Origin: Desulfobacter hydrogenophilus
Lineage (GTDB): Bacteria; Desulfobacterota; Desulfobacteria; Desulfobacterales; Desulfobacteraceae
Length of the DNA: 64,000 bases
Direction: 5' to 3'
Assembly (NCBI RefSeq): GCF_004319545.1
Contig: NZ_CP036313.1
Coordinates: 755,501 to 819,500, forward strand
In this document: positions 1 through 64,000 of the stretch, piece after piece
Layout: every line of letters starts with the position of its first letter
Numbering within the stretch: the first letter of the stretch is position 1
Translations under genes and position numbers: made by a program
Notes under the pieces: generated by a model
Databases searched by the model: none
What the model was told of the DNA's origin: nothing
What the model saw: only the letters and a program-made list of their open reading frames with translations

Positions 1-1
1 C

Positions 2-604
2 GCCATCCGAGGGCAGCGTCGACGCACGGCCGAGAACCCTGCCCTCAATCCCCTGCTTGATGCGGTTATTGCCTCGCAAACCACCAACCCTTACGTCAAT
101 GCGATTTTAGTGCAGGTTGAAGCAGGCCATGACCCGGAAAAAGTCGCTGGGTCGATCCGTCGCTGGAAGCGCTTAACCGTCTACACCCGCAGCCAGATGG
201 AGGAGATTCTGGTTGGTAAGCTGATCGCTACCTCCGCCAGACAGATCTTCATGTTCCTGGTAATCCTTTCGATTGTCAGCTCTGCCATTGTCGCCTTCAT
301 CATCTACACCCTGACGCTCGGGAAAATTCGTGAAATTGCCGTCTTAAAACTACTCGGCACCAGGAACCGCACCATTGTCGGCCTGATCATGCAACAGTCC
401 ATCGCCCTGGGTTTGATCGGCTTTGTGGTGGGCAAGATCTCGGCAACTTTATTAATGGCGCCAATCTTTCCCAAATATGTACTGCTGCAACCGCTCGACT
501 CCGTTATGGGTTTTATGGCCGTGGTCATAATCTGCGTACTATCGAGCATTATCGCCATTCGTGCCGCGCTCAGGGTCGATCCGGCCGAGGCCATAGGGGG
601 ATGA
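2..604 (+). CDS. ABC transporter permease, FtsX/MacB-like, C-terminal part
   Basis: The reading frame is open from the window edge, so the N-terminus lies outside. The visible 200 residues hold a soluble stretch followed by three hydrophobic segments (around IFMFLVILSIVSSAIVAFII, then GLIMQQSIALGLIGFVVG, then SVMGFMAVVIICVLSSIIAI). The last ends in an ALRVDPAEAIGG tail, which is typical of FtsX-domain permeases (MacB, LolC/E, DevC). The stop is one base before the ATPase gene and an outer-membrane factor follows, so the set looks like a MacB/DevC-type tripartite exporter. The substrate cannot be told from sequence. The periplasmic adaptor gene, if present, would be upstream of the window. Confidence 0.8.
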   Translation, partial: AIRGQRRRTAENPALNPLLDAVIASQTTNPYVNAILVQVEAGHDPEKVAGSIRRWKRLTVYTRSQMEEILVGKLIATSARQIFMFLVILSIVSSAIVAFIIYTLTLGKIREIAVLKLLGTRNRTIVGLIMQQSIALGLIGFVVGKISATLLMAPIFPKYVLLQPLDSVMGFMAVVIICVLSSIIAIRAALRVDPAEAIGG

Positions 605-605
605 C

Positions 606-1316
606 ATGACAGCAAAAGGTATTCGTATTGAGGGGGTAAAAAAACGTTATGGCAGCGGAGATACTGCCGTTGATGCCCTGAAGATGGTCAACATGCACGT
701 TGCGCCGGGTGAAGTTGTTGGACTGATAGGTCCTTCTGGATCTGGCAAAAGTACGCTCCTTAAATGTTTGGGCGCGGTGATCGAGCCGACCGCCGGAAAA
801 ATGATACTCGGAGATGACATCATTTATGACGACGGCTGGAAGGTCAAAGATCTTCGTGCCTTGCGGCGGGACCGGATCGGCTTTGTATTCCAGGCACCTT
901 ATCTGATTCCCTTCCTCGACGTCACCGACAACGTCGCCCTTCTGCCCATGCTGGCGGGAATGCCAAACACCGAGGCGCGTAAACGGGCAATAGAATTGTT
1001 TAAAGCGCTTGATGTGGAACATCGCGCCAAGGCCATGCCCTCTCAACTCTCTGGTGGAGAACAGCAACGCGTGGCTATTGCACGGGGACTGGTCAATCGT
1101 CCCCCGGTAATACTGGCGGATGAACCGACCGCTCCGCTGGATAGCGAGCGCGCCCTGGCTGTAATCCGAATATTGAACGACATGGCTCAAAAATTCGAGA
1201 CCGCCATTATTGTCGTCACCCACGATGAAAAAATCATTCCCACCTTTAAACGCATATATAACATCCGTGAAGGGGTGACCTATGAAGAAGAAGGTGAAGG
1301 ACGTGTTTTCAAATGA
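606..1316 (+). CDS. ABC transporter ATP-binding protein, LolD/MacB type
   Basis: A 236-residue nucleotide-binding subunit. Walker A is GPSGSGKST (about residue 42), the signature is LSGGEQQRVAIARGL, Walker B is VILADEPTAPLD, and the switch histidine lies in VTHDEK. The length and the LSGGEQQR signature match the MacB/LolD/DevA group, which powers FtsX-type permeases. It starts one base after the permease stop and has a GGGGG-rich ribosome site inside the permease end, so translation is probably coupled. It should energise export with the permease and the outer-membrane factor downstream. Confidence 0.85.
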   Translation: MTAKGIRIEGVKKRYGSGDTAVDALKMVNMHVAPGEVVGLIGPSGSGKSTLLKCLGAVIEPTAGKMILGDDIIYDDGWKVKDLRALRRDRIGFVFQAPYLIPFLDVTDNVALLPMLAGMPNTEARKRAIELFKALDVEHRAKAMPSQLSGGEQQRVAIARGLVNRPPVILADEPTAPLDSERALAVIRILNDMAQKFETAIIVVTHDEKIIPTFKRIYNIREGVTYEEEGEGRVFK

Positions 1317-1363
1317 GGTTAATCCAGAAAGGCCATTTAGAAAAACCTTCAAGGAGCATTTTT

Positions 1364-2881
1364 ATGGAAAATAATAATAAGATTGTTCATTATGCCTTAA
1401 TAGGAGTGTGTCTTCTGACGTTTGCGGGATGTGCTGTTGGGCCTGACTTCCAGCGTCCAGCCCCCCCTGATGTGACTGGTTATACGTCCACCCCGCTGGC
1501 TGCAAATTTAAATTCCTCCCCCACCATGCTGGGTGATCCACAAAACATTATTAAAGAAGAACGCTTAAATAAATATTGGTGGCGAGCGATGGGCTCCGAA
1601 CAACTAGAAACGCTCATCTGTGAAGCCCTGGAACATAACCCAACCCTGATGGCGGCAGAGGCTACCTTACGTCAGGCGCAGGAACTTTATGCGGCGAAGG
1701 CTGGTTCGACACTTTATCCCCAGGCTGACGCCAACCTCACCGGCCAGCGCCAGAGATTCAACCCCAATTCATCGGGGCTGACCGACGACGCCAGGGAATT
1801 CGGTCTTTACAACGCCGGCGTAGGCGTTACATATACATTTGACCTGGCCGGAGGTAATCGTAGGGCGTTGGAAGCTCTGGCCGCCCGAAGCGATTATCAG
1901 CAGTTCCAATTAGAAGGCGCTCGCTTAACACTGGTGGCAAATATCGTAACAACGGCTATTACTCAGGCAAGCCTGAAAAGGCAGACTGAAATTATAGAAA
2001 ACATCTTAAAGTCGCAGGAAAATCAACTCGAACTTACCCTGGAACGTATCCGTCTTGGTCATAAAGAACCGGACGATGCGTTGGCCTTGCAAACACAGTT
2101 GGAGCAAACGCGCGCCAAAATACCGCCGTTACATTATCAACTTCAACAGAACGAACATTTTTCAGCCGTTCTTGTCGGTAAAGCTCCAGGCGAGGGCCTG
2201 CTGCCGTCGTTTACCCTGGAGGATTTCACCTTGCCGCCGGAGTTGCCGCTGTTAATCCCCTCTGAACTGGTACATGCAAGGCCGGATATTCTCGGCGCTG
2301 AAGCGCTGCTGCATGCCTCTAATGCAGAATACGGGGTTGCAATATCGAAACTATATCCCCAACTCAACCTTAATGCCGATCTTGGATCCCAGGCTCTGAC
2401 GACCGGTGCGTTGTTCGGCGGTGGTTCTGCTGTTTGGAGTCTGGTGGGGCAGCTGACACAACCCCTGTTCAATCCGGGCTTGCCCGCTGAAAAGCGAGCG
2501 GCTCTTGCGGCCTTTGATACGGCTGCGGCAAACTACCAGTCCGTTGTTCTGGAAGCGCTTCGCAACGTGGCTGATGCATTGCGAGCACTGGAGAATGATT
2601 CAAAAAGACTGGAGGCTCTTTCTGCCGCTGATTTCGCTTCTGAAAAGTTTTTAGAGTCAACACAGCGTCGGTATAGGCTTGGAGCAGCCAGCTATTACGA
2701 TCTGCTTATCGCACAACAGCAACGCCTTCAGACCGAACTCGATCTAACAGAAGGCCAAGCCAAACGGCTGGTTAACACTGCCGTTTTTTACCAGGCAATG
2801 GGCGGCGGTTTAAACGGCATTACCGAAAGCACTGGCGATGTGTTGGAGGCTCAAAGCGCGGAGCGGAGCGCCTCGCGATAG
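1364..2881 (+). CDS. RND/ABC efflux outer-membrane lipoprotein, NodT/OprM family
   Basis: The ATG at 1364 is chosen because AAGGAG sits 8 bases before it and it places a lipoprotein signal at the N-terminus, with lipobox FAGC (C at about residue 23). The frame is open further upstream to 1313, but that would bury the signal. The 505 residues carry two outer-membrane-efflux repeats with the usual start GCAVGPDFQRP and the motif ELVHARPDILGAEALL in the middle. The protein should form the TolC-like trimeric channel for the exporter encoded just upstream. The family is clear; the substrate is unknown. Confidence 0.9.
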   Translation: MENNNKIVHYALIGVCLLTFAGCAVGPDFQRPAPPDVTGYTSTPLAANLNSSPTMLGDPQNIIKEERLNKYWWRAMGSEQLETLICEALEHNPTLMAAEATLRQAQELYAAKAGSTLYPQADANLTGQRQRFNPNSSGLTDDAREFGLYNAGVGVTYTFDLAGGNRRALEALAARSDYQQFQLEGARLTLVANIVTTAITQASLKRQTEIIENILKSQENQLELTLERIRLGHKEPDDALALQTQLEQTRAKIPPLHYQLQQNEHFSAVLVGKAPGEGLLPSFTLEDFTLPPELPLLIPSELVHARPDILGAEALLHASNAEYGVAISKLYPQLNLNADLGSQALTTGALFGGGSAVWSLVGQLTQPLFNPGLPAEKRAALAAFDTAAANYQSVVLEALRNVADALRALENDSKRLEALSAADFASEKFLESTQRRYRLGAASYYDLLIAQQQRLQTELDLTEGQAKRLVNTAVFYQAMGGGLNGITESTGDVLEAQSAERSASR

Positions 2882-3122
2882 TTCTGGAGGATCTGGCGGG
2901 GATGATGGCTGCGCCGTTCGGATGTTTGATGGGGGCCCCGCACTCCAGAACGGCACCGATGTTCACCATGTATTCCCCGTCCTTGTTGACGACTCCACGA
3001 AGAAGGCCGACAACTGCCTTGTTCGCCATGATCTTCTGGATGATGGCGTTGACGAGAAAACCGGTGTCGATGAGCGCCTTGCTCAAACCTTTACGCTCAA
3101 TGGTACTCTCGGCAAGTTTCAC
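2820..3122 (-). other. Possible gene remnant in the 2882-3188 gap
   Basis: No well-supported gene lies between the efflux channel and the HPP gene. A minus-strand frame starting at GTG 3122 gives a protein-like stretch (for example ALIDTGFLVNAIIQKIMANK and VVNKDGEYMVNIGAVLECGA), then degrades into arginine-rich sequence that overlaps the end of the efflux gene. I do not recognise the family. It may be the truncated 5' part of a lost gene. There is no clear ribosome site. Confidence 0.25.
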
Positions 3123-3188
3123 GAGAGACTATCCGCCCGGGGCCTGGGAGCGAATCCCCGCTGAATCTCGCGCACCAGAAAATTGAAG

Positions 3189-3728
3189 TTAAAACCAGAA
3201 CTCTGGATACTTTCTTCTGCTTGCCATATTGTTGATGGCCAAAGCGACGATGAGCATAATTCCTACGCCGATTCCTACAGGAACCAGCATGTACCAGAAG
3301 CCCAACTCGTGTATTTTTTCGCTGCCGATCACAGCGATCAGGGCTGTGGCCCCCCCGGGGGGATGAAGGGTCTGGGTGACGTGCATCAGGGCAATGGCCG
3401 TTGCAACGGAAAAGGCTGCCGCAAACCAGGGAAAGGGATGGAAAAGCTGCCAGCAGGCCACGCCCACAAAGGCGGACAGCAGATGGCCGCCGATGAGATT
3501 TCTGGGCTGGGCCAAAGGGCTTCTGACTGCGCCATAGACCAGTACCGCTGATGCACCGAATGAGCCGATGATATAAACAAAATCATTTCCGGATAACAGA
3601 TTGTAGTTTAAATAGGCCACCGGGGTGATTCCCAGAAAAGCCCCTAACCAGGACCAGAATACTTCGCTGAGGTTTACTTTGGGAGGACGCTGCCCGCCGC
3701 CGGCCATTTTTTTAAAATAAGGTATCAT
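3189..3728 (-). CDS. HPP family transmembrane protein
   Basis: The start ATG at 3728 is preceded by AAGGAG at a good distance; an upstream in-frame start is less likely. The 179 residues have four hydrophobic helices and the HPP signature region THTLHPPGG-like (read here as VTQTLHPPGGATAL), which defines the family. Some cyanobacterial and plant chloroplast HPP proteins are reported nitrite transporters, so the nearby HAO-like cytochrome and NO reductase make a role in nitrite handling attractive; that is inference. The gene lies 17 bases after a CBS-domain gene, which probably gates or regulates it. Confidence 0.8.
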   Translation of the reverse strand: MIPYFKKMAGGGQRPPKVNLSEVFWSWLGAFLGITPVAYLNYNLLSGNDFVYIIGSFGASAVLVYGAVRSPLAQPRNLIGGHLLSAFVGVACWQLFHPFPWFAAAFSVATAIALMHVTQTLHPPGGATALIAVIGSEKIHELGFWYMLVPVGIGVGIMLIVALAINNMASRRKYPEFWF

Positions 3729-3745
3729 TGTCAGTCTCCTTTTTA

Positions 3746-4339
3746 TCAGCACATGGCCTGGACAAGGTCTGACCGGGCAATGATCCCTACCAGAATGTTG
3801 TGGTCCTCACACACCGGTACCCGGTTAATCTTCCTCCGGTCCATAAGGTTGGCCACGTCCAGCAGTTTGAAGCTCTTGTGGACAGTAACGGGCGGCGAAG
3901 ACATAATGTCCCGGACCTTCAGCGTTTTAAGGGACCGGGCCAGGCAACAGCTGTCATCCATACACTGAATCAGCACCTGCATGAACGACGGGTCTTTTTT
4001 CTCAGTCATTCTGGACAGAAAATCTTTTTCCGATATGACGCCGGTCACAGCGCCCTGTTCATTGAGCACCGGCATACCAGAAATATCGTGATCCCGCATC
4101 TGGACAGCGGTCTCCAAAAGCGGGGCATCTTCAAGGACGGAAACAACCGTTCGAGTCATCACATGCTCTGCCAGGATAGCTGTCTTAATACGGTTAACCG
4201 CATGATCAAAAGCGATCCGGTATACCTCTATAAAGTCAGACGGCGTAATATCCAGATATCCGGGGATTTCCCTCATCGCCTCCAGTACATCTTCGTCTGT
4301 GATGGTCTGAAAGCATTCATTGATACGACTGAAGTTCAT
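3746..4339 (-). CDS. CBS domain pair protein
   Basis: A 197-residue protein preceded by AAGGAG. An N-terminal helical region of about 60 residues is followed by two CBS motifs: first HVMTRTVVSVLEDAPLLETA with SGMPVLNEQGAVTGVISEKD, then DIMSSPPVTVHKSFKLLDVA with NRVPVCEDHNILVGIIARSD. CBS pairs bind adenine nucleotides and regulate a partner protein. The partner here is very likely the HPP membrane protein encoded 17 bases downstream. CBS-HPP pairs or fusions are a known arrangement. Confidence 0.85.
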   Translation of the reverse strand: MNFSRINECFQTITDEDVLEAMREIPGYLDITPSDFIEVYRIAFDHAVNRIKTAILAEHVMTRTVVSVLEDAPLLETAVQMRDHDISGMPVLNEQGAVTGVISEKDFLSRMTEKKDPSFMQVLIQCMDDSCCLARSLKTLKVRDIMSSPPVTVHKSFKLLDVANLMDRRKINRVPVCEDHNILVGIIARSDLVQAMC

Positions 4340-4522
4340 ATATCTCCTTTTGCTGTTTGCTTCAAAGCTCTATTATTAATTCAAATCCCGGGTAAATAAT
4401 TTTTTAATTGCCCAAGCGTATCTTTGCAAACGCTTCTGGTCTTGTTTTAAGAATATGGGTAATTCTGGCCGGCAATGCATTGACATAGATCAAGTTTTCA
4501 CGAAAAATTTTTAAGCAATAAA

Positions 4523-4560
4523 AAATGCCGCCGCTCAAATTAATTTGAGCGGCGGCATTT
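4523..4560 (-). terminator. Rho-independent terminator after the HAO-like gene
   Basis: A perfect inverted repeat: AAATGCCGCCGCTCAAAT pairs with its complement ATTTGAGCGGCGGCATTT and is followed on the minus strand by TTTTTTATT. It begins about 20 bases after the stop codon of the octahaem cytochrome gene. Confidence 0.85.
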
Positions 4561-4582
4561 AGCGTTTAGCGTTTTGCGTTAA

Positions 4583-5974
4583 CTATTGTTTAAAAATTTC
4601 AGGTGGTTTTGTGGTGCTGCCGGTGGCGTTGGGATAATTTTCTGCTTTATAGGATTTTTTACCGGTTTCAATCAGGTGGTTGGCTTCTTCCATGAACGCA
4701 TTTAAGCGTTTTTTGCATTCATAGAATCCGTGCCACCATGAATAGTCCGGGGCCATCATCGCAGCGCCCATCCTTGCCCGGCGTCCTTCGTGGTGCCATA
4801 GCTCATAGTACTCCACCTCAAGGGGCTCGTCAAAAAAACGGGTCTTGTCAAGCAGGCCTTTTGTATAGAGTTCGTCAAGTTTGGCTTTAGCCGGTTTGAA
4901 ATAAACTTCATTATATTCTTCGATGGTTTGATCCATCTGACTGTAGTGGGATTCGGTCCACCTTTTTCCGTGACACTGCATACAGACTTCCTGCATTTTA
5001 GTTCGTTCTTCCTGCCAATTTGTCTGGGCTGGAAGGGCTTTGAAGTCTTCGGGTCTGACTGTCAATGGGGCCTGCAATTCCCAGGATAATCTTTCGGTGA
5101 CATCATGGGAGGTCATTACACTGCCGGCACCGGACATATGACATGAGGCACAGGTCGGTCCCCTGAAATCAACACCAGGTGTCCAGGTTCCCGGCGCGGC
5201 GGTCCAGTTGTAGTCATCCCCAAACGCATCGTAAATGTCACCATGTTTTGATTCTGTGAAAATTTCGATCTGGGGATGATCCGGGCCAAGATGGCATTGT
5301 CCGCAGGCCTGGGGTTTTCTGGCCTCCATAACAGAAAAACGATGTCTTGTATGGCAACTTGTGCAACTGCCTTTACTGCCGTCAAGGTTTATCCGTCCCA
5401 CACCGACATTGGGCCAAGTTGCCGGATCAAGTTCTTTGTCTTTTAATTTTAAAATGGTGCCGTGGCAATGGTAACAGCCGTTTACCCGCTCAAACTCACT
5501 GGTCATGCCATCGTTGAGCCAGGAATCTATTTTCCAGATAATTTCAAGGGTGTTGGCATGTTTACTCTTGCTGTATTGCGTTGCTTCATCCGGATGGCAC
5601 CGGGAGCAGTCTTTGGGGGTGACCACCGCAGAAACCGGAACCATGTATTTTTTTTGCCCGTATTTAGTATCGTTTGCCTCGTACTCTTTAAAATGAGATT
5701 GACTGACATCCGGATCATGAGCCTCGGCAGCGTGGCAGTCGTAACAGGTAATATTGGCGCTGGCATGACGACTGGCCGCCCAGTCAGAAAAGATGCCCGG
5801 GTGCTGTTTTTTATGACATTCGATACATGCCATGGCCTCGGGTGACATGGACCGCTCAATCCTGAACTCTTTTGATTTTGGTATATTCATCTGGACATCC
5901 GAACATAAAACCGTGGATGCGGATATGCCGGTGATAAATACACCCGCCAGCAGTGCACTCAATTTTCTTTTCAT
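4583..5974 (-). CDS. Octahaem cytochrome c, hydroxylamine oxidoreductase-like
   Basis: A 463-residue exported protein. It has a signal peptide (MKRKLSALLAGVFITGISAS) and eight CxxCH haem sites starting near residues 50, 77, 123, 167, 204, 224, 275 and 331. Length, haem spacing and the C-terminal region GAAMMAPDYSWWHGFYE fit the HAO-like family (pfam-type Cytochrome_c552/HAO). In non-nitrifying bacteria such proteins, paired with a NapC-type donor, are thought to reduce nitrite or hydroxylamine rather than oxidise ammonia. Whether the tyrosine that cross-links haem P460 in true HAO is present cannot be settled without an alignment. AAGGGG precedes the ATG. It is probably co-transcribed with the NapC gene 44 bases upstream. 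Confidence 0.88.
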   Translation of the reverse strand: MKRKLSALLAGVFITGISASTVLCSDVQMNIPKSKEFRIERSMSPEAMACIECHKKQHPGIFSDWAASRHASANITCYDCHAAEAHDPDVSQSHFKEYEANDTKYGQKKYMVPVSAVVTPKDCSRCHPDEATQYSKSKHANTLEIIWKIDSWLNDGMTSEFERVNGCYHCHGTILKLKDKELDPATWPNVGVGRINLDGSKGSCTSCHTRHRFSVMEARKPQACGQCHLGPDHPQIEIFTESKHGDIYDAFGDDYNWTAAPGTWTPGVDFRGPTCASCHMSGAGSVMTSHDVTERLSWELQAPLTVRPEDFKALPAQTNWQEERTKMQEVCMQCHGKRWTESHYSQMDQTIEEYNEVYFKPAKAKLDELYTKGLLDKTRFFDEPLEVEYYELWHHEGRRARMGAAMMAPDYSWWHGFYECKKRLNAFMEEANHLIETGKKSYKAENYPNATGSTTKPPEIFKQ

Positions 5975-6018
5975 GGTATCCCCTTATTTTATTTGTAACT
6001 GTTACAAGGTCGTAAAAA

Positions 6019-6570
6019 CTAAATCCCCAATCCTCTATACGGTGCCTGTTTTTGTTTATACCTATAAATTTCACTGTCCACATGAACCAGATTCCTATGG
6101 CAGTCTACACATTTTTTTTCATAACCTTCTTTGGGGTATAGAACTGTCCGGTGGGCCAGCATGGCTCCCCTTTTATCCGGGATATTCAAAATATTTCGGT
6201 GACATTTTTGGCATTGTGCATTTTTAAATGTTTCATAGGCGTGCTCACGGCTCTTTTCCCGGTCATAGGTCCCATAGGCAAAATGGACGAATACATCTTT
6301 GATGCCGTGGATCGTCTTTGTATAGAAAAAGTTCATTGTATCCTGCGGGGCAGGCAGGTGACAGTCCATACAATCCGCGACAAATCCCTGGGCGTTGTTT
6401 ACATGGGTAGAGGTTTTCCACGCGTTAAAGGCGGGTTGAATCTCGTGGCAGGATGCGCAGAATCCAGGCGTTGATGTTCTCGCCATTGTATAGTAGGTCA
6501 GGCTAAATACAGGAAAAGCGATAATAATGCCGATGAAGACAAAAATTAAAGGTTTGATCATTTTTCTCAT
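6019..6570 (-). CDS. NapC/NirT family tetrahaem quinol dehydrogenase
   Basis: The start ATG at 6570 follows AGGTGAGG; a GTG four codons upstream is possible but overlaps that ribosome site. The protein of about 183 residues has one N-terminal membrane anchor (PLIFVFIGIIIAFPVFSLTY) and four CxxCH motifs (CASCH, CMDCH, CQKCH, CVDCH), as in NapC, NrfH and the HAO-associated CycX/HaoC. Such proteins take electrons from menaquinol and pass them to a periplasmic multihaem partner, here the octahaem cytochrome directly downstream. Confidence 0.9.
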   Translation of the reverse strand: MRKMIKPLIFVFIGIIIAFPVFSLTYYTMARTSTPGFCASCHEIQPAFNAWKTSTHVNNAQGFVADCMDCHLPAPQDTMNFFYTKTIHGIKDVFVHFAYGTYDREKSREHAYETFKNAQCQKCHRNILNIPDKRGAMLAHRTVLYPKEGYEKKCVDCHRNLVHVDSEIYRYKQKQAPYRGLGI

Positions 6571-6704
6571 TTTAAACCTCACCTGTTAACATATAAAAAT
6601 TTATTCTCGAAATAAAATTGCCCGAGCTTCCAGGTATAATTTATGTTGATTCTCAAAAATTTTAACATCTTTTCCACATAGATAACCGGGGCCACCTGGA
6701 ATTC

Positions 6705-7130
6705 TTATCTCTGAGCATTCTCTAACTCGGACAACCTCTTTTGAGTCTCCCGTTCTTTCTTATATCTCGTGGTAATATCTCTCGCGCTTGACAACGCCCC
6801 AATCACATTCTTTGCGGAATCTAAAACAATAGAAAAACCCAGTTCAACGTAAATGACAGACCCGTCTGCATGTAAAGATTTCGTAGGCAAGGACTTCCCA
6901 ACATACTTTGTGTCCCCCCTTTGCATCGCTTGCTCATATCCTCGCCAATGGGCTTTTCGTAAGTTTTGCGGGACGATGATGTCTAAGTTTGATCCGATTG
7001 CTTGCTCTTTGGTAAATCCAAAAATACGCTCAGCCGCCACATTCCATACACGTATCGTCCCTTCTGTATCGGCAAATATCATTGCATCGGGATTTTGTTC
7101 TATAAGGCTGTCCATGAATCCGTCGTTCAT
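6705..7130 (-). CDS. Single PAS domain protein
   Basis: About 141 residues. One PAS domain fills residues 5-125 (SLIEQNPDAMIFADTEGTIR, NVAAERIFGFTKEQAIG, GALSSARDITTRYKKE), followed by a short charged helix. There is no output domain. A start at ATG 7130 is preferred although the ribosome site (GGAG, 11 bases off) is weak; a GTG at 7175 is the alternative. Stand-alone PAS proteins of this type (PAS_4/PAS_9-like) often act as ligand or redox sensors that bind a separate partner. It sits between the cytochrome pair and the NO-detoxification genes, but the link is only positional. Confidence 0.7.
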   Translation of the reverse strand: MNDGFMDSLIEQNPDAMIFADTEGTIRVWNVAAERIFGFTKEQAIGSNLDIIVPQNLRKAHWRGYEQAMQRGDTKYVGKSLPTKSLHADGSVIYVELGFSIVLDSAKNVIGALSSARDITTRYKKERETQKRLSELENAQR

Positions 7131-7394
7131 ATTTACATCAACTCCGCAAAGTGTGGGTTGTTGAAATCCTACCACCTGGCACTATAATATTAAGCTCATC
7201 GCCCATAGGCTAAGTGTATCGGGAACTTCGGTGGTCCCGGGTAGTGGGTGTAAATTTTTTTTAACTACGGCAGAAGCTTTGCTTCGTAATGCGCCTGTAT
7301 GTCGGGCAGAGTACCTATTCTTAAAAGTAAATCCAATGTATAAAATTCGGATAGATTTGGCAAGTCTTAGACCGAATTTATCGTTCAGGCAGGA

Positions 7395-7559
7395 TTAATT
7401 GCCGGCCATCATGGCTGCAATATCCTCGTCCACCGTATCAATGGGCTTGGTGTCAAATTTTTCCACCAGCACTTTGACTACATCCGGAGACAGAAATGCC
7501 GGAAGTGTAGGGCCAAGGCGGATGCCCTTGACCCCGAGGAAAAGCAGGTTTGGATAAAA
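7395..7559 (-). pseudogene. hcp: C-terminal remnant of hybrid cluster protein (hydroxylamine reductase)
   Basis: Just after the NO reductase stop, the minus strand encodes a fragment of about 54 codons beginning [20 protein letters not shown] and continuing [15 protein letters not shown] before TAA at 7395. This is the conserved C-terminal end of Hcp/prismane (the [11 protein letters not shown] motif). A stop codon precedes it in frame and there is no start or ribosome site, so most of the gene, including the hybrid cluster ligands, has been deleted. An hcp gene next to a flavo-diiron NO reductase and a prismane-associated redox protein is a common arrangement, so this is a local loss rather than an unrelated scrap. 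Confidence 0.85.
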
Positions 7560-7574
7560 TTAAACAGGTTGCTT

Positions 7575-8753
7575 TTATGTATAGCCATTTTCTTTGTGTT
7601 TTTGGGCTATGGCACCAGCCAGATCATCCAGAGCATCGAATACACTTGCGGTTGGAACGCCTTTGCAGAGAACCGGGTCAATTACCTCCACCTTAAGGTT
7701 GGGAATCATCCCGGCAAGGGTATCCACGGTCTTTCCACCCCAGCCATAGGAGCCCACCACAGAGAGGAACTTTGTGTTGGGCCGCAGGGCGTTGGCCAGC
7801 AATGCGGCATAGGCGGCATAAGGATGAGGGCCGGCCAGGATGGTGGGGGTTCCCACAACAATGGTGGCGGCATCCACCAGGGCCATGGCCAGTTTTCCGA
7901 TATCGGTGACAGCCAGATTAAACTGTTCCACCCTGACCCCCTTGTCCACCAGGGCACCCACAAGGTGCTCCACCATGAGTCTTGTACTTTCGTGCATGGA
8001 TACATAGGGGATAACAACGGTGTTTCTGGGGGCTCCCTTTGTCCACTTTTTATATGCATCAAGAATAAAACCGGCATCGGGAAATATCTGGCCGTGGCCC
8101 GGGGCGATCATTTTAATGTCATAGGAGGCCAGCTTTTCCATATTTTTTTTAATGATGCTTCTAAAGGGCATCATGATTTCGGCAAAATACCGTTTGGCCG
8201 CCTCATACACCCGGCCCTGATCCGTAACAAACAGGTCACTTGAGGCAATATGGGAACCAAAAAAATCACAGCTGAACAAAATTTTGTCCTCTTCCAGAAA
8301 GGTCACCATGGTTTCAGGCCAGTGAACCCAGGGGGTAAAAATAAATTTCAGGGTTTTATCCCCTAAAGAAAGTGTCTCCCCGTCTTCTATGGAAACGAAA
8401 AAATTTTCCGGGATATTCAAAAGATCCTTGAGAAGGTCCTTGGCCTTGGGCGTGGAGATGAGTTTAGCATTGGGATATTTTTCAAGGACCTGCATGATCG
8501 TTCCTGAATGGTCCTGTTCCGCGTGGCTTGAGACGATGTAATCGATATTTTTGACCCCTTCTAACTGGGCCATGAATTCTTTGGCCATGGGGGGATCAAC
8601 CGTGTCAATCAATGCTGTTTTCTCACTGCCTTTAATAAGATAGGCGTTGTAACTGGTCCCATCCGGCAGGGGAATAAGGGCGTCAAACAGCCGACTGTCC
8701 CAATCCACTGACCCCATCCAGTACACGTCTTCTTTGATCTTTCGTGCTTTCAT
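7575..8753 (-). CDS. Flavo-diiron protein, nitric oxide/oxygen reductase (FprA type)
   Basis: The 392-residue protein has an N-terminal metallo-beta-lactamase-like diiron domain and a C-terminal flavodoxin domain (from about residue 250, TVVIPYVSMHESTR). Iron ligands are visible: HAEQDH at about 80, H in PWVHWPETM, D in FSCDFFGSH and H in APGHGQIF. There is no rubredoxin tail, so it is an FprA/Roo-type A-class protein that reduces NO to N2O or O2 to water in the cytoplasm with electrons from rubredoxin or a similar donor. AGGAG precedes the ATG. The prismane-associated gene lies 22 bases upstream, so the two probably form an operon. Confidence 0.93.
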   Translation of the reverse strand: MKARKIKEDVYWMGSVDWDSRLFDALIPLPDGTSYNAYLIKGSEKTALIDTVDPPMAKEFMAQLEGVKNIDYIVSSHAEQDHSGTIMQVLEKYPNAKLISTPKAKDLLKDLLNIPENFFVSIEDGETLSLGDKTLKFIFTPWVHWPETMVTFLEEDKILFSCDFFGSHIASSDLFVTDQGRVYEAAKRYFAEIMMPFRSIIKKNMEKLASYDIKMIAPGHGQIFPDAGFILDAYKKWTKGAPRNTVVIPYVSMHESTRLMVEHLVGALVDKGVRVEQFNLAVTDIGKLAMALVDAATIVVGTPTILAGPHPYAAYAALLANALRPNTKFLSVVGSYGWGGKTVDTLAGMIPNLKVEVIDPVLCKGVPTASVFDALDDLAGAIAQKHKENGYT

Positions 8754-8775
8754 ACGGTTTCTCCTATTTTATGGT

Positions 8776-9012
8776 TTATGTTCTTGAATTTGTTGATATG
8801 GTTGTATTTTGAATGGCCCTGTTAATCTGATCGACCAGATGATTCAGATTAAGTCCATATTCTCCGGCAATATCCGTCACTGTGTGAAAGGTCTCTGCCG
8901 GGCAGCCGATACAAAGCAGCCCCATGTTCATAAATAATTTGATAAGCGTCGGATGTTGGTCTATCAATTCTTTGATCGTGATGTTCTGTAACTCAGGACT
9001 GTTCAAAATCAT
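8776..9012 (-). CDS. Hybrid-cluster-protein-associated redox disulfide protein (DUF1858)
   Basis: A small protein of 78 residues starting at ATG 9012 after AAAGGA. It has the DUF1858 pattern: TIKELIDQHPTLIKLFMNMG followed by LLCIGCPAETFHTVTDIAGE, with a CxxC redox pair (CIGC) near residue 35. This domain occurs next to hybrid cluster protein (prismane) genes or fused to iron-sulfur repair proteins and is thought to handle electrons or thiols under nitrosative stress. It is encoded upstream of the flavo-diiron gene and the hcp remnant, which supports that reading. Confidence 0.85.
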   Translation of the reverse strand: MILNSPELQNITIKELIDQHPTLIKLFMNMGLLCIGCPAETFHTVTDIAGEYGLNLNHLVDQINRAIQNTTISTNSRT

Positions 9013-9255
9013 TTTCCTTTTAAATAACAGCCATACCCTGAAAGTCAGAAACCCAGAGCACCTGGACATTTACTTCAGCGCTACCCGTAATAACGGTTGA
9101 ACGTTAGACTCAATTCCTGGCCCTTAATCGTTCATAGTGAAAACAGGAATAAACCTTATTTAAGACGGCTTCTTTGCTCTGGCGCAAACAATGGAAAACT
9201 ATTTTTACTAATGATAAAAAATTACAACCAGCCGAACAAACAAAATAACATATTT

Positions 9256-9996
9256 TCATCCGATTTCGGCAAATTTGTTCAGGGAATGGGGATCGGTGAT
9301 GATAATTTGTTCCCGGCCGGATTTTACCCAGCCTCTTTTTTCCCAGGTACTGAGGGTGCGGCTGACGGTGTATAAAGTGGTCCCTGCATAGTCGGCAATA
9401 TTCTGACGGCTTAAGGGAATATCAATCTGAATCCCCGACCGGGTTCTTGTCCCGGCCCGCCTCATGATTCGCAGCAGGGTACGTGCAACCCGCTGATTTA
9501 CATGCTCGGTACACACTTCAAGGTAGCGATTCTGCAAATCATCAATACGTTCCAAAATGGTGTTTAGCAGATTGGCTGTGACAGCAGGATATTTTTGCAT
9601 GTGTTGCAATATTGTCGGTTTGTCCCACAAGGTGACCTCGGTCTTTTCGATTGCCTCAGCAGTGACCGGGTAATCCCAATTTTTAAGGACCGCCACTGCG
9701 GCTGTCAATTCGCCGGTACTGATATAGCGGAAAATGACCTCTTTGCCCTGCTCGTTGAGTTTGGTCAATTTTAACCGGCCCCGGTTCACCAGTACAACAT
9801 TTACAGCCGGATCGCCTTGATGAAACAGAATATTTTTTTGGGGTATGATTACCCTGCATCCGCTTTTTAATACATCTTCATATTCCTGGTCGGCAAGATC
9901 TTTGAAACATTCTGACAGATCAGTTTTAGCAAAAATATTTGGCATTGTATGCATAAGGGGTCCATGTGGATTGAGTCGTTTATTATTAGACTTCAT
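9256..9996 (-). CDS. Crp/Fnr family transcription regulator
   Basis: About 246 residues from ATG 9996 (no strong ribosome site; a start further inside, near MHTMPNIF, is possible). The N-terminal cyclic-nucleotide-binding-like fold includes ILFHQGDPAVNVVLVNRGRL; the C-terminal winged helix contains SRQNIADYAGTTLYTVSRTL. There is no N-terminal cysteine cluster like that of Fnr, and the cAMP pocket residues are not evident, so it is closer to the DNR/HcpR/NtcA-like branches that sense NO or redox state. It faces away from birA and lies upstream of the NO-detoxification genes, which are its likely targets. Confidence 0.85.
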   Translation of the reverse strand: MKSNNKRLNPHGPLMHTMPNIFAKTDLSECFKDLADQEYEDVLKSGCRVIIPQKNILFHQGDPAVNVVLVNRGRLKLTKLNEQGKEVIFRYISTGELTAAVAVLKNWDYPVTAEAIEKTEVTLWDKPTILQHMQKYPAVTANLLNTILERIDDLQNRYLEVCTEHVNQRVARTLLRIMRRAGTRTRSGIQIDIPLSRQNIADYAGTTLYTVSRTLSTWEKRGWVKSGREQIIITDPHSLNKFAEIG

Positions 9997-10042
9997 TTGT
10001 TTTAACAGGAGCAGATGATATGTCAAGAAGAAGCCAGCTGGG

Positions 10043-10074
10043 AATTTGGGTTTTAAGGCCTAAAAACCCAAATT
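10043..10074. repeat. Strong palindrome between the divergent regulator and birA genes
   Basis: AATTTGGGTTTT, a 7-base centre AAGGCCT, then AAAAACCCAAATT form an almost perfect hairpin in the region between the two divergent genes. It could be an operator, a transcription barrier or a small REP-like element. No protein is known to bind it from sequence alone. Confidence 0.6.
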
Positions 10075-10176
10075 GTAAAACAGTAAAGAAATTCTTGCCG
10101 TGTGATATAATAGCCGCGCTTATCAAAAAAATTTTGCTTGACCCAGGCCTGAATTCTCTGTTAACCAACACTCACC

Positions 10177-11130
10177 ATGAAGGTTAACCAAGTATTGCCG
10201 GATAAAAGGCAAATGATTCTTAAGATTTTATACCAGTCGGACGGTGAACCTGTGTCCGGGGTCAAAATCAGTCAAGCGGCCGGAATTTCCCGGGTGGCGG
10301 TCTGGAAACACATTAAAGCGTTAAAACAAGCCGGCGTGAATATTGAGGCCCTGCCAACGGGGTATAAACTTCAGGACGCCGATAACCTGCTGTATCCCTT
10401 TTGTTTCCCAACGCACCTTCGGGACAGAATTTTTCATTTCCCGGAACTTGACTCTACCATGGACCAGGCCCGGAAAATGGCCCGGCAAGGTGTACCGCAT
10501 GTCAGCTGCGTTATTGCCGAAGTCCAGACAGCCTCCAGGGGGCGATTGAACAGGCCGTGGGACTCTGACCGAGGCGGGCTCTGGTTTACCCTGATCCTCA
10601 AGCCTGATTTGCCGCCGCCCCTGGCGTGGACCATGAATTTTGCCGCGTCTGCCTGTATGTCCGAAGTGCTGTCCGACCTATTTGACCTGGATGTCCGCGT
10701 TAAATGGCCCAATGACCTGCTGCTCAAGGGCCGCAAGCTGTCCGGCATGCTGGCGGAAATAGAAACCCGGGCAGATATGGTTAATTTCCTGTTTCTGGGC
10801 ATCGGCCTTAATGTGAACAATGCACCGGAATCAGATCAATACCAGGCCATTTCCCTGAAAACAGCCCTGGGAAGATCTGTTTCCAAAAAACAAATCCTGG
10901 TCCGGTTCCTGGATCTGCTTGAATCCCGGATTACAGCCGTTGATCCGGCCCGGATCATCCGCCGGTGGAAGGATCGGACCGCCACCATCGGCACCCAAGT
11001 CCGGGTCCAGACCCATGACCAGATTTATGAAGGCAAGGCCCTGGATGTGGATGACACCGGAGCCCTCATTGTGAAAGGCCAAGACGGCATCACCCGAAAA
11101 ATTATTTATGGCGATTGTTTTCATGCCTGA
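10177..11130 (+). CDS. birA: Biotin operon repressor / biotin-[acetyl-CoA-carboxylase] ligase BirA
   Basis: A 317-residue bifunctional BirA. An N-terminal helix-turn-helix (VSGVKISQAAGISRVAVWKH, residues 28-47) is followed by the ligase domain with the biotinyl-AMP loop QTASRGRLNRPWDS (the GRGRxGR equivalent), KWPNDLL (active-site lysine) and GIGLNVN, and by a C-terminal SH3-like domain. It attaches biotin to carboxylases and probably represses biotin genes. It is followed by the biotin transporter genes bioY, bioM and bioN on the same strand, a natural regulatory partnership. The ribosome site before the ATG is weak. Confidence 0.92.
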   Translation: MKVNQVLPDKRQMILKILYQSDGEPVSGVKISQAAGISRVAVWKHIKALKQAGVNIEALPTGYKLQDADNLLYPFCFPTHLRDRIFHFPELDSTMDQARKMARQGVPHVSCVIAEVQTASRGRLNRPWDSDRGGLWFTLILKPDLPPPLAWTMNFAASACMSEVLSDLFDLDVRVKWPNDLLLKGRKLSGMLAEIETRADMVNFLFLGIGLNVNNAPESDQYQAISLKTALGRSVSKKQILVRFLDLLESRITAVDPARIIRRWKDRTATIGTQVRVQTHDQIYEGKALDVDDTGALIVKGQDGITRKIIYGDCFHA

Positions 11131-11253
11131 AAAACAGCCATGGGCAAACTTGATCGACCACTCCCCCCAGGCTCAACCCGGAACAAAACGTGCCAAGAAG
11201 TTAACAGCACGTTGAAATGTTTGAATAACCGTATTTAAATAGAAGATAAATCC

Positions 11254-11778
11254 ATGGATGTTTCTGTAAAACCAATTGTATATTCGGCCCTCTTCATCGC
11301 CCTGATCAGTATTGGCGCAATGATTGCCATACCTGTGGGCCCTGTTCCCATTGTACTCCAAAACATGTTTGTGCTTCTGGCGGGTTTGATCCTGCCGCCG
11401 GCCTGGGCTACCGGATGCGTGGCGGTTTATCTGCTCATGGGATTTGTCGGACTGCCGGTATTTGCCGGCGGCACCTCGGGTATTGGAAAAGTGTTCGGCC
11501 CCACTGGCGGATATCTTCTGTCTTATCTGCCTGCCGCATTTCTTACCGCGGTCATATCCGGGCGCGCTGAAAAAAGCCTGGTCCTGGATTGTGTGGCCAT
11601 CATGTTGGGAATGGCGGTGATTTATATGTTCGGGGTACCCTGGTTGAAATGGGTGTTGGCTGTGTCCTGGAGCAAAGCCCTGGCTGTCGGTATGTATCCT
11701 TTCCTTGTCGGGGCCGTACTTAAAATGGTGGCAGCGGTTATCATCGCCCGAAAACTTCGGCCTCTGGTCAAATTTTAA
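11254..11778 (+). CDS. bioY: Biotin ECF transporter substrate-binding subunit BioY
   Basis: A 174-residue integral membrane S-component with six hydrophobic helices. Family marks are ALISIGAMIAIPVGPVPIVL near the N-terminus, the loop FAGGTSGIGKVFGPTGGYLL and MLGMAVIYMFGVPWLKW. It captures biotin in the membrane. It lies 123 bases after birA, and the ATPase gene begins 8 bases downstream. No BirA operator (a TTGTAAAC dyad) was recognised in the gap. Confidence 0.93.
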   Translation: MDVSVKPIVYSALFIALISIGAMIAIPVGPVPIVLQNMFVLLAGLILPPAWATGCVAVYLLMGFVGLPVFAGGTSGIGKVFGPTGGYLLSYLPAAFLTAVISGRAEKSLVLDCVAIMLGMAVIYMFGVPWLKWVLAVSWSKALAVGMYPFLVGAVLKMVAAVIIARKLRPLVKF

Positions 11779-11785
11779 GCGTTTT

Positions 11786-12529
11786 ATGGAAACGGTATTA
11801 CTGAGAACAGACCATCTGACCCATGCCTTTGGTTCGGGGGATACAGGCATATTTGACATTTGTCTGACCGTGGCCCGGGATGATTTTATTGTACTTGCCG
11901 GAAAAAACGGATGCGGAAAAACCACCTTGATCCGCCACTTCAACGGTCTGCTGATGCCGGATAACGGCCGGATTCTGCTCAACGGACAGGACATTCAAAA
12001 AGACCTGACCCTTGCCCGCAAAAAAATCGGCATGGTGTTCCAGGACCCGGATACTCAGATCATCGCAGATTCCGTGTTTGATGAAATTGCCTTTGGCCCT
12101 GAAAATTTAAACATGGACCGGGAAGAAATTAATGACAAGGTGTCTATCGCCCTTAATATGCTCGACTTGAGTCATTTACGAGACAGAAATCCTGCCACCC
12201 TTTCCGGCGGCGAAAAACGGCGTCTGGCCATTGCCGGCATCCTGGTCATGGAACCGGACCTTATTATTTTTGACGAACCCTTTGCCAATCTGGATTATCC
12301 TTCTATTTTATCCCTGGTCAAACTGTGCCAAAAGCTGCACCAATCCGGTCATGCCATAGTTATGACAACTCATGATGTGGCACCGGTGATCACGCTTGCC
12401 ACGAAAATGATGGTCATGGACAAAGGACGAATCAAGGCAGAAGGCGACCCTGTTTCACTTGCCCCCTGCCTTGAATCATATGGCGTAAAAAATCCGTTTA
12501 CCCCCATGGCACAGGCGTGGGCCTTGTGA
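11786..12529 (+). CDS. bioM: Biotin ECF transporter ATPase BioM
   Basis: The ATG at 11786 (MXTVLL-type start, 247 residues) is chosen over longer in-frame starts that would run into bioY. Walker A is AGKNGCGKTTLIRHFNGLL, the Q-loop is MVFQDPDTQIIADSVFDEI, the signature is LSGGEKRRLAIAGIL and Walker B is LIIFDEPFANLD. The KNGCGKTT P-loop and FQDPD(T/D)Q loop are typical of ECF energy-coupling ATPases (CbiO/BioM). It should drive BioY together with the membrane subunit downstream, whose start overlaps its stop. Confidence 0.92.
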   Translation: METVLLRTDHLTHAFGSGDTGIFDICLTVARDDFIVLAGKNGCGKTTLIRHFNGLLMPDNGRILLNGQDIQKDLTLARKKIGMVFQDPDTQIIADSVFDEIAFGPENLNMDREEINDKVSIALNMLDLSHLRDRNPATLSGGEKRRLAIAGILVMEPDLIIFDEPFANLDYPSILSLVKLCQKLHQSGHAIVMTTHDVAPVITLATKMMVMDKGRIKAEGDPVSLAPCLESYGVKNPFTPMAQAWAL

Positions 12530-13275
12530 CACTTTTTTCCTATCATTCCGGTAACACCGTATGGCATACCCTGGATGTCCGGTGCAAATGCCTTTTGGTC
12601 TGTCTGTTAAGCCTGGCTGTATTAAAAACGGGATTGCCGGGAAATATTCTCTGCCTGTGCGTTTTAATGGTTATACTGAAAACGTTGGGGTTGGGCCCGG
12701 CAAGGCTTTTAACGCAGTTGAAAACCTTTCTGTTGTTTTTAATACTGATATTTTTCTGCCGGTGGGCAGGCACGCCCGGCGATTCCATGGTGACCCTGTA
12801 CGGATTCAGTCTGACCCGCCAAGGGTTTACTTCCGGTAGCCTGGTTTCGTTACGATTTCTGGAGGTCATGCTGCTAGGACTTATGTTGACGGCCACCACA
12901 CGGTCCATGGAAATCAAAGCGGCTGTTCAGTGGTTTTTCAAACCCGTTCCTTTTATTCCTGAAAAACGAGTGGCGATTATGGCGGGTCTGGCCCTCAAAT
13001 TCATGCCCTTGATCCTTGATAATGCCAGGGAAGTGACCTATGCCGTCAATGCCCGGTGCGGCAATTTAAGGAAAAATCCTTTGCAACGACTGATTAACCT
13101 GTCCTGGCCCCTGCTGAAAAAAACATTTCAATCCGCAGATGACTTAAGCCTTGCCATGCAGGCCCGGTGTTACAGTGAAAACCGTACAGATCCACAGTTT
13201 TCCCCTAATGGGAAAGAAGGTTGGATCGTGGGACTGACACTTATTTTTTCCGCCGGGATGCTGCTGATCGGCTGA
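12526..13275 (+). CDS. bioN: Biotin ECF transporter membrane coupling subunit BioN
   Basis: About 249 residues. The GTG at 12526 overlaps the bioM stop as GTGA; a GTG three codons upstream is also possible. Several hydrophobic helices are present, with the EcfT signature in the C-terminal half (KFMPLILDNAREVTYAVNAR, and AMQARCY for the second Ala-Arg coupling motif). It couples ATP hydrolysis by BioM to BioY movement. The three genes make a complete BioMNY transporter. Confidence 0.88.
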   Translation: MTLFSYHSGNTVWHTLDVRCKCLLVCLLSLAVLKTGLPGNILCLCVLMVILKTLGLGPARLLTQLKTFLLFLILIFFCRWAGTPGDSMVTLYGFSLTRQGFTSGSLVSLRFLEVMLLGLMLTATTRSMEIKAAVQWFFKPVPFIPEKRVAIMAGLALKFMPLILDNAREVTYAVNARCGNLRKNPLQRLINLSWPLLKKTFQSADDLSLAMQARCYSENRTDPQFSPNGKEGWIVGLTLIFSAGMLLIG

Positions 13276-13292
13276 CCATAGCATATTCAATC

Positions 13293-14171
13293 CTATGTAG
13301 TTTGATCAAGCAAATTCCTTATTTTAATAGCAAAATCACTGGTGAGTATTGGTTTATTTGCATAGTCTTTTATTCCAATAGCTTTTGCTGCTTCCATATC
13401 GACCTGATCACTAAAACCGGTGCATATAATAATGGGAATGTTTGGACGAAGTTCCAATATTTTTTTCGCCAGTTCAGTTCCAACCATATGGGGCATTGCC
13501 ATGTCGGTAATGACAATGTCAAACTTGTTTGGGTTTGATTTAAAAACTTCCAATGCTTCTTTGCTACTTGTGGTGCCTGTAACACTATAACCAATTCTTT
13601 CAAGGACTCGAACTGCAAATTTTACAATTGGTTTTTCATCATCAACAAATAATATTTTTTCATTTCCTACAACTACATTTCCTGACTGTATTTCCTGATC
13701 TGATTTTACTTTACTTTGTATGATGGGGAGAAATATTCTAAATGTAGCACCGTCTCCAACCCGACTTTCAAGTTTTATATCACCATTACAATTATTGACG
13801 ATGCCATATACCGTTGATAAGCCCCACCCCGTTCCGTTACCTTGTTCTTTTGTTGTAAAGTAGGGATCAAATATCTTTTCTTATAATTCATTTGGAATGC
13901 CAACACCCGTATCACTCACAGTAACGCAACAGTATTCACCATCCGGTAAATTTAAATCAGAATCAGGTTCACACTTTTCTAATTTAACGGTCAACATACC
14001 ACCAGTATCCTCCATTGCATGAAAAGCGTTTGTGCAAAGGTTCATAATAATTTCATAAATTTTGGATGGATTTGCCCATATATAATCTTCACCATCATAT
14101 AGATCAATCTTGAATTGAATATTCGTTGGCGTTATTGATCTAAAGAGATTGAGAGCTTCTATAATTAAGGG
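13293..14171 (-). pseudogene. Hybrid sensor kinase pseudogene, C-terminal half
   Basis: The minus strand encodes a histidine-kinase ATPase domain (N box IIMNLCTNAFHAMEDTGG, then TVSDTGVGIPNEL, FDPYFTTKEQGNGTGWGLS) and a receiver domain (ILFVDDE, TDMAMPHMVG, IIICTGF, ANKPI) in one frame. A TAA at 13881-13883 breaks the frame between the N and G boxes. The dimerisation domain and everything upstream are missing because the left end of an insertion sequence lies at 14172. The domain order resembles the intact kinase at 23951-26317. Confidence 0.85.
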
Positions 14172-14236
14172 CTCAACTTTCGGTGCTTAAAAACAGCAGC
14201 GAATGAGACTATAACTAACTGAATTTGCAATATTAA

Positions 14237-14310
14237 TTGACGAATTTCACTTTATATGATATGCTTCGTTTACCACTAAACAAACATTTCAAACAAAGGA
14301 AATTCGTCAA
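14237..14310 (+). repeat. Inverted repeat upstream of the outer transposase start
   Basis: TTGACGAATTTC and GAAATTCGTCAA enclose the leader of the outer transposase and end one base before its ATG at 14312. A hairpin here would hide the ribosome site (AAAGGAA), as seen in insertion sequences that limit transposase synthesis. The role is inferred. Confidence 0.45.
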
Positions 14311-14311
14311 A

Positions 14312-14443
14312 ATGAATACTACCCTTACCGACCTACAAAATCAAATAACAAATTCAGAACAGATTGGCGTACTCAGTGATTTTTTTACAAAATTCAAAAT
14401 TGGTACGTTATTGAATCAATCAGGAATCGTTAAAACTCGATGA
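14312..14443 (+). pseudogene. Outer transposase, N-terminal fragment
   Basis: Encodes 43 residues beginning MNTTLTDLQNQITNSEQIG and ending GIVKTR before TGA. This is the N-terminus of the same transposase whose core is encoded from 16089. In related elements the arginine is followed by a glycine and the frame continues; here a stop and then foreign sequence follow. Confidence 0.65.
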
Positions 14444-14627
14444 TCCAGTTTTTTTGAGGGAAGACCAGGTAATCAGTATTGAAAAATGCAAAGGCTGGTC
14501 AAGTCGATGCTATAATACCAATTTTCCAAACTGATATCTCACTCATCGGTTGGCCAGCCTTCAATGAGCAGAGTAAAATAAATGTTATTTGAATACAATA
14601 GTTCAATTGCAGTATAACACCTCATTT

Positions 14628-16058
14628 ATGAAAATAAGGAATGAGGCGGATGTGTTAATAAATAAGCTGTTGCCGTTTGTTGAAAAGTATACTGATTCAC
14701 TGAATACTGAATTAACACAGTCATCCCCAGGAATGACCTTAAGCAAATCACAAAAATTCTGGCTGGGTTTCTGCATCACTGGAATCATCTTGACCAGCAG
14801 CATCAATTGGGCTGCTTTTTCACGTATCAGTGTGGGATTGTATAAAACTACAGCTCTTTCCTGGATGTTTCGCCATTCTAAAATTGCTTGGGAGCATCTG
14901 TTTCATCTCAGCCTTAAAATTATTTTCAAAGTATATGGCATTACCAAAGGTGTTGTCAGTATTGATGATTCCGATAAAAAGCGTAGTAAATGCACAACAA
15001 AAATTTTTGGAGTCCACAAAATAAAAGACAAATCAACGGGTGGTTTTTGCATGGGGCAAGGCTTAGTATTTTTGGTGTTGATAACACCAAAACTCAGCTT
15101 TCCAATTGGCTACGCCTTTCATATTCCTGATCCAAAAATCAGCGAATGGACCAAGGAGGATAAAAGATTAAAAAAGGCTGGCGTACCAAAATCAGAACGC
15201 CCAAAAAAACCGGTGCGCTCAGAAGAATATCCTACCATTCCAATGATTGCCAAGGCTCTTTTAAAAATATTTGTAGAGAAACACCCGGAAATAAAAATAG
15301 AAGCGATTGTTGCAGATGCCTTATATGGGAATGCTGAGTTCATGGATGAAGCGTCTAAAATTGCAGGAAACGCCCAAGTTATCAGCCAAATAAGGTACAA
15401 TCAAAATATTTTACTCAAGAGCGATAAAAAATCAGTTGAAACATATTTTAAAAATATTCAACCAATTCAAAAGACCATACATGTACGTGGAGGTAAAGAG
15501 GTTGTTGTACTCATTAAAAGTGCCAGAATACATGTGTGTGCTCATAAGAAAAAAAGATTTGTCATTGCAATAAAATACATTGGAGAAAAGGACTATCGGT
15601 ATCTTGCCGCTTCGGATCTGACCTGGCGATATCCTGATATCATAGACGCATTTACACTCAGATGGTTAGTAGAGGTTTTTATTCAAGACCATAAGACGAA
15701 TGAAGGCTGGGGAAATTTGACCAAACAACCTGATGAAGACGGGTCTTACAGAAGTTTGACCCTGAGTCTGTTGGTTGATCATTGTCTCCTGCTTCATCCT
15801 GACCAGGTGGCCTCGATAAATAACAAACTGCACGCAAGAACTGTTGGCAGCCTATGTGACACCGTCAAAGTTGACTGCATCTTATCCTTTGTCGAACAAA
15901 TCATTCATAGTGATGACCCAGAATCCCATTTCAAGCAGATCTCGGTATTTTTAAAAGAGCATTTTGTAAAGGCAAACGATTCTCAAAAGCACATGAATCT
16001 AAATTCTTGGGGGAATTATCAATCCGCCCCATCATTAAAATACAAAGCATTCTGTTAG
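14628..16058 (+). CDS. Transposase of the inner insertion sequence (DDE, IS4-like)
   Basis: About 476 residues from ATG 14628; an in-frame TTG at 14589 is an alternative. Candidate catalytic residues are D in GVVSIDDSDKKRSK, D in IEAIVADALYGNAEF and E in RWLVEVFIQDHKTNEGWG, in the order and spacing of DDE transposases. The gene is uninterrupted and lies wholly inside the older transposase gene, so it is the younger insertion. Its exact ends were not found; an imperfect inverted repeat (GGCTGGTCAAG / TTGGCCAGCC) lies just upstream. Confidence 0.75.
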   Translation: MKIRNEADVLINKLLPFVEKYTDSLNTELTQSSPGMTLSKSQKFWLGFCITGIILTSSINWAAFSRISVGLYKTTALSWMFRHSKIAWEHLFHLSLKIIFKVYGITKGVVSIDDSDKKRSKCTTKIFGVHKIKDKSTGGFCMGQGLVFLVLITPKLSFPIGYAFHIPDPKISEWTKEDKRLKKAGVPKSERPKKPVRSEEYPTIPMIAKALLKIFVEKHPEIKIEAIVADALYGNAEFMDEASKIAGNAQVISQIRYNQNILLKSDKKSVETYFKNIQPIQKTIHVRGGKEVVVLIKSARIHVCAHKKKRFVIAIKYIGEKDYRYLAASDLTWRYPDIIDAFTLRWLVEVFIQDHKTNEGWGNLTKQPDEDGSYRSLTLSLLVDHCLLLHPDQVASINNKLHARTVGSLCDTVKVDCILSFVEQIIHSDDPESHFKQISVFLKEHFVKANDSQKHMNLNSWGNYQSAPSLKYKAFC

Positions 16059-16088
16059 CATGGGGATAATAACTGCCAGCGAGGTCTC

Positions 16089-17302
16089 ATGTCAATTTTT
16101 AAAAACTGGATCATCGAGTACCAGGGCATTGTGAAAAACAAAAAGATTAAAGTCGATAAGGACGCTGTTTACAATTTTCTGAATTCTCCGACATATAACT
16201 GGCGGCGGTTTACCCTTCATCTTTGCCGCCGGATTTATTTTGTCATCAGAAAGCTTCTTGATGATTCTTCCGAAGAAGTTCTTATTTTTGACGATTCTAC
16301 CTATAGCAGAAACCGTTCTAAAAAAGTCGAGCTTTTATCCCGGGTGTTTGATCATACAGATATGAAGTACATCAAAGGATTCCGGATGCTGACTCTTGGC
16401 TGGTCTGACGGTAACAGCTTTCTTGGACTTGATTTTGCCCTTTTATCATCTGCAGACAAAAAGAATCGATACAATGAAATCAATCCTGATATTGATAAAA
16501 GGACCTGCGGATATCATCGTCGCCAGGAAGCGGTTACAAAATCTACGGCCATCTCGTACCGATGGTAAAAAGAGCCCTTGATATGGGTGTCCGGGCTAAG
16601 TATATTTTAATGGACAGTTGGTTTTCGATGCCGTCAGCAATCGCAAATTTGCGGGAATACATACACGTCATATGCATGCTGAAAGATCATCCAAAATGGC
16701 TTTATGAATATCAAGGCAAAAAGCTTAGGCTGTCCGAACTCTATGGAAAATTGAAGAAAAAACGAGGAAGAGCAAAGGTCAAAGCCCAAGCTATTGTTAC
16801 TCTTTCCAACGGCAAGCAGGCAAAAATCATTTTTGTTCCCTGTGATAAAAAACGTGGCTGGCTTGCACTCCTGTCGACAGATCTGGCCCTTCCTAATGAA
16901 GAAATCATTCGTCTGTACGGCAAACGTTGGGATATAGAGGTCTTTTTCAAAATGTGCAAACAGCACTTAAAATTGGTGAAGGAAATACAAGTTCGAAATT
17001 ACGATGGCCTTGTGGGCCATACATCTCTGGTTATTGCCAGGTATAATATTCTCAGCCTTTATCAGCGGCAATGTATGGATCAGAGATCATTCGGGGAGCT
17101 CTTCAGGGCCTGTAACGATGAGATGACCAATTTGTCTTTTATGGTTTCTTTGGAGCGGATCATGCGTTTAGCTTTGATAAATATTCGGCAATTATTTAAT
17201 TTTACCGAGCGTATGGTTCAAGTGATGCTTGATCAGGTAATGGGCCAAGCTCTCAAGTATTTCGGTTTTTCAAGTAGGCCTGAGGAATTATTGGGGGTAT
17301 AA
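16089..17302 (+). pseudogene. Outer transposase, C-terminal part with frameshift
   Basis: Two overlapping frames (16089-16568 and 16562-17302) read as one IS4-type transposase. The first holds VYNFLNSPTYNWRRF and VLIFDDSTYSRNRSKKVELL (first catalytic D) and HTDMKYIKGFRMLTLGWSDG. The second holds AKYILMDSWFSMPSA (second D) and LYGKRWDIEVFFKMCKQHLK (E). A one-base deletion near 16560 separates them. Together with the inner insertion this makes the transposase non-functional unless programmed frameshifting occurs, which would still not restore the N-terminus. Confidence 0.8.
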
Positions 17303-17328
17303 ATTTACTCCTCCGAAAGTTGAGATAA

Positions 17329-17634
17329 TAATATTTAACAACGCCCTGGATAAATGCACAAAACCGGAATACAGTATAAAAAAATTAGAGGGAACGGAAC
17401 ATATTCTGCTCGTTGATGATGAACAAGGTATTCTGGATTCCACCCGGCAAATGCTTTCCAATATGGGATATACCGGTAAGCCTTTGCACGGGATTTCATG
17501 AAACGTTTACTGAAAAGAACGCTGCTAAAATGGGTATTCGCCGACATCTCCACAAACCGGTCCCGATACAAACCTTAACATTGGCCATTCGTGAAGGATT
17601 AGGCCGGCGAGTGAAGGACCATGAAACAAATTAA
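17329..17634 (+). pseudogene. Receiver-domain remnant of a hybrid kinase
   Basis: The plus strand reads GTEHILLVDDEQGILDSTRQ then SNMGYTGKPLHGIS and a stop, i.e. the first half of a receiver domain. A second frame resumes with ETFTEKNAAKMGIRRHLHKP and ends LGRRVKDHETN at 17634, i.e. the last helix and the conserved KP. The phosphoacceptor-aspartate region is deleted. The left side is cut by the insertion sequence. It is probably the 3' end of a hybrid kinase that was co-transcribed with the response regulator that overlaps its stop. Confidence 0.7.
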
Positions 17635-18001
17635 AAAAAGTATATTAATCGTTGATGATGAAATCTATATCCGACAGAGTTTTATTGACTATTTTGAAGA
17701 CCGGGATTGGCTTGTTTTTGACGCGGAAAGTGGTGAAGCCGCGCTTGAACTGCTTAAGACTCAGACCTGTTCCGCTGCCATTGTAGATATTCGTATGACC
17801 GGAATGGACGGGGAGACGTTTATCAGGAACGCATCAAAAAAATATCCTGATATGATTTTTGTCATCTGTACAGGCTCACCTGAATATGAAACATCGGAAG
17901 AAATTCGTTGCCTCCCCAATGCTATAGATCAGGTTTTTAGCAAGCCGGTGACATGCATTGAAAAACTGGAGAATACAATTAAAAAAATGTTAGGACCGTA
18001 A
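17621..18001 (+). CDS. Single-domain response regulator
   Basis: A 126-residue receiver domain only. Acidic pocket DDE (residues 11-13), phosphoacceptor D in AAIVDIRMTGMDGETF, T in VICTGSPEYETS and K in VFSKPVT are all present, so it should be phosphorylatable. Its start overlaps the end of the receiver remnant by 14 bases, which suggests it once formed an operon with a hybrid kinase now destroyed. The partner is unknown; it may be an orphan. Confidence 0.85.
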   Translation: MKQIKKSILIVDDEIYIRQSFIDYFEDRDWLVFDAESGEAALELLKTQTCSAAIVDIRMTGMDGETFIRNASKKYPDMIFVICTGSPEYETSEEIRCLPNAIDQVFSKPVTCIEKLENTIKKMLGP

Positions 18002-18030
18002 ATTTTAGCTGTGAAAAATGTTATCAAGGA

Positions 18031-18684
18031 TCATTCTTCCATTTTTTCCTGACCATAGGTTTTGAACTTCTCAAGCACGGTGTCCATCTCTTCATCCGTC
18101 AGGATGATGGGATTTCCAATACTTTTGGTCTGATAATAAATCCGGGCGACAAATTCAATTTCTTCAGCAATGGCAAAGGCCGTGTCTATGCTGCTGCCGA
18201 CGGCCACAAGTCCGTGATTGGCAAGCAGCAGAGCGTTATAATCTCCAATATGCTCGGCTACTATTTCAGCCAGCTCCGGCGTGCCGAATGTGGCATAGGG
18301 CGCCAAGGGCACTTTTTTCCCTGCAAACCCAACAAGATAATGAACGGCCGGAATTTCCCATCCCAGACAGGCCATGGTAACCGCATAGGGGGAATGGGTG
18401 TGGACAACAGCCTGTACATCCTTACGCCGGTGATAAAGGGAGAGATGAAACCCAAGCTCACTTGAAGGCTTGGCATCTCCATCTATGACATTTCCCTGCA
18501 TATCTGTGAAAACAACTTCATGGGGCTGTAATGCCGCGTACTCGACCCCGCTGGGACTGACGGCTACCTTTCCCGAAGACCTGTCAATAATACTTAAATT
18601 CCCACCGGTCCCCGTGGTCAGACCAGACGCCACCATTTTAAGACCAAAACGCACAATAGCTTCTCTTTCATTTTCCAGTTCCAT
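18031..18684 (-). CDS. Class II aldolase/adducin family protein (fuculose-phosphate aldolase-like)
   Basis: The ATG at 18684 follows GGAGG; an in-frame ATG four codons upstream overlaps that site. The 217 residues have the class II aldolase pattern: TGTGGNLSI near residue 25, the zinc ligands in VVHTHSPYAVTMACLG (HxH), a third histidine in LLLANHGLVAVG, and an acidic E in KPSSELGFHLSLY (catalytic Glu). Substrates in this family include fuculose-1-P, ribulose-5-P and methylthioribulose-1-P; sequence alone does not choose. Neighbours give no pathway hint. Confidence 0.85.
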   Translation of the reverse strand: MELENEREAIVRFGLKMVASGLTTGTGGNLSIIDRSSGKVAVSPSGVEYAALQPHEVVFTDMQGNVIDGDAKPSSELGFHLSLYHRRKDVQAVVHTHSPYAVTMACLGWEIPAVHYLVGFAGKKVPLAPYATFGTPELAEIVAEHIGDYNALLLANHGLVAVGSSIDTAFAIAEEIEFVARIYYQTKSIGNPIILTDEEMDTVLEKFKTYGQEKMEE

Positions 18685-18713
18685 AAACGCCTCCATAAAA
18701 AGGTTCCATATTC

Positions 18714-18800
18714 TTACGAGAAAGTCCGTATCCCGTTTTTGATCTGCCTTTGGATGTAGTCTGCCAAATCCTTATAAACAGACTTTCTTTTTTCTGCCAT
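18714..18800 (-). pseudogene. Possible GntR regulator N-terminal remnant
   Basis: A 28-codon frame starting MAEKRKSVYKDLADYIQRQI and ending NGIRTFS looks like the first helix of a GntR winged-helix domain (xYxxLAxxIxxxIxxG) cut off before the recognition helix. It lies directly upstream of the aldolase gene on the same strand, where a GntR regulator would be expected. It is too short to be sure. Confidence 0.3.
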
Positions 18801-18916
18801 ATCATCTGCTACTGTTTTAATATTATGCAGTACATGCTGGCCGGTGAAGAGTCAAGACACGGCTCCCCAAATTATTGGAAAAATGATTTTTTGCCCAATT
18901 TATTTAATCTGCGCTC

Positions 18917-19780
18917 CTAGTCTACCCGGACCCTTAAAAAAGAGGCGAATTTCGGCACCCCGTTTTTACTGAACCCATGATATTTAAACGTCACTGTTGT
19001 CCCAACGGCAGGGGGGGTGTTCCGAACCAGATCCGTGAACCCGGTCCCTAATTTGAAAATAACGCCGTTTTCCAGTTTCAACGTAAGTGAGCCCATGGCA
19101 TTTTCATATTTTCCCTTTCCCTTGTTAATACCAATGACAAGGCCTTCCATGTCCCGGAATTTTTTTACCTTGAAAACATGGGCACTTCGGCCCGTGTGGT
19201 AGGATATATTGGGATTTTTTACGATAACGCCTTCACCGCCCCTTGATTCCACTTCAATCAAAAAACGGTCCAAATCAGATCTATCTTGAATCAAAATCTG
19301 CGGAATCACCCTGACATGGGGAGCAGAATAGGATTTGAACCATTCTTCTGCCTTGTCAAGCCGAAGCAAAAATGTCCCCTTCTGGTTGGGCACTTCAAAA
19401 ATATGGTAATTTATTTTTTCCCACCCCGGGCCAGGCTTAGCATCGAGCACCACAGACTGGATAAACTCAAAATCCCCTTGTTTACTCCACAACTCACCAT
19501 CCAATTCAAAGGCAGGAAAATTTTTGATGAACCATGGCGGCGGATTAAGGGGCAGCCCCTTCCGGGTCAACAGGCGGCTGCCGTCCCAATACCCCCTTAT
19601 CCCATCCAATTTTTCGCTCATTACCCAGCCCTTAATATCTTCTTTTCCGGTATATGACCGGGCCTTCTGCAAATATAAATCCTTTGCCTGGCAAAGCGTA
19701 CAAAAAAAGAGGCTTACCATTGTTCCCATTAACCATATCCTGATAATTTTACAATAAGGATAGTTGGCAAAATCCGGCAT
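18917..19780 (-). CDS. ATP-dependent DNA ligase with signal peptide (LigE-like)
   Basis: The start at 19780 follows GAGGGG; an in-frame ATG at 19825 touching the modC stop is the alternative. Residues 1-35 carry a signal peptide ending near LFFCTLCQA. The minimal ligase follows: motif I SEKLDGIRG (nucleotidylated Lys), motif III-like FELDGELW, motif IV SRGGEGVIVKN and motif V VFKVKKF, then an OB domain. No DNA-binding add-on is present. Size and export signal match the LigE/Lig-B-like periplasmic ligases of Gram-negatives, proposed to act on extracellular or incoming DNA. It lies at the end of a molybdate transport operon, which is unusual. Confidence 0.85.
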   Translation of the reverse strand: MPDFANYPYCKIIRIWLMGTMVSLFFCTLCQAKDLYLQKARSYTGKEDIKGWVMSEKLDGIRGYWDGSRLLTRKGLPLNPPPWFIKNFPAFELDGELWSKQGDFEFIQSVVLDAKPGPGWEKINYHIFEVPNQKGTFLLRLDKAEEWFKSYSAPHVRVIPQILIQDRSDLDRFLIEVESRGGEGVIVKNPNISYHTGRSAHVFKVKKFRDMEGLVIGINKGKGKYENAMGSLTLKLENGVIFKLGTGFTDLVRNTPPAVGTTVTFKYHGFSKNGVPKFASFLRVRVD

Positions 19781-19824
19781 TAAGCCCCTCACTTTGTTTG
19801 ATTTGGAAATTAAAAATATCGGCA

Positions 19825-20988
19825 TCACCCTTTTATATTTAGGACCGCAGATTCATTTATGTTTAAACAGGCTCTAAAGGCTTTCGGAGATCTGCACCGT
19901 TTGCCGCACAAGGGGTGAAGCGCATCCGGCGAAAAGCAGACCCACACATTTTCGTACAGCTTAAAATCAAAAGGATATTTTGGTACCACTGCCTGAAGCA
20001 TCATCCCACCAATATCGACCGTGGTTTTTATGCCATGGCCGTTGCCTGTCTCGTTGACGATTCGCCCCTTGATTCGATTCAGTTTGCCATTAACAGGGTC
20101 GGTTTCTTTTTTCAACATAATTTTTTCAGGATGAATGCACAGGTTGATATCTTTAAGCTTTTTTTCAAGAATAGGATATTTTTTGACCCTGATCTCAACC
20201 GACCGCTCAACACCCTCATTACAAAGGCGTACGACTGCTTCACAGGGATTGATTTCAACGAGCGAGACGTTTAGAATGTTGTTTGCCCCTACAAAATGGG
20301 CGACAAACTCGGTTTTGGGATGAGAAAACAATTCATCCGGGGCCTCTCCCTGCTCTATCTTTCCATGATGGAGTACTGAAACACGGTTTCCCAATGAAAC
20401 AGCCTCTTCCTGATTATGGGTTACATAGATTGTGGTTATTCCCATTTCCCGCTGAATACTTTTCAGCTCCTCCCCTATTCTTTCCTTGGTAAGGGGATCC
20501 AGGCTGCTCATCGGTTCATCCATTAAAAGTATTTCCGGTTCGGTAACCAGGGTCCTGGCCAGGGCCACGCGTTGTTTTTGTCCTCCGCTTAACTGGTGGG
20601 GGAATTTATCTTTTTCTTTTTCGATGTTTATTCTGCTTAAATAATGCCCCACTCTTTTTTCAATCCTGCTTTTTTCAATCCTTTTAATCCTGAGACCGTA
20701 AGCGATATTTTCAAAAACGGTCAGGTGAGGGAACAGGGCATAGTCTTGAAAAACAAAGCCGATTTTTCTTTTATCCGGCGAAAGGCTGCTTACGTTTTGA
20801 TTTTCGATCAAAACATCGCCCTTATCCTGTTTGGCTAAACCGGCGATTATGGAAAGAACGGTGGTTTTACCGCTGCCGCTGGGTCCCAGCAGAACATGAG
20901 ATTCTCCCCTATTGACCTGCAAGTTCAAATTCTCCAGCACGGTTTGATTTTTATAGGTTTTCAGAATCTTTTTGAGTTCAATTTTCAT
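19825..20988 (-). CDS. modC: Molybdate/tungstate ABC transporter ATPase (first operon)
   Basis: A 387-residue ATPase: Walker A GPSGSGKTT, Q-loop VFQDYALFPHLTVFENIAYG, signature LSGGQKQRVALARTLV, Walker B LLMDEPMSSLD, switch VTHNQEEAVSLG. A C-terminal regulatory extension of about 140 residues (TOBE-like) follows, with VAHFVGANNILN at its start. It overlaps modB by 4 bases (ATGA type). It energises the ModAB partner proteins. The extended C-terminus resembles molybdate/tungstate (WtpC) or iron-type transporters, so the exact oxyanion is inferred from the binding protein. Confidence 0.85.
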   Translation of the reverse strand: MKIELKKILKTYKNQTVLENLNLQVNRGESHVLLGPSGSGKTTVLSIIAGLAKQDKGDVLIENQNVSSLSPDKRKIGFVFQDYALFPHLTVFENIAYGLRIKRIEKSRIEKRVGHYLSRINIEKEKDKFPHQLSGGQKQRVALARTLVTEPEILLMDEPMSSLDPLTKERIGEELKSIQREMGITTIYVTHNQEEAVSLGNRVSVLHHGKIEQGEAPDELFSHPKTEFVAHFVGANNILNVSLVEINPCEAVVRLCNEGVERSVEIRVKKYPILEKKLKDINLCIHPEKIMLKKETDPVNGKLNRIKGRIVNETGNGHGIKTTVDIGGMMLQAVVPKYPFDFKLYENVWVCFSPDALHPLCGKRCRSPKAFRACLNINESAVLNIKG

Positions 20989-21776
20989 AGGACATCCCTT
21001 CTTTTGGCCCTTGATTTAAATATCAGCAGCAAAGTAAAAGAAAATACAGTTAAAAGCAGGGCAATGGCAATTGAGGCCTTCAGTTCGCCCGACATGGCAT
21101 TCTGATAAATGGCGACCGTCATGGTTTCCGTTTTCAAAGGAATGCAACCGGCAACCATAGACGTGGCGCCAAATTCCCCCAGAGCCCTTGCCCAGGTCAT
21201 GACCATTCCCGCATAAATGCCATTCTTAGCCAGGGGGAGCATGACTTTTCTGAAGGTATAGAACTTTGACGCACCAAGAACCCAGGAGGCATGAGTTACA
21301 TTTTTATTGATGGACTCAAACGCCTCCCGGGCGGATTTGATCAAAAAGGGGCTTGAGACAAAGAGCTGGGCGATGATGATTCCTTTTTTTGAAAAAATCA
21401 GCTCAATACCGTGATGGGAAAGCATGCTGCCCAGTGGACTGTTTCCTCCCAAAAGAACCAACAGGGCCAAGCCGGCAACCAAGGGAGGAACGGCAATGGG
21501 AAGATCAACCAGCGTATCGAGTACGACCTTGCCTTTAAAATCTTTCATTGCCAATAAATAGGCAACCGGGATGCCTAAACAGCATGCCAGCAAAACCACG
21601 GTCAGCGATGTTTGAAAACTGATAATGACCGCCGACAAAACTTCTGAAGACCTGAACTGATTTGCCAATTCCGCCACTGAGGTCGTGGTGAACAGGGCAA
21701 CCATGGGAAGCACAACCAAGCATACGAAAATACCTGCAATGAGCGAAATAATCAAATCAAAGGAAAGCGCTTTCAT
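20985..21776 (-). CDS. modB: Molybdate/tungstate ABC transporter permease (first operon)
   Basis: 263 residues with about six membrane helices and the permease EAA loop (AREAFESINKNVTHASWVLG then ARALGEFGATSMVAG). The motif ARALGEFGAT is the standard ModB/CysT/WtpB mark. The gene begins one base before the modA stop region and ends overlapping modC, giving a tight modA-modB-modC order. Confidence 0.9.
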   Translation of the reverse strand: MKALSFDLIISLIAGIFVCLVVLPMVALFTTTSVAELANQFRSSEVLSAVIISFQTSLTVVLLACCLGIPVAYLLAMKDFKGKVVLDTLVDLPIAVPPLVAGLALLVLLGGNSPLGSMLSHHGIELIFSKKGIIIAQLFVSSPFLIKSAREAFESINKNVTHASWVLGASKFYTFRKVMLPLAKNGIYAGMVMTWARALGEFGATSMVAGCIPLKTETMTVAIYQNAMSGELKASIAIALLLTVFSFTLLLIFKSRAKRRDVL

Positions 21777-22538
21777 TCACTGTACCTTGAAGCCATGTTT
21801 GTTGAAGATTTCTTTGCCTTCAGAACTTAAAAGATAATTGACATATGCCGTTGCCGCCGGGTTATTTTCCGCCATCGGGCAAACCGGAATCATATTGATA
21901 ATATTATCTTCTTCGGGAATGTAAACAATTCTTACCTTTCCGGACTGGACTGCATCGGCTTTCCAGACGATGGCGGCATCGGCGTTACGTCCTTCGATCC
22001 ATAGCACCAACTGTTTTACGGTAACTCCCCTGGCCCTGACATGCATCGCAGATTCATCGAGCCCTGTTTTTTTAAATATTTTAGTAGAAATTCCACCGAT
22101 GGCACAGGCCTTGGTATCTCCCAATACGATTTTGTTGGCTGGATTAGAAAAATCATTAAGACAGGTTACATTGCTGTTTTCCCCAGGGGTGATGATTACC
22201 GGCGTGTGAAAGGCAAGTGGGGTATAATTTTTTATGTATCCGTTTTTCTTTAAAATTTTTGCCCATTTATCACTTCCCGGAATAAAGACGTCAGGGGTCT
22301 GCCCAACCAGTACCTTATTGCCCAGTCTTCCGCTTCCTTCAAAATCATACAGGACCTTTACCCTATACTGGTTTTCAAATTTTTTCCCAATTTCATTTAA
22401 CGGCAGTCGCATCCCTGCTCCGGCAAAGACAAGGATCTCTTTGGATTCGGTTTGGGGAAAAACATTGGAAGACATAAGGCAAATCCATATGCATAAAATC
22501 AAGATTTTATATTTTCCGAAGTTATTCAATGTCTTCAT
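21777..22538 (-). CDS. modA: Molybdate/tungstate-type substrate-binding protein (first operon)
   Basis: 253 residues with a signal peptide (KILILCIWICLMSSNVFPQ) and the extracellular oxyanion-binding fold: VFAGAGMRLPLNEIGKKFEN at the first binding loop, FEGSGRLGNKV, PGSDKWAKIL, VLGDTKACAIGG and DAAIVWKADAV. The order of loops matches ModA/WtpA-type proteins. It binds molybdate or tungstate in the periplasm for ModBC. A paired palindromic box lies about 190-230 bases upstream of its start. Confidence 0.82.
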   Translation of the reverse strand: MKTLNNFGKYKILILCIWICLMSSNVFPQTESKEILVFAGAGMRLPLNEIGKKFENQYRVKVLYDFEGSGRLGNKVLVGQTPDVFIPGSDKWAKILKKNGYIKNYTPLAFHTPVIITPGENSNVTCLNDFSNPANKIVLGDTKACAIGGISTKIFKKTGLDESAMHVRARGVTVKQLVLWIEGRNADAAIVWKADAVQSGKVRIVYIPEEDNIINMIPVCPMAENNPAATAYVNYLLSSEGKEIFNKHGFKVQ

Positions 22539-22722
22539 GTAAACTCCTTTTCAACCCTTCCATCTGAATAAATTTTATTCAAACGCTGTTTCTATCTAAC
22601 TAACATCTCAGTTATTTCAAGAAACATGCCATATAGGTATATTCAAAAACAAAATTTCATAACGATTCTGAATAATTAGTTTAAGTATCATTAATATTTA
22701 TAGGTATTTCTTGTATTTATTA

Positions 22723-22766
22723 TACAGATTTGTAAAGCAAGGGTAATGATACTACAAATTTGTAAA
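22723..22766. promoter_or_regulatory. Paired TACAnATTTGTA palindromes upstream of modA1
   Basis: TACAGATTTGTA at 22723-22734 and the perfect palindrome TACAAATTTGTA at 22753-22764, both followed by AA, are spaced 30 bases start to start (about three helical turns). Very similar paired boxes lie upstream of nifH and of the glutamate synthase genes. The pattern fits an operator for a dimeric regulator; the regulator is unknown. Confidence 0.6.
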
Positions 22767-23192
22767 AATATGGCTATTTGTTAGGCAAACGGCAGCCATT
22801 GCTCTGACCGGACAGTTGCAGGGTGGACACAAAAAAACGTGTTCACTCTACCTGGCTTTACTTTTTAAAAGCTTGATAGTCATCATAATAGTCCGGGATT
22901 TTGAATTACGTCATCTCTCTAAAGTTATTGTTTTTCTGTGCCTTTTGGGATAACCTGAAAAAAAATGAATTCCGATGGTATCTGACGATGCCTCCTCGGT
23001 GAAATAATCAGATCTCAATGATACCATCTGTATCGTTCATATTACACATTATACCGATTTTTCATAATATACTGATTGTACGGAGACGTCTATTTCCAAA
23101 AATATAATAAAAATCAAACGCTTAGCATAAATAGGTATAATGTCTATTTTATAAATCATGCGATTATTATGGAATTACAATAAGGAGATATT
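22767..23192. other. Gene-free stretch before the LytS-domain gene
   Basis: No coding region is supported here. The stretch is AT-rich and contains an inverted repeat GATGGTATC ... GATACCATC (about 22975-23030) that could form a long stem in the leader region of the downstream plus-strand gene. No riboswitch family was recognised. Confidence 0.4.
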
Positions 23193-23756
23193 TTGACAAT
23201 TTCAACTTTCATCGGTCTCATCAATAACGCAGCATTACTCGTTTCGTTAGTCTTAATCTATGATTTAGTTGTTTTGAGGCAACCAGGAGAAAAAGTGTCA
23301 TCAAGCCAAATTCTCATTGGCCTTATTCTTGGTCTCATTGGATTAGCGATAATGAAGAATCCATGGGAATTCCTTCCTGGTATAATATTTGATACGAGAT
23401 CTATTCTTTTGAGCGTCTGCGGATTGTTTTTTGGGATGGTACCGACTGTGACCGCTACAATTTTAACAGGAGGGTACCGGCTGTACCTTGGTGGTTCCGG
23501 AGCATGGACTGGATTTGCCGTTATTGTAATATCTAGTGCGGTAGGCTTAGGTTGGCGCCACTTTAGGACAAAGGATTTGGATTCGATTTCGAATAAAAGT
23601 TTGTATTTAATGGGATGTGTGACTCATGCCTTGATGTTACTTTTGATGCTGACTTTGCCAAGAGCGATTGCACTTGGAATTCTTTCAAAAATAACGTTTC
23701 CTGTGATGTTGATCTCCCCATTCGCTTATTTTGAAATCAGAAAAGCCAATTTATAA
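23193..23756 (+). CDS. LytS-type 5TM receptor domain protein
   Basis: 187 residues, nearly all membrane helices, with the 5TMR-LYT pattern: an N-terminal helix, SSQILIGLILGLIGLAIMKNP, the conserved acidic loop FDTRSILLSVCGLFFGMVPT, ILTGGYRLYLGGSGAWTG and a final helix ending FPVMLISPFAYFEIRKANL. In other bacteria this domain is fused directly to PAS, GGDEF or histidine-kinase output. Here it stands alone; a PAS-kinase gene that starts with a matching membrane piece (LIFPVGTILLGRLLINRR) lies 194 bases downstream, so the two look like halves of a former single sensor. AAGGAG precedes the TTG/ATG start region. Confidence 0.75.
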   Translation: MTISTFIGLINNAALLVSLVLIYDLVVLRQPGEKVSSSQILIGLILGLIGLAIMKNPWEFLPGIIFDTRSILLSVCGLFFGMVPTVTATILTGGYRLYLGGSGAWTGFAVIVISSAVGLGWRHFRTKDLDSISNKSLYLMGCVTHALMLLLMLTLPRAIALGILSKITFPVMLISPFAYFEIRKANL

Positions 23757-23950
23757 TCATGGGGAGTCATTATTTGCCTAAAAAAAGACAATCCTGAATA
23801 ATTTTAGTTTTTAATTCTTATATGGTTTGTTTTTTGCATATAAAAATTATGATTTTGCATTCCAAATATGACATAATTTTTCTGAGCAAGAGTATTATAA
23901 CACAATATATTGTGTGTAAAAATTAACAAAACACTAAAAAAAATAAGCGA

Positions 23951-26317
23951 ATGGGGAGGTTGATATTTCCTGTAGGAACAATTCTTTTAGGAAGGCTGCT
24001 CATAAACCGCCGAAATCGAATTAAATCAGAACAATTGCAACAAGAGAGCGAACAAAGGTTCCAACGGGCCATGAACGCGAGCCAGGATGGTGTATATGAT
24101 TGGGATTTAAAAACCAAAGACATCTACTATTCTCCGGGTTGGAAGCGTATGCTTGGTTATGAACCCGATGAACTTCCAAATGATTTTTCTATTTGGGAGG
24201 AATTAACACATCCAGATGATGTAAAAGCGTCTTGGACTATTATAAACGAGGTGATTGAGGGTAAACGTGATCGGTTCGAAATTGAGTCCAGAATGAAGCA
24301 TAAGAACGGTCATTGGGTTGATATTTTATCCAGATCGAACCTGTATAAAGATGATCTGAATGGCAAAGTCCGTGTCGTTGGGACTCATGTAGATATATCA
24401 GAGATTAAAAAGGTTGAAAGAAAATTAAAAGAAAGAGAAGAAGAACATGGGGCAATCCTTAAAACTGCCATGGACGGTTTCTGTATCCTTGATACTGCAG
24501 GCCGCTTTCTCGAAGTGAATGAAACCTATTGTGAAATGAGCGGCTATGCAGAAGAAGAACTTCTTCGCATGGATATCAGTTCCGTGGAAGATGTTGAGGA
24601 GCCCGCCGACACCGCCGCACACATGCAGAAGGTTCTGGCCGAGGGACAGGACCGGTTTGAAAGCCGCCACCGTCGGAAGGACGGGACAGTCTTCGATGTG
24701 GAGGTAAGCGTTCAGAATCGACCGTTGGACGAACCGCAATGCGTGGTCTTCATTCGTGACATCACCGCTCACCGCAAGGCCGAACAGGATTACCAGACCC
24801 TCTTCCGCGAAATGCTGGACGGCTTTGCCCTGCACGAAATTATCCTCGATGCGGCCGGAACGCCGGTGGATTATCGTTTCCTGGCCGTCAATCCTGCATT
24901 CGAACGTATGACCAGTCTGAAGGCTGTGGACATCGTGGGGCGCACCGTCATAGAGGCCCTGCCCAGCACTGAGCGTCACTGGATTAAAACATACGGTAAG
25001 GTGGCACTCACCGGCGAACCAGCACACTTCGAGAGCCATAGCGCTGAGGTTGGAAAGTATTTTGAAGTCACCTCCTTTCGTCCTGTCCCGGGACAGTTTG
25101 CCTGCATTTTTCAGGACATCACCGAGCGCAAAAAGGCCGAAGCCGAGCGGGAAAAACTTCAGACCCAACTCACACAGGCCCAGAAAATGGAATCCATCGG
25201 CAATCTTGCCGGTGGTATTGCTCATGATTTCAACAATATTCTATTCCCGATTGTTGGAATGTCTGAACTACTTCTCGAAGATCTACCACCAGGCAGCGGT
25301 GAGAGGGAGAATGTTAAAGAAATTTTTAAGGCAGGTAAAAGAGGCAGCGACCTTGTAAAACAGATTCTCGCCTTCAGTCGTGAATCTGAACATAAAATGA
25401 TGCCAACCCGAATTCAAAATATTTTGAAGGAAGTAATAAAACTATCCCGATCTACTATTCCAACCTACATTGAAATAGAACAAGACATTCAACAAAACTG
25501 TGGCATGGTCATGGCAGACCCATCCCAAATTCATCAAATCGGTATGAATATTATTACCAATGCCTATCATGCAGTAGAAGACACTGGTGGAAAAATTTTT
25601 ATTAAGTTGAATCAAACCGTATTGGATACCAATAAACTGCTTCAAACCGATCTGAAACAAGGTGATTACGCGGTTTTATCAATTTCAGATACCGGCCATG
25701 GAATGTCAAAGGAACTTAGCGGAAAAATTTTTGACCCATATTTTACGACAAAAAAGCAGGACAAAGGAACTGGATTAGGTTTGGCTGTGGTTTATGGCAT
25801 TGTCAAAGCGCATGGGGGAGACATAAAGGTCCACAGTGAAATTGGCAAAGGATCGACCTTCGACATATATTTCCCGGTGATGGAAAAAACGGATAGAACT
25901 GAGTCATTCATAGAAGTTGAAGCGTATCATGGAGGGAATGAACGGATTTTGCTGGTTGACGATGAGGAGTCAATTGCAAAGCTTGAAAAACGGATGCTTG
26001 AACGAATGGGTTATAAAGTCACCTCACGCTTGCACAGCGGTGAAGCCCTGGAAAAATTCAAATCCAGTCCATCCTTATTTGATTTAGTTATCACTGATAT
26101 GAGCATGCCAAACATTCCAGGAGATGAATTAGCACGAAAAATTAAATCTATAAGATCTGACGTTCCAATCATTATTTGCACAGGATTCAGCGAAAGAATC
26201 CATGAAAATAATTTTGAGCAAATGGGTATAGATGGTTTGTTGATGAAGCCAGTCGTGAAATCGGAACTTGCTAAAACTGTTCGAAAAGTGCTGGAGAAAG
26301 CCCAAGGAAAAATTTAA
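23951..26317 (+). CDS. Hybrid sensor histidine kinase with three PAS domains and a receiver
   Basis: 788 residues: a short membrane-like start, PAS1 (about 35-155), PAS2 (160-275), PAS3 (280-395), a coiled linker, HisKA with phospho-acceptor H in NLAGGIAHDFNNIL (about 425), HATPase (MNIITNAYHAVEDTGG, SISDTGHGMS, GTGLGLAVVYGIV) and a receiver (ILLVDDEE, VITDMSMPNIPG, IIICTGF, LMKPV). It should autophosphorylate and pass phosphate to its own receiver. No ribosome site is evident before the ATG, so the true start or the connection to the LytS domain upstream is uncertain. Base composition changes inside the gene: the PAS2-PAS3 part is clearly richer in G+C than both ends. Confidence 0.85.
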   Translation: MGRLIFPVGTILLGRLLINRRNRIKSEQLQQESEQRFQRAMNASQDGVYDWDLKTKDIYYSPGWKRMLGYEPDELPNDFSIWEELTHPDDVKASWTIINEVIEGKRDRFEIESRMKHKNGHWVDILSRSNLYKDDLNGKVRVVGTHVDISEIKKVERKLKEREEEHGAILKTAMDGFCILDTAGRFLEVNETYCEMSGYAEEELLRMDISSVEDVEEPADTAAHMQKVLAEGQDRFESRHRRKDGTVFDVEVSVQNRPLDEPQCVVFIRDITAHRKAEQDYQTLFREMLDGFALHEIILDAAGTPVDYRFLAVNPAFERMTSLKAVDIVGRTVIEALPSTERHWIKTYGKVALTGEPAHFESHSAEVGKYFEVTSFRPVPGQFACIFQDITERKKAEAEREKLQTQLTQAQKMESIGNLAGGIAHDFNNILFPIVGMSELLLEDLPPGSGERENVKEIFKAGKRGSDLVKQILAFSRESEHKMMPTRIQNILKEVIKLSRSTIPTYIEIEQDIQQNCGMVMADPSQIHQIGMNIITNAYHAVEDTGGKIFIKLNQTVLDTNKLLQTDLKQGDYAVLSISDTGHGMSKELSGKIFDPYFTTKKQDKGTGLGLAVVYGIVKAHGGDIKVHSEIGKGSTFDIYFPVMEKTDRTESFIEVEAYHGGNERILLVDDEESIAKLEKRMLERMGYKVTSRLHSGEALEKFKSSPSLFDLVITDMSMPNIPGDELARKIKSIRSDVPIIICTGFSERIHENNFEQMGIDGLLMKPVVKSELAKTVRKVLEKAQGKI

Positions 26318-26342
26318 TTTTCAGTATAACGGCCATGGCCGC
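26318..26342 (-). repeat. End fragment of the two-stem repeat family
   Basis: TATAACGGCCATGGCCG matches, in reverse, the right end of the dispersed repeat (CGGCCATGGCCGTTAT) seen between nifD and nifK. Only the last 20 or so bases are recognisable. It lies directly after the sensor kinase stop and before the nifV fragment. Confidence 0.45.
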
Positions 26343-26373
26343 CCCCGGACTATGCCTATGTTGGCGTTGAAAA

Positions 26374-26505
26374 TTATTGTCTAGTGCACAATGTCCGGTG
26401 ATAGATGGACTCCAGCAGCTCCGGCGTTACGGGCTTGTTGCCTGCGGCAGCCGCAGCCCGGACCTGGGGCAGTAACCTTTGGGCGGCATCTGCATCAATA
26501 TTGGC
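26374..26505 (-). pseudogene. nifV: 3' fragment of a second nifV (homocitrate synthase) copy
   Basis: The minus strand reads NIDADAAQRLLPQVRAAAAA, GNKPVTPELLESIYHRTL, CTRQ and TAA. This is the last 43 or so codons of homocitrate synthase and differs from the intact gene at 33040 by about five bases over the central 100. Homology stops at about 26505, where unrelated sequence begins. There is no start codon or ribosome site. It is either the trace of a duplicated nif segment or the remains of a former second nifV. Confidence 0.85.
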
Positions 26506-26655
26506 AGACTTCCAGGTACACCATACATAATTCGACGCCAAGGCCCTGAATAAAGCCTTACCTGCAAATTATCAGTGACCTAGTGGGTCAGTTGATAAAA
26601 AGGAAACTGCTCCCCTATGATGCCCCGGCTTTCATCGGGGCGGCTGGTTCTATAT

Positions 26656-26856
26656 TCAAGGTTCTATCCATTCATCGTCATGTTCAAATTTTACAGCCAC
26701 GAGATCGCTGGAAGAATCGCTACTCTCACCCTCTGTGATGCAGATGCTACCAAATCCGTAACCAGCGTATTCTGTAGCTTCTTTTTCTGCTTCACCCAAG
26801 GTTTTTGCGTTTGAAATAAAGGATATGCCTGTTTTATAAATGATTTTATAAGTCAT
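26656..26856 (-). CDS. Small acidic hypothetical protein
   Basis: 66 residues from ATG 26856 (preceded by AAGAAGAG) starting MTYKIIYKTGISFISNAKTL and ending EHDDEWIEP. It is acidic, with a serine-rich middle (ESSDSSSDL). I do not recognise the family. Composition is protein-like and the ribosome site is reasonable, but neighbours are remnants, so expression is uncertain. Confidence 0.45.
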   Translation of the reverse strand: MTYKIIYKTGISFISNAKTLGEAEKEATEYAGYGFGSICITEGESSDSSSDLVAVKFEHDDEWIEP

Positions 26857-26949
26857 TTTTCTCTTCTTTATATTTTTAGGGTGCTTTCTTATCAACCTTT
26901 TAAGTGTGTTATATGTACTTAAAAGCTTGGAAATCCGGGGACATCCACC

Positions 26950-27611
26950 TTACCTACTTTTCTTTCGACCAGGCTTTTTCGGCCTCAGCCGCCTGTCTAA
27001 AATAGTCTCCAATTGTTTTACAAAAATCGTTTTTCCCAACGGGCGGCCGGTCCGTTCATACTTTCTAAACAATTCGATTTCAGATGTATGAATATCAGAA
27101 GATAAAAAATTTCTCCAGGATGTATTGACAATTTCAAGCAGGGGGCTTGTTTTGACAAGAATATCATCCTTTTCATCCATATGTGCCCCGGCGCTGATCC
27201 ATTTTCAATCCTCAGGACGTTTTGCAAGACCGGCACGGACCGGCTTGTACTCAATATACTGGGTACACGCCAATAAATACTTTTTTCCCATGATAAATGA
27301 CGCAAACCGCCCTTGCCATAGATGACCGCGCCAACCTTCCCTGAAATTGATCATTCTCGTATATCGCCTGTGTGCTTCCCCAATGGCCAGATTTAATCCA
27401 TCCTTGGTTTCCGGAACGGCAATCAGATGGATGTGATTGGGCATCAGGCAATAAGCCCATATTGCGACGTTATATTTCAGGCACCATTCCAACATCAAAG
27501 CCAGATAGGCTTCGAAGTCCTGATCGCTGAAAAATGTCTGCTGCCGTCTATTCCCCTTTGTGTAATGTGATAAGGGAAACCCGGAGCCACAGTTCTTGCT
27601 ATCCGTGCCAT
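26950..27611 (-). pseudogene. REP-associated tyrosine transposase (RAYT, Y1_Tnp) pseudogene
   Basis: Reading from ATG 27611, the protein begins MARIARTVAPGFPYHITQRG, loses frame by one base near 27553, then continues NRRQQTFFSDQDFEAYLALM, the HUH-type motif YCLMPNHIHLIAV, GHLWQGRF and ACTQYIEYKPVRAGL. A TGA at 27205 stands where related proteins have tryptophan (RPEDW), after which SAGAHMDEKDDILVKTSPLL and a basic tail continue in frame to 26950. The catalytic tyrosine in the YIEYKPVRA helix is still encoded. Two lesions make it inactive. RAYTs mobilise REP palindromes; REP-like palindromes occur nearby at 27757 and 32259. Confidence 0.85.
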
Positions 27612-27751
27612 GGTAAGAATTTAAACAGATGCTTTAATTTCTGGATTAAAAAAGACAAGGCGCATCTGCAGCCTATTCAGAAAGAGGCTCAGACCATTGT
27701 CAGTGCGGCATTTCAAGTGGCAGGTGTTTAAAAAGGAGTTAAGACCAATAC

Positions 27752-27781
27752 AAAAATAGGGGTCTGTCCCCGATTTTTTTT
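27752..27781. repeat. REP-like palindrome GGGGTCTGTCCCC
   Basis: AAAAATAGGGGTCTGTCCCC followed by GATTTTTTTT. The core GGGG(TCTGT)CCCC is a short hairpin with a T-run, so it may also terminate transcription. The same core in the opposite orientation occurs at 32255-32280 on the other side of the RND operon. This core is commonly seen near RAYT genes. Confidence 0.6.
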
Positions 27782-27791
27782 AAAACAGGCT

Positions 27792-30700
27792 CTATACCTT
27801 GAAAATCCTCATGACCCAGATAAAAAAGAAAGGAGCAAAGAACAATACAAAGACTGTGGTTGCCGTAATACCGCCCAGCACACCGATGCCGATGGCATTT
27901 TGCGCTCCCGAACCCGGGCCGGCAGCAAAGGCCAGGGGCATGACACCCAGAATAAAGGTCAGGGACGTCATCAGGATCGGCCGCAATCTTTGCTTGGTGG
28001 CGGTTATCGCAGCATCATGGGCCGACATGCCCTCTTCAAAATTTGTTTTTGCAAATTCAATGATCAAAATCGCATTTTTGGCCGCCAGGGCAATTGTCAT
28101 CAGCAGGCCGACCTGGAAATATACATCATTCGCCTGATCGGCGGCCCAGGTGGACAGCGTGGCACCGAATATGCCAAGGGGCACGGTCAGCATAATCGCC
28201 ACAGGGATGGCCCAGCTTTCATAAAGAGCGGCCAATGCCAGCAATACAGCAATAATTGAGATGACATAAACCAGCCAGGCCTGCCCCCCGGCTTCTTTTT
28301 CTTCATAGGATAATCCCGTCCATTCCACCCCCACGCCGCCTGGCAAAGACCGGGCCAGGCGGGAAATTTCGCTCAGCGCTTCTCCGGAGCTAATACCTTC
28401 AGCGGCCTCGCCCTGGATTTCCAAAGAGGAGGTTCCGTTAAACCGAGTTAATTTTGGCGCACCGTAGGTCCATTCACCGGAGCCAAACTCGGCCAGCGGT
28501 ACCATACCCCCCGTGGTATTGCGAACATACCACCGGTTGATGTCTTCAGGCTGCATGCGGTATGGCGCATCCGCCTGCACATAAACGCGCTTGATCCGCC
28601 CGTCCAGTAAAAAATCATTCACGTATGTTCCACCCAGTGCCGTAGTCAGAGTCTGATTAATTGTCGTAATCGAAACCCCCATGGCACGGGCTTTGGACGC
28701 GTCAATATCAATGTCGTATTGCGGACCGGGGGCCAGTCCGTTGAAACGTACGCTGGTCAAAAGTTCATTCTGGTTGGCCTGACCCAGGAACTGCTTCATG
28801 GCGCTGTTTAAGGCATCCTGTCCCTCGCCGCTCCGGTCGACAAGCTGAAATTCGAAACCACTGGCATTGCCCAGCGCGGATACGGGCGGCGGAACAATTG
28901 GAATGATCATGGCATCCTGGACGGACGATAATTCCCGCCCTGCCATCTCACTGATTTTAAACACACCCAGGTCCTGGCTGCGCTCATCCCAGGGTTTCAT
29001 TTTGATAAACGCAATCCCCACATTCTGACTCCTCCCGGAAAAGCTGAAACCGGCGGCAGTAAAAAGCCCGTCCACCTCGCCTCCGACGGTATCCAGGTAA
29101 AAATCTTCCACCTGCTTATTCTTTTCTATTGTCTGCCCAAGAGTTGAACTGACCGGACCGTTAACCAGTGCCATCATTCTGCCCTGGTCTTCCTGCGGCA
29201 GAAATGACGTCGGAATTTTAAAAAAGAGAGCAATGGTCACCGCGATCAGAACAAAGAACACGAACGGTAAAATGATGCGGCTTGCCAGTAAATTTTTCAG
29301 CACCGTTTCATGACCGCCGCGCATTTTGCTGAATCCGCGGTTAAAAAGGCCGAACAATCCTGTCTTTTTCTCCTCTTTTCCCTGTTTTAGAACAATGGCA
29401 CATAAAGCGGGTGATAAACTTAAAGCGATAAACAAGGATATCCCCATGGCAACGGATATGGTGACTGCAAACTGACGGTAAATGACACCGGTGGCCCCTT
29501 TAAAAAAAGTAATCGGTATAAAAACAGCCCAGATCACGACAGTTGTACCGACCAGCGCACCGGAGATTTCCTTCATTGCTTTAAAGGCGGCCTTCTCAGG
29601 CGACAGGTCAGGATTCTTTTCCAGCTTGTTTTCAACATTTTCGGTTACAACAATGGCATCATCGACCAGCATACCGATGGCCAGCACCAGCGCAAAAAGT
29701 GTCAGGACATTGATAGAATAGCCCAGGACAAACAGGGCCGCAAATGTGCCCAATATAACAACGGGAATCGCCACGGACGGAATGAATGTCGCCCGCAAGG
29801 TCTGTAAAAAGACAAAAATAACCAGAACAACCAGAACGATGGCCATAACCAGTGTTTTTACGACTTCATAAATCGAGGCCTTGACAAAGGGTGAGATATC
29901 AATCGGATAGACAATCTCCAGCGCGTCAGGGATGATATCCTCAAACTCCTTGACCCTGTCCTTGACGGCCTGAACAGTTGCCAGGGCATTGGCCCCCGGA
30001 GCCAGTTCTATCGCAATACCTGAGGCAGGGCGGCGATTGTAGCGGCCAATAATATTATAGCTTTCCGCGCCGATTTCTATACGGGCGACATCACCCAGTG
30101 TCAGCTGCGAACCGTCCTGATTTACGGTTAATAAGATCGCCTCAAAGTCTTCCACGGTTTCAAGCAGGGATTGCGCAGTGATCGTTGCATTAAGCTGTTG
30201 CCCCTCTACACTTGGCGTGCCCCCGATCTCACCGGTGGCCAATTGAACATTCTGCTCCTGCACCGCCGCGACAACATCCTGTGTCGTGATATTGTAATTG
30301 TTCATGGATTGCGGGTTGAGCCATATCCGCATCGCATACTCCGGCCCGAATGTCTGAATCTGCCCGACCCCGTCCACACGGCTGAGCGGTTCCTCAAGAT
30401 TGGATGCCAGGAAATCTGAAATATCATTCCGCCCGTACGAGTCATCTTTTGAATAAAAAGCAACGATCAGGGCATAACTGCTGCCCGCCTTTCGTACCGA
30501 AAGACCGAGCCTCTGAACCGCTTGAGGCAGGGCGGATTGGGCTTGTGAAACTTGATTTTGTGTTTGAACCTGTGCAATATCGGGATCAGTTCCCGTTTCA
30601 AAGGTCAATGTTATGCTGGCCTGGCCCGAGGACGAGCTTTCCGATTGAATATAACGCAAATTATCAATCCCGGTCAGGTTCTGCTCAATAACCTGCGTAA

Positions 30701-30884
30701 CCGTATTTTCCAATGTTTGTGCGGAGGCACCGGGATAGGTGGCGCTGATCGAGACTTTAGGCGCCGCAATTGACGGATATTGTTCAACAGGTAAAGACGT
30801 GATCGACAGGATCCCCGCCCCTATGATGGCAAGCGCAATCACCCATGCAAATATCGGCCGTTTAATGAAAAAGTTCGCAATCAC
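27792..30884 (-). CDS. RND multidrug efflux pump, inner-membrane transporter (HAE1/AcrB family)
   Basis: 1030 residues, full length. It starts MIANFFIKRPIFAWVIALAI, has the two large periplasmic loops and 12 helices, and carries the proton-relay aspartates in GMLVDDAIVVTENVENKL and lysine in ALAAKNAILIIEFAK. Loop motifs such as SLPVEQYPSIAAPKVSISAT are typical of AcrB/MexB/TtgB. It should export hydrophobic drugs or solvents with the adaptor encoded 5 bases upstream. No outer-membrane channel gene is adjacent; one could be borrowed, e.g. the lipoprotein at 1364-2881 is of the OprM type but far away. Confidence 0.95.
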   Translation of the reverse strand: MIANFFIKRPIFAWVIALAIIGAGILSITSLPVEQYPSIAAPKVSISATYPGASAQTLENTVTQVIEQNLTGIDNLRYIQSESSSSGQASITLTFETGTDPDIAQVQTQNQVSQAQSALPQAVQRLGLSVRKAGSSYALIVAFYSKDDSYGRNDISDFLASNLEEPLSRVDGVGQIQTFGPEYAMRIWLNPQSMNNYNITTQDVVAAVQEQNVQLATGEIGGTPSVEGQQLNATITAQSLLETVEDFEAILLTVNQDGSQLTLGDVARIEIGAESYNIIGRYNRRPASGIAIELAPGANALATVQAVKDRVKEFEDIIPDALEIVYPIDISPFVKASIYEVVKTLVMAIVLVVLVIFVFLQTLRATFIPSVAIPVVILGTFAALFVLGYSINVLTLFALVLAIGMLVDDAIVVTENVENKLEKNPDLSPEKAAFKAMKEISGALVGTTVVIWAVFIPITFFKGATGVIYRQFAVTISVAMGISLFIALSLSPALCAIVLKQGKEEKKTGLFGLFNRGFSKMRGGHETVLKNLLASRIILPFVFFVLIAVTIALFFKIPTSFLPQEDQGRMMALVNGPVSSTLGQTIEKNKQVEDFYLDTVGGEVDGLFTAAGFSFSGRSQNVGIAFIKMKPWDERSQDLGVFKISEMAGRELSSVQDAMIIPIVPPPVSALGNASGFEFQLVDRSGEGQDALNSAMKQFLGQANQNELLTSVRFNGLAPGPQYDIDIDASKARAMGVSITTINQTLTTALGGTYVNDFLLDGRIKRVYVQADAPYRMQPEDINRWYVRNTTGGMVPLAEFGSGEWTYGAPKLTRFNGTSSLEIQGEAAEGISSGEALSEISRLARSLPGGVGVEWTGLSYEEKEAGGQAWLVYVISIIAVLLALAALYESWAIPVAIMLTVPLGIFGATLSTWAADQANDVYFQVGLLMTIALAAKNAILIIEFAKTNFEEGMSAHDAAITATKQRLRPILMTSLTFILGVMPLAFAAGPGSGAQNAIGIGVLGGITATTVFVLFFAPFFFIWVMRIFKV

Positions 30885-30889
30885 TCAGC

Positions 30890-32200
30890 TTAGCTTTCTT
30901 CCTGCAAGGATAATTGTTTTTGCGGTTCTGTTCGAGGCGGTTGTTTCAATGGCTGCTCCGGCGGCGACGTCCTTTTATCCATCGAACCGGGAGATAGCGC
31001 TTGCCCCCCTTGCAACTGATGGATGTCGAGTTCCCGAGGCTCGAGTTTCATACCGTCCTTTAACATCATGGCGCCCTCGACAATCACTTTATCGCCTGAT
31101 TCAAGACCATTTAGAATAACCCAGTTATTTTTATATGACGACCCTGTTCTGACCTGGCGCTTTGATGCCGTATTATCGAATCCGACAACCCAAACAACTT
31201 TTGTACCGTCCGGCTGGATAGAAACGCTTTTTTGCGGAATAATGATTGATTGTGGTGCGTCGGTCCGCTCAATCGTGGCCCTGACAAACATGCCCGGGAG
31301 AAGCAGCCCTTCAGGGTTGGCAAGGACGGAACGCAGCTTGATAGTCCCTGTGTTTTCATCAACGGCCAGATCGGTCGCTTCCAAATTGCCTTTCTGCGGA
31401 TATATTTCGCCGGTAGTTTCCAGAAACAACGTCACTTCAAATTTTTCGGATATGTCGGCGTTTATACGGCTTGTCATCAAGCATTCCTGCAATTGCTGGG
31501 TCTGGGCCGCTGACTGGGATAAATCAACATAGACCGGGTCAAGTTGCCTGACAGTTGCCAGGGCCATTTCCTGCTGTGCCGTCGCCAAAGCCCCACGGGT
31601 TACGGCAGACGGACCAATATATCCACTAATCGGCGAATAGACTTTTGTATAATCCAGATTAATTTTTGCCGTTTTGACTTCCGCTTCGGCCAGAGACACG
31701 GCTGCTCGTGCCTGCTTAACCCTGGCCGTGGCATTATCGAATTCCTGCTGGCTGACCGCATGTGCCTGAATCAAGTGCTGATAGCGCTTCTGAAGGACCT
31801 GCGCATTTTCCAGTTCCGCGAGTGCGTTGTGAAGATTGGCCTTTGCACGCTGATAATCAGCCTCATAACGCGCCGGGTCGATTTGGTAAAGCTGCTGGCC
31901 TTTTTCAACAAAGCTTCCCTCCTGAAACAGGCGTTCCTGAATAATGCCACTGACCTGTGGACGAATCTCTGCTGTCATGGATGCTCTTACCCGTCCCGGC
32001 AACTCATTTGAAATGGCAATCTGTTGCGGCCGTACCGTTATAATACCAACTTTTTTGGCAGATTGCAGGCGGGGCTTTTGCTGTTCCTCCTGCTGCGCAA
32101 GGGCACTACCCTGTTTATTTTGAGACCATTGAGAGCCTTCATCCCCGCATCCACTTAATAAAAACAGACAAAAACCAGCCCCCCAAAAAAAAATTTTCAT
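30890..32200 (-). CDS. RND efflux periplasmic adaptor lipoprotein (AcrA/MexA family)
   Basis: 436 residues with a lipoprotein signal (lipobox LLSGC, C at about residue 18). The barrel-sandwich hybrid halves are ISNELPGRVRASMTAEIRPQ with VSGIIQERLFQEGSFVEKGQ, and YSPISGYIGPSAVTRGALAT, separated by a helical hairpin; a beta-barrel domain follows. A proline/glutamine-rich C-terminal tail (about 390-436) extends beyond the usual family end. It forms the periplasmic bridge for the AcrB-type pump directly downstream. Confidence 0.93.
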   Translation of the reverse strand: MKIFFWGAGFCLFLLSGCGDEGSQWSQNKQGSALAQQEEQQKPRLQSAKKVGIITVRPQQIAISNELPGRVRASMTAEIRPQVSGIIQERLFQEGSFVEKGQQLYQIDPARYEADYQRAKANLHNALAELENAQVLQKRYQHLIQAHAVSQQEFDNATARVKQARAAVSLAEAEVKTAKINLDYTKVYSPISGYIGPSAVTRGALATAQQEMALATVRQLDPVYVDLSQSAAQTQQLQECLMTSRINADISEKFEVTLFLETTGEIYPQKGNLEATDLAVDENTGTIKLRSVLANPEGLLLPGMFVRATIERTDAPQSIIIPQKSVSIQPDGTKVVWVVGFDNTASKRQVRTGSSYKNNWVILNGLESGDKVIVEGAMMLKDGMKLEPRELDIHQLQGGQALSPGSMDKRTSPPEQPLKQPPRTEPQKQLSLQEES

Positions 32201-32253
32201 TTCTATCTTTTTCCATTTCTCTGAACGTCCAGAACATCTTCGATAAGAAACTC

Positions 32254-32280
32254 TAAAAATAGGGGACAGACCCCTCTTTT
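32254..32280. repeat. REP-like palindrome GGGGACAGACCCC
   Basis: AAAAATAGGGGACAGACCCC followed by TCTTTT. It is the inverse counterpart of the palindrome at 27752-27781, and the two bracket the RND adaptor-pump operon exactly. Confidence 0.6.
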
Positions 32281-32462
32281 CATAACAACTTTATTTCCCG
32301 GCGACATCAGTATAGTTCATTGTTACGGAGTTTAACCTTCTGTTAAAAGAATTGTTGAACAAAGCCGCTCTCGCTGCAGAAACATTCAAAGTTGGGGATA
32401 CTCTCAATTGTGGGATCAAAAGGAAGACCCCCAATATCAATAATTTGTACAAGGAGTACACC

Positions 32463-32549
32463 ATGAACCCATCCAAAGTAAACCGTTTTAACGAACGCTA
32501 TGCACGTCATTTAAAAACTCTTAAACTCGATGATCAAGTTAAACATTGA
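32463..32549 (+). pseudogene. Tyrosine recombinase N-terminal remnant
   Basis: A 28-codon frame with a good ribosome site (AAGGAG) beginning MNPSKVNRFNERYARHLKTL, followed by KLDDQVKH and a stop. The YARHLKTLKL helix is the start of the SAM-like core-binding domain of XerD/IS91-associated integrases, cut off after the first helix. It is a leftover rather than a functional gene. Confidence 0.5.
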
Positions 32550-33039
32550 TCAGCAATCAACATTTAGAAATCCTTGAAATAATCATCCTCGTCAAAAGGG
32601 CTGACTTAATCAGGCCTGATTTCCTTGGTTTGATATAAAAATTATATTTTGAATCAAAACCATAAAAAATGTAATTTGGTGAGGGTCTTTTTTTAAGTAC
32701 ACCATTAACATAAAAAATCCCACCATTTTTAAATGATACGATATTACATTGCGAATGGTGTAGTGCCATACAAAAGAAGATAACCATATGATATTATAAG
32801 CTTAATGTTTTTCGCTCAAAAAGATGGGTTAATGGTAGTTATCGTTTTTTGCCCAAATTCATCGACCGCAACCTAATGGTATGGAGATAGGGTTTGAACT
32901 GCTGTCTGAAAATCAAAATGATTAAGGATACACCTGTGTTGAGGTGAACCTTTATAGCAGACAGCGGACTATATCTGCATGCAGGATCATGCCCGGACAG
33001 CTGCCAAAGGCATATTTGGAAAACTTAAGGAAATCGCAC
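32550..33039. other. Gene-free stretch downstream of nifV
   Basis: No supported gene. A plus-strand stretch around 32961-33040 reads protein-like (DYICMQDHARTAAKGIFGKL) but lacks a start and runs into the antisense of nifV, so it may be an unidentified remnant. No clear terminator for the nif operon was found. Confidence 0.35.
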
Positions 33040-34185
33040 CTATTGTCCGGTACACAAAGTCCTGCGATAGATGGACTCCAGCAGCTCCGGGGTTACGGGC
33101 TTGTTTCCTGCGGCAGCCGCAGCCCGGACCTGGGGCAGCAACCGTTGGGCGGCATCTGCATCAATGTTGATATTGCGGTGGGCCAGGGCATATTTTATGG
33201 CGGCCGAGCCGGAGTGCACCCCTAAAACCATCTGTCTTGGGTTACTCCTGCCCACCTGTTTGGGATCATATAATTCATAGGATCGTGTATCTTTCAACAG
33301 GCCGGCACAGTGGATGCCGGACTCATGGGAAAAAATCCTGGACCCCACAATGGGTTTGGCCGCATGGATCTGCTGTCCTGAAAATCTTGCCACTGTATTG
33401 CATAGCCGGGTAAGCCCTGACAGGCGCATATTACTTTTTTTGGCACCAATACCGAACAGGGCCATGGCCGCTTCTTCAAGGCGGGCATTGCCTGCCCGCT
33501 CCCCAAGTCCGTTCACCGTGACACTGATGGCCTTGGCGCCGGCATCCACGGCAGACACGGCATTGGCCGTGGCCATGCCAAGATCGTTGTGTCCGTGAAA
33601 TTCAAGGGCCAGCCCGGGCAGCCGGATTAAAAGGGTTTCCACCATATCCATGAGTGCGGACGGGGTGATCATGCCCACGGTATCGGCAAGCCGCACCCGG
33701 TGAACACCTAATCCGATGGCTGCCTGGCAGAACCGTAAAAGAAAATCCATGTCTGTGCGGGTGGCATCCTGGGCGCCCACGGATACCTGGTCAAAATAGT
33801 GTCTTGCGAACCGAACGGTGTCATCCAGGGTCTCAAGCACCCAATTCTCATTTTTTTCAAAGGTCTTGAGCAGAATGGATGACGTGGGAAAACTGATATG
33901 CACCCCGGGGGTGTTGCAGCCCACGGCCAGTTCAATATCTTTTTTGACCGCCCTGCACCAGCAGGTGAGCATGCTGGACAGGTTCAGCTGGGCAATGGCT
34001 TTAATTTCCCGGCATGCAAACTCGCCCATGGCAGGGATGCCCACTTCAATCTCGTCAACCCCGCATTCGGCAAGCTGACGTGCAATGGTCAGTTTTTCCA
34101 GGGGCCTGAAAAAGACACCCGGGGCCTGTTCCCCGTCCCGAAGGGTGGTGTCTACCATCCAGACCCGCACATCATGGGTTTTCAT
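33040..34185 (-). CDS. nifV: Homocitrate synthase NifV
   Basis: 381 residues, DRE-TIM family. Motifs are MVDTTLRDGEQAPGV (metal-binding D and substrate R), EFHGHNDLGMATANAVSAVD (HxH metal site) and NGLGERAGNARLEE. It condenses acetyl-CoA and 2-oxoglutarate to homocitrate, the organic ligand of FeMo-co. Its ATG overlaps the ferredoxin stop by one base (TAATG), so it is the last gene of the nif operon. The C-terminal 43 codons are repeated at 26374-26505. Confidence 0.95.
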   Translation of the reverse strand: MKTHDVRVWMVDTTLRDGEQAPGVFFRPLEKLTIARQLAECGVDEIEVGIPAMGEFACREIKAIAQLNLSSMLTCWCRAVKKDIELAVGCNTPGVHISFPTSSILLKTFEKNENWVLETLDDTVRFARHYFDQVSVGAQDATRTDMDFLLRFCQAAIGLGVHRVRLADTVGMITPSALMDMVETLLIRLPGLALEFHGHNDLGMATANAVSAVDAGAKAISVTVNGLGERAGNARLEEAAMALFGIGAKKSNMRLSGLTRLCNTVARFSGQQIHAAKPIVGSRIFSHESGIHCAGLLKDTRSYELYDPKQVGRSNPRQMVLGVHSGSAAIKYALAHRNINIDADAAQRLLPQVRAAAAAGNKPVTPELLESIYRRTLCTGQ

Positions 34186-34490
34186 TACAGTACGTAGTCC
34201 TCTGCAATCTCGCCGTCTTCCATGGCATCTAAAATAGCGTCAATGGCCTCTTCGTTCTCCACGTGCCCATACCAGATATTATCCGGATAAATTACCATGA
34301 CAGGGCCGTCATCACACTGTTTCAGACAGCAGGTGGAAGAGATCAGTACCTCTTCAAGGCCCCTGTCAATCACTTCATTTTCAATATAGGCCATGAAATC
34401 CCCGGACCCTTTTCTGTGGCATTTGCCTTTGGGTTCTCCACTGGGACGAAAACTTGAGCATACGAGGATGTGTTTTGCAGGTTTATTCAT
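34185..34490 (-). CDS. Thioredoxin-like [2Fe-2S] ferredoxin
   Basis: 101 residues from ATG 34490 with AAGGA upstream. Cysteines in HILVCSSFRPSGEPKGKC and in SSTCCLKQCDDGPV, plus VMVIYPDNIWYGHV, match the Clostridium pasteurianum / Azotobacter FeSII type of thioredoxin-fold [2Fe-2S] ferredoxin. Such proteins interact with nitrogenase, as electron carrier or as a protective FeSII-like partner. Its place between nifB and nifV supports a nif role; which of the two roles it has is not decided. Confidence 0.88.
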   Translation of the reverse strand: MNKPAKHILVCSSFRPSGEPKGKCHRKGSGDFMAYIENEVIDRGLEEVLISSTCCLKQCDDGPVMVIYPDNIWYGHVENEEAIDAILDAMEDGEIAEDYVL

Positions 34491-34558
34491 TTTTTTATCC
34501 TTCAAAATTTTATTCTGTTAATTAGTGTCGCTTAAATGGGGTTTGGATCAAACATAAG

Positions 34559-35878
34559 CTACATACAACCGGTGCCGGTTCCCCGGCACTCCCCGCAGGA
34601 AGTCTGTGCCCGGACAACCAAATGCTTTAACGACTCCCCTTTTTTCAAAGCCATGAGGACAAGATCAATCATGCCGTTGACCTCATGGATGGTAAATCCC
34701 ATGGTGCCCAGAATTTTTTTAGGGGTTTCCCCGACGCCGGACACAAGAATGGTGTGGCAATCTTTAATGGTCCGGGCCAGATTCTGCCATCTGAGATCCC
34801 CGCCGCCGGTTTTAGGCAAGTTCCTTGTTTCCACAAGTGTCGGGGTTTCCTGATTTAAGTCATAGACGTGTAACTGTGTGGCCTCACCCAGGTGCTGATT
34901 AATCAACGCACCTTCCCGGGTGGCCAGGGCCACATAGGGCCGTGGGACGAAAGAGTTGAACGCATAGACATCTTCCTCAACGGGCGCTTCGTGGCAATAC
35001 TTGGGTGCACTGGATAAAGGGATGGGTGCCGTGGCGTGGTAGGTCAGTCGATCCATGAGTTTCTGATTCAGGGGATCGTCCAGCAGGCCCACGGCATCGG
35101 CCCGGCAGCGTTTGCAATGGGTCATCTGGGGGACAAAGACCTTGGCTGCTTTTCTAATTGTATTGACCAGATCTTTACCCGGTTCTTCCATGTCCTCAAA
35201 ATTTGCGCCCTTGGTGGGAAAATAAGGCATGCAGTTGAAGATATCCACACCCATTTCACCCATTTTTTCTGCCACGTCTACCATATGGTCTTCATTGATG
35301 CCGGGCAAAAGAATGGAGTTGACCTTAACCATAATATTGCGTTCTTTAAGGCCTTTGACGGCGGCAAGCTGGCGTTCTAAAAGCAGTTCTGCGCCCTGGG
35401 CCGGGCCCACGGACCGTTTGCCGTCCCTGACCCATGAATAAATCTTGGCGCCGATGTCTGGGTCCACCGCATTAATGGTGATGCTTACATGGGTGGTATT
35501 GATGGCTTTGAGTTCATCCAGATAAGGATGGATGTTCATGCCGTTGGTGGCCACGCACAAGAGCATTTCCGGATAAGTGGCACGCACCCGGGTCAAGGTT
35601 TCCATGGTTTTGTCGCCGTTGGCAAAGGGATCACCCGGGCCTGCAATGCCCACCACAGAGGTGTTGGGTTTGGCCTCAACCACATCTGCCAGGTAGGCCA
35701 TGGCCTGGTCCGGGCTCAAAATGGAGGAGGTCACCCCGGGGCGGCTTTCATTGACACAGTCAAACTTTCTGTTGCAGAAATTGCACTGGATATTACAGGC
35801 CGGTGCAACCGGGAGGTGGACACGACCGAAATCCTTGCAGGATTTTTTATTAAAACAGGGGTGGTTATCTATGTTCAT
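34559..35878 (-). CDS. nifB: Nitrogenase cofactor biosynthesis protein NifB with C-terminal NifX-like domain
   Basis: The start ATG at 35878 follows TAAGGA. The 439 residues begin with a radical-SAM core: VAPACNIQCNFCNRKFDC (CxxxCxxC cluster) preceded by HPCF, with GIAGPGDPF and CKRCRADAVG for additional cluster ligands. A C-terminal dinitrogenase-cofactor (NifX/NifY-type) domain starts near residue 325 (YVALATREGALINQHLGEAT). It fuses two [4Fe-4S] units with a carbide to make NifB-co, the FeMo-co precursor. The tail ends in a small Cys-rich sequence (CGECRGTGTGC). Confidence 0.95.
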   Translation of the reverse strand: MNIDNHPCFNKKSCKDFGRVHLPVAPACNIQCNFCNRKFDCVNESRPGVTSSILSPDQAMAYLADVVEAKPNTSVVGIAGPGDPFANGDKTMETLTRVRATYPEMLLCVATNGMNIHPYLDELKAINTTHVSITINAVDPDIGAKIYSWVRDGKRSVGPAQGAELLLERQLAAVKGLKERNIMVKVNSILLPGINEDHMVDVAEKMGEMGVDIFNCMPYFPTKGANFEDMEEPGKDLVNTIRKAAKVFVPQMTHCKRCRADAVGLLDDPLNQKLMDRLTYHATAPIPLSSAPKYCHEAPVEEDVYAFNSFVPRPYVALATREGALINQHLGEATQLHVYDLNQETPTLVETRNLPKTGGGDLRWQNLARTIKDCHTILVSGVGETPKKILGTMGFTIHEVNGMIDLVLMALKKGESLKHLVVRAQTSCGECRGTGTGCM

Positions 35879-35907
35879 TTTAATTTTCCTTACACTCAAT
35901 GATCGAG

Positions 35908-37317
35908 TTACATATATGAGTATCCGATTCTGGATTCGGTCTGTTTTGCCGTAAGAATTGTATTGACGATATTGTCAAACAATTGCTGGGCCCCTTTGTA
36001 GCCAACGTGCAGGATGCGCGGGCCGCCCACCCGGTCGTGGATGGGAAACCCCACCCTTACCAATGGAATTTTCAGCCGTCTTGCCATGGCATATCCCTTG
36101 GAGTTGCCGATGATAATTTCAGGCCGCAGGTCTTCGGGCATGGCTGCGGCAGTTTCTTCCATGCAGGTAAAATCCATGTCATTCTGGATGACAACCTGGT
36201 CAATGAGGGTTTCGGGCAGGGTATCTTCAAGGGCTTTTTTAAATGTTTTGCTTTTGCCGCCGGATGCGCAGAGCACGGGTATAATACCCACTTCGGCAAG
36301 AAAGCCGGCCATGGACACGACAAAATCCTCTTCGCCGTAAATCAGGGCCCGTTTTTTCGCTACATATTTATTGCCGTCCACATAGGCATCCACCAGCCGC
36401 CATTTCTCTTTTCTATACTTTTCAGGCACGGGCCTGCCCGAAATCTGGGACAGGGTATCCAGAAAACGATCCGTGGCTTTTACCCCGATAGGGATGGGAA
36501 GGCGTGTGCAGGGAACACCAAAGCGTTTGCTTAAAATGTCTCCCGCGGTTTTCTGGCCCATTTCTGCAGTCAGCGCCAGCACGGCACCAAACTCCAGGGT
36601 GTGGACGGCCACATTCATCTTTTCAATGGCCGAAATGGACGTGCCACCTTTCTGGATGGCCTGATATTCCTCCCATGACGGTCCTTCCAGCCGTTCGGAA
36701 TAATCGGGCAGAATGGTGACAGGGGTATGAAAATCCTCAAAAATATCTTTTAAATGCCGCAGATCTTCGTTGGAAAGCATGCCGGGAAACAGATTGATTT
36801 TTTTCTTTTTCTTGGGCCGGTAAACGATTCTCTTGCCCACCGGGTTGAAGCGGTCCACAACAGCGGCCACGGCACCGTGAAATCCGTCCACATGGGTGCC
36901 GCTGTAAGCCGGTGTGGAAACATGGACCAGGGCCGTACCGTTTATATGATTGTCCATGCTGTTTAAAATTAACTGGACATCATCACCAATGGTTTCGGAC
37001 AGGCAGGTGGTGGCGATCCCGATCATGGACGGAGCATACTGGCGTGCCACGTTTTCAATGGCCAGTTTCAGGTTGGCCCCGCCGCCGAATACGGCGGTTT
37101 CCTCGGTGAAGTTGGATGAGGCAATATCCACCGGCTCCTTGAAATGGGAGATCAGGTAGCGCCGCATATAGGTGGAGCACCCCTGGGAGCCGTGAAGCAG
37201 GGGCACACAGCCCTCAATTCCCTGGAACACCAGGGTGGCCCCCAGGGGTGTGCACATTTTGCATGCATTCTGGGTCGCGGTGTATGATGGTGTATCTTTA
37301 TGTTTTTTCAGGGTCAT
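35908..37317 (-). CDS. nifN: Nitrogenase cofactor scaffold NifN
   Basis: The ATG at 37317 overlaps the nifE stop (ATGA) and follows GGAAGGTG; longer frames upstream lie inside nifE. The 469 residues follow NifK-like organisation: NACKMCTPLGATLVFQGIEG, CVPLLHGSQGCSTYMRRY, TTCLSETIGDDVQLILN. It pairs with NifE to form the E2N2 scaffold where NifB-co matures to FeMo-co. Order nifE-nifN-nifB with overlap indicates coupled translation. Confidence 0.93.
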   Translation of the reverse strand: MTLKKHKDTPSYTATQNACKMCTPLGATLVFQGIEGCVPLLHGSQGCSTYMRRYLISHFKEPVDIASSNFTEETAVFGGGANLKLAIENVARQYAPSMIGIATTCLSETIGDDVQLILNSMDNHINGTALVHVSTPAYSGTHVDGFHGAVAAVVDRFNPVGKRIVYRPKKKKKINLFPGMLSNEDLRHLKDIFEDFHTPVTILPDYSERLEGPSWEEYQAIQKGGTSISAIEKMNVAVHTLEFGAVLALTAEMGQKTAGDILSKRFGVPCTRLPIPIGVKATDRFLDTLSQISGRPVPEKYRKEKWRLVDAYVDGNKYVAKKRALIYGEEDFVVSMAGFLAEVGIIPVLCASGGKSKTFKKALEDTLPETLIDQVVIQNDMDFTCMEETAAAMPEDLRPEIIIGNSKGYAMARRLKIPLVRVGFPIHDRVGGPRILHVGYKGAQQLFDNIVNTILTAKQTESRIGYSYM

Positions 37318-38690
37318 ATCGCACCTTCCTTTCCGGCCGGTTTCTGCCGCCTGGGTACAAGATCCCATACCGGGCTTGTAACGGTTCCATGTACTTCTTT
37401 TGCAAAATTGACCATGCCTTCAAATCCCACCAACGGAATTTTGCGTTCATGGTTATGGTCGCAGAACCCGATGCCCATCTTATAGGCAATGGGGCGTTCC
37501 TTAACCCCGCCGATGAACAGGTCTGCGTCCTTTTCAACGGAATACTTGGCCAGCTCCAGCGGGTTTGAGTCGTCTAAAATCACGGTGCCTTCGTTACACA
37601 TCTGCCTGAGCACTTCATAATCTTCCTGGGTACCGGTCTGGGATCCGGCCAGGACCACTTCCATGCCAAGGGTTTTTAATGCCTTGATCATGGAAAATGC
37701 CTTGAACGCGCCGCCTACGTAGATGGCGGCTTTTTTACCTTCAAGGTCTTTTTTCATGGTTTCCAGGCGGGGGACAATGGCCTGGACTTCCTTTCTGATC
37801 ATGTCCTGGGTTTTTTTAAGAATTTCGGGGTTTTTGTCAAAAAACACGGCCACCTGGTACAGGGCATCCGAGGTATCTTCAATGCCGAAATAGGAAACCC
37901 GTATATAAGGGATGCCGTAGTCTTTCTCCATCTGCTTTGCCAGGTGGATAACCGACCCTGAACACTGGACCACGTTCAGGGCGGCATTGCGTGCCTGCTG
38001 GACCTCTTCCACCCGGCCGTCACCTGTAATGACAGAGACCACCTTGACCCCCATGGATTCATAATATTTTTTTATGATCCATGTCTCTCCGCCAATATTA
38101 AATTCACCCAGAATATTGATGGAATCCGGAAGGGTAACCCGGGGGGCCTTATTTCTTTCGATCAGACTGAACAAGGCGTCGCAGGCGGCCTTGTACCCGT
38201 CTTTTTTGGTGCCTTTAAATCCTTCGGAGTGGACAGCGATGACAGGGATACCGGTCTGATCTTCCACCTGGCGGCAGATCGCGTCCACGTCATCACCAAT
38301 AATGCCCACAATGCACGTACAATAGATAAAGGCGGCTTTGGGCGAATATTTTTCAATCAGCTCCAGCAATGCCTTTTTCAGCTTTTTTTCTCCGCCATAG
38401 ATAATATCGGTCTCTGACAGGTCCGTTGAAAAACTCATCCGGTGAAGCTCCGGGCCCGAAGACTGGGCCCCTCTGATATCCCAGGTATAGGAGGCACACC
38501 CGATGGGGCCGTGAATCAGATGCAAGGCATCGGCGATGGGATAAAGCACCACCCTTGAGCCGCAGAATACACAGGCCCGCTGACTGACTGCGCCGGCCAG
38601 ACTCTTGGTTTCACATTCCATCTTAAAGGGCTGGTTACCCTTCTGGTAGATCTGGTTTTCCCGCTGTTTGAGTACCGATATGGAGGTCAT
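37314..38690 (-). CDS. nifE: Nitrogenase cofactor scaffold NifE
   Basis: 458 residues of the NifD-like fold: RACVFCGSRVVLYPIADALH, LIHGPIGCASYTWDIRG, CTCIVGIIGDDVDAICRQVE and NILGEFNIGGETWIIKKYYE. The FeMo-co His/Cys ligand pair of NifD is replaced in the corresponding regions, as expected of NifE. It lies 29 bases after nifK and its stop overlaps nifN. It scaffolds cofactor assembly with NifN. Confidence 0.93.
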   Translation of the reverse strand: MTSISVLKQRENQIYQKGNQPFKMECETKSLAGAVSQRACVFCGSRVVLYPIADALHLIHGPIGCASYTWDIRGAQSSGPELHRMSFSTDLSETDIIYGGEKKLKKALLELIEKYSPKAAFIYCTCIVGIIGDDVDAICRQVEDQTGIPVIAVHSEGFKGTKKDGYKAACDALFSLIERNKAPRVTLPDSINILGEFNIGGETWIIKKYYESMGVKVVSVITGDGRVEEVQQARNAALNVVQCSGSVIHLAKQMEKDYGIPYIRVSYFGIEDTSDALYQVAVFFDKNPEILKKTQDMIRKEVQAIVPRLETMKKDLEGKKAAIYVGGAFKAFSMIKALKTLGMEVVLAGSQTGTQEDYEVLRQMCNEGTVILDDSNPLELAKYSVEKDADLFIGGVKERPIAYKMGIGFCDHNHERKIPLVGFEGMVNFAKEVHGTVTSPVWDLVPRRQKPAGKEGAI

Positions 38691-38719
38691 TTTATTTATC
38701 CTTTACTTACTGCTGTCAT

Positions 38720-40096
38720 TTACTCTACCAGTTCAAAACGTTCTTCCGGTGCATCCCGGTCCGTGCGGTCCATCAGGGCACCCAAAATCTTTTCCAGGAA
38801 ATGCAACCCGCCTTTGTATCCCACGGTGGGAAAGTAGGAGTGACCGACCCGGTCCAGAATGGGGAATCCGTGGCGTACAAACGGAATGTCCTCGTCCCGG
38901 GCAATGTACTTGCCGTAGGTATTGCAGATGAGCAGGTCCACAGGTTCGTTTTTGATCAACTGATGCAGGTGGAACAGGTCGCTTGGACTCTTGACGTTGA
39001 TCTCGTCTCCGAACCGGGCCGTAACTTCCTTGATCCGCTTGGTAAAGGCCTTGCCCGGGGTGCCGGTAACGATGTGAACCGGTTTCATGCCGATGGTCAC
39101 CAGAAATTCGGTCAGGGCGATGACCTGATCCGGGTCTCCGGCAATGGCCACCTTTTTGCCGTACAGGTGGGGCTGCATGTCTGAGATCACATCTAAAAGC
39201 TGGCCGCGTTCCTGGTTAATGGTATCGGGTACCGAGACGCCGGCTGCGGTGCGCAGGGCATCAACAAACCGGTCTGTGGCCAAAAGGCCGATGGGCAGAT
39301 CCTGCACCTGGCAGGGGACCTTGAACTGAGAGTCAATCGCTCTGACCGGATCTGCCGAGGCCCAGGCGCCCAGCCCGATGGAGCCGATACTGTCGCCGAT
39401 ACTCTTCAATTCTTCGATGGAAACGCCGCCCTTGGGGTACATATTGAATTTGCCGGTCATAGGGCCGTTCAAAATACCCGAGGTGTCCGGGAAGAGGATG
39501 GATTCAATGCCCAACATCGCAGCGATCCGCTTCATTTCAGCCATATCCGAAGGCTCCACAAATCCGGGCACAATGTTGACTTTCCCGTTGGATTTGCCGG
39601 TCTTTTCAGCAAGCTGGAGGGCCATAGACTTAACCATGTTGGAAAAACCTGTGACATGGGATCCCACATAGGATGGGGTGGATGTATGGACAACATACTT
39701 GCCTTCGGGGATTGTGCCGTCTTTATAGGCCTTCTTGACAATCTGGTTCACGTCGTCGCCAATGGTTTCCGACAGACAGGTGGTGTGCACCGCAACCACG
39801 TCCGGCTTATACGTGGTGAAGATGGTTAGAAGGGCCTGAAGCAGGTTGGCCTGGCCACCGAATACCGATGCCCCTTCAGTAAAGGAGGAGGTGGCCGCCA
39901 TAATGGGTTCACGGTAATGACGGGTCAGCGCGGACCTGTGATAGGCGCAGCAGCCCTGGGAACCATGACTGTGAGGCAGGCAGCCATGGATCCCTAAGCC
40001 TGCGTACATGGCCCCGATGGGCTGGCAGGTCTTCGCCGGGTTAACAGACAGGACTTTTCTTTCTTTAATCTCTTTGGGTGTATGTCGAAGCAGCAT
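38720..40096 (-). CDS. nifK: Nitrogenase molybdenum-iron protein beta chain NifK
   Basis: 458 residues; AGGAG precedes the ATG. P-cluster ligands lie in IHGCLPHSHGSQGCCAYHR and in VHTTCLSETIGDDVNQIVKK. The N-terminus is short compared with Azotobacter NifK (about 520), a trait of the anaerobe-type nitrogenases. It forms the alpha2-beta2 MoFe protein with NifD. A 254-base gap filled by tandem repeats separates it from nifD, unlike the tight spacing of the other nif genes here. Confidence 0.95.
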   Translation of the reverse strand: MLLRHTPKEIKERKVLSVNPAKTCQPIGAMYAGLGIHGCLPHSHGSQGCCAYHRSALTRHYREPIMAATSSFTEGASVFGGQANLLQALLTIFTTYKPDVVAVHTTCLSETIGDDVNQIVKKAYKDGTIPEGKYVVHTSTPSYVGSHVTGFSNMVKSMALQLAEKTGKSNGKVNIVPGFVEPSDMAEMKRIAAMLGIESILFPDTSGILNGPMTGKFNMYPKGGVSIEELKSIGDSIGSIGLGAWASADPVRAIDSQFKVPCQVQDLPIGLLATDRFVDALRTAAGVSVPDTINQERGQLLDVISDMQPHLYGKKVAIAGDPDQVIALTEFLVTIGMKPVHIVTGTPGKAFTKRIKEVTARFGDEINVKSPSDLFHLHQLIKNEPVDLLICNTYGKYIARDEDIPFVRHGFPILDRVGHSYFPTVGYKGGLHFLEKILGALMDRTDRDAPEERFELVE

Positions 40097-40138
40097 AAGT
40101 TTACTCCTGTTGCTTTTTATCTATGTTTTCAGGTATTT

Positions 40139-40352
40139 TTTATACGAAAGTCTGTGTAACCTACCCAGATCTTTCAACTCTCGTTGTGGGCTGAGTCTGG
40201 GTGTTGATAGACCAGGTCAGCCCATGGCTGTTTTATATGAAAGTCTGGATAAGTTACTCAGATCTTTCAACCTTTGTTGTGGGCTGTGCCTGGGTATTGA
40301 TAAACCAGGTCGGCCCATGGCTGTTATATGAAATCCTTGGCCCATGGCCGTT
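40139..40352 (+). repeat. Tandem array of the two-stem repeat in the nifD-nifK gap
   Basis: Two nearly complete units (about 40139-40235 and 40232-40330) and a shortened third (40328-40352). Each unit has stem 1, ATGAAAG ... CTTTCA, and stem 2, TGGGCTGA-gt-CTGG ... CCAG-g-TCAGCCCA, and ends CATGGCTGTTaTATGAAA, which is also the start of the next unit. The right end supplies the nifD stop codon (TTA on this strand, positions 40351-40353). Unit 2 has TGGGCTG opposite CGGCCCA, so pairing is kept despite base changes. Confidence 0.8.
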
Positions 40353-41982
40353 ATTCCCCAACGAACGTGGCGGACAATTCGGGGTCCTTCTGCCAGGGGG
40401 CTTCCAGGTATTGCCAGATATTGGCATTGAGCATGCGGTCAATTTCTTCAAAAAAGTTTATCGCGCCTTTAAATACCGCGTATGGCCCACCCGTATCATA
40501 GGAGTGGAGCTGTTTCATGGGAATACCGTGCTTCTGAACTGCATATTTTTCCTTGATACCGGCACAGAAGATGTCCGGCTTGTACATGGCGATCAGGGTT
40601 TCTGTTTCGTGATGGCTGATGTCATCAACGATCAGGGAGCCTTTGGTCATTTCAGGGAGCAGACCCTCATACTCTTTAAACGGATACCCCTTTTCTTCCA
40701 GCGCCTGCATCTGTTCCGGGGTCTTTCTGGGGCTGTACAGGTTTTCATCTTTTTCTATGGTCAATTCTTCAATATTTCTGGAATCGGCATCAACCTTGAT
40801 ATCCGGAATGACATGGCGTCCTTCATAATCATCCCTGTGGGCAAATTCGTATCCGGCGGACAGCACCTTCATGCCGATCTCTTTGAACAGTTCCTGGTAG
40901 TGGTGGGCCCGGGAACCACCCACAAACATCATGGCGGTTTTGCCCTCACACCGTTTTTTGACATCTTTGATTTTGGCCTCAACGGGAATCATCTCCTCGG
41001 CAATCACCTCTTCCACCCGGTCAATGAGTTCCTGGTCTTCAAAATAAGCGGCTATTTTACGCAGGCTGCTGGCGGTTGACGTTGGTCCCGTAAAGCTGAT
41101 TTTTATCCAGGGAATGCCGTACTTTGTCTCCAGCATGTCTGCGACGTAGTTAATGGATCTGTGGCACATGACCGCATTGAGATCTGCGGTGTGACAGTTG
41201 GCAAACTGGTCAACGGTGGAATTGCCTGAAAATGTGGAAACAAGGTCAATGCCACACTTATGCAACAATTCGTCAATGATGAACCCGTCGCCGCCGATGT
41301 TGTATTCACCCAGCAAATTAATTTTAAATTTCGCGTCCATGACCGTGTCATTCAAGCCCACAACATGTTTAAAAATGGCGTTGTTGGCAATATGATGGCC
41401 AGCGGACTGGCTCACGCCCTTGTAGCCTTCACAGGAAAATCCAAAAATATTGATGCCAAGCTTTTCCTTCATCTCCCTTGCCACGGCATGGACATCATCG
41501 CCGATCAGACCCACCGGACAGGTGGAAAAGATGGAGATGGCCTTGGGTTTAAAAATGTCATAGGCCTCCTGAATGGCCGCTTTAAGTTTCTTTTCCCCGC
41601 CGAAAACAATGTCTTCGTCCTTCATGTCCGTGGAAAAGCAGTAGGTCATATAATTGTCGGCATCGTCTGATGGGGGACGGGTCTGGTTGCGCCGGGTCAG
41701 CCAGGAATAAAATCCGCAGCCGATGGGGCCATGGGTTAAATTGATGATATCCCGGGTCGGACCCATAATAACGCCTTTGCAGCCGGCATAGCAGCATCCG
41801 CGCTGGGTGATGATGCCCGGAACGGTCCTGACATTGGCGCCTACCTGGAGGCCCTCTTTATCATCGCTTGAAACCGGGGTGATCTGTTTGCCGCGTTTCC
41901 GGGCCACTTTGGGCGGATACTTGGACAGTATTTCTTTTTTTATATCTTCCGGGTTAACGGTATGGGTTCGTTCGCCTGTCAT
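40351..41982 (-). CDS. nifD: Nitrogenase molybdenum-iron protein alpha chain NifD
   Basis: 543 residues. P-cluster cysteines lie in ITQRGCCYAGCKGV, HGPIGCGFYSW and STCPVGLIGDD; FeMo-co ligands are Cys in LNAVMCHRSINYV and His in KQLHSYDTGGPYA. FSCEGYKGVSQSAGHHIAN and YEFAHRDDYEGR are also typical. Length includes the roughly 50-residue insertion seen in clostridial-type NifD. No vnfG/anfG delta gene is present, so this is a molybdenum enzyme. AGGGG precedes the ATG. Its TAA stop falls in the end of the repeat array. Confidence 0.95.
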   Translation of the reverse strand: MTGERTHTVNPEDIKKEILSKYPPKVARKRGKQITPVSSDDKEGLQVGANVRTVPGIITQRGCCYAGCKGVIMGPTRDIINLTHGPIGCGFYSWLTRRNQTRPPSDDADNYMTYCFSTDMKDEDIVFGGEKKLKAAIQEAYDIFKPKAISIFSTCPVGLIGDDVHAVAREMKEKLGINIFGFSCEGYKGVSQSAGHHIANNAIFKHVVGLNDTVMDAKFKINLLGEYNIGGDGFIIDELLHKCGIDLVSTFSGNSTVDQFANCHTADLNAVMCHRSINYVADMLETKYGIPWIKISFTGPTSTASSLRKIAAYFEDQELIDRVEEVIAEEMIPVEAKIKDVKKRCEGKTAMMFVGGSRAHHYQELFKEIGMKVLSAGYEFAHRDDYEGRHVIPDIKVDADSRNIEELTIEKDENLYSPRKTPEQMQALEEKGYPFKEYEGLLPEMTKGSLIVDDISHHETETLIAMYKPDIFCAGIKEKYAVQKHGIPMKQLHSYDTGGPYAVFKGAINFFEEIDRMLNANIWQYLEAPWQKDPELSATFVGE

Positions 41983-42020
41983 ATGTTTATACCCCTATCT
42001 TTTCTCTCATGTTATTTTAC

Positions 42021-42401
42021 TTAAAATTCGTCAAGAACGGCATCTCCGCTTTCAGATGTCCTCACGGAGATGGAGTCGTCGGTGGGCATGACCCATATGA
42101 CCCCGTCTCCTGTTTTTCCGGTTTGGTTGGCGTCTATAATGGTGTCTACGGTTTTTTGAACCAGTTTGTCCGGCACAACCACAAAGATGGCCCGCTTGGG
42201 CTGGAGGCCGTCGCTCTGGCCCAGCTGGGCAATGGCCTCTTCATGCCCCTCTTGCGCACCCTTAAGCAGCTCCATGCTCACCAGGGCTTTGCCGCGTCCC
42301 AGACACTCCTGGGCGGTCATGGAAGAAACACCCGCGCCAATCAAGGCCTTTTTGGTCGCATTGATCTTGTTCATGCGAACAATAGCCATGATCTCTTTCA
42401 T
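42021..42401 (-). CDS. nifI2: Nitrogenase PII-like regulator NifI2
   Basis: 126 residues of the PII fold with the extended T-loop of the NifI2 group (QLGQSDGLQPKRAIFVVVPD) and a B-loop ANQTGKTGDGVIWVMP. The start overlaps the nifI1 stop by 4 bases. With NifI1 it forms a complex that binds the MoFe protein and blocks electron transfer when ammonium is present; 2-oxoglutarate relieves this. Confidence 0.92.
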   Translation of the reverse strand: MKEIMAIVRMNKINATKKALIGAGVSSMTAQECLGRGKALVSMELLKGAQEGHEEAIAQLGQSDGLQPKRAIFVVVPDKLVQKTVDTIIDANQTGKTGDGVIWVMPTDDSISVRTSESGDAVLDEF

Positions 42402-42757
42402 GATGCCACCGCCAGGTCTTCATCAAGGTCTATGTCTTTTTTGCCTGAGCTGATGGTATAAGACTCAATGATCGGAGAGATAAAAATCTTGCCGTCGCCA
42501 AAGGCGCCTTTCTCACCGGTCTTTGCGGTTTGTAAAATGGTTTTAAGGACAAAATCACGATCTTTTTCATCGATAACCGATAAAAGCATCTCCTTGGGAA
42601 TTTCGTCATAGGTGATTTCACCGATTTTGATTCCCCGCTGTTTTCCACGTCCGGCCACACTCATCCGGGTGACCGCCGGATATCCTGATTCCATGAGGGC
42701 GGCCATGACTGCGTTAACTTTTTCAGGGCGAACGATGGCTTTAATCATTACTTTCAT
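42398..42757 (-). CDS. nifI1: Nitrogenase PII-like regulator NifI1
   Basis: 119 residues: MIKAIVRPEKVNAVMAALME, SVAGRGKQRGIKIGEITYDE (NifI1 T-loop) and the B-loop TAKTGEKGAFGDGKIFISPI. It lies between nifH and nifD, the position known from methanogens, clostridia and sulfate reducers, where post-translational control is by NifI1/NifI2 rather than only by NifH ADP-ribosylation. Confidence 0.92.
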   Translation of the reverse strand: MKVMIKAIVRPEKVNAVMAALMESGYPAVTRMSVAGRGKQRGIKIGEITYDEIPKEMLLSVIDEKDRDFVLKTILQTAKTGEKGAFGDGKIFISPIIESYTISSGKKDIDLDEDLAVAS

Positions 42758-42789
42758 TTAAATATTCCTTATGGTTCTTAGGTTTTTGG

Positions 42790-43629
<840 letters not shown>

Positions 43630-43699
43630 TTAATTAAGCGTTCGTTGTTTTTAGTTTTAACAGGCAAAGAACCTGTCCGTTGTCGTAATGCCAGTAACT

Positions 43700-43714
43700 G
43701 CAACGGACGTTCCA
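43700..43714 (-). promoter_or_regulatory. Sigma-54-type (-24/-12) promoter of nifH
   Basis: On the minus strand TGGAACGTCCGTTGC gives GG and GC separated by 10 bases, matching the -24/-12 consensus TGGCAC-N5-TTGC. The -12 element lies about 86 bases before the nifH start codon. It implies an enhancer-binding activator, which is not encoded in this window. Confidence 0.75.
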
Positions 43715-43825
43715 TCGTGATTTGGGATGAACTGCAAAAAGATCTAACTTGTTTGAATTACAAATTGATTTAAATAAAAAAATTTTTTTATTTATGTGCG
43801 CCGAGTTTAGACAGGGGTATATATA

Positions 43826-43862
43826 TTACAAATACGAAACATATATCGATTCAAATATGTAA
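43826..43862. promoter_or_regulatory. Paired TACAAAT boxes upstream of the nifH promoter
   Basis: TTACAAATACGAAA (43826-43839) and TCAAATATGTAA (43851-43862) face each other inside a larger dyad ATATTACA ... TGTAATAT. They resemble the boxes upstream of modA1 and the glutamate synthase genes. The location about 110-150 bases upstream of the promoter would suit an activator or enhancer site. Confidence 0.45.
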
Positions 43863-44074
43863 TATTTTATCAATAGATTGATTATTCTTCATAAGACTGA
43901 TCTTTACCGGGTGTTAAAAGGGGGGTGTTGGAAAATTTTAATGAGAACGAACAGGATGTTAGCTATTAGAGCACTTTTAATCTGGCTATAATTAAAGACT
44001 CCAAAAGTGTAAGTTTTTAATTTATTTTTTTTTGCTGACGGATATGTGAAGAATATCTTCTGATTTAAGGTGTT

Positions 44075-44170
44075 TTTATAAGAGAATTTGTGCAACCCAC
44101 ACAGATCTTTTAACTTTTTCTGTGGGCTGAGCCACGGTGAGAAGCCAGGTCAACCCACACGCTTGTTATA
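44075..44170 (+). repeat. Two-stem repeat, single copy, at the 3' end of the GNAT gene
   Basis: Stem 1 is reduced (AAGA ... TCTT). Stem 2 is TGTGGG-c-TGA ... TCA-a-CCCACA, with base changes on both arms relative to the nifD-nifK copies, so pairing is conserved. The right end GCTTGTTATA provides the TAA stop of the GNAT gene (44166-44168). Confidence 0.7.
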
Positions 44171-44639
44171 GGCGTTCTTGATCCAGGGATTTGACCAGAC
44201 AGATCAATGAGGTGCGTTTCCACGCGTCTTTATTATAAAAATCAAGACAGTCCTTGTCGTCTTTGTCTGCAAGCAGAGAGATGGATTTTATCCCCTTATT
44301 TACAGCCCAGCCTTCGATGGCAGACAGCAGAAGGGTTGATAGTCCTTTCTTCTTGTATGCACGATCCACAATTAGATCACTTACCACCGCATTGAGATTA
44401 CCCTGGACCATTGAAATTTGAGCTTGGGCCGAACACAAGCCTACAATTGTGTCATTCATCCACGCCACCTTCACAGCCCTGTGTTTCCCGCAGCCGTCCA
44501 GCATCAGTCGCAGACCCCGGGCCTGGACCTGGACACCGGGATTAAATTTAAAATCCTGTTCTGTTGCAAACTGCTGGGTCAGCAGAGGCAACATCTGATC
44601 AATATCGATAGGGCGTGCATCTTTAATGATAATTTCCAT
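44166..44639 (-). CDS. GNAT family N-acetyltransferase
   Basis: 157 residues with the acetyl-CoA-binding V/I-x-x-x-x-[RQ]xxGx[GA] region modified to LIVDRAYKKKGLSTLLLSAI and preceded by NLNAVVSDLIVD. The C-terminal SISLLADKDDKDCLDFYNK is typical of GNAT fold beta-6/7. The substrate is unknown. It lies 11 bases downstream of modC of the second molybdate operon, so it may be co-transcribed with it. Confidence 0.8.
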   Translation of the reverse strand: MEIIIKDARPIDIDQMLPLLTQQFATEQDFKFNPGVQVQARGLRLMLDGCGKHRAVKVAWMNDTIVGLCSAQAQISMVQGNLNAVVSDLIVDRAYKKKGLSTLLLSAIEGWAVNKGIKSISLLADKDDKDCLDFYNKDAWKRTSLICLVKSLDQERL

Positions 44640-44650
44640 AACTTTTTTCC

Positions 44651-45706
44651 TTAGAATATTTTCTTGAATGCCGATGCCTTTATTGCCGCCACCACCATCG
44701 CGCCTTCTTCAATCCCCAACTCACGCACAGATTCGGAAACGATCTGGGCAATCAGATGTTCATTACCACAGGCAAGCCCCACACGCACACGATTTCCGCT
44801 GCTATAAATATCGGTCACAGTACATTGCAAAAGGTTTCTGGCACTTGTTGCCTCGGGATGCCGCTTGAAAAGAAGAATGTCCCGGGAATCGAGCTCAAAA
44901 AGATTTTCTTCACCCTCTGCCGGTTCAGTGAGAATGAAATTGATATGCCCCCACTTATAACGAAACAGATCCTTACAGGGTGTGGCACCACCCAGATTAA
45001 TCAAGTTGACATAACTTTCAAGACCGCTGCCCCACGATTTTCTCACCAGTTCCTCAGCCGCACTGTGCCGCTGAATACGGCCCTTTTGGATCACAAAAAC
45101 CTCATCGGTCATCATCCGCATCTCCAGCACCGAATGGCTGATGAAAATCATGGGAATGCCGTAATTGTTGAAGACATTTTTCAAATACGGAATAATCTGA
45201 AATTTATGCCCCTCATCCAAAGCCGAAAGCGGTTCATCCATCAAAATAAGCCGAGGATTTGACAGAACCGTCCTTGCCAGGGCAATACGCTGCCGTTCCC
45301 CGCCTGACAGGGTGGAAACATCCCTGGACAAAAGCTGCGTAATACCAAGAACCTTAAAAAGGCCTTCGGGATCAATCTGTCTATTTTCGAGTTTGATCCG
45401 TTTATATCCATAGAAGAGATTTTTTTTAACGCTCATATGGGGGAATAGATGGGCATGCTGAAACACAACACCGATGTTGCGCTGATTCGGCTTCAAATTA
45501 ATCTTTCTCTTTGCATCAAAAAGAACGGTATCACCCAATCGAATAAAACCGCTGTCCGGCAGTTCCAGGCCGGACAGCAGATTCATAATCGTTGATTTTC
45601 CGCTTCCTGACGGACCGAAAATCCCCGTCCTTGGTGAGGAGAGACTGAAGGCCACATCAAGGGTGAAATCCTTGAAACTTTTTTTTAACTCAACATCTAA
45701 CTGCAC
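44651..45706 (-). CDS. modC: Molybdate ABC transporter ATPase ModC (second operon)
   Basis: 351 residues: Walker A GPSGSGKSTIMNLLSGLEL, Q-loop VVFQHAHLFPHMSVKKNLFY, signature LSGGERQRIALARTVL, Walker B LILMDEPLSALD, and a C-terminal Mop/TOBE domain (LLQCTVTDIYSSGNRVRVGL) that binds molybdate. This is the standard ModC length and layout. It follows modB by 2 bases. Confidence 0.92.
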   Translation of the reverse strand: MQLDVELKKSFKDFTLDVAFSLSSPRTGIFGPSGSGKSTIMNLLSGLELPDSGFIRLGDTVLFDAKRKINLKPNQRNIGVVFQHAHLFPHMSVKKNLFYGYKRIKLENRQIDPEGLFKVLGITQLLSRDVSTLSGGERQRIALARTVLSNPRLILMDEPLSALDEGHKFQIIPYLKNVFNNYGIPMIFISHSVLEMRMMTDEVFVIQKGRIQRHSAAEELVRKSWGSGLESYVNLINLGGATPCKDLFRYKWGHINFILTEPAEGEENLFELDSRDILLFKRHPEATSARNLLQCTVTDIYSSGNRVRVGLACGNEHLIAQIVSESVRELGIEEGAMVVAAIKASAFKKIF

Positions 45707-45708
45707 TG

Positions 45709-46407
45709 CTACCCTCTCCTGAACTTGCGGTTTATTGCCTCACTAATAAGAAGGATGGCAAAAGAAAGGCTGATGGAGACCAGACACAGCGTCAGCGCCA
45801 TCCTGTCTCCACCCGGAACAGAGGTGTATTCATAAATTGCCAAGGGTATTGTCTGTGTCACCCCCGGGATATTGCCGGCAAGGATAACGGTTGCGCCGAA
45901 CTCACCCAGGTTTCTGGCAAACATCAACGACATCCCGGCAAAAATCGCACGACCGCTCAAAGGCAGAACAATGGTAAAAAAGCTATCCCACCATCCCGCA
46001 CCAAGGGTTCGAGATACTGAAATATAGGATTGATCCACCGCCTCCATACCAATACGGATTGAACGGACCATCAGGGGGAATCCGACAACCGCCGAGGCAA
46101 TAACAGCACCGGTGAGTGAAAAAACCACCTGAATACCCAAAAGGTTCAAAAACTTACCGATCAAACCGTTGGACCCGAAGGACAGCAGCAACAAATATCC
46201 GACCACAACCGGCGGCAAGACTAATGGCAGACTGATAAGCCCTTCCACCACGGCCTTGCCTCTAATTTTACCGAAGGCAAGAAAGTAACCACAAGCAATG
46301 CCAAAGGGGGTGGAGATCAAGGTCGCCGAGCAGGCAACCTTCAGGGAAAGCCCGACGGCAGAAATATCCTGGGGAGAAAGTGTCAGCATTGTAATTTCAT
46401 TTACCAT
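45709..46407 (-). CDS. modB: Molybdate ABC transporter permease ModB (second operon)
   Basis: 232 residues (a start at the sixth or seventh codon is equally possible). Five or six helices and the motif MFARNLGEFGATVILAGNIP define ModB. It forms the channel for molybdate with ModC2 and the binding protein 9 bases upstream. Confidence 0.93.
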   Translation of the reverse strand: MVNEITMLTLSPQDISAVGLSLKVACSATLISTPFGIACGYFLAFGKIRGKAVVEGLISLPLVLPPVVVGYLLLLSFGSNGLIGKFLNLLGIQVVFSLTGAVIASAVVGFPLMVRSIRIGMEAVDQSYISVSRTLGAGWWDSFFTIVLPLSGRAIFAGMSLMFARNLGEFGATVILAGNIPGVTQTIPLAIYEYTSVPGGDRMALTLCLVSISLSFAILLISEAINRKFRRG

Positions 46408-46415
46408 GCCCCGTA

Positions 46416-47171
46416 TCAGGGCAGTGTAAAACCAAGACGAATCATTTCCGAATGGGCCGCTTCAGAAACGATATAGTCATAGAAGAGTTTGGCATCGGCG
46501 TTCCCGTCGCTGTCCTTTGTCATTGCAACCGGATAGGTTACTCGACTATAAAACTCAAGAGGCACTTCAAACAGAATCTTGGCATTGATGGCGAGCATCG
46601 CATCCGTTTTGTAAACAAACGCGCCGTCGGTCTCTCCCCGGTCGGCATAGATCAGTGCCTGGCGGACGTCCTTTGCCATGATCAGTTGCCCATTCTTGAG
46701 CATTTCATCATATATGCCCTCTTTATCCATCGCCTGCTTAGCATACTGACCGGCCGGCACGCTGTTGGGACTGCCCAAGGCAACACGCGTCAGCTTCTGT
46801 AAATCGCTCATAGATTGAGCATCCGTACTTGACTTACCCACAAAAACCAACGCATTATGTGCAAATATTTTTTTGGTGTCCGACTCAATCTTGCCCTTTT
46901 CAATCAAATGCGTCATCCACTTCGGATTGGCAGAAACATAAATATCTGCAGGCGCCCCCTGTTCGATTTGCTTTGCTAAGGCGCCGGATGACCCAAAATT
47001 TGGGACAATTTTCACATCCGGATACTGTTCCTGAAACTGTACTATCAAATTATTGCACAGATTACTCATACTCTTTGCCACTGAAACACGAACCTGCCCA
47101 GCCTGGGCATAGGTACTGAACACCAGCAGTATAAAAACAACAAAAATGTTTAATACACATACCTTTTTCAC
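46416..47171 (-). CDS. modA: Molybdate-binding protein ModA (second operon)
   Basis: 251 residues with a signal peptide (VCVLNIFVVFILLVFSTYAQA). Binding loops are VSVAKSMSNLCNNLIVQF, NFGSSGALAKQIEQGAPADI, ALGSPNSVPAGQYAKQAMD and YADRGETDGAFVYKTDA, which match ModA closely. This operon is the more typical modABC of the two and lies next to nif genes, so it probably supplies molybdenum for FeMo-co. AAGGAGG precedes the ATG. Confidence 0.93.
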   Translation of the reverse strand: MKKVCVLNIFVVFILLVFSTYAQAGQVRVSVAKSMSNLCNNLIVQFQEQYPDVKIVPNFGSSGALAKQIEQGAPADIYVSANPKWMTHLIEKGKIESDTKKIFAHNALVFVGKSSTDAQSMSDLQKLTRVALGSPNSVPAGQYAKQAMDKEGIYDEMLKNGQLIMAKDVRQALIYADRGETDGAFVYKTDAMLAINAKILFEVPLEFYSRVTYPVAMTKDSDGNADAKLFYDYIVSEAAHSEMIRLGFTLP

Positions 47172-47239
47172 GTCAAACCCTCCTTTTTCGTATTTATCCG
47201 TTTCATATAAAAATCAAAATACATTATTGTTTTATTTTC

Positions 47240-47396
47240 ATGCTTTGTTGTGGGTCGAACTTGGGCATCGATATCCCAGATCAGCCCGTGGCTGTTTTAT
47301 ATGAAAGAACTGAACTAACCGGTTAGTTTCTTTCATAATCTGTCGTGGCCTAACCGCGGTGGAAGACCAGGTCGGCCATGGCTGTTATTCGGAATA
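47240..47396 (+). repeat. Two tandem copies of the two-stem repeat between modA2 and nif11
   Basis: The first copy (about 47245-47304) keeps stem 2 only: GTGGGTCGAACTTGGG ... CCCAGATCAGCCCGTGG. The second (47298-47394) has an extended stem 1, ATGAAAGAACTG ... TTTCTTTCAT, and stem 2 GTGGCC ... GGCCAT, ending ATGGCTGTTATT. They share the junction TATATGAAAG as in the nifD-nifK array. Confidence 0.75.
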
Positions 47397-47487
47397 CGGT
47401 TATCATCGACGGCAAAACAATGTCAAGCCATATTTTCAAGCTACAAATGGGCCTTTTTTTATTATTAATATAATATTTCTTCGGACC

Positions 47488-47503
47488 TGGAATACTCTTT
47501 GCA
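47488..47503 (+). promoter_or_regulatory. Sigma-54-type promoter of the nif11 gene
   Basis: TGGAATACTCTTTGCA has GG and GC separated by 10 bases and matches TGGCAC-N5-TTGCA. The -12 element is 45 bases before the Nif11 start codon. Together with the nifH promoter it suggests common control. Confidence 0.75.
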
Positions 47504-47547
47504 TTAGTTTTATTTTTATTTAACTTATTAATTAATGGAGAAGCACA

Positions 47548-47766
47548 ATGTCAAAAGAAAACGTTCTAGCCTTTTTAGATAAGGGAGCAGATGACCGCAA
47601 ATTCCGCGTAAAGTACGACAACTGTTTTTCAATGGAAAAATTTTGCGCCATGGCAAAAGAAGATGGTTTTGAGTTTACTGTGGAAGAACTGCAAGCGGTA
47701 TTGAAGATGAATGGGGACTCTTTCGATTCATATGGCAATCCGCCAAAGAAAGGCATTTGGGTATAA
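47548..47766 (+). CDS. Nif11 family small protein
   Basis: 72 residues; GGAG precedes the ATG at 8 bases. It starts MSKENVLAFLDKGADDRKFR and has the diagnostic Nif11 core FCAMAKEDGFEFTVEELQAV. Nif11 proteins were first noted in nitrogen-fixing bacteria; a subset are leader peptides of ribosomal natural products. Here there is no double-glycine cleavage site and no Cys/Ser/Thr-rich core after the helix (the tail is GDSFDSYGNPPKKGIWV), so the nif-type, non-bacteriocin role is more likely. It has a sigma-54-type promoter and is bracketed by dispersed repeats on both sides. Confidence 0.85.
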   Translation: MSKENVLAFLDKGADDRKFRVKYDNCFSMEKFCAMAKEDGFEFTVEELQAVLKMNGDSFDSYGNPPKKGIWV

Positions 47767-47862
47767 CAGCCATGGGCTGACCTGATCTATCAACACCCCA
47801 GACGCAATTTACAACAGAACATGAAAGGCCTTTAATTACTTAATTGAAACTTTCATGTAAAA
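47764..47862 (-). repeat. Two-stem repeat, inverted copy, starting at the nif11 stop codon
   Basis: Read on the minus strand: stem 1 CATGAAAG ... CTTTCATG, then a weakened stem 2 TCTGG ... CAGG, and the end GTCAGCCCATGGCTGTTA. Its last bases are the nif11 TAA stop (47764-47766). It is in opposite orientation to the other copies, matching the opposite orientation of nif11. Confidence 0.7.
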
Positions 47863-47870
47863 ATCGAAGC

Positions 47871-47902
47871 AAACGGTGCTGTCTATCGACAGCACCGTTT
47901 TT
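47871..47902 (+). terminator. Rho-independent terminator downstream of nif11
   Basis: AAACGGTGCTGTC-TATC-GACAGCACCGTTTTT: a 13-bp perfect stem with a T-run, about 105 bases after the nif11 stop. Confidence 0.85.
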
Positions 47903-47934
47903 CAATTTTCTTCGATTGTTTTTTTTGATGATTG

Positions 47935-47980
47935 CAATAATTGAGGTCAAATCAAAACTTTGATTTGACCTCAATTATTG
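47935..47980 (-). terminator. Long perfect hairpin after the glutamate synthase genes
   Basis: CAATAATTGAGGTCAAATC and GATTTGACCTCAATTATTG form a stem of about 22 bp only 6 bases beyond the last glutamate synthase stop. There is no clean T-run on the minus strand, so it may stop transcription or protect the mRNA 3' end. Confidence 0.55.
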
Positions 47981-47985
47981 TATTG

Positions 47986-50316
47986 TTACATCAGGGGCGT
48001 ATTGGGTATCAATTCCCACACACCGCAGGGGCATGCCCCTTTGCAGAATCCGCATCCAATGCATTTGGATCCATCCACCACATACTCAAAGCCGGTTGCC
48101 TTTTCCTGCCGGCTGATAGCCCCTTCAGGGCAAACTGCCACGCAGATGCCGCAATCCTTGCAATTTCCGCAGGAGGCACATTCCTCACCGCACGCTTCTA
48201 ATGTATTGGCATCATGTATAGGGTTATAATAGGTCAAATTTACACGCCGGGTATCGATCATGGGGGCAAGGCCTTCCATATCAGGAGCCTGCCCTTTGAG
48301 CAGCTGATCAATGACTATGGCTGTCCGTCTGCCTGCGCCGATGGCATTGGTGATAAGTCCCGGGCCCACCGCATCCCCGATGGCAAAGACCTTTTCATCC
48401 GAGGATCGGCCGGCTTCGTTCACCTTGACAAACCCTCTTTCAAGCTCAATCCCCTCATCAAGAAAAGATAGATCAGGCACGTCTCCGATGGAGATCACCA
48501 CCGTATTAGCCGGCAGTATTTCGCCACTCTCAAGTTTGATCCCTTGGGAATTAATTTCTTCGGTGAATACCGGCCAGCGGAAGTGAGCACCGCATTCTTC
48601 GGCATCCTCTCTTTCTTTGCCGAATGCAGCCGGTTTCTGGACATCAATAAGGGTTATATCAACAGCACCCAGCCGGTGGGCTTCGGTGGCCACATCACAG
48701 CCCACATTACCGGCACCGATAATCACTATCTTTTTGCCTGGTTTTATCTTGTTTGCTTTGGCCTTCTCAAGAAAATCATTGGCAAAAAGAGCCCGTTCGG
48801 CACCTTTGATCGGAAGGGATCTGGGTTTATTGCCCCCGGCTGCCACCACAACATAGTCATGGCTATTTTTTATCTCTTTGAACTTTTTCGCATCAACTTT
48901 TTCTCCCAGTCTTATATCTTTTATATAAGACTTTATCCGGTCTATTTCGGCATTCAGGGTGTCGGCAGGGATTCGGGATTCGGGAATCAGAGCGGAAATT
49001 TTCCCGGCAATGTTCTGTCCGGCTTCAAATACCGTAGCGGTATGGCCTTTCATGGTGAGTTGCCAGGCCGCAGAAATACCACCCGGGCCCCCGCCGATGA
49101 CGGCCACTTTCTTTCGGGATTCTTTGGCCGGTTTTGGCGGTTTGATATTTTGGGCAGCCTGACCCAAAAGACGAACATTAATGGGAGCCATATAGGACAG
49201 GTTCCGTGTGCAGGACGCCATACACGGACTGGGGCACAGGTGACCGCACACGGTCGCCGGAAACGGAGAATACTCAAGGCCCATGGATATGGCTTCATCA
49301 ATGTTATCGGTCCGGATCATGGCCCAGCGCTGCTGGACCGGGATTCCGGTGGGGCAGGATGCCTGGCACGGCGAGATATATTTACCGTGCTCCCAGACCG
49401 GAATATATCTTCTGTACTCGCCCTTGGTAATGACCGGTACAGTCCCTTTTTCCGTTTCCTGGAGATCTCCGATCAGGCCGCCGCGACCAAGTTCCGCATC
49501 CCAGACCTGTTCCCTAAACCAGGATACAGATTTACGTTCCGGCCCTTCGGCCTTTTCATGGGGATTTTTGGCTTCAAACAGCCGCCAGTCTTCTCGCACA
49601 GCCAGTTCGCCAAACAGTTTCGGCTGTTCAATTTTTTTAAGAAAAATTTTAAGGCCCTGGGTCAGCCATTGCCATTCCTGATCATCAAGGTCCACTTCCT
49701 TGGCATCCTTGTCGGAATAACTTTTGGCATCACCACGAACAAAAACCTTGCCGCTCACCATGCCCACCAGAGGCCTGTAACCCAGCACCTGTTCCGGGTT
49801 AACAGCGTTTAAACCGCAGACAACAGCAATTCCGCCGGCCATGAATTCACCAAAGTAATCCCCTGCCGTCCCCAATACCCACAGCTCAGGGGGCTCAAAT
49901 CTGGGATTACGCTTTGTCATGGTCATACCCCGGGCACCGATGGAGCCGCCCACAAACACCTTGCCCTGGGCTGCACCGTTCATGACCCCGTTGGAGGCAG
50001 ACTCGTGCACAATGATTTCAGCACCGGCGTTGAGCCAGCCAATATCATCCGAGGCCGGACCCATGACTTCTATTCTTGTATTGGGTGTGCCAAGGGAGCC
50101 TGTGCGCTGGCCGGAATGACCAATAATACGGATGTCTATCCTGTCAGGGGCGCAATCCCAGAGTCGTCCGCCAATACCATGCTGGCCAAAGGCCTGGACT
50201 TCAAGCTTTCTGTTGCCTCGCTTGATGTGCTGGTGAATAGTCTCTTCAAGTACCCGCGAGGAAATTCGTTTTTCGTCTCTTTTACCTGCTATAAAAATAT
50301 AGTCGCTTTTCATCAT
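47986..50316 (-). CDS. Glutamate synthase: GXGXG (GltB C-terminal) domain fused to NAD(P)H-FAD oxidoreductase
   Basis: The ATG at 50316 follows AGGAGG. The 776 residues comprise: the GltB beta-helix domain (1-230; IIGHSGQRTGSLGTPNTRIE, FVGGSIGARGMTMTKRN); a GltD-like region with cluster cysteines (PCQASCPTGIPV, CGHLCPSPCMASC), an FAD site VIGGGPGGISAAWQLTM and an NAD(P) site VIIGAGNVGCDVATEA; and a C-terminal two-[4Fe-4S] ferredoxin (CASCGNCKDCGICVAVCPEG, CIGCGFCKGACPCGVW). The fusion of the GltB C-terminal domain to the small subunit is unusual; with the two upstream genes it completes one glutamate synthase. Confidence 0.9.
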   Translation of the reverse strand: MMKSDYIFIAGKRDEKRISSRVLEETIHQHIKRGNRKLEVQAFGQHGIGGRLWDCAPDRIDIRIIGHSGQRTGSLGTPNTRIEVMGPASDDIGWLNAGAEIIVHESASNGVMNGAAQGKVFVGGSIGARGMTMTKRNPRFEPPELWVLGTAGDYFGEFMAGGIAVVCGLNAVNPEQVLGYRPLVGMVSGKVFVRGDAKSYSDKDAKEVDLDDQEWQWLTQGLKIFLKKIEQPKLFGELAVREDWRLFEAKNPHEKAEGPERKSVSWFREQVWDAELGRGGLIGDLQETEKGTVPVITKGEYRRYIPVWEHGKYISPCQASCPTGIPVQQRWAMIRTDNIDEAISMGLEYSPFPATVCGHLCPSPCMASCTRNLSYMAPINVRLLGQAAQNIKPPKPAKESRKKVAVIGGGPGGISAAWQLTMKGHTATVFEAGQNIAGKISALIPESRIPADTLNAEIDRIKSYIKDIRLGEKVDAKKFKEIKNSHDYVVVAAGGNKPRSLPIKGAERALFANDFLEKAKANKIKPGKKIVIIGAGNVGCDVATEAHRLGAVDITLIDVQKPAAFGKEREDAEECGAHFRWPVFTEEINSQGIKLESGEILPANTVVISIGDVPDLSFLDEGIELERGFVKVNEAGRSSDEKVFAIGDAVGPGLITNAIGAGRRTAIVIDQLLKGQAPDMEGLAPMIDTRRVNLTYYNPIHDANTLEACGEECASCGNCKDCGICVAVCPEGAISRQEKATGFEYVVDGSKCIGCGFCKGACPCGVWELIPNTPLM

Positions 50317-50329
50317 ATCCCGTCCTCCT

Positions 50330-51964
50330 TTACACCACGTACTTAATACTGAGACGGTCAGCAATGTTTTTATCATCAATCCCCAGCGCATCGGACATGC
50401 CGATGGGAAGGGAAGTAGAGCGTCCCAAGGGCGCTACAATTTTTTTAAGTTGCGTGTCAAAGGAAACAAAAATGTCCACTATGCGCTGGGCCACATCTTC
50501 CGGGTCAAGGCGGCGGTAGAGCCTAGGGTCCTGGGACGTGATGCCTTTAGGGCAGATACCAAGGTTGCATACGTTGCACCGATCTTCTTCCGTACCCACG
50601 CAGCCGGCTGCGGCCTGCATCACATATTTTCCAATCTGAACTCCGGATGCCCCCAGCATGATCAGGGCGGCTGCATTGGCGGCAATGTTGCCGTTTTTAC
50701 CAATACCGCCCCCGGCAAAAATGGGTATTTCATTCTGTTTGCCGAGGGCTGTCAGATTCAGGTAGTTGTCCCGAACACAGCTGGCTATGGGATGGCCCAT
50801 GTGGTCCATGGAAACAGCGTATGCAGCGCCTGTGCCGCCATCTTCGCCGTCAATGGCAAGTCCTGCCGCATATTCGTTACGGGTCAGGTTGTTCATCACC
50901 GCAAGGGAAGTGGATGTAGCGGAAATTTTTGGATATACCGGCACCCTGAATCCCCATGCCATGGACATGGACAGGATCATCTTGGCCACAGACTCTTCAA
51001 TGGAGTACTGGGTCTGATGGGTCGGGGGGCTGGGCAGACTTACGCCCTGGGGCACACCCCGGATGGCGGCAATAAGTTTATTAACTTTATGCCACATCAA
51101 AAGACCGCCGTCACCGGGTTTTGCACCCTGACCATACTTGATCTCAATGGCACAGGGGTCTTCCTTCATATGCGGGATGGCGTGGATGATCTCGTCCCAG
51201 CCAAAATAGCCGGAAGCAATCTGCAGGATTACATATTTAAGAAACCGAGAACGCAGTAAGCGTGGCGGGCACCCCCCCTCACCGGTACAGATGCGAACGG
51301 GCATGCCCATCTCTTCGTTCAAATAGGCAACCCCCATCTGCAAACCTTCCCACATGGTTGGAGACAGCGCACCAAAGGACATGCCGCCGATGATTAAAGG
51401 ATAAATTTCCCTGACCGGCGGTATCCAGCCCTTTTCCCGCAGTTGTTTCATATTTTCTCTAGGGGGTAGCACCCGGCCTAGAAGAGTGCGCATCTCAAAT
51501 TCATGGCGGCCGGCATCCAGAGCCGGGTCCGTGAGCATGGAAATTCTGGTGAACTTGATTCTGTCAAGCACCGACCCCGAATCGTTGCGCCGGCCGCCTC
51601 TGCGCCGGGGAATGCCATGCTGGTTGATGTGAAATTTCATCCTGTCCATAGACGGATTTCGTATCGGCCGGATGGCATCATTAGGGCAGACAAGGGTACA
51701 CATGGCGCAGCCGATGCAGGCGTTCTCAACCCGGGTGTCCTGCCGGATACCGTAAAAGGTATCATAATCATTACTGTGCTCGGTATTTTTACCCACAGAT
51801 GTTTTTATAATCCGTTTCTGGAACGGATGAAGGGCGATGGCCTTGACCGGACACACAGCCGTACATTGACCGCACAGGGTACACCGATCATTATTATATT
51901 CGATCTGCCAGGGCAGATCATTCAAACTTAAAGAGGAAGGTTCAAGGCTTCTGTTTGACGACAT
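50330..51964 (-). CDS. Glutamate synthase central FMN domain with N-terminal ferredoxin
   Basis: 544 residues; AGGAGG precedes the ATG. Two ferredoxin clusters near the N-terminus (CTLCGQCTAVCPVKAI, CIGCAMCTLVCPNDAI) precede the FMN/TIM-barrel synthase domain (IYPLIIGGMSFGALSPTMWE, EIKYGQGAKPGDGGLLMW, DGEDGGTGAAYAVS, FAGGGIGKNGNIAANAAAL) and the 3Fe-4S cysteines CVGTEEDRCNVCNLGICPKG. This archaeal-type GltB2 makes glutamate from 2-oxoglutarate using ammonia from the amidotransferase subunit. It overlaps the upstream gene by 37 bases. Confidence 0.93.
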   Translation of the reverse strand: MSSNRSLEPSSLSLNDLPWQIEYNNDRCTLCGQCTAVCPVKAIALHPFQKRIIKTSVGKNTEHSNDYDTFYGIRQDTRVENACIGCAMCTLVCPNDAIRPIRNPSMDRMKFHINQHGIPRRRGGRRNDSGSVLDRIKFTRISMLTDPALDAGRHEFEMRTLLGRVLPPRENMKQLREKGWIPPVREIYPLIIGGMSFGALSPTMWEGLQMGVAYLNEEMGMPVRICTGEGGCPPRLLRSRFLKYVILQIASGYFGWDEIIHAIPHMKEDPCAIEIKYGQGAKPGDGGLLMWHKVNKLIAAIRGVPQGVSLPSPPTHQTQYSIEESVAKMILSMSMAWGFRVPVYPKISATSTSLAVMNNLTRNEYAAGLAIDGEDGGTGAAYAVSMDHMGHPIASCVRDNYLNLTALGKQNEIPIFAGGGIGKNGNIAANAAALIMLGASGVQIGKYVMQAAAGCVGTEEDRCNVCNLGICPKGITSQDPRLYRRLDPEDVAQRIVDIFVSFDTQLKKIVAPLGRSTSLPIGMSDALGIDDKNIADRLSIKYVV

Positions 51965-53058
51965 ATATTTACCTCCTGCCGATCAGGGCTTACAATGGCT
52001 GTATCAAGGTGCATGGGTTGAAGATCCATGGTTTTGTCTCTGTCAGGTATAACGGCATCCAGTCCGCAGATCTCGGATGAAAAGGCAAACATACCCGGTT
52101 TGCCCCCGACCACACCGGGCCGCAGTTTTTTGCGATCCTGAACCATGAACATGGAGTGGTCCGGCAGGGTGCCGATGACCATATTGGGGCCGTCGATAAT
52201 TAAGGGGCGGCAGCTCTTTTTCAAATGATCTAGGAATTCAAAATTGGGATGCTTTTCAAGGGAATCACGCTGAAGCGGGGTGATCACATGTTTATAACCG
52301 TCAATGCCTAAGCCCAGCTCTTCCATGGAAAAGTGAAGGATGTGGGCAAACACCTCAGAATCGGACTGATAGCCGGTATAGCCGGGGATCTCCCTTGAGG
52401 AGAGAAAATCCTTGATGGGGATAAACGCCGTGTTTTCACCATTGGTCATGGTGCAGTATCCCTTGATAAAAAACGGATGGCATGCATACAGGTTTATGGC
52501 ATAATTGGTGTTCTGCCGCCCCTGGGCCATGATAACCCGCGCTTCAAGTTCTTTCCTGTCAAGGCCCAGATATTCTCCCAGCTTCATGGGATCCCCGAGC
52601 TCCTTGATCATGATGGTGTCCGGCCAAAAGGAAAACACGATCATGTCTTTTTTTTCTTCACCCATCTGCCGTATCTTAAGCCGTACATCCAGAAGTCTTG
52701 TGGCCAGCTCCTCCTGAGACAACTCATCCCAGCCGTCGGGCAGCTCATAGGCCCTGATCAAATAAATTTGTCGTCTGGGAATACCTTCTACCGGAGTTTT
52801 AGGTGGTTTCAAAGAGACTTTATGTTTGGTCAGAAAACCAAGATCCATCATAAAAAGGTCCAGACGGCGGATGCCTTCTTCAGTAAAGATCCCCGACAGA
52901 ATCGGGGCATCTTTCATCTCTTCAAAGGTGCCACCAAGGTCCTGGAGCAAAAGCCCCATGCCGGAGCCGTCATGCCCTTCCTTCATTACGTCAAGGGCTT
53001 TGATGGCCAGCATAGGCGACTGAGGCTCCTTGCTGGTGATTGCAAACAGACGACACAT
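51928..53058 (-). CDS. Glutamate synthase class II glutamine amidotransferase subunit
   Basis: 376 residues starting MCRLFAITSKEPQSP, so Cys2 becomes the N-terminal nucleophile after Met removal. Other Ntn-type features are EGHDGSGMGLLL, the glutamine-site MTNGENTAFIP and TGYQSDSEVFAHIL. It hydrolyses glutamine and feeds ammonia to the FMN subunit. It is the first gene of the three-gene operon; paired direct repeats lie 220-280 bases upstream. Confidence 0.9.
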   Translation of the reverse strand: MCRLFAITSKEPQSPMLAIKALDVMKEGHDGSGMGLLLQDLGGTFEEMKDAPILSGIFTEEGIRRLDLFMMDLGFLTKHKVSLKPPKTPVEGIPRRQIYLIRAYELPDGWDELSQEELATRLLDVRLKIRQMGEEKKDMIVFSFWPDTIMIKELGDPMKLGEYLGLDRKELEARVIMAQGRQNTNYAINLYACHPFFIKGYCTMTNGENTAFIPIKDFLSSREIPGYTGYQSDSEVFAHILHFSMEELGLGIDGYKHVITPLQRDSLEKHPNFEFLDHLKKSCRPLIIDGPNMVIGTLPDHSMFMVQDRKKLRPGVVGGKPGMFAFSSEICGLDAVIPDRDKTMDLQPMHLDTAIVSPDRQEVNICRQTEALNLPL

Positions 53059-53277
53059 ATTTTTTCAACTCCTTATGGTCTTTTCTTTAAGCAGTCAAAA
53101 GACTGCAGGTCAAAATTTCAAAACTCAAATATTAAGGGCACTTAATAAGACTGTCAATCTTTATTTTCTCAACACGAATGATTGTGGTCTGGGGTGCCAT
53201 ACAGGAATACCGACGATATCAAATAAATATGTGAAATATTAGATTTTATTCACAGAACGCCATTTATATTCCGGAAA
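53059..53277. other. Leader region of the glutamate synthase operon
   Basis: Gene-free and AT-rich between the amidotransferase start and the paired boxes at 53278-53337. No sigma-54 pattern with the right spacing was found, and no terminator. Confidence 0.5.
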
Positions 53278-53337
53278 ATACAAATATGCAAAAACTTTGC
53301 TGCCAAAAAGATACAAATATGTAAAAACTTTGCTGCC
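53278..53337. promoter_or_regulatory. 27-base direct repeats containing TACAAATATGTA boxes
   Basis: ATACAAATATGCAAAAAC then TTTGCTGCC (53278-53304) recurs as ATACAAATATGTAAAAAC then TTTGCTGCC (53311-53337), one mismatch, period 33. The TACAAATATGTA core is palindrome-like and matches the boxes before modA1 and nifH. It lies between the glutamate synthase operon and the convergent-tail acyltransferase gene. Confidence 0.6.
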
Positions 53338-53372
53338 GTACTTTTTTTACATAATATTAAAAACAAGAAAGG

Positions 53373-53945
53373 TTACCTATTTTTAATTTTGGAGGGAATT
53401 AAAAACCCGGCACGTTTATAAATTGAATGTATTTTGTAAAGGTCCTGTTCCAGGCTCTCCCCAGGGTGTATTTTGCCCAGCCATCTGGTTTTTTTGCTCC
53501 GGTTGTCCAGATACCAGCAGATGATAGGAACATCTGCGCCTTTGGCAATATACCAGAATCCGGTCTTGATTGTGGACACCGACTTACGGGTGCCTTCGGG
53601 CACCAGGGCAACCACCAGGTTCTCATTTTCTTCATATTTTTTAATTACGCTGTCCACAAAGCCACAGGACTTGTCTCGTTGTATCGGAAGGCCGCCAAGA
53701 CTTTTTAAAAAAACAGACATGGGAAAAAAGAACCATTTGGATTTGATCAGCAATTTGGCATTAAGCCCGGCAAGTTTAATATAGGTCAGAGCCCGAATCG
53801 TGTCCATGTTGGTTGTGTGGGGAAAACCTATGACCACGCATCTGGTTTCCCAATAGTCCGGCAACGGGTCGTAAGTCCATCCCATCCCTGCATAAATAAA
53901 TTTACCAAGGACTCTGAACAAAAAGGGGAAAGGATTAATATCCAT
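53373..53945 (-). CDS. 1-acyl-glycerol-3-phosphate acyltransferase-like protein (PlsC family)
   Basis: About 190 residues from ATG 53945 (GAGGG upstream); a TTG at 53996 would add 17 residues. PlsC motifs: FPHTTNMDT (HX4D variant, motif I), SLGGLPIQRD (motif II) and VPEGTRKSV (motif III). It resembles the short cytoplasmic acyltransferases that act in lysophospholipid or aryl-polyene/phospholipid synthesis. A 22-codon frame with its own ATG overlaps the start. No functional neighbour indicates the acceptor. Confidence 0.82.
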   Translation of the reverse strand: MDINPFPFLFRVLGKFIYAGMGWTYDPLPDYWETRCVVIGFPHTTNMDTIRALTYIKLAGLNAKLLIKSKWFFFPMSVFLKSLGGLPIQRDKSCGFVDSVIKKYEENENLVVALVPEGTRKSVSTIKTGFWYIAKGADVPIICWYLDNRSKKTRWLGKIHPGESLEQDLYKIHSIYKRAGFLIPSKIKNR

Positions 53946-54293
53946 TGCATCCCTCTTTATTCTCCATCCTTTGAAATTTTTTCCCAGGAAAATCAATTTT
54001 CATATTCCTTTCTCTTTTTATTGTTTCATGCGGCATGAATTATTGACTGTTTCCCCCTGTTGTCCTTATATCATTAATATAAGGACAACGTTAAATAATG
54101 TTTTTTTTAGAGAATCGCAACACCGAAAAATCGTCCCAAGTTAAAAACTAAAACAGCTAAGATATTTTCATTTACATTAAAATTAACCCATGCTATTTTT
54201 TAAAAAAATTCTAATCGCCTCTCAACTCGTCGATGCAAGGCACATCATAGATATTTCGTAAGAACGAATTATTCTTTTTCCATAAAAATTTCT

Positions 54294-55558
54294 GTGTGGG
54301 GGGAACACATCAAGGACTTAGTCGATTCTGCTTACACGATTGCCAAAGCCCGCCTTGATGTGGCAATGGATAAAAATGCTATCCGAAAAACATATGGAGA
54401 TAACGTCAAAGCGTTAGTAAATCAGGCCATTGCCGTATTCGAAGCCAACAATACACCCGACAATTTTAGGCTTCTGAAAAATCGCCGGGCAGATGCCGTC
54501 AAAGTGATTGACAAAATGCGCTGGGGCGTTGACGGCAAAAACTATTTCTGGTTCCAGGACATGACCGGACACATGGTTCATCATCACTTAAGCAAATACT
54601 TAAATGGCAAACCCCTTGGAGACATAAAAGATCCGGACTGTTTACACCCTGGAATTGGATCATTGGTGCCGGCATTTACCTTGAATCCACTGAAAACGAG
54701 GCCCAGCAGGATGCGTTCAGAACCATCGGCTCCATCCGGTATGGAAAAAACAGTCTTGGCTATTTTTTCATTTATAATTCCAAGCGAATTATTGATGACT
54801 CCGGTGACGAGACCCAGGAACTGGCAGACGGATTTAACCGGTTCATTGAAAATGTCCAGACCATGATTGCGAAAATAAAGGGTGATACCGGGAATCTTAC
54901 GGACTCCTCCTCAAAACTTGCCGACGTTTCCGAGCGATTGAGTTCAGCCGCCGAAGAGATATCGGGCCGGGCAGATGCCGTTACGTCGGCATCGAAAAAA
55001 ATGAGTCTAAATATGGATTCCATGTCCGCAGCCATGGAGCAGGCCGCCGACAATATCAACATGATTTCGGCCGCATTCGAGAAGATAAATCCAACTATTT
55101 CTCAGATCTCCCATAATACCGAAAAAGCCCGGGATATTACAATCAAGGCCGTTGGTCAGACAGAATATGCCAGCAAACAGATGGGAGAACTCGGTACGGC
55201 TGCCAAAGAAATTTTTACCGTGGTGGAGACCATTACGGAAATCTCTTCCCAGGTCAATCTGCTGGCCCTGAATGTCTCCATTGAGGTGGCCAGAGCCGGC
55301 GAGGCCGACAAGGGGTTTGCTGTTGTTGCCAATGAAATCAAGGAGCTGGCAAACCAGACAGCCGATGCCTCCAGCCAATTCAAAAAACGCGTGGCCGGAA
55401 TCCAACAGTCCACCGAGGGTACCACGGCAGAAATCATCTCCATCACAAAAGTGGTGGAAGATATCAATGAAATTGTTTCAACCATTGCTGCGGCGTTGCA
55501 GAAAAATTTGCATCTGAGTAACTTTTCGTCCAAACTCAGAGTTGCGCTTACGCACTGA
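54294..55558 (+). pseudogene. Decayed methyl-accepting chemotaxis protein
   Basis: The first frame holds the membrane-distal part of a Cache sensor ([40 protein letters not shown]) without the N-terminal membrane helix. Near 54637 a deletion of roughly 40 codons changes frame; the sequence resumes with [20 protein letters not shown] and a second Cache half ([18 protein letters not shown]). The signalling domain follows ([35 protein letters not shown]) and ends prematurely after [11 protein letters not shown]. The second membrane span and HAMP domain are also missing. The gene is dead as a receptor. Confidence 0.85.
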
Positions 55559-55790
55559 ATAGAAACATCAGTTTACGTTCCAGGCGGCAAAACGACTCCC
55601 TGCAGTCTTTTCTCTTTGAAAAAATTCTCTTTGCTCTACCGTTTGGGGATGGCTATTGAAAATTGACATCAGTGCCTGTTTTGACTTAAAACAGATATTG
55701 TCTTAGTACACACAAATGGACAAACACAAATTCTGTCCGGCAGCCCGCCGGGTAACTGGAACCGATAGAAACGAAATAAGGAATTTACGC

Positions 55791-57017
55791 GTGATTACAG
55801 CCAATGAAAATTACAACAAACTGAATGCCTCATATTTATTTGCAGATATAGCCAAACGGGTTCAAGTCTACCAGGACAACAACCCCGACAAGGAGGTGAT
55901 TCGCCTTGGTATCGGCGACGTTACCCTGCCTCTGCCCCCTGCGGTTGTTCAGGGATTTAAAAAGGGCGTAGATGAAATGGCCGATGATGCCACATTCAGA
56001 GGATATGGTCCTGAACAGGGATATCAATTTTTAAGACAGGCTATTGCCGTTGGTGATTTCCAGTCCAGGGGTGCGGACATTGAGGCGGATGAAATTTTTG
56101 TGTCCGACGGCGCCAAATGCGATACAGGCAATTTTCAGGAGCTGTTCTCCAATGATATCACCATTGCCATTCCGGATCCGGTTTATCCGGTGTACCTGGA
56201 TACAAATGTAATGGCCGGAAGAACCGGTGAGTTCAAGGACGGACGGTACCAGGGTATTGTTTACATGGATTGCCTGAAAGAAAAGGGGTTTATGCCGGAT
56301 CTGCCCGATTCGTCCGTGGATCTGATCTATCTTTGTTTCCCCAACAATCCCACAGGATCCACTGCCACAAAAAAGCAGCTTGCTGCCTGGGTGGATTATG
56401 CCCGGGACAATAAAGCCCTGATCCTGTTTGATGCCGCCTATGAAGCCTTTATCCGGGATGAAAATCTTCCCAGAAGTATTTATGAAATCCCCGGGGCCAA
56501 AGAGGTGGCTGTGGAATTCAGAAGTTTTTCCAAGACAGCTGGTTTCACAGGCACCCGCTGCGGATTTACGGTGGTGCCCAAGGCATGCATGATCTATACG
56601 GCCGACGGCTCCAAGGTCTCCTTACATGACATGTGGAACCGTCGGCAGTCCACCAAATTCAACGGCGTCTCTTATCCGGTGCAAAAGGCTGCAGAGGCGG
56701 TTTACAGCCCCGAGGGCCAGGCCCAGATTAAAGCAAATATCGACTATTACCTTGCCAATGCCGGGGTGATTCGCCAAACCATGACAGACCTTGAACTTGA
56801 CCATGTGGGGGGTGATAATTCTCCATACATCTGGATCGACGGCAATGGCCGGGATTCCTGGGAATTTTTTGACCTGTTGCTGGACAAAGCGGGTGTGGTC
56901 TGTACCCCCGGGGGGGGCTTTGGGCGGTGTGGGGCGCAATCCATAAGAATTTCTGCGTTTAACAGTCCTGAAAATGTAGCCAAGGCCATGGCGCGCTTAA
57001 AAAATGTTTTAAAATGA
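55791..57017 (+). CDS. dapL: LL-diaminopimelate aminotransferase
   Basis: 408 residues from GTG 55791 (AAGGA 8 bases before it); an in-frame ATG at 55716 would add a non-conserved 25 residues. DapL marks are NKLNASYLFADIAKRV, IRLGIGDVTLPLPPAVV, FVSDGAKCDTGNFQELF, IPDPVYPVYLDTNVMAG, FCFPNNPTGS-type CFPNNPTGSTATKKQL and the PLP lysine in SFSKTAGFTGTRCGF. It converts tetrahydrodipicolinate directly to LL-DAP for lysine and peptidoglycan. The stop overlaps moeA (ATGA). Confidence 0.95.
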   Translation: MITANENYNKLNASYLFADIAKRVQVYQDNNPDKEVIRLGIGDVTLPLPPAVVQGFKKGVDEMADDATFRGYGPEQGYQFLRQAIAVGDFQSRGADIEADEIFVSDGAKCDTGNFQELFSNDITIAIPDPVYPVYLDTNVMAGRTGEFKDGRYQGIVYMDCLKEKGFMPDLPDSSVDLIYLCFPNNPTGSTATKKQLAAWVDYARDNKALILFDAAYEAFIRDENLPRSIYEIPGAKEVAVEFRSFSKTAGFTGTRCGFTVVPKACMIYTADGSKVSLHDMWNRRQSTKFNGVSYPVQKAAEAVYSPEGQAQIKANIDYYLANAGVIRQTMTDLELDHVGGDNSPYIWIDGNGRDSWEFFDLLLDKAGVVCTPGGGFGRCGAQSIRISAFNSPENVAKAMARLKNVLK

Positions 57018-58243
57018 CCAGTTTTTTCAAGGTAAAATCCCTGGACGAGGTTCTGGGGATGACGCAGCTTTTTTCCCCTGTGGGCATAGAGGAACTGCAC
57101 ACCCGGGATGCCTTTTCAAGGGTCCTTGCAAAGGATCTGATTTCCGGAGAGAATCTGCCCGGATTCAGGCGCTCCTGTATGGATGGATATGCGGTGAGCG
57201 CCGCGTCTACCTTTGGGGCATCGGAATCTGGTCCTGCATGGCTGACCCTTAAGGGCGCCATTGCCATGGGGGATATTCCGGACTTTAAACTGGCACCGGG
57301 GGAAGCCGCCCGGATCTCCACCGGCGGCATGCTGCCAGCCGGTGCAGACGCGGTTGTCATGGTGGAGCACACCGAGGCTGTGGACGAACAGTCCATTGAA
57401 ATCTATAAATCCGTGGCCCCGCTGCAGCATGTCATTGATGTCACCGAGGATTTTGCAAAGGGTCAGACCGTCATTGAAAAAGGCCGCCTGATGCGGCCCC
57501 AGGAAATCGGTCTGGCTGCAGGGTTAGGGCACACCCGAATCCGGACATATCAGGTACCAAAGGTGGGAATCATCTCCACCGGGGATGAAGTAATCCCTGT
57601 GGATAAAACACCTGAACCCGGTATGGTGCGCGATATTAATTCCTATTCTTTGTCTGCCTTGGTGACCCAGGCAGGCGGAGAACCTGTGCGGTACGGCATC
57701 GTAAAAGATGATCCCAGGGCTTTAAAATCAATGTGTAAAAAAGCGCTGGCCCACACGGATATGGTGCTGCTTTCAGGCGGTTCTTCCGTGGGCACAAGGG
57801 ATTATACGGTTGAGGTGCTGTCAGACCTGCCGGATACGGACATTCTGGTCCACGGTATTTCCGTAAGCCCGGGCAAACCCACCATCCTTGCGAAATCCGG
57901 CCATATCCCTGTGTGGGGGCTGCCCGGCCAGGTGGTTTCAGCCATGGTGGTGTTCCAGATGGTGGTAACAGCTTTCCTCCACCGTCTAAGGGGCTTGTCC
58001 CGGCCGGTTTTCCCGGTAAAAACATCGGCTCGTTTGTCCCGGAATCTGGCATCTTCCCAGGGCAGGCGGGACTTTGTGCGGGTGGTTCTGGAGCAGGAAG
58101 GTCATGAGCTTGTGGCCCGCCCCATTCTTGGCAAGTCAGGATTGATCCGGACCATGGTCCAGGCAGACGGGTTGCTTGAAATTGGTGAGCATGTAGAAGG
58201 CCTGGAGAAAGGCAGCATGGTAGATATAATTCTTTTAAAATAG
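57014..58243 (+). CDS. moeA: Molybdopterin molybdenumtransferase MoeA
   Basis: 409 residues with the full MoeA order: GFRRSCMDGYAV near 50, ARISTGGMLPAGADAVVMVE near 100, IISTGDEVIPVD near 190, VLLSGGSSVGTRDYTVEV near 255, VSPGKPTILAK and a C-terminal beta-barrel. It inserts molybdate into adenylylated molybdopterin. It is translationally coupled to dapL, with no obvious metabolic link, and is followed by a second, fused MoeA. Confidence 0.95.
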   Translation: MTSFFKVKSLDEVLGMTQLFSPVGIEELHTRDAFSRVLAKDLISGENLPGFRRSCMDGYAVSAASTFGASESGPAWLTLKGAIAMGDIPDFKLAPGEAARISTGGMLPAGADAVVMVEHTEAVDEQSIEIYKSVAPLQHVIDVTEDFAKGQTVIEKGRLMRPQEIGLAAGLGHTRIRTYQVPKVGIISTGDEVIPVDKTPEPGMVRDINSYSLSALVTQAGGEPVRYGIVKDDPRALKSMCKKALAHTDMVLLSGGSSVGTRDYTVEVLSDLPDTDILVHGISVSPGKPTILAKSGHIPVWGLPGQVVSAMVVFQMVVTAFLHRLRGLSRPVFPVKTSARLSRNLASSQGRRDFVRVVLEQEGHELVARPILGKSGLIRTMVQADGLLEIGEHVEGLEKGSMVDIILLK

Positions 58244-58250
58244 TGCCCGA

Positions 58251-58374
58251 CCGAAAACCCTAAATTTTGTCGAGTACTTCGTTGGGCGAAAATTTTAATC
58301 CTCGAAATATTCAATATATGACTGCGGTTAAAATTTCCGTCCGCCTTGTACTCGACAAAACTTCCAGGTTTTCG
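58251..58374. repeat. Large imperfect palindrome between moeA and moeA-PBP
   Basis: Left arm 58251-58298 (CCGAAAACCCTAAATTTTGT, CGAGTACTTC ... GAAAATTTTAA) and right arm 58328-58374 (TTAAAATTTCCGTCCGCC, TTGTACTCGACAAAACTTCC, AGGTTTTCG) pair over about 47 positions around a 29-base loop. Such GTCGAGTAC palindromes look like mobile or multicopy intergenic elements. It could also act as a terminator/attenuator between the two moeA genes. Confidence 0.7.
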
Positions 58375-58401
58375 TTCAGACACAAAACAGAAAGAGGCCG
58401 T

Positions 58402-60336
58402 ATGGAAACTAAACGCAATGTCTATTTGAATATGGTGGGAATCCAACAAGCCCAGGATTGTTTGTTTAAAAATTTTGGTCATCTGGAAACAGGTGTGCAG
58501 ACCCTGGATGTGGTGCAGGCCCGGAACAGGGTTTTGGCGGCACCTGCTGTGGCAGCCATATCTTCGCCCAATTTTCATGCTGCCGCCATGGATGGTGTGG
58601 CGGTGGATGCCAAATCCACCTTTGGGGCAAGTGATGAGGCCCCAAAGTCTTTGACCATTGAAAAAACCGCTTTCTGGGTGAATACCGGACATGTGCTTCC
58701 TGAAGGCACCAATGCCGTCATCATGATTGAAAACCTCAATATCCTGGATGAAAACACCATTGAAATTGAGGCACCGGCTTTTCCCTGGCAATATGTCCGC
58801 AAAATGGGTGAAGATATCGTGGCGACCCAGTTGCTGTTTCCCAGGCACCACAAAATCAATGCCTATGCCATGGGTGCACTTCTTTCCGGCGGGGTGTTCA
58901 AGGTGTCAGTGAGAAAAAGGCCCAGGGTGCTGATTATTCCAACGGGATCGGAGCTTAAACGCTGGCAGGATGTGACGCCGGAAACCATGGGGTCCGGTGA
59001 TGTGGTGGAATCCAACGCCACTGTATTGACTGCCCTGTGCGCCGACCACGGAGCAGACGCCACGGTCAATCCCATGCTTGAAGATGATCTTAAAACCATT
59101 CAGATGGCCGTGTCCAAAGGCGTGGACCAGGGATATGACATGGTCATGATCCTGGGCGGTTCCTCTGCCGGGTCCAAGGATTATTCAAAACCGGTGATTG
59201 AAAAGTTAGGGCAAATTTACGTCCACGGGGTGACAATGATGCCGGGTAAACCCCTGATGTTCGGCCGGATTGGAGAAACCCCGGTTTTCGGGATTCCCGG
59301 CTATCCGGTATCCGCCATTGTTGCCTTTGAAATATTTGCAGGGCCTCTGCTGCTGACCATGCAGCATCTCCCCCCGTTAAAACAGGAGGTCGTAGAAGTC
59401 TTCCCAGTCAGGAAAGTCACGTCAAAACTGGGGCAGGAAGAATTCTTAAGGGTAAAAATCGGTTCCGTGGACGGTAGACTCATGTCTTCCCAGCTACCCC
59501 GGGGAGCAGGCAGTATCACCACCCTGACAGAAGCCGATGGGATCATACGAATCCCGCAGCATGTGGAAGGTATCGAGGCCGGCGAAAAAGTGCAGGCCCA
59601 TCTGCTTCGGTCCCAGGCATCCATTGAAAATACGGTGGTGATCACAGGCTCCCATGACAATACCCTCGACCTGCTGGCAGATCAGATTCGGCTTGAACAT
59701 CCGGGCATGGGAATCTCTTCCAGCCATGTGGGAAGTATGGGCGGGCTGATGGCCATTAAAAGGGGGGGCTGCCACATGGCCGGCTGCCATCTGCTGGACC
59801 CCGATGACGGCTCTTATAATATCTCATACCTTAAAAAGTACCTGCCTGATGTGCCGGTGCGCCTGGTCAATCTTGTGATGCGCCAACAGGGATTAATTCT
59901 GCCCAAAGGCAACCCGGACAAGGTCAAAGGACTTGCAGATATTGTTGAAAAAAAATTAGCCTTTATCAACCGCCAGCCCGGCTCGGGCACCCGGATTTTG
60001 TTTGATTTCAGCTTAAAGGAAAATGGCCTGTCAGCGGCAGATATTCCTGGTTATGAAAATGAGGAATATACCCACATGTCTGTTGCTGTGGCGGTATTAT
60101 CGGGCCGGGCCAGGGCCGGGCTTGGCATCAAGGCTGCGGCCCTGGCCCTGAAACTGGATTTTCTACCTGTTGTCACTGAATCCTACGACATAGTCATCCC
60201 TGAAATTTATTATGATCTACCGAAAATCCAGGCCCTTCTTTATACTATTCAATCTGATGAATTCAAACAGCGAGTCTTGGTCTTGGGGGGATACGGGGTG
60301 GAAAGAACCGGAAAAGAATTGTTCCGGTCTATTTAA
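58402..60336 (+). CDS. MoeA fused to a periplasmic-binding-protein-like (LysR effector-type) domain
   Basis: 644 residues from ATG 58402 (AAAGAGG upstream; in-frame starts further up lie in the palindrome). Residues 1-400 are MoeA (FHAAAMDGVAVDAKSTFG, FWVNTGHVLPEGTNAVIMIE, LIIPTGSELKRW, MILGGSSAGSKDY, VTMMPGKPLMFG). Residues 415-644 form a PBP-like domain (VVITGSHDNTLDLLADQIR, MGGLMAIKRGGCHMAGCHLL, NRQPGSGTRILFD, HMSVAVAVLSGRARAGLGIK). The fusion is known in anaerobes and archaea; the binding domain may sense or load molybdate or tungstate. Confidence 0.92.
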   Translation: METKRNVYLNMVGIQQAQDCLFKNFGHLETGVQTLDVVQARNRVLAAPAVAAISSPNFHAAAMDGVAVDAKSTFGASDEAPKSLTIEKTAFWVNTGHVLPEGTNAVIMIENLNILDENTIEIEAPAFPWQYVRKMGEDIVATQLLFPRHHKINAYAMGALLSGGVFKVSVRKRPRVLIIPTGSELKRWQDVTPETMGSGDVVESNATVLTALCADHGADATVNPMLEDDLKTIQMAVSKGVDQGYDMVMILGGSSAGSKDYSKPVIEKLGQIYVHGVTMMPGKPLMFGRIGETPVFGIPGYPVSAIVAFEIFAGPLLLTMQHLPPLKQEVVEVFPVRKVTSKLGQEEFLRVKIGSVDGRLMSSQLPRGAGSITTLTEADGIIRIPQHVEGIEAGEKVQAHLLRSQASIENTVVITGSHDNTLDLLADQIRLEHPGMGISSSHVGSMGGLMAIKRGGCHMAGCHLLDPDDGSYNISYLKKYLPDVPVRLVNLVMRQQGLILPKGNPDKVKGLADIVEKKLAFINRQPGSGTRILFDFSLKENGLSAADIPGYENEEYTHMSVAVAVLSGRARAGLGIKAAALALKLDFLPVVTESYDIVIPEIYYDLPKIQALLYTIQSDEFKQRVLVLGGYGVERTGKELFRSI

Positions 60337-60438
60337 AACAATAATCTAACGAAGTTATAATATTGTTTCAACCCTTACCTGGTAATAATTTTCCTGTATT
60401 TTTCCTAAATTCTTTTGTCATGGAGGCAAATACAGAAA

Positions 60439-60882
60439 ATGACACAGGTTTCGCAAGTATCTTCAAACAAGTATTCTCCTTTGGACAACGAGCCTTACAT
60501 GAGCGACGGACAGCTCGCTTATTTTAAAGGTCAACTGATGCAGCGAAAGGACGAGCTGCGCAACAGAATCTCAAAATCCATAAAAAAGATTAAAACCCTT
60601 GAAGCAGCCCAGGCCGATATCCTTGATCGGATCAACTCATATATCGATCTGGAACTTGAGGTAAAAAGTTTCAAGCGCCATTCAGATATGATTGAGCAGG
60701 TGGATCGTGCGCTGGCGCGTATTGATGACGGAAGTTTCGGATACTGTGAACTAACCGGCGATAAGATCGGACTGCGGCGTCTGGAAGCGATTCCTTTTGC
60801 TACCATGTCCATCAAAGCACTGGAAGCGTTTGAAGCTGACCAGAAAAAGATGTTTTTACCCAGACAGGCCTTATATTCTTAA
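60439..60882 (+). CDS. DksA/TraR family protein lacking the zinc finger
   Basis: 147 residues from ATG 60439 (GGAGG 11 bases upstream). DksA layout: SDGQLAYFKGQLMQRKDELR, a coiled coil with AQADILDRINSYIDLELEVK, then SDMIEQVDRALARIDDGSFG and the globular part YCELTGDKIGLRRLEAIPFA, TMSIKALEAFEADQKK. Only one of the four zinc cysteines remains (YCEL). Zinc-poor DksA variants of other bacteria still work on RNA polymerase with ppGpp; the coiled-coil tip has the acidic D..D spacing. A terminator follows. Confidence 0.85.
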   Translation: MTQVSQVSSNKYSPLDNEPYMSDGQLAYFKGQLMQRKDELRNRISKSIKKIKTLEAAQADILDRINSYIDLELEVKSFKRHSDMIEQVDRALARIDDGSFGYCELTGDKIGLRRLEAIPFATMSIKALEAFEADQKKMFLPRQALYS

Positions 60883-60950
60883 ATGGTGTTTAAGCGTAAA
60901 AAGCCCCATCGGCGTTGCAGGAAAATATGCGAATAGACACCCGTTGACGC

Positions 60951-60988
60951 AAAAAAACCTGCCGAAATAATTTTCGGCAGGTTTTTTT
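60951..60988. terminator. Bidirectional Rho-independent terminator
   Basis: AAAAAAACCTGCCGAAA-TAAT-TTTCGGCAGGTTTTTTT: a 10-bp GC-rich stem with A-run and T-run on either side, between the convergent dksA-like and VWA-OmpA genes. Confidence 0.9.
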
Positions 60989-61029
60989 ATTTACTTAAAT
61001 TACTGCGTTTAACCGCGGAACATTAAGAT

Positions 61030-62184
61030 TTAGTAGGGATGAATTTCAACCCTTCTGTTCAGGGAGCGGCCAAAATCGGTGCTGTTTAGGGCAACGGGTT
61101 TGTCAAAGCCAAAGCCTGTGGTGGCCAGACGGTTGCGGGCAATACCTTTGTCTACCAGGTAATTGGCAACGGCATTCGCACGTCTCAGGGACAGTTCCAT
61201 GTTGTATTTCTTAGAACCGATATTATCCGTGTGGCCCTGGAGTTCAACACTCATTGCAGGATTTTTTTCCAAAATTTCATAAACGGCATCAAGCTGTGCA
61301 AAGGTTGCAGGTTTGACAATGGCTTTATCAAAATCAAACAATACGTTATCAAGAACCCAGCAACCAACGGCATTTACTTTTGCACCGGCAGGTGTTCCGG
61401 GGCACTGGTCATCAGGATCAAGGACACCATCACCATCGCTGTCCATGGGGGCAGGCACAGGAGCAGGAGCATCTGCATTCTCCAGGAATACCTTTTCAAC
61501 AAACGCGGCCATTGCCTCGGCGGACATAAGTTCCCTGGCGTTTACCAAACCTGCGCAACCACCAATTTCTGCAATCTCAGAGAGGAATGCCGTACCTTCT
61601 TCGTCATTGCTGACCTGAATGGGGTAGAAGCAAATATCATCGCCATACTGTTCTTTAACAGCCGCTGCCTGGGCCATATCCGCTTCCATGTCCAAACCGT
61701 CGGAAATAATAATAACGGCGGTTTTTCCGGAAAGACTTTCAAGGTCAGTACCCATGGCGGCAATGGCTGAACCAATGGGGCTGTAGCCGCCGGCTTTTGA
61801 AATCTCGCCGAGTTTTTCAGCCAGGGCAGCTGAGTTGTACTCTTCCATGCCGTAAAACAGTTCGGTTTCGTTTTTGGAGATGGATTCTGCATGTCCAAAG
61901 CTTCTCAACCCGGCAGTCTGTCCGAGTTCAGGAATGGTCATGTTCATATGTTCTGCAATCGCTTTGCCGATCATGAATTTGGGATTGCCCATACAGTAGT
62001 CTTCCATGGAGCTGGAGGCATCCAGGATAATAACAAAGTTATTCACTTTGGACTGATACATGGACGCATCAAACTGTTTAGCGGAAAATGAGGGAAGCCC
62101 GGCAGGTTCTTTCGCAGCGCAACCAAACAGAAAGAGGAAGGCGGTGATGGTTAAAAGTGTTTGCACTAAACGTTTCTTGTTCAT
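61030..62184 (-). CDS. VWA-OmpA outer-membrane lipoprotein
   Basis: The ATG at 62184 follows AAAGGAG; a much longer frame upstream is not conserved-looking. The 384 residues start with a lipoprotein signal (lipobox FLFGC). A von Willebrand A domain follows, with MIDAS residues in FVIILDASSSMEDY, GGYSPIGSA and IIISDGLDM; then a thrombospondin-3-type calcium repeat (DSDGDGVLDPDDQCPG); then a C-terminal OmpA peptidoglycan-binding domain (VELQGHTDNIGSKKYNMELS, RRVEIHPY). It is probably anchored in the outer membrane and tied to peptidoglycan with the VWA domain exposed to a metal-dependent ligand. The combination is uncommon. Confidence 0.9.
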   Translation of the reverse strand: MNKKRLVQTLLTITAFLFLFGCAAKEPAGLPSFSAKQFDASMYQSKVNNFVIILDASSSMEDYCMGNPKFMIGKAIAEHMNMTIPELGQTAGLRSFGHAESISKNETELFYGMEEYNSAALAEKLGEISKAGGYSPIGSAIAAMGTDLESLSGKTAVIIISDGLDMEADMAQAAAVKEQYGDDICFYPIQVSNDEEGTAFLSEIAEIGGCAGLVNARELMSAEAMAAFVEKVFLENADAPAPVPAPMDSDGDGVLDPDDQCPGTPAGAKVNAVGCWVLDNVLFDFDKAIVKPATFAQLDAVYEILEKNPAMSVELQGHTDNIGSKKYNMELSLRRANAVANYLVDKGIARNRLATTGFGFDKPVALNSTDFGRSLNRRVEIHPY

Positions 62185-62419
62185 CTGATCTCCTTTTTTA
62201 CAATTAGTATTAATTTCTTGTTCAAATTGATGATTGCCCGTACAAAGAATTTGGAATATTCTACAAAAGAAAATAGATGAAATCAACTGTTCTTTTTTAA
62301 TATAGGGTGAATTGGGAGACTTTTGGAACCTTGCAATTTTACGCAAACAATTATATACGTCCAAAGCTTAACGCATAACTTTCTAATATTTACTAGAACA
62401 CTCAAATCAGGATAAAAAT

Positions 62420-63223
62420 ATGGAGATCTATCAGGGTATAATTCTAGGTATCCTCCAGGGGCTTACAGAGTTCCTGCCGGTAAGCAGTTCAGGCCATCTG
62501 GTCCTGGGCCAAATCTATTTTGGAATTACTGAATGTGGCCTTGTTTTTGATGCGTCCGTACATATGGGAACCCTGGGCGCTGTATTTATTGTATATTTTA
62601 AAGATATCCAGGAAATCTTAAAAAGCCTGGTGCACTATGCCGGAACCCGGGATGTTAGAGGACATGAAACGAATCTGGCCCTGGCTGCCGCAATCATTAT
62701 CGGTTCAGTACCCACGGCAATAATCGGATTAGTGCTGAAACAGTTTGAGGAGATTCTGTTTACTTCTTCTTTACTGGTAGGTGCCATGCTTATAGTAACA
62801 GGGAGCTTTTTATGGGTGTCCAGGCATTATTATAGGGTTGAAGAAGGTGAACCGTTGACCCCTTCAAAGGCTGTTATCATCGGCATTGTCCAGGGGCTTG
62901 CCGTTATTCCGGGCATTTCCCGGTCCGGTGCCACCATTGCCACCGGACTGTTCACAGGACTGGACAGAAAAACAGCGGCCCGGTTCTCATTTCTTTTATC
63001 CATCCCTGCCATTCTCGGTGCCCAGGTGATCAGTGTAAAAGACATGATAGAATCCCAGGGCCACATTGACCCTGCCACCATTTGTGGCACAATCGCGTCA
63101 TTCATCGTTGGGCTGGCAGCATTAAAACTATTACTAAAACTGGTGAACACAGGCAAATTTCATCTATTTGCACCCTATTGCTGGCTGGCCGGAATTCTGG
63201 CGCTTTCTTCAAATTTTCTATAA
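62420..63223 (+). CDS. uppP: Undecaprenyl-diphosphatase UppP/BacA
   Basis: 267 residues, eight hydrophobic helices, with both family motifs: GLTEFLPVSSSGHLVLGQ (residues 15-32) and VIPGISRSGATIATGLF. It recycles undecaprenyl diphosphate at the membrane for cell-wall and polysaccharide synthesis and gives low-level bacitracin resistance. Its stop is 11 bases before the mutase start, so the two are probably co-transcribed, both serving envelope precursor supply. Confidence 0.95.
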   Translation: MEIYQGIILGILQGLTEFLPVSSSGHLVLGQIYFGITECGLVFDASVHMGTLGAVFIVYFKDIQEILKSLVHYAGTRDVRGHETNLALAAAIIIGSVPTAIIGLVLKQFEEILFTSSLLVGAMLIVTGSFLWVSRHYYRVEEGEPLTPSKAVIIGIVQGLAVIPGISRSGATIATGLFTGLDRKTAARFSFLLSIPAILGAQVISVKDMIESQGHIDPATICGTIASFIVGLAALKLLLKLVNTGKFHLFAPYCWLAGILALSSNFL

Positions 63224-63234
63224 GGAGGTAAACT

Positions 63235-64000
63235 ATGCATCCTGGAATATTCAGGGAATATGACATCCGCGGTATTGCAGGGAAAGAGATTTCCGAAAAA
63301 GACGCCAATGCCGTAGGAAAGGCATATGGATCAATGCTCATGGTCCAGGGCCGCAAAAAAGTATCTGTTGGTCGGGACTGCCGCATCACTTCGGAAGCCT
63401 ATTCAAAGGCATTTATTGACGGGGTATTGTCCTCAGGATGCGATGTCGTGGACATCGGTGTCTGCCCTACCCCGGTTCTCTATTTTTCCATTCACCAACT
63501 TAGCCTTGAAGGCGGGGCCATGATTACGGCCAGCCATAATCCTCCGGAATACAACGGGTTCAAGCTGATGAGCGGACTGGATTCCATCCACAGCCACGGG
63601 CTGCAGGATATACGCAAGATCATCGAAGACCAGGCCTATACCCATGGCCAGGGCACGTTGACAAAGGCGGATGTGATTTCTCCATATATGGCCATGATCC
63701 AAGAGAACATCACACTGAAAAATAAACTCCGGGTGGGCATTGATGCGGGCAACGGCACCGGCGGCATAACCGCGTTGCCGGTGCTGCGGGGACTGGGCTG
63801 CGAGGTCCATGATATTTACTGCGATCTGGACGGCACCTTCCCCAACCACGAGGCTGATCCCACCCAGAAAAAAAATATGACGGATCTCATTGCCCTGGTG
63901 AGAAAGAATAATCTGGACCTTGGCATCGGCTATGACGGAGATGCAGACCGCATCGGCGTGGTGGACAAGTTCGGCAACCTCATTTACGGGGACCAACTCA
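63235..64000 (+). CDS. Phosphomannomutase/phosphoglucomutase, N-terminal part
   Basis: Starts at ATG 63235 after TAAGGAGG and runs off the window; 255 residues are visible. The start MHPGIFREYDIRGIAG, the active-site serine loop AMITASHNPPEYNGFK and the metal site GIGYDGDADRIGVVD identify the alpha-D-phosphohexomutase family, AlgC/ManB-like. It interconverts hexose 6- and 1-phosphates for nucleotide-sugar synthesis. Confidence 0.95.
   Translation, partial: MHPGIFREYDIRGIAGKEISEKDANAVGKAYGSMLMVQGRKKVSVGRDCRITSEAYSKAFIDGVLSSGCDVVDIGVCPTPVLYFSIHQLSLEGGAMITASHNPPEYNGFKLMSGLDSIHSHGLQDIRKIIEDQAYTHGQGTLTKADVISPYMAMIQENITLKNKLRVGIDAGNGTGGITALPVLRGLGCEVHDIYCDLDGTFPNHEADPTQKKNMTDLIALVRKNNLDLGIGYDGDADRIGVVDKFGNLIYGDQL

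Follow-up and report, generated by a model that had tools for sequence, protein, structure and literature searches.

Short repeats that fold into two stem loops recur between the genes of the nif/mod/nif11 region of Desulfobacter hydrogenophilus, and the question is whether they are products of local duplication, RNA modules retained by neighbouring genes, or copies of something mobile. The earlier note on this DNA, a stretch of 64,000 nt referred to here as the window, had weighed a non-autonomous element against a 3′-UTR RNA processing/stability module. Genome-wide copies, presence/absence in relatives, empty sites and subfamilies with compensatory changes bear out the former. The latter is left unsupported by occurrence in all gene contexts, the lack of an Rfam match, the distribution of singletons and the TAA-containing target. 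The repeat is probably a non-coding, non-autonomous, high-copy mobile element, ~97 bp long and with a different hairpin near each end, that works like a palindrome-associated transposable element (PATE) and may be moved by a Y1 transposase.

Copies within the window and beyond

The six copies and the fragments reported in the window are genuine, as judged from model scores and sequence. Each copy is 93–101 nt long, and remnants are present in addition:

Copy 1 (subfamily D-like), 40138..40235, minus strand; 106.9 bits with the R1 model, a training copy
Copy 2 (subfamily C), 40231..40328, minus strand; 101.9 bits (G000:C1:795731-795828), a training copy
Internally deleted remnant TAACGGCCATGGGCC..TTTCATATAA, 40324..40353, minus strand; from sequence
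Copy 3, 44074..44170, minus strand; 89.9 bits, a training copy
Copy 4, diverged, 47201..47299, minus strand; 53.6 bits, E 3.8e-12 in 153 bases, filters off
Copy 5 (subfamily B: GGCCATGGCC, compensated stem), 47297..47389, minus strand; 64 bits, a training copy
Copy 6, 47762..47862, plus strand; 69.2 bits, a training copy
Decayed copy, 11130..11228, plus strand; 29.5 bits, E 3.3e-4
5′-end fragment, begins TATAACGGCCATGGCCGCC, 26325..26345, plus strand; pattern match and sequence

Copy 1 is located in the spacer between nifD and nifK (two nitrogenase component 1 genes) as the tandem 3′ partner of copy 2, which lies upstream in element sense and has 5 nt in common with it. The remnant at 40324..40353 begins at the TAA stop codon of the gene at 40351-41982, copy 3 follows immediately after the TAA stop codon that ends an acetyltransferase gene (44166-44639), and copy 6 sits 3′ of a GTATAA containing the stop codon of a Nif11 gene (47548-47766, PF07862). 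Copy 4, the tandem 3′ partner of copy 5, was outside the training set and is missing among the genome-wide and window matches listed; it had been given as 47240-47300 and is in fact longer. Likewise, the end fragment placed at 26318 exists, but starts at 26325, 7 nt past the end of a histidine kinase gene (23951-26317). That all copies share stem 1, stem 2 and one end was too strong a statement. Copy 3 ends CACACGCTTGTTATA, not CATGGCTGTTA; stem 1 reads ACGAAAG in copy 1 and AAGAGAA in copy 3 and has diverged in copy 4, and stem 2 is broken in copy 6 (fold z −1.1). The ends also favour the strand opposite to the one originally read, WATAA|CRGCCATGG...CTTTCATATAAAA, on which the left end of the element is the WATAACRGCCATGG.. 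hairpin and the right end ..CTTTCATATAAAA.

A covariance-model search of the genome and its relatives, suggested as a check in the earlier note, returned many copies far beyond the window. The model, trained on 11 copies (5 of these from the window), matched at least 150 places in the host genome, the 11 training copies among them, with the weakest listed at E 5.1e-5; at least 17 further copies are present beyond the 150 listed. BLAST with a single copy as query found 25 places. Among other genomes the model matched 17/18 in the genus, 10/17 in the family and 2/23 in the order, and a few other families have subfamilies of their own. No match to the element was found in phages and plasmids; of two pattern searches of viral contigs, one gave 0 matches and the other 12, at loci that fail the model. 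None of the 150 listed places is inside a gene, with genes predicted by a home-made caller. The repeats therefore form a genuine family that extends well past the window, and no description of it was found in the open-access literature searched. The intergenic space of this sulfate-reducing genus, the nitrogenase operon spacer included, is shaped by an abundant repeat family.

Simple local duplication around nif/mod, with no element involved, was the reading reserved in the earlier note for a search that found only the copies of the window, without significant covariation or presence/absence polymorphism between strains. The window does hold tandem pairs, and the nif operon has a 99 % duplicate elsewhere in the genome that also carries copies. 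However, the listed places are dispersed with unrelated flanks, distinct subfamilies and empty sites exist, and the genome-wide copies and matches in relatives refute this explanation, which is now practically inconceivable.

Target site, ends and tandem arrays

Presence and absence of individual copies can be followed between relatives. The site of copy 3 is empty in D. vibrioformis L179 (GTAA|TACC) and that of copy 6 in D. latus L180 (GTATAA|TCG). An orthologue of copy 1 is present in the metagenome-assembled genome (MAG) L178 and absent in L179, L180 and L181, and copy 2 is absent from L178. The remnant at 40324..40353 is common to L178 and G012, with none in the empty spacers. Across the 15 genomes in which the nifD-nifK spacer was read, 3 have copies, 2 a decayed remnant and 10 neither.

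Immediately upstream of 107 non-tandem copies are TATAA (45), AATAA (28) or GATAA (6); TATAA or AATAA thus precedes 73/107, a specific target of 4–5 nt with insertion 3′ of it. At three empty sites (44074, 47762 and L102 2961914, the last a composite with the end of an older copy just upstream) TAA and the next base occur once, followed in the occupied state by the element's own TATAAAA. No clear target duplication is seen at these three sites, where a duplicate TAA could hide in the element's own end. There are also no terminal inverted repeats, as the reverse complementarity between (W)ATAAC.GCCATG and CTTTCATATAAAA is limited to a few A/T bases. By comparison of occupied and empty sequences, the element is thus shown to insert immediately 3′ of (W)ATAA, without terminal inverted repeats or a clear target duplication. 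By eye, few copies are 5′-truncated, and the ends are otherwise precise.

Of the 150 listed copies, 24 begin exactly at a stop codon. This placement follows mostly from the TAA within the target: the coincidence is 22/62 against 16.6 expected, a small excess (p 0.026). Stop-codon targeting as a function is therefore mostly explained by TAA targets, with the small excess left. With arrays collapsed to 135 gene contexts, 59 are in sense and 24 in antisense orientation between co-directional genes, 30 lie between divergent genes and 22 between convergent genes.

In 15 tandem pairs the model matches overlap by 4–7 nt, and among the pairs listed most partners belong, by eye, to different subfamilies. 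Divergence is greater in the upstream copy in 11/15 pairs, or 11/14 without the pair doubled by the nif duplication. Each insertion carries in the element's own 3′ end, CTTTCATATAAAA, and thereby a new target for later copies, giving rise to tandem arrays. The A-run at the 3′ end is 1 to 8 nt long, most often 7; runs of at least 7 occur in 23/65 copies, compared with 3.5 % if the bases past the fourth A followed flanking composition. At readable empty sites the runs are 4–5, and none of these sites had runs of 7–8. For the one long-A-run copy tried, the flank was not conserved in relatives.

Fold, covariation and constraint

Before the analyses of 139 and 90 copies, 11 of the 150 listed copies were dropped as truncated, recombinant or belonging to the duplicated nif pair. 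Changes on both sides of a pair were counted in 139 cells, compared with 89.8 ± 7.2 after shuffling, and 0 of 500 shuffles were as high; the number of pairs and the pair types were not above shuffles (109 and 75 of 500). The latter two measures count against the mobile-element reading. Fold z is below −2 in 4/6 window pieces and below −3 in 3/6, with one piece folded incomplete (copy 1, −3.9 on the opposite strand; copy 2, −5.0; copy 5, −3.9). Genome-wide it is below −2 in 53/90 copies on the sense strand and in 60/90 on the strand originally read (the reader strand), and in 127/139 copies it is the reader strand that folds more stably. Wobble pairs were considered as a sign of the acting strand and are even once two dominant columns are removed (43 reader-type versus 50 sense-type).

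In the youngest subfamily, 31 singletons fall in 56 paired columns and 21 in 34 unpaired columns, and 25 of the 31 break a pair on the sense fold. Within the set used for subfamily A, which was limited to 39 copies that lack gaps and have no more than 12 differences, paired columns of the reader-strand structure look more conserved when shared variants are included, 0.028 versus 0.049 changes per column per copy. This speaks against a lack of constraint, but the difference is gone when singletons alone are counted. Pairing is kept between subfamilies and is not spared in individual copies of the youngest subfamily, which suggests that the fold serves mobility rather than an RNA function of resident copies. 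The claim that conserved pairing reflects selection on the fold stands for lineages that moved, while resident copies show no sign of it. Most likely, subfamilies covary in their pairs because the element needs these pairs to move, with resident copies showing no constraint.

A 3′-UTR RNA processing/stability module whose RNA fold is maintained by selection at many genes would agree with the stable folds in the window and genome-wide, the copies starting exactly at stop codons and the covariation across subfamilies. It is nonetheless very improbable, given the divergent and antisense positions, the near-expected stop-codon coincidence, singletons as frequent in paired as in unpaired columns, and a nifD-nifK spacer that does without the element in most genomes read. 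Additionally, Rfam gave 0 matches at gathering score in the window and 0 at E ≤ 1 in 301 bases (40100-40400). The element thus has little resemblance to a regulatory RNA module, though single copies may have been co-opted. Screens for new RNAs could mistake covariation of this kind for a 3′-UTR RNA, and covariation between subfamilies with none within them offers a cheap test for similar candidates.

Mobilisation and relation to known elements

Under the preferred reading, a PATE-like mobile element, an HUH (Y1, IS200/IS605-type) transposase acting in trans would recognise the folded single-strand ends. This putative enzyme would cut on the 3′ side of WATAA and just past the right end, which resembles TATAA, and may have been lost from the host genome or be present there unrecognised. 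The variable A-run speaks against the Y1 step, as a precise cut does not predict it.

PATEs are gene-less relatives of IS200/IS605 transposons. They were described in Haloquadratum walsbyi (PMC3119063), with one in Halanaerobium (PMC7290912). In keeping with those descriptions, the element lacks inverted terminal repeats and a clear target duplication, has palindromes near both ends, and at 93–101 nt in the window is too short to encode a transposase; it also has a short target sequence where its 5′ end begins, extreme 3′ ends that resemble one another across subfamilies, and internal deletions. Unlike the PATEs of these accounts, it has no resident IS605-type transposon with matching ends among the loci read, its ~97 bp comprise two unlike hairpins and a variable A-run, it stacks at its own 3′ end, and its subfamilies occur in several genera of the order. 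As no framing IS605-type locus was found, the element is said to work like a PATE, not to be one. IS200/IS605 transposons themselves are characterized in PMC7290912 as inserting 3′ of a target of four or five nucleotides, with hairpins at the ends but neither terminal inverted repeats nor a duplication; the element shares the asymmetric ends with hairpins and insertion 3′ of a short target. IS608 and ISDra2 are reported to target the lagging-strand template (PMC6006769). In contrast, the element shows no replication-strand bias, with 35/68 copies on the plus strand in one arm and 44/82 in the other, by hand sums, the arms being assigned from the GC skew of sampled stretches. An IS200/IS605 insertion sequence resident in the host genome in 9 copies has end hairpins CCTCCACC/GGTGGAGG and CCCCCAG/CTGGGGG, which differ from those of the element.

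MITEs such as ERIC, Correia, BOX and bcr1 are short, non-coding, high-copy and intergenic, and by that description the element is similar. However, MITEs are characterized by terminal inverted repeats and often target duplications in PMC3119063, neither of which is seen in the element.

The search for a partner covered 1.5 kb on each side of the domain and relied on short end motifs judged by eye; none of the 25 Y1 loci of the host genome (read fully for Y1), the 28 Y1 loci read from other genomes of the genus (of 116 found) or the 25 TnpB loci read is framed by the ends of the element. A resident Y1 (IS200-like or RAYT-like) or TnpB element as autonomous parent was rejected, none of the loci read being framed by both ends. 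Likewise rejected was a long element with the same ends, as the orphan 5′ and 3′ ends among the matches listed by two pattern searches proved to be ordinary copies or ones that are truncated or decayed. The start of the left hairpin, almost at the element edge, would leave no room for a classical 5′ guide. The copy-rich draft genome G007 holds two Y1 fragments alone and no TnpB, and in this respect the link between element abundance and Y1 content looks weak.

The host genome contains Y1 genes of about 230 aa, which we take to be RAYT-like. Spread of short palindromes by such a resident, domesticated Y1 transposase would suit a repeat that, like the REP/BIME sequences moved by RAYT (TnpA-REP) and described in PMC8266576 and PMC3733652, is non-autonomous and forms many intergenic imperfect hairpins per genome. 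This origin is quite unlikely, as no Y1 gene read is flanked by the element, neither a conserved GTAG tag (by eye in alignments) nor a CGTC tag was seen, and REPs are given as 20–40 bp in PMC3733652, compared here with a WATAA target and a 97 bp unit whose two unlike hairpins keep the same order and spacing. Other machinery, such as a transposase of another class or a route linked to reverse transcription that leaves a variable A tail, is unlikely. Such a route would be consistent with the spread of A-run lengths, the Y1 and TnpB loci without matching ends, a copy-rich draft almost without Y1 and the even strand distribution; set against it are the scarcity of 5′-truncated copies with ends otherwise precise and the runs of only 4–5 As at readable empty sites. 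In its fuller form, machinery linked to neither Y1 nor TnpB, and so far not known to spread repeats of this kind, would copy the folded strand onto ATAA, leave a variable 3′ oligo(A) and re-target its own end, with subfamilies stacking head to tail, which is unlikely. The mobilising enzyme, if found, would tell whether unrelated transposases can serve orphan PATE-like elements. Several Y1/TnpB loci hold a whole copy of the element nearby, unframed.

Structure and abundance of the repeat

Six copies of the repeat, 93–101 nt each, are present in the window, together with three degenerate relics:

40138–40235, copy 1
40231–40328, copy 2
44074–44170, copy 3
47201–47299, copy 4
47297–47389, copy 5
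47762–47862, copy 6
40324–40353, internally deleted remnant
at 26325, fragment
11130–11228, decayed copy

The earlier note read the repeat in the opposite direction; the best reading is WATAA|CRGCCATGGGC...ATATAAAA, in which the start is followed by hairpin H2, an inner CACAAC block, hairpin H1 (GAAAG..CTTTC) and ATATAAAA. By Pfam, the genes near the window repeats encode two nitrogenase component 1 proteins, NifH, a GNAT acetyltransferase, a Nif11 peptide and ABC transporter components with a solute-binding protein; the names nifD/nifK and mod are carried over from the earlier note or presumed.

BLAST with one copy as query found 25 places in the host genome. A model trained on 11 copies (5 from the window and 6 from the BLAST search) scored at least 150 places in the 5.16 Mb genome, these being the best 150 of 2461 first-look candidates, with the weakest among the matches listed at E 5.1e-5. 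The 150 include all 11 training copies as well as an identical pair in the duplicated nif operon, and none lies inside a gene predicted by a home-made gene caller. Copy 4 was an additional match, obtained with filters off, and 16 more copies (E<1e-3) were found in 20 further host stretches picked for orphan ends. Additionally, a 17-base left-end pattern with up to 3 mismatches gave 354 matches versus 172 for its reversed control.

At E≤1e-3, 30 of the 59 genomes searched, own included, had a match: 17/18 other members of the genus, 10/17 others of the family and 2/23 others of the order, where single weak matches may be due to chance. In an even sample of the order, matches at E≤1e-5 were present in 14 of the 291 genomes, representing 7 of the 132 genera, own included. 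The outliers (genomes G085, G128 and G265) carry subfamilies of their own, which share the element's ends as well as its internal CACAAC and GAAAG..CTTTC blocks. The nearest named relatives of the host NifD are Desulfobacter sequences (91–96 %). No description of this repeat family for Desulfobacter or Desulfobacteraceae appeared among the records listed by searches of the open literature, the two broadest of which carry little weight, and by term look-up two stem-loop/REP surveys make no mention of Desulfo- species.

Insertion sites and tandem arrays

The element has been mobile in evolutionary time, with a target and asymmetric ends. Copy 3 is missing in D. vibrioformis, whose sequence at that stop codon is GTAA|TACCTT, and copy 6 is missing in D. 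latus, where the site is GTATAA|TCG. The nifD–nifK array is missing in both and in a further relative (L181). Among 15 readable genomes this spacer holds copies in 3, a decayed remnant in 2 and neither in 10, the named loci being kept apart from this count since some of its genomes are of the same species; in all five genomes with copies or remnant the element begins at one and the same stop codon. At host locus L102 a young copy is flanked by TTAATAA and TCAATAACGC, the counterpart in genome G004 being CTATAA|TCAATAACGC; this site is composite because an older copy's end lies directly upstream. At L069 (1344981) the host lacks sequence, hairpin included, that adjoins ATAA in relatives, the insertion having been accompanied or followed by a deletion.

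The pentamer preceding 107 non-tandem copies is TATAA in 45, AATAA in 28 and GATAA in 6, with the last two As favoured by construction as the junction was set by the AAC motif. In 22 of 62 cases the site coincides exactly with a TAA stop codon of the same strand, versus 16.6 expected (p 0.026) when every TAA of a given spacer is taken as equally likely. Once the 24 stop-codon copies are excluded, the 111 remaining arrays show nearly equal numbers in the orientation of the upstream gene (57) and against it (54).

In fifteen pairs, the two model matches share 4–7 nt. By eye the members of these pairs mostly belong to different subfamilies, and they therefore look like separate insertions at the TATAA end of an earlier copy, not duplications. 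The more diverged member is the upstream one in 11/15, the pair counted twice via the nif duplication running opposite to this trend. A metagenome-assembled genome (L178) has the remnant and copy 1, with copy 2 missing; insertion of copy 2 and its loss via recombination are both possible. The two nif copies of genome G018 look as though a recombinational loss of this kind sets them apart.

Elsewhere, 3′-truncated copies at L263 (4324218) and L268 (3059291) are directly joined to a strong hairpin followed by a run of Ts, which gives the impression of recombination with the terminator of a gene. A second copy of the window nitrogenase region, 99 % identical and repeats included, lies at G000:C1:3464961-3469145 of the host and represents a genuine duplication or else an artefact of assembly; genome G017 has three nif regions.

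Conservation of the fold

Pairing is kept between the moving lineages of the element. In the stems of 90 non-redundant copies, 139 cells are changed on both sides versus 89.8±7.2 in shuffles (0/500 as high), and 77.8 % of cells are paired versus 73.5 % in shuffles and 20–46 % in slid controls, both measures being inflated by relatedness of the copies. The numbers of pairs and pair types in these copies show no excess over shuffles (109 and 75 of 500). The strongest covarying pairs, all in H1 (UA 38/AU 37, GC 38/AU 21, GC 30/CG 13), mostly reflect subfamily differences.

Of the 52 singletons seen in the youngest subfamily (39 gapless copies), 31 hit the 56 paired columns and 21 the 34 unpaired ones (p 0.77); 25/31 of those in paired columns break the pair. 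With the structure of the opposite strand, on which the earlier note had read the repeat, the figures are 31 for 52 paired columns and 21 for 38 unpaired ones (p 0.89), with 18/31 breaking the pair. That strand folds better in 127/139 copies, mainly owing to near-constant pairs at the H2 base, which are G-U on it.

Candidate mechanism and other mobile sequences

The element is one of the short, hairpin-ended, non-autonomous mobile repeats; membership of the PATEs proper is not claimed because no related transposon was found. PATEs and IS200/IS605 elements provide the model for single-strand hairpin ends recognised by a Y1-type transposase (PMC3119063, PMC7290912), and by this analogy the ends would be recognised in trans as such hairpins. 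The TTA of the H1 loop, conserved to at least 90 % at each of its bases across 90 copies, is complementary to the TAA of the target and might, as a guess, guide the element to it. However, several observations weigh against the Y1 step: no partner locus was found among the Y1 and TnpB loci read, the link between element and Y1 content is weak, a replication-strand bias was not seen, and the 3′ A-run varies (1 to 8 after CTTTCWTAT in 65 copies measured genome-wide, peak 7, none longer).

A Y1 transposase gene of RAYT-like appearance (window 27247–27549, minus strand) belongs to a small group together with L160, L162 and the broken L165; certain loci of this group have short repeats of their own in common, unlike the element. 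The host also carries a nine-copy, nearly identical IS200-like element (L146–L154), whose hairpins are CCTCCACC..GGTGGAGG on the left and CCCCCAG..CTGGGGG on the right. Two other families of dispersed repeats, ~150–160 bp long (L102:6416-6578, G000:C1:2962108-2962270; L069:6032-6202, G000:C1:1344304-1344474) have many matches of ~76–94 % identity among the genus-genome matches listed for queries containing these stretches.
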